From an uncultured Desulfomonile sp. (lineage in GTDB: Bacteria; Desulfobacterota; Desulfomonilia; Desulfomonilales; Desulfomonilaceae): a DNA stretch of 8,607 nucleotides. The notes below the pieces were generated by a model, which was not told the origin of the DNA, ran no database searches, and was given only the letters and a program-made list of their open reading frames with translations. This document shows positions 1-8,607 of this stretch, piece after piece. The DNA is taken from positions 1 through 8,607 of the forward strand of contig CALDNG010000361.1 of NCBI GenBank assembly GCA_937915285.1, given 5' to 3'. Position 1 is the first letter of the stretch, and each line of letters opens with the position of its first letter. The translations under genes and the position numbers were made by a program.

Positions 1-1
1 C

Positions 2-577
2 ATAAAATGGTTTTTCAAGACTTTTAATGGTCATGTCAGCGAACCAGAGATCAAGCTGATTTTCCTGATGCTTTTCGGCCTGGGATGGCTGGCCACGCAC
101 GCCAACAGCGAATCGGTTCTTCCGGCCTACCTTCTTGGAATAGTGGTAGCAGGAATATTCCAGGATCATCGAGAGATGGTCAGACGCCTTAGGACTGCCA
201 CGTTTGCTTTATTGACCCCTTTCTATTTCCTGAAGGCGGGAACCATAGTTTCGGTACCGGCCATAGTTTCAGGGATCGGGTTAATTCTCGTACTTCTTGG
301 CGTCAAAGTAGGAACAAAAATCATAGGGGTTTACCCTTTGACATCGGTTTTTCGTTTCTCACATAAAATTGGAATGTATACTACGCTTCTGATGAGCACC
401 GGGTTGACTTTCGGCAGTATTTCAGCTCTTTTTGGCTATAGCCGAGGCATCATAACCCAGGAGCAATACACTATCCTTGTAACAGTCGTAATAGGAAGCG
501 CCGTGGTTCCAACGCTCATCGCACAGTGGTTCTACGAACCGAGGCACAGCGAAATAGATGGGCCCTGGAAGAAGTAG
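2..577 (+). CDS. Cation:proton antiporter, CPA2 (Kef/NhaS3-like) family, C-terminal part (5' end outside window)
   Basis: The frame is open from the left edge, so only the last 191 residues are visible and the start lies upstream. The protein is highly hydrophobic, with about five membrane segments. Recognisable CPA2 features are the LPAYLLGIVVAG segment, the TPFYFLKAG stretch (the usual 'TP-FF---G' of Na+/H+ exchanger domains) and a late LLMSTGLTFGSI helix. The family exchanges Na+ or K+ for H+ across the inner membrane. The chain ends soon after the last helix with a short charged tail (EPRHSEIDGPWKK), so no regulatory TrkA-N domain is attached. A universal stress protein gene starts 31 bases downstream on the same strand, a common pairing for these antiporters that suggests co-transcription. 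Ion specificity cannot be read because the N-terminal half, with most transport residues, is missing. Confidence 0.88.
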   Translation: MKWFFKTFNGHVSEPEIKLIFLMLFGLGWLATHANSESVLPAYLLGIVVAGIFQDHREMVRRLRTATFALLTPFYFLKAGTIVSVPAIVSGIGLILVLLGVKVGTKIIGVYPLTSVFRFSHKIGMYTTLLMSTGLTFGSISALFGYSRGIITQEQYTILVTVVIGSAVVPTLIAQWFYEPRHSEIDGPWKK

Positions 578-595
578 CATAGCGTCACCTAAGAT

Positions 596-599
596 GGAG
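596..599 (+). promoter_or_regulatory. Ribosome binding site deciding the start of the universal stress protein
   Basis: GGAG lies 9 bases before the ATG at 609. The in-frame ATGs at 558 and 594 have no Shine-Dalgarno match, and the one at 558 lies inside the antiporter gene. The start at 609 also gives the N-terminus typical of the family. Confidence 0.6.
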
Positions 600-608
600 T
601 TAATTGAA

Positions 609-1031
609 ATGTATAGGAAACTGTTGGTCGCTTATGATGGTTCCGAAGGGTCTCGAAAGGCCTTGAAGAGGGCGGTCCAGATTGCGCTGGCTTTTGGCGC
701 GGAACTCCATTCCATCTCCGTGGAGGTGGATCTTCCCCAATATGTGGCTACTGTAGGCGAGTTCGAGGAGGTCAAGGCTCAAAAGGACGCATATTTTAAC
801 CAACTGACAGGTGAGGCCGTTGAATCAGCCAGAGTTGAAGGAATCAGCCTGATCCCTCATGTTGTAGCGGGGCATGCAGTGGACAGCATTGTTGATTTCT
901 GCAAGGAGGGTGAGTTTGACCTGCTTATAACGGGCTTTACAGGTCATTCCAGGATTTATGAGAGGATATGGGGTGGTATATCCAGAAACCTGGCTCGTTT
1001 TAGCCCTTGCTCGGTCCTGATCGAAAAATAG
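609..1031 (+). CDS. Universal stress protein, UspA family (single domain)
   Basis: A 140-residue single-domain universal stress protein, the normal length for the family. It opens with MYRKLLVAYDGSEGS, the standard first strand and loop with the conserved Asp (D10). Near the end, residues 109-123 match the ATP-binding signature G-x2-G-x9-G-(S/T) (G109, G112, G122), except that position 123 is Gly. The final strand is SPCSVLIEK. It is probably a cytoplasmic dimer that may bind ATP weakly; altered phosphate-loop residues can also mark members that do not bind ATP. An in-frame ATG at 558 would overlap the antiporter gene, but the GGAG before 609 and family alignment favour the shorter form. Its position right behind a CPA2 antiporter suggests that it modulates the transporter or is co-expressed with it under stress; that is inference. 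Confidence 0.93.
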   Translation: MYRKLLVAYDGSEGSRKALKRAVQIALAFGAELHSISVEVDLPQYVATVGEFEEVKAQKDAYFNQLTGEAVESARVEGISLIPHVVAGHAVDSIVDFCKEGEFDLLITGFTGHSRIYERIWGGISRNLARFSPCSVLIEK

Positions 1032-1100
1032 TCTTCAGAAATCAAATTGGTTACAAAAAGAGCAAATCTGGCGTAAACTATTTAGTCAGGACTGTATGAG

Positions 1101-1128
1101 TATACAAGCGCCTCGCTTTTCATAAAAT
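1101..1128 (+). promoter_or_regulatory. Weak candidate sigma-70-type promoter before the chimeric gene
   Basis: TATACA (1101-1106) and TAAAAT (1123-1128) are separated by 16 bases, in an AT-rich stretch of the 180-base gap before the large gene. The -10 matches 5 of 6 bases and the -35 only 4 of 6. No sigma-54 (GG-N10-GC) element was found in the gap. This is a tentative call by eye. Confidence 0.25.
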
Positions 1129-1197
1129 ATTCATGGAATGTTTTACATCACAGTTGTGGGGATAGTTCGAGTTAATTCAGTCATCCTGTTAAATTCC

Positions 1198-1203
1198 GGA
1201 GGA
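1198..1203 (+). promoter_or_regulatory. Strong ribosome binding site fixing the start of the chimeric gene
   Basis: GGAGGA lies 8 bases before ATG 1212. The upstream in-frame TTG at 1206 is only 2 bases from this site, too close to be used. Confidence 0.75.
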
Positions 1204-1211
1204 CGTTGATA

Positions 1212-3839
1212 ATGGCTGAGCCTCTGCGCAGAGATTCGTTCGCTATGGACGAAAAGGACCGGCTCCCGAGTTCCTTAAGACGAATGGTTTACAACCAGGA
1301 TTCGATAAAAACCTACCCTCCGGGGGCCACCATAATGGGGCGAAGTTCCGACACGGACAGGATCATTTACATCATGTCCGGATCAGCGAGTGTGGTGCTT
1401 CGTGATGAGGACAAGGAAAAAGTTTCAGTAGATGACCTTGGTCCTGGAGATATCTTTGGTGGAATAGAGTTCTTTACCGGTGTGCCTTGGCAGCTCGACT
1501 CCGAATTAATTGCTGAGGAAAAAACTGAGGTGATTGAAATTGATTCGGTTTCTTTTGAATCCTTATTGCGGGAAGATCCGGATTTCATTGTCGGACTAGT
1601 TAAGAGCCTCGTCAGAAAGCTTTTCGCTCAACGCCGTAACATGTTCAGAAGTAAGCTGAAAAGGCGAGCGCTTCATTCTTTGATCAGTAGTGAGGAGCAT
1701 ATATTTCCTGATTATGTGGTTGGAGATTACGTCCGCAAGAACATTTCATCCAGGCTTGCTGAATTGGCTGCCAGTGATGGTCCAGCCCTTATAATTGGGG
1801 AAAGCGGCGTAGGTAAGGAAGTTCTGGCGCACAGGCTTTTCAAGCAGAGCAGACACGGCAAAGAAGTATTTCTTATTGTAGACCTTAACAAAACTGAGAA
1901 TCACACTCCTTTTAGCTCCCCCAAACCAGGGCGAAAAGCGTCTCCAGAGGAGATTACCGAACAGCAGTTGAAATTGTTTTTTGGTCACGAGGAGCCGGGA
2001 GCGGACGGTGGCACAAGGGAGACTCCGGGTTATTTCGAACTCACTGATGACGGTACCCTACTGGTTAGAGGTGTCGAGAGACTGACTCCGATAGTTCAGA
2101 TGAAATTGCTGGAAGCCGTTGTTACCGAGACTTTCCGTCGGGTTGACGGTGTCAGGACGCTAAAATCAAAGGTCAGGCTGATTGCGACCACGCGACTGGA
2201 CATCTCAGAAATCACCCTTGAGAGTCATCCATTGATGTATGCCCTGCTGGACCGTTCGGTGAGTATCCCGCCACTCAGGAACCGAAGAAAAGAAATTCCG
2301 ATTCTTGCCAGACATTACCTTAAAAAATACACCAATGAACTGGGGAGAAACGTCGGGGAGTTGCAGGAAGAGACTCTGAGCACTTTACTCAATTATTCAT
2401 GGCCCGGCAACGACCTGGAACTTTCCAATTCCTTGAAGAGGGCGATACTGGTTTGCGAGAGGGGAGTCCTTCGTCCACAGGACATATATTTTGATCTCAA
2501 AAGGGTTGAGGACAAATGGAAATTCAACCTGCTGAGATTCAGCTACATCAAGAAGGCTTTACTGAGCCCCTTGTATCCGGCGGTGTTGCAGAGCGCTGCG
2601 GTTCCCTTTTTCTTCATAATACTGGTTTTCCTATTCCTTGGGCCTCAGGACCCCATGAAGAACCCTGCGGCGCTGGTCGCATGGGCAATAGGCTGGCCGA
2701 TAATGATAATCGGCGCCCTGTTTTGGGCCAGATTCTGGTGCTCTCTGTGCCCAATAGGCGTCATTGCGGCTCTATCGAAAAAGGTTTTATCTCTTGAACG
2801 ACCATTTCCCGCATTTCTAAAACGGAATTCAGACTTCTTGATTGCAGGAGCAGTGCTTTTTGTCATCTGGTTTGAAACTGCGACAGCGATCAGGAACTCC
2901 CCTCTTAATTTGGGCTTGCTGTTGCTCACCATGCTCCTATCCGCAATACTGGTTTCAATGGTTTACGAGAGGCAGACCTGGTGTCTTTACCTTTGCGGAT
3001 TGGGAGGCATGGTCGGAGTTTTGTCCAAGACCTCGTTTGTTGAATTGCGCGCCAACGGCAATGTCTGTATTTCAGAGTGTTCATCCAATGAGTGTTACCT
3101 TGGGACTTCCGAGCGCGCAGGTTGCCCGTTTGGTCATGCAGGTCCAAGGCTGAGAAGTAACAGGGTGTGCAAGGTTTGTGGGCAATGCCTGAAGAATTGT
3201 CCTCACGGCGCGATATCTCTAAACCTGAGGGCTCCAGGCCAGGAAATTTGGCAACATTCCCAGCGTCATGCGGGTACGGCCTTCCTGGTTTTGGGAATGA
3301 TCGGCGGCCTATTCAGTGAAATGGTTTCCAAAATGCCTGAATACCAGATCCTGACGTCCTGGATGCCATTCCCGACAGTCGTAAACTTCAGCATAGTCTT
3401 CCTGGCAATTCTTGCATGTATCAATACCCTTATGATCCTGGCCTCCCTGATTTCAAGGAGATACTGTGGTGACACCCTGAGACAGAACTTTGCTAGATTC
3501 GGTCTTGCGATGCTGCCTTTAACCTTGGGGTCTTTCACGGCTTTTCACATATATTATCTGATCAACCTTGGTGTTCACATTCCTATTCTAATCAGCAAGT
3601 ACTTTGACATAGAAGCTCTCAACACACTTATAATTACAGTCCCACCGGACGTTACCTTCTATTTGCAGCAGACAGTGATCTGGGGCTGCCTTGCGTGGAC
3701 GCTTTTGACTATTTACCGTCTGGGTTTGTGGACTCAAAAATCGGCTCTAAACACACTGTGTATTGTTGGGCCTCATGCTGTTGTCGCTATCGTGATTGCC
3801 CTTGTGATGAGCGAAGCAATAACCAATTTCTTCCATTGA
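1212..3839 (+). CDS. Membrane chimera: Crp-like sensor + degenerate sigma-54-activator AAA+ domain + NosR/NapH-like polyferredoxin
   Basis: An 875-residue protein with three modules. Residues ~34-138 form a Crp/cNMP-binding fold, but the phosphate-binding cassette is altered (FGGIEFF, no Arg). Residues ~168-425 align with the AAA+ domain of sigma-54 activators: Walker A GESGVGKE is intact (196-203), IPPLRNRRKEIPILA and SWPGN are recognisable. However, the Walker B acidic pair reads Arg-Gly, the GAFTGA loop is absent, and the arginine fingers and sensor II Arg are lost. No helix-turn-helix follows. From ~459 on there are about nine membrane helices. A CxxCP (C510, C513) follows helix 2 and a CxxxCG (C591, C595) follows helix 4. 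A soluble loop has C619, C623, C628, C638 and a ferredoxin motif C653-x2-C656-x2-C659-x3-C663-P. The positions put all cysteine sites on the cytoplasmic side with the N-terminal domains. It probably moves or senses electrons at the membrane and is unlikely to activate sigma-54 transcription. The gene stands alone between two gaps. Function and partner are unknown. Confidence 0.93.
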   Translation: MAEPLRRDSFAMDEKDRLPSSLRRMVYNQDSIKTYPPGATIMGRSSDTDRIIYIMSGSASVVLRDEDKEKVSVDDLGPGDIFGGIEFFTGVPWQLDSELIAEEKTEVIEIDSVSFESLLREDPDFIVGLVKSLVRKLFAQRRNMFRSKLKRRALHSLISSEEHIFPDYVVGDYVRKNISSRLAELAASDGPALIIGESGVGKEVLAHRLFKQSRHGKEVFLIVDLNKTENHTPFSSPKPGRKASPEEITEQQLKLFFGHEEPGADGGTRETPGYFELTDDGTLLVRGVERLTPIVQMKLLEAVVTETFRRVDGVRTLKSKVRLIATTRLDISEITLESHPLMYALLDRSVSIPPLRNRRKEIPILARHYLKKYTNELGRNVGELQEETLSTLLNYSWPGNDLELSNSLKRAILVCERGVLRPQDIYFDLKRVEDKWKFNLLRFSYIKKALLSPLYPAVLQSAAVPFFFIILVFLFLGPQDPMKNPAALVAWAIGWPIMIIGALFWARFWCSLCPIGVIAALSKKVLSLERPFPAFLKRNSDFLIAGAVLFVIWFETATAIRNSPLNLGLLLLTMLLSAILVSMVYERQTWCLYLCGLGGMVGVLSKTSFVELRANGNVCISECSSNECYLGTSERAGCPFGHAGPRLRSNRVCKVCGQCLKNCPHGAISLNLRAPGQEIWQHSQRHAGTAFLVLGMIGGLFSEMVSKMPEYQILTSWMPFPTVVNFSIVFLAILACINTLMILASLISRRYCGDTLRQNFARFGLAMLPLTLGSFTAFHIYYLINLGVHIPILISKYFDIEALNTLIITVPPDVTFYLQQTVIWGCLAWTLLTIYRLGLWTQKSALNTLCIVGPHAVVAIVIALVMSEAITNFFH

Positions 3840-3848
3840 TGCTATAAT
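3840..3848 (+). promoter_or_regulatory. Extended -10 promoter element for the polyprenyl synthase-bamD unit
   Basis: TGCTATAAT fits the extended -10 consensus TGnTATAAT exactly. It begins one base after the stop codon of the chimeric gene. No convincing -35 lies at 16-18 bases, as is usual for extended -10 promoters. Transcription would begin near 3855, giving a leader of roughly 95 bases. Confidence 0.45.
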
Positions 3849-3948
3849 GCAAACAGAAAATCAGCAAACTCACGAGATCGACCTTGATTTGAAGCTTTAG
3901 TTTTGAACCATCTGTTGGAAGGGAGTTGCTGGGAATAACCAAAAAATT

Positions 3949-4929
3949 TTGCCGGAGTCGAGATTGGATTTACTTGATTCGATAAGACTTACAATGGAGC
4001 GTCTTGAGGGGGAACTCATTGATCAGCTAAAAAGCAGAGTTCCAGTAGCTTTCGAGATCGGCGCTCACATAATGAACAGTGGTGGCAAGCGAATTCGACC
4101 GCAGCTATGCGTCATATCGGCCAGGATGGGTGGTTACGAGGGCCTTGATTCAATAAGACTCTCAGGGGCTATAGAGTGCATACACACCGCTACCTTGTTA
4201 CACGATGATGTGGTGGATATGGCCGACACAAGACGAGGAAGACCGTCGGCAAACACGCTCTGGTCTAATGAAATGTGTGTCCTCGGGGGAGATTTCATAC
4301 TTGCCAAGGCCTTCTCCGCATTAACATCTATTGGGAATCTCAGGATATTACAAATTGTTTCAAAGGCGACGGAAAGGCTCAGCGAGGGTGAGCTTTTTCA
4401 GATGATGAATATCGGGAACACAGACTTGTCGGAGGCCAGCTATTTCCAGGTGATAGCAGACAAGACGGCGGTTTTGATGGAGGCGGCTTGCAGGGGTGGC
4501 GCCATTCTGGGCAATCTGGATCCTGAGAAAGAAGACGCTTTGGCGTCGTTTGGGTTCAATCTGGGGATGGCTTTTCAGGTGACGGATGATGTAATTGATT
4601 ATCGTTCTGACAAAGAGACTATGGGTAAGACCCCCGGAAAGGATATAACAGAAGGCAAATTGACGCTCCCCCTGATTTTGGCTTTGAAGAATGCCTCCGA
4701 GAGTGAAAGGGCCTGGATCAGGTCCGTCATAGACTCAAGGCAAATCTCCTCAGATGACCTGATGAGGCTTCGGGATTTTCTGGACACATCAGGCGGTATT
4801 TCTGAGGCGCTTGCTATTTCAAGAAAATATCTTGAAGATGCGGTCCACAAGATTTCAATCTTTCCGGATTCTGAGGAGAAAAGGGCCCTGATCAAGTTAT
4901 CGGATCGGATACTACACAGAACCTATTAA
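3949..4929 (+). CDS. ispB: Long-chain all-trans polyprenyl diphosphate synthase (IspB/HepT-like)
   Basis: A 326-residue trans-isoprenyl diphosphate synthase, close to the usual ~320. It adds isopentenyl diphosphate units to an allylic primer to build the side chain of a respiratory quinone. Visible motifs: GGKRIRP (45-51, substrate binding), first aspartate-rich motif DDVVD (86-90) followed by DTRRGRPSAN, second motif DDVID (213-217) and K-x2-GKD (227-232). All catalytic Asp, Lys and Arg residues are present. The fifth residue before the first motif is Ala81 rather than Phe or Tyr, in the segment IHTATLLHDD, which is the pattern of long-chain (C30-C50) enzymes. In an anaerobe the product probably serves menaquinone; exact chain length cannot be read. 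The start is uncertain: TTG 3949 lacks a well-spaced ribosome site, while TTG 3964 has CGGAG six bases upstream and would give 321 residues. bamD follows 74 bases later. The symbol is by similarity. Confidence 0.93.
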   Translation: MPESRLDLLDSIRLTMERLEGELIDQLKSRVPVAFEIGAHIMNSGGKRIRPQLCVISARMGGYEGLDSIRLSGAIECIHTATLLHDDVVDMADTRRGRPSANTLWSNEMCVLGGDFILAKAFSALTSIGNLRILQIVSKATERLSEGELFQMMNIGNTDLSEASYFQVIADKTAVLMEAACRGGAILGNLDPEKEDALASFGFNLGMAFQVTDDVIDYRSDKETMGKTPGKDITEGKLTLPLILALKNASESERAWIRSVIDSRQISSDDLMRLRDFLDTSGGISEALAISRKYLEDAVHKISIFPDSEEKRALIKLSDRILHRTY

Positions 4930-4988
4930 GGGTCCTGTTGACATAATCGTTCATGATTGCTAAAGGGTTTTCAATGTTTAGGCCGACT

Positions 4989-4994
4989 AAGGGG
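4989..4994 (+). promoter_or_regulatory. Ribosome binding site favouring a GTG start for the BamD-like lipoprotein
   Basis: AAGGGG lies 9 bases before GTG 5004. Translation from there gives a compact lipoprotein signal peptide. A competing site AAAGGG (4962-4967) lies 6 bases before ATG 4974 and would add ten residues, partly charged, before the hydrophobic core. Confidence 0.5.
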
Positions 4995-5003
4995 CGCCAT
5001 GAA

Positions 5004-5657
5004 GTGAAATCAAGACTTCTGCTAATATCTATTGTTTTTATTACTCTGGCTTTGGCGGGATGTCCATCCGTCTGGAACATAGATGCGAAGGATACAAAGG
5101 AATCTCCAGAGGAAGCTTACAAGCAGGCTCAGGATCAGTTGAAGGACAAGAAGTACTTCCAGGCTATTGAAAGTCTGGAAAAACTCAAGTCCGCCTATCC
5201 TGATTTCAAGGAAATGCCTCAGGTTTATCTCAAGATAGCGGATGCCTTTTTCGATGAAGGCTCCTACGACAAGGCCATAGCAAGGTATCTCCAGTTCCTG
5301 GAGTTATATCCTAACAATGAGGACGTCCCGAGGGCTAAATACCAGATCGGGATGGCTTATTTCAGCCAGATAAAAGGCACGGACCTGGACAACTCGGTTG
5401 TCAGGAGCGCTATACAGGCCTTCAAGGTAGTGACAGAACTTCAGGAGCCCGGTGAGTGGGGCAAAAAGGCTGAAGAAAAAATAAACGAATGCAAGAAGAA
5501 ACTTGCGGAGAAAGAGATTTACAAGGCCAACACGTATATAAGCCTCGGCAATTACAAGGCTGCGCGTCTTGCCGCCCAAAGAGTGCTGGATGATTACCCT
5601 AAACTGGGTTTTGACGATGTTGCCCAGGACTTGATCAAAAAATACAAAAACCGCTGA
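5004..5657 (+). CDS. bamD: Outer membrane assembly lipoprotein, BamD (ComL/YfiO) family
   Basis: From GTG 5004 the protein has 217 residues, slightly shorter than typical BamD (~245). It begins with MKSR, a hydrophobic core and the lipobox LALAGC, with Cys20 the acylated residue after signal peptidase II cleavage. The residue after Cys is Pro, not the Asp inner-membrane retention signal, so sorting to the outer membrane is expected. The mature part is a run of TPR-like helix pairs: AYKQAQDQLKDKKYFQAIE, then VYLKIADAFFDEGSYDKAIA with YLQFLELYPNNEDVPRAKY, the hallmark segment of BamD, and a last repeat around NTYISLGNYKAARLAAQRV. BamD works with BamA to insert beta-barrel proteins. In-frame ATGs at 4953 and 4974 are alternative starts with less typical signal peptides. 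Related tetratricopeptide lipoproteins such as YbgF/CpoB are less likely because of the short N-terminal region and repeat pattern. It is probably transcribed with the upstream synthase. Confidence 0.88.
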   Translation: MKSRLLLISIVFITLALAGCPSVWNIDAKDTKESPEEAYKQAQDQLKDKKYFQAIESLEKLKSAYPDFKEMPQVYLKIADAFFDEGSYDKAIARYLQFLELYPNNEDVPRAKYQIGMAYFSQIKGTDLDNSVVRSAIQAFKVVTELQEPGEWGKKAEEKINECKKKLAEKEIYKANTYISLGNYKAARLAAQRVLDDYPKLGFDDVAQDLIKKYKNR

Positions 5658-5662
5658 TACGA

Positions 5663-5686
5663 GGCCGGGTCAGCGCTGACCCGGCC
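5663..5686. terminator. Perfect 24-base palindrome between convergent genes; probable bidirectional hairpin
   Basis: The half-site GGCCGGGTCAGC is followed directly by its exact reverse complement GCTGACCCGGCC. As RNA it would fold into a GC-rich stem of about 10 base pairs with a 4-base loop on either strand. It starts 6 bases after the bamD stop and 48 bases past the end of the convergent UDP-glucose dehydrogenase gene. No U-run follows directly on the plus strand; on the minus strand a TTTTT comes about 12 bases later. It may therefore act as a weak or Rho-assisted terminator or as an RNA end-stabilising hairpin rather than a classical intrinsic terminator. Confidence 0.65.
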
Positions 5687-5733
5687 CAATTCCCACAAAA
5701 CCATTCTGCGATCATTGAACAGGACTCTAACGA

Positions 5734-7110
5734 TTAGGCAAGCCTGGACAAAGGTGGACGCCCAATCCGGTGAACTGAAAAGCCTATTTCATATAGCTTC
5801 TGGTGATCCAGAATGTTCCTGCCGTCAAAAATAAAGGCCGGTTTTTCCATTTTTTCAAAAATGGCTGAATAGTCATAATCCCTGAATTCAGCCCAATCAG
5901 TAGCTATGATGATGGCATGGGCTCCATCAGCCGCTGAAACAGGGCTGTGCTCAACACTAAACCGCCCTTCGTAATCTACCAGTTCCGGAGTTATTCCCTC
6001 ACTAGCTTTGGGATCATAAATGGACAGGACAGCCCTTTCATCCATCAGTGATTGGGCTATGGATATGGCAGGCGATTCCCTGGTGTCACCGGTGTCCGCT
6101 TTGAAGGCAAATCCGAATAATGCGATCTTTTTCCCTGCAACCGTGTTGAACATGCTGTTTACTATGATCCTGACAAATCTGTCCTGCTGATAGCTGTTGA
6201 TTTCAACTACCTGCTCCCAGTATCTGGAGACCTCTGTCAGGCCATAAGTCTCCGCTATGTATGCCAGATTCAGGATGTCCTTTTTGAAGCAAGATCCTCC
6301 AAATCCTACCCCGGCCTTCAGGAATTTCGGGCCAATCCTGCTGTCCATCCCTATGGCCCTGGAAACCTCCTCTATGTCAGCATTGGTTTTTTCACATAGA
6401 GCGGAAATCGTGTTGATTGATGAAACCCTCTGGGCCAGAAAGGCGTTTGCGACTAGCTTTGACAGTTCACTTGACCAGACATTGGAGGTGATGATCTTTT
6501 CTCTTGGTGTCCAATGCGCATAGATTTCTACAATCTGTTCGAGAGCATTTTGTCCTGAATCGGTGTTCCTGGCGCCTACCAGTATTCGATCAGGGCTCTC
6601 CAGGTCCGCTATGGCCGTTCCCTCGGCAAGGAACTCCGGGTTTGACAGGACGTCGAAGTGTATGCCCTTTTCATTGGAATTAAGTATTCTTTCCATGGCA
6701 GCCGCGGTCCTGACGGGGAGTGTGCTCTTCTCAACGACTATTTTTCCTGTTGAACTGTTTTTAAGTATCTGCCTGGCGGTTTTCTCCCAGTATTGAAGGT
6801 CGGCCGCCTTTCCAGCGCCCTGACCGAAGGTCTTGGTTGGGGTGTTTACACTTACGAATATGATGTCAGAGGATTCGATGTGGGAATCGACATCCGTACT
6901 GAAAAAGAGATTCCTGTTTCTTGTAGCAAAAACTACCTCGTCCAGGCCCGGCTCATAAATAGGTAACTTGTCGGATTGCCACTGGGCTATTCTCTTAGGA
7001 TTGATGTCTACGACTACAACCTTATATTCCGGACAATGTTTGGCTATAACAGCCATCGTAGGGCCGCCCACATATCCAGCCCCTATGCAGAGAATGGTCT
7101 TCCTGAACAT
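5734..7110 (-). CDS. ugd: UDP-glucose 6-dehydrogenase, eukaryote-like subfamily
   Basis: A 458-residue enzyme that oxidises UDP-glucose to UDP-glucuronate with two NAD+, feeding polysaccharide or lipid glycan synthesis. The N-terminal Rossmann fold starts CIGAGYVGGPT (8-18). Catalytic residues are in place: Glu159 and Glu163 in NPEFLAEGTA, Lys218 in SSELSKLVANAF, and the nucleophile Cys274 in GFGGSCFKKD. The C-terminal UDP-binding domain has GFAFKADTGDTRESPA and FDGRNI. Several segments match animal UGDH as I know it rather than common bacterial Ugd: NTPTKTFGQGAGKAADL, SNVWSSELSKLVANAFLAQR and VSSINTISALCE. The start is ATG 7110, with GGAAGG five bases before it; an in-frame GTG at 7116 overlaps that site. 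The histidine kinase gene ends 90 bases upstream on the same strand and could share a transcript. No glycosyltransferase cluster is visible, so the consuming pathway is unknown. Confidence 0.96.
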   Translation of the reverse strand: MFRKTILCIGAGYVGGPTMAVIAKHCPEYKVVVVDINPKRIAQWQSDKLPIYEPGLDEVVFATRNRNLFFSTDVDSHIESSDIIFVSVNTPTKTFGQGAGKAADLQYWEKTARQILKNSSTGKIVVEKSTLPVRTAAAMERILNSNEKGIHFDVLSNPEFLAEGTAIADLESPDRILVGARNTDSGQNALEQIVEIYAHWTPREKIITSNVWSSELSKLVANAFLAQRVSSINTISALCEKTNADIEEVSRAIGMDSRIGPKFLKAGVGFGGSCFKKDILNLAYIAETYGLTEVSRYWEQVVEINSYQQDRFVRIIVNSMFNTVAGKKIALFGFAFKADTGDTRESPAISIAQSLMDERAVLSIYDPKASEGITPELVDYEGRFSVEHSPVSAADGAHAIIIATDWAEFRDYDYSAIFEKMEKPAFIFDGRNILDHQKLYEIGFSVHRIGRPPLSRLA

Positions 7111-7115
7111 TTCCA

Positions 7116-7121
7116 CCTTCC
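7116..7121 (-). promoter_or_regulatory. Ribosome binding site deciding the start of UDP-glucose dehydrogenase
   Basis: On the minus strand GGAAGG lies 5 bases before ATG 7110. The alternative GTG at 7116 begins on its last base and so cannot use it. Confidence 0.5.
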
Positions 7122-7200
7122 GTAGTTCTTATCTTCTGGGTGCATCCCTAAGTCGGACGAGGTTAAAATCTCTTCAGCGACATGAAAGTCATATTGTAAA

Positions 7201-8433
7201 TCATGTTTGATCGTATTTAAACATGGAGCTAACCCCCGTATCCATGGAAGAGACCGATGATGGTTCAAAGTCAAAGCTGAAACAGAAAGTGCAACCTTTG
7301 CCCAGCCCCTCGGACTCCACCCAGATCCTACCACCATCCTCTTCTATGATCCTCTTGAGGATTGCAAGCCCTATTCCTGTGCCTTCAGAGCCCTCATCCA
7401 CCTTCATGAATAACCCGAAAATCTTGCCCTTGTTGTGAGACTCCAATCCTAAGCCGTTGTCACGAACGAAAAATATCTTTGCGTTGTCTTCAATCCTGAA
7501 ACTGATTTCTATGACAGGGGTCTGCTGGTCTCCCATGTACTTGACAGCATTCTCAACAAGATTCTGTAGTATTGTCAGTATCCTGTGTCTTTCTCCGAGA
7601 ATGGTTGGTATAGATTTGTCTATGTTTATTGTCACCCCGCGCTCAGCTATCTTGCCGGCGAGAAGGTCCACGACCTCTGCTGCTATTTCGGCAATAGAGA
7701 TTTCTTCAACAAGTCCGTGCATTGAGCCGGCTCGGGAAAGTTTCAGCAAATCGTCTATTAGTTGTTCCATCCTGGTGGCGGACAGGTTTATTCTTTCGAT
7801 GGTTTTCTGAAGTCGGTCGAAATTTCCCTCCATTGCATCCCTTTGGACCCATTTCATGAGACCCTTTATGGTTATCAATGGACCTCTAAGATCGTGCGAG
7901 ACCGCGAAATTGAGGACTTTTAAATCAGAATTTCTTGATTCAAGTTCAGCGATCAGGCGTTCCCTTTCGTCTTCAATCAGCTTTCGCTGGGTGATGTCCC
8001 TGATCATAGCCATTTTGGAGACTGATCCACATGGATGAAATATCGGAGTGTTGGTGATTGCATAGTGGCGATTGTCTTTGGGACTCAGGACTTCCCAGTT
8101 AACCGTTTCACCGGCAAATACCTGTTCATTAATGCACCATGGGCAAACCGAGTCCCTGTCATGAAGGGCCTTATAGCACTTCTCTCCAAGTGGGTAGGCT
8201 CCTGTTCTGTCTATCAGACGCTGGTTCATGAACTCAATTTCAAAATCAGGTGAGCAAATGTAAATGAAGCCCTCAAAAGCCTTTACCATTGCATCCATCT
8301 GGGCGCGAATCTCTTTACATTCTTCAGATTTTCCTGAAGGCGCTTCGATATTATTTCCGGGCTGAACCAGTCGCTCCTCCACGGGAGCTTTTCCCTCGGA
8401 TGTTGAGGCCACATTAGCAGGATGGTCAGACAT
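7201..8433 (-). CDS. Soluble PAS-domain sensor histidine kinase with a cysteine-rich loop
   Basis: A 410-residue kinase with no membrane segment or signal peptide, so cytoplasmic sensing is expected. Residues 1-45 are a low-complexity polar lead. A PAS domain covers ~47-150, ending in the usual MIRDITQRK. Inside it is an unusual loop, C86-x10-C97-PW-C100 with His91 between, which could bind a metal or a cofactor or react to redox state. A short helix (ERERLIAELESRNSDL) leads to the HisKA dimerisation domain, with the phospho-acceptor His180 in AVSHDLRGPL. The ATPase domain has the N box NLVENAVKY (291-299), G1 DNGLGL (325-330), F box IFGLF (338-342) and G2 GTGIGL (351-356). All catalytic boxes are intact, so it should be active. 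The start is ATG 8433, with GGAG six bases upstream; TTG 8436 is the alternative. No response regulator lies in the window, so it is an orphan here. Target unknown. Confidence 0.95.
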   Translation of the reverse strand: MSDHPANVASTSEGKAPVEERLVQPGNNIEAPSGKSEECKEIRAQMDAMVKAFEGFIYICSPDFEIEFMNQRLIDRTGAYPLGEKCYKALHDRDSVCPWCINEQVFAGETVNWEVLSPKDNRHYAITNTPIFHPCGSVSKMAMIRDITQRKLIEDERERLIAELESRNSDLKVLNFAVSHDLRGPLITIKGLMKWVQRDAMEGNFDRLQKTIERINLSATRMEQLIDDLLKLSRAGSMHGLVEEISIAEIAAEVVDLLAGKIAERGVTINIDKSIPTILGERHRILTILQNLVENAVKYMGDQQTPVIEISFRIEDNAKIFFVRDNGLGLESHNKGKIFGLFMKVDEGSEGTGIGLAILKRIIEEDGGRIWVESEGLGKGCTFCFSFDFEPSSVSSMDTGVSSMFKYDQT

Positions 8434-8439
8434 CAATTT

Positions 8440-8443
8440 CTCC
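8440..8443 (-). promoter_or_regulatory. Ribosome binding site of the histidine kinase
   Basis: On the minus strand GGAG lies 6 bases before ATG 8433 and only 3 before the in-frame TTG 8436, which favours the ATG. Confidence 0.5.
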
Positions 8444-8501
8444 AGGAGTAAGTCAGGATTATGTGAGATGTTTGTTAAAAAAACAGCTTCCTGAATGTTC
8501 C

Positions 8502-8529
8502 AATATAATGTTCACAACTTATATTACAA
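8502..8529 (-). promoter_or_regulatory. Candidate sigma-70 promoter for the histidine kinase
   Basis: On the minus strand TTGTAA (8529-8524) and TATATT (8507-8502) are 16 bases apart, matching 4 of 6 and 5 of 6 consensus bases. It lies between the preceding minus-strand stop codon (8545) and the kinase start, giving a leader of about 60 bases with a run of seven U. Confidence 0.4.
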
Positions 8530-8544
8530 TGCTACCACACCCTG

Positions 8545-8607
8545 CTAGTCAACTCTACGTTTGAATAACATCGCCGCCAGACCGATGTAAAAAAAGGCCA
8601 TAAGCAT
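8545..8607 (-). CDS. C-terminal end of an unidentified, probably membrane, protein (partial)
   Basis: On the minus strand the frame is open from the right edge and ends in TAG at 8547-8545. It encodes 20 residues: a hydrophobic stretch MAFFYIGLAAMLF followed by the basic tail KRRVD. This looks like a last membrane helix with a positive-inside end. The bulk of the gene lies beyond the window, so no family can be named and the reading frame itself is not certain. If real, it precedes the histidine kinase on the same strand with a gap of about 110 bases. Confidence 0.4.
   Translation of the reverse strand: MLMAFFYIGLAAMLFKRRVD

Follow-up and report, generated by a model that had tools for sequence, protein, structure and literature searches.

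A single uninterrupted reading frame from an uncultured Desulfomonile sp. joins a Crp-like sensor, an AAA+ domain of the sigma-54-activator type and a membrane iron-sulfur module. What does such a protein do: activate transcription, sense redox state, help to assemble an enzyme, or carry electrons under the control of its own head? We addressed this question in the stretch of 8,607 nucleotides that contains the gene (hereafter the window) and among the relatives of the protein.

The gene and its relatives

The following features define the gene and its main parts. Residues are numbered with the TTG at 1206 as residue 1, which gives 877 residues and makes the ATG at 1212 residue 3.

1198..1203, + strand: GGAGGA, Shine-Dalgarno-like sequence preceding ATG 1212
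1212..3839, + strand: fusion gene, 875 residues from ATG 1212, a single open frame; database protein P0001 (875 residues) is identical
1308..1577, + strand: CRP-type cNMP-binding fold, residues 35-124, phosphate-binding place without arginine
1740..2216, + strand: sigma-54-activator-type AAA+ domain, residues 179-337, degenerate
2277..2513, + strand: AAA+ lid (Pfam), residues 358-436, sensor-II arginine missing in most rows
2523..3836, + strand: membrane module, residues 440-877, nine predicted helices (AlphaFold models)

ATG 1212, the start chosen in the first-pass annotation of this DNA, has GGAGGA eight bases upstream of it and is a better start than TTG 1206. Pfam searches with the window protein matched cNMP_binding to residues 35-124 (E 1e-12), Sigma54_activat to residues 179-337 (E 9.4e-21, with a score above the cut-off), AAA_lid_14 to residues 358-436 (E 4.1e-17) and Fer4_5 to residues 491-529 (E 1.8e-5). 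The open frame and these matches bear out the three-part, one-frame chimera that the annotation had described. It had also remarked that no DNA-binding domain stands where Fis would be expected, and this was upheld: no HTH or other DNA-binding family matched the window protein at E≤1, and the membrane module occupies the C-terminal place of Fis. No FMN-binding family matched at E≤1 in the same Pfam search. A promoter and terminator scan of positions 900-4100 gave the same counts as shuffled sequences.

The possibility that the window copy is a pseudogene was ruled out by its uninterrupted frame, its 85% identity to the copy in another uncultured Desulfomonile (L003) and an NG86 dN of 0.10 between the two; in this comparison dS was saturated, and the YN00 ratio, for the membrane part only, was 0.035.

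Two sets of proteins were compared. The first has 121 rows, namely the window protein and P0001-P0120, the best 120 of 1167 protein matches; P0001 being identical to the window protein, one protein is counted twice in it. The second consists of 82 fusions (P0161-P0242, of which P0161 and the protein of locus L068 are one and the same) among the best 120 of 286 matches of a search with remoter members. The other proteins listed by that search (best 120 of 286) were ordinary activators or other proteins, and four of them were used as controls. The best 120 of 1167 matches ranged from 100 to 47% identity to the window protein; cNMP, Sigma54_activat and lid domains stand in the precomputed annotation of nearly all of them, and Fer4_5 in that of most. 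The search with remoter members (best 120 of 286) reached proteins whose names point to Desulfobacterales, Desulfobacula and one acidobacterial MAG. Some fusions carry an extra domain ahead of the core, GAF in L065 and L066 and FHA in L069 and L073.

Conservation of the whole fusion in many genomes, to which the first-pass annotation had looked for support, was indeed found. For example, matches at E≤1e-60 were present in 17 of the 18 genomes of the GTDB family of L003's genome, one to four in each and two or more in 14, some of these matches being fragments (two of the three in G205 seem to derive from a single broken copy). Four fusion copies lie on one 6.5 Mb contig. An assembly artefact was ruled out by long single-frame relatives in many independent assemblies, which agree with one another. 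Nor did close relatives carry the parts as separate genes: they are fused, and stand-alone membrane modules exist in remoter genomes. In two draws from the phylum, the membrane module, fused or alone, was matched in 25/198 and 63/395 genomes. Two local irregularities were seen. G205:C101:27210-30006 resembles a broken fusion copy that is split in two, one half containing two stops, and the contig of L002 has Myxococcota in its record lineage, yet its genome (G002) is placed in the GTDB family of G003.

Two candidate nucleotide sites in the head

Three places in the AAA+ domain bear on its activity.

1797..1820, + strand: P-loop, residues 198-205, intact
1977..2033, + strand: place of loop L1, residues 258-276, GAFTGA absent (NtrC1 alignment, row counts)
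2052..2078, + strand: place of Walker B, residues 283-291, Asp replaced by Arg288 and Glu by Gly289 (NtrC1 alignment)

The first-pass annotation had called this domain activator-type. The term proved right for the fold and wrong for the function, with GAFTGA, Walker B, the arginine fingers and sensor II all gone. A structure search with the model showed that the AAA+ fold of activators is retained, and the P-loop lysine (Lys204) is present in 119 of the 121 rows of the first set (best 120 of 1167). When the window protein was aligned to NtrC1, GHEEPGADGG faced the GAFTGA stretch and GTLLVRGVE faced GTLFLDEIG, while the places of the arginine fingers were a gap and Ala346, the residues listed at position 346 including no arginine. 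Across the first set (best 120 of 1167), the place of the Walker B aspartate is taken by Arg in 120/121 rows and by Lys in 1/121, that of the glutamate by Gly in 108/121 with Glu in 1/121, and the sensor-II arginine (position 404) is found in 16/121 rows, the window not among them. GAFTGA-like patterns were detected in 0/120 proteins of the first set (best 120 of 1167) and in 0/82 of the second (among the best 120 of 286), where the two Walker B places are mostly occupied by Glu (74/82) and Asn (69/82). As a control, the four ordinary activators in the same alignment retain the P-loop, GAFTGA and the Walker B aspartate.

Thus, the fusion shares the AAA+ fold and the P-loop with the sigma-54 activators NtrC1, PspF and NtrC, whereas GAFTGA, the Walker B acids, the arginine fingers, the sensor-II arginine in most rows and the Fis domain are lacking. 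The motifs counted above serve hydrolysis and sigma-54 contact, and GAFTGA mutants are mostly unable to activate transcription, according to passages of PMC7175178. On its sequence, the AAA+ domain is therefore dead as an activator and without what an ATPase needs. Since the P-loop lysine is kept while the Walker B aspartate has become arginine, selection seems to maintain binding without hydrolysis.

These residues bear directly on the database name of several members, "sigma 54-interacting transcriptional regulator", which would make the fusion a membrane-anchored, sigma-54-dependent transcription activator. The name and the Sigma54_activat score above the cut-off speak for this explanation; the residues argue against it, as GAFTGA, the Walker B acids, the arginine fingers and any DNA-binding family are missing and the GAFTGA mutants just cited mostly fail. 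We consider it extremely improbable.

Compared with CRP/FNR regulators, the fusion has the cNMP-binding fold, found both by Pfam and by fold search, but no C-terminal HTH. In CRP, the phosphate-binding arginine marks cNMP binding, and we scored the residue that we take to be the counterpart of CRP Arg82. This arginine is missing in the window's clade and present in the Desulfobacterales clade. It is absent from the window protein and from 118/120 scored rows of the first set (best 120 of 1167); an intact P-loop goes together with its absence in 116/121 rows, the remainder having both sites (2), neither (2) or being unscored (1). The second set (among the best 120 of 286) has the reverse pattern, with the arginine and a broken P-loop in 80/82 members and 2 unscored, so that the arginine is present in 80/80 scored members; the arginine stretch is typically GEMALLTGEPRSAS and the broken P-loop typically GTEK. 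The unscored proteins are P0081, P0222 and P0237. The 17 fusions read at genome loci comprise 13 with the pattern of the first set, 3 with that of the second and one, L134, with both sites; L138 and L139, which have no AAA+ domain and are not fusions, were left out.

Nearly every scored member, as judged from these residues, keeps exactly one nucleotide site. Three changes suffice for this pattern on a tree of 33 rows, and it therefore rests on few events. Strict exclusivity of the two sites was ruled out by the exceptions, two rows with both, two with neither, and L134. The L134 fusion (G271, 4966-7692, - strand), which has both the P-loop and the cNMP arginine, is possibly an ancestral-like two-input form.

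The membrane module and its cysteines

Five features of the membrane module were followed through the alignments.

2739..2753, + strand: CX2CP, C512 and C515
2982..2996, + strand: CX3C, C593 and C597
3066..3200, + strand: ferredoxin-like loop with Cys 621, 625, 630, 640, 655, 658, 661 and 665 (weak Fer4 matches)
3546..3548, + strand: membrane His781
3774..3776, + strand: membrane His857

AlphaFold placed nine long helices at residues 459-478, 487-513, 542-560, 566-586, 689-707, 724-754, 770-788, 814-841 and 847-876, and the membrane part modelled alone gave much the same helices; a plain hydropathy scan flagged only some of the nine. The full-length model had a pTM of 0.57, so the placement of the head relative to the membrane part is not fixed by it. 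The first-pass annotation had predicted a topology with the Fe-S sites on the cytoplasmic side. The distribution of Lys and Arg agrees with this prediction: the Cys-rich loop 588-688 has 11, and loops 479-487 and 563-568 have one apiece, which fits a cytoplasmic position of the Cys-rich loop. The membrane-edge cysteine motifs, described as NosR/NapH-like in that annotation, need a correction: they are CX2CP (512-516) and CX3C without the proline (593-597), not two CX3CP.

In the first set (best 120 of 1167), the 12 cysteines of these motifs are each found in 120 or 121 of 121 rows: C512, C515, C593 and all eight loop cysteines in 121/121, and C597 in 120/121. The eight-cysteine loop is predicted to hold two 4Fe-4S sites. 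All 12 cysteines are also present in 78/82 fusions of the second set (among the best 120 of 286), the other four being frames without the full module. Headless, stand-alone modules of about 450-510 residues that carry these 12 cysteines were observed at L048, L051, L052, L053, L054, L055 and L067; these seven modules from genomes all have the full set (7/7), and among six stand-alone database proteins four have 12 and two have 11. With the cysteines kept in both sets, apart from truncated rows and one change, and in the stand-alone modules, the membrane part emerges as the constant element. This does not hold for all of it: mean pairwise identity was highest in helices 1-4 plus the Fe-S loop (0.68), followed by the lid (0.63), the AAA+ domain (0.51), helices 5-9 (0.46) and the cNMP domain (0.45), so that helices 5-9 vary as much as the cNMP domain does. 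Headless modules are common, as 38 of the 75 membrane-module matches in the 395-genome draw lie in open frames of 444-528 residues, the length of a headless module; gating is thus not required for the module as such.

His781 and His857 are found in 118/121 and 117/121 rows of the first set (best 120 of 1167), with 3 gaps each. In the alignments, they are conserved neither in the second clade nor in most stand-alone modules, which makes a role as ligands of haem (haem b) or of a quinone a matter of speculation. The last histidine of L063 and L064 was placed differently by two alignments.

A PDB fold search with the membrane module gave no significant match, which neither assigns a known fold nor speaks against one; in the full-length fold search, the match list was filled by the AAA+ domain. 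The nearest named family found was NapH (NF007013, TIGR02163), residues 60-237 of the module matching NapH 92-280 of 286 with E 5.7e-8 and a score of 32 (32.2) bits, against a curated NCBIfam cut-off of 234. Both have membrane-edge cysteine motifs and a two-cluster ferredoxin loop. The fusion differs in its motifs, which are CX2CP plus CX3C where NapH has two CX3CP, in four to five additional helices at the C-terminus and in a large N-terminal head, and no napG-like gene is found in the window. In passages of PMC5928378, the CX3CP pair is the motif definition for the NapH/NosR/RdhC membrane module, the membrane segments of NapH are proposed to oxidise quinol, and NosR has two 4Fe-4S motifs with ≤8 Fe found. 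By analogy with this iron content of NosR, the membrane-edge cysteine pairs may be thiols and not a third cluster.

NosR and RdhC/PceC, according to passages of the same paper, share with the fusion a membrane module with cysteine motifs and a large accessory domain. Their accessory domain is FMN-binding and lies outside the membrane, whereas the head of the fusion is predicted to be cytoplasmic and has no FMN-binding family. A further possible role is that the fusion, in the manner of NosR, helps to assemble or maintain a metalloenzyme of the membrane or periplasm, and that its head sets the time of assembly. The homology to NapH would fit, as would the view, stated in PMC5928378, that NosR helps to activate NosZ. 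The lack of an FMN-binding domain counts against it, and no reductase or maturation gene adjoins the window gene or recurs among the compared neighbours, many of which are unlabelled. We regard such a function as quite unlikely.

Neighbouring genes and a proposed mode of action

One neighbour is constant in the window's clade.

3949..4929, + strand: polyprenyl diphosphate synthase gene (Pfam), next downstream of the fusion at a distance of 109 nt

All 8 loci of this clade have the fusion, then polyprenyl diphosphate synthase, then YfiO. An operon link with a quinone-chain gene is not claimed, the remoter copies compared being without polyprenyl diphosphate synthase. At L001, L003, L059, L082, L083 and L084, the window-type fusion has upstream of it a very large gene that resembles those of polyketide or PUFA synthases. 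The window also carries a histidine kinase gene with a weak PAS match (7201-8436, - strand), with no regulator gene adjoining it within the window.

A different arrangement was found in the sister clade (11 loci, support 100/99). In 9/11 of its loci (L056, L057, L058, L060, L091, L093, L094, L095 and L098), a histidine kinase, an NtrC-type regulator and the fusion follow one another on the same strand; the regulator overlaps the fusion or lies ≤170 nt from it in 8/9, and the gap is 1.2 kb in L091. P-loop, GAFTGA (one GSFTGA), Walker B DE, finger and sensor-II motifs are present in 9/9 of these regulators. Because of these neighbours, the main rival explanation makes the fusion a redox sensor in the membrane, with a genuine sigma-54 regulator under its control: the state of quinone or ferredoxin would be sensed by the Fe-S module, and the dead AAA+ domain would dock onto, or poison, a live NtrC-type ring. 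The conserved gene order, the complete activator motifs of the adjoining regulators and the activator fold still present in the dead domain favour this explanation. Against it, the window's own clade is without such a regulator neighbour, the kinase-regulator pair is missing from two sister-clade loci (L092 and L096), L091 has its 1.2 kb gap, and members of the FHA clade have a Ser/Thr kinase instead. On balance we judge it unlikely, though deserving serious weight.

A simple scan for sigma-54 promoters (-24/-12), made both ahead of the fusions and ahead of the kinase-regulator pair, gave nothing that clearly exceeded shuffled sequences, the best shuffle fraction being 0.06. At FHA-type loci, a Ser/Thr kinase follows the fusion in 3/5 (L069, L071 and L072), as established by domain scanning for L069, whose kinase has TPR repeats, and judged by a shared N-terminus for L071 and L072; L070-L072 end at contig ends. 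The presence of signalling genes beside fusions in two subclades supports a regulatory role, and the direction of the signal could equally be the reverse.

The lost ATP-splitting and sigma-54-contact residues and the cysteine-rich membrane part point to a nucleotide-controlled gate and not to a transcription regulator. With a confidence only just short of even, we infer that the fusion is an Fe-S protein of the membrane that transfers electrons and is gated by a head which senses nucleotides without hydrolysing them. The first-pass annotation had proposed a sensor linked to electron flow. That link remains the best reading, as an inferred one; the annotation had missed the dead AAA+ domain and, in the window's clade, the missing phosphate-binding arginine of the cNMP domain.

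How might such a gate work? As the input domains vary and the cysteine set is constant, the Fe-S module would be the output. Two 4Fe-4S clusters would sit in its eight-cysteine loop on the cytoplasmic side, and electrons might pass the two cysteine pairs of the membrane edge on their way to or from the quinone pool, in line with the proposal for NapH. ATP or ADP could occupy the P-loop without being hydrolysed, such that the head would report the adenylate state and do no work. Nucleotide binding would shift the CRP-like domain and the lid, which would open or close the passage of electrons between menaquinol and a partner in the cytoplasm; the bound or free state of the head would pass to the Fe-S loop via the lid, which stands directly before helix 1. 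In the Desulfobacterales clade, a cyclic nucleotide would take this place as the switch of a head of the same kind.

As a broader and more tentative proposal, which we think possible but would not expect to hold in full, these proteins may form an undescribed class of nucleotide-gated electron valves. An activator-type AAA+ domain stripped of its hydrolysis and transcription residues would act as a head that regulates Fe-S proteins of the membrane, as a rule with one nucleotide switch per lineage, either ATP/ADP at the P-loop or a cyclic nucleotide at the CRP-like site. If so, the adenylate or second-messenger level would throttle respiratory electron flow directly in sulfate-reducing and related bacteria, with transcription unchanged. 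With gating by the head, nucleotide signals would act on electron flow in the membrane directly and not through transcription, and the head would be a clear example of an AAA+ domain of the activator type that has become a pseudo-enzyme regulator. A comparison of the two clades would then be a natural experiment, in which the switch of the same device is of the ATP type in one and of the cNMP type in the other.

Literature on the layout and on its parts, judged by titles and the starts of abstracts and mostly outside subscription papers, gave no description of a cNMP, AAA+ and membrane Fe-S fusion and no published function for it, and passages of PMC8238504 mention neither AAA nor cNMP nor sigma. 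Each part belongs to a known kind; their combination, the pattern of losses and the paired switch sites are undescribed as far as the literature searched reaches. A different redox/sigma-54 fusion was observed in P0253, P0255, P0258 and P0272, whose precomputed Pfam domains are Fe-hydrogenase-like and Fe-S (PF02906, PF04060), Sigma54_activat and Fis.
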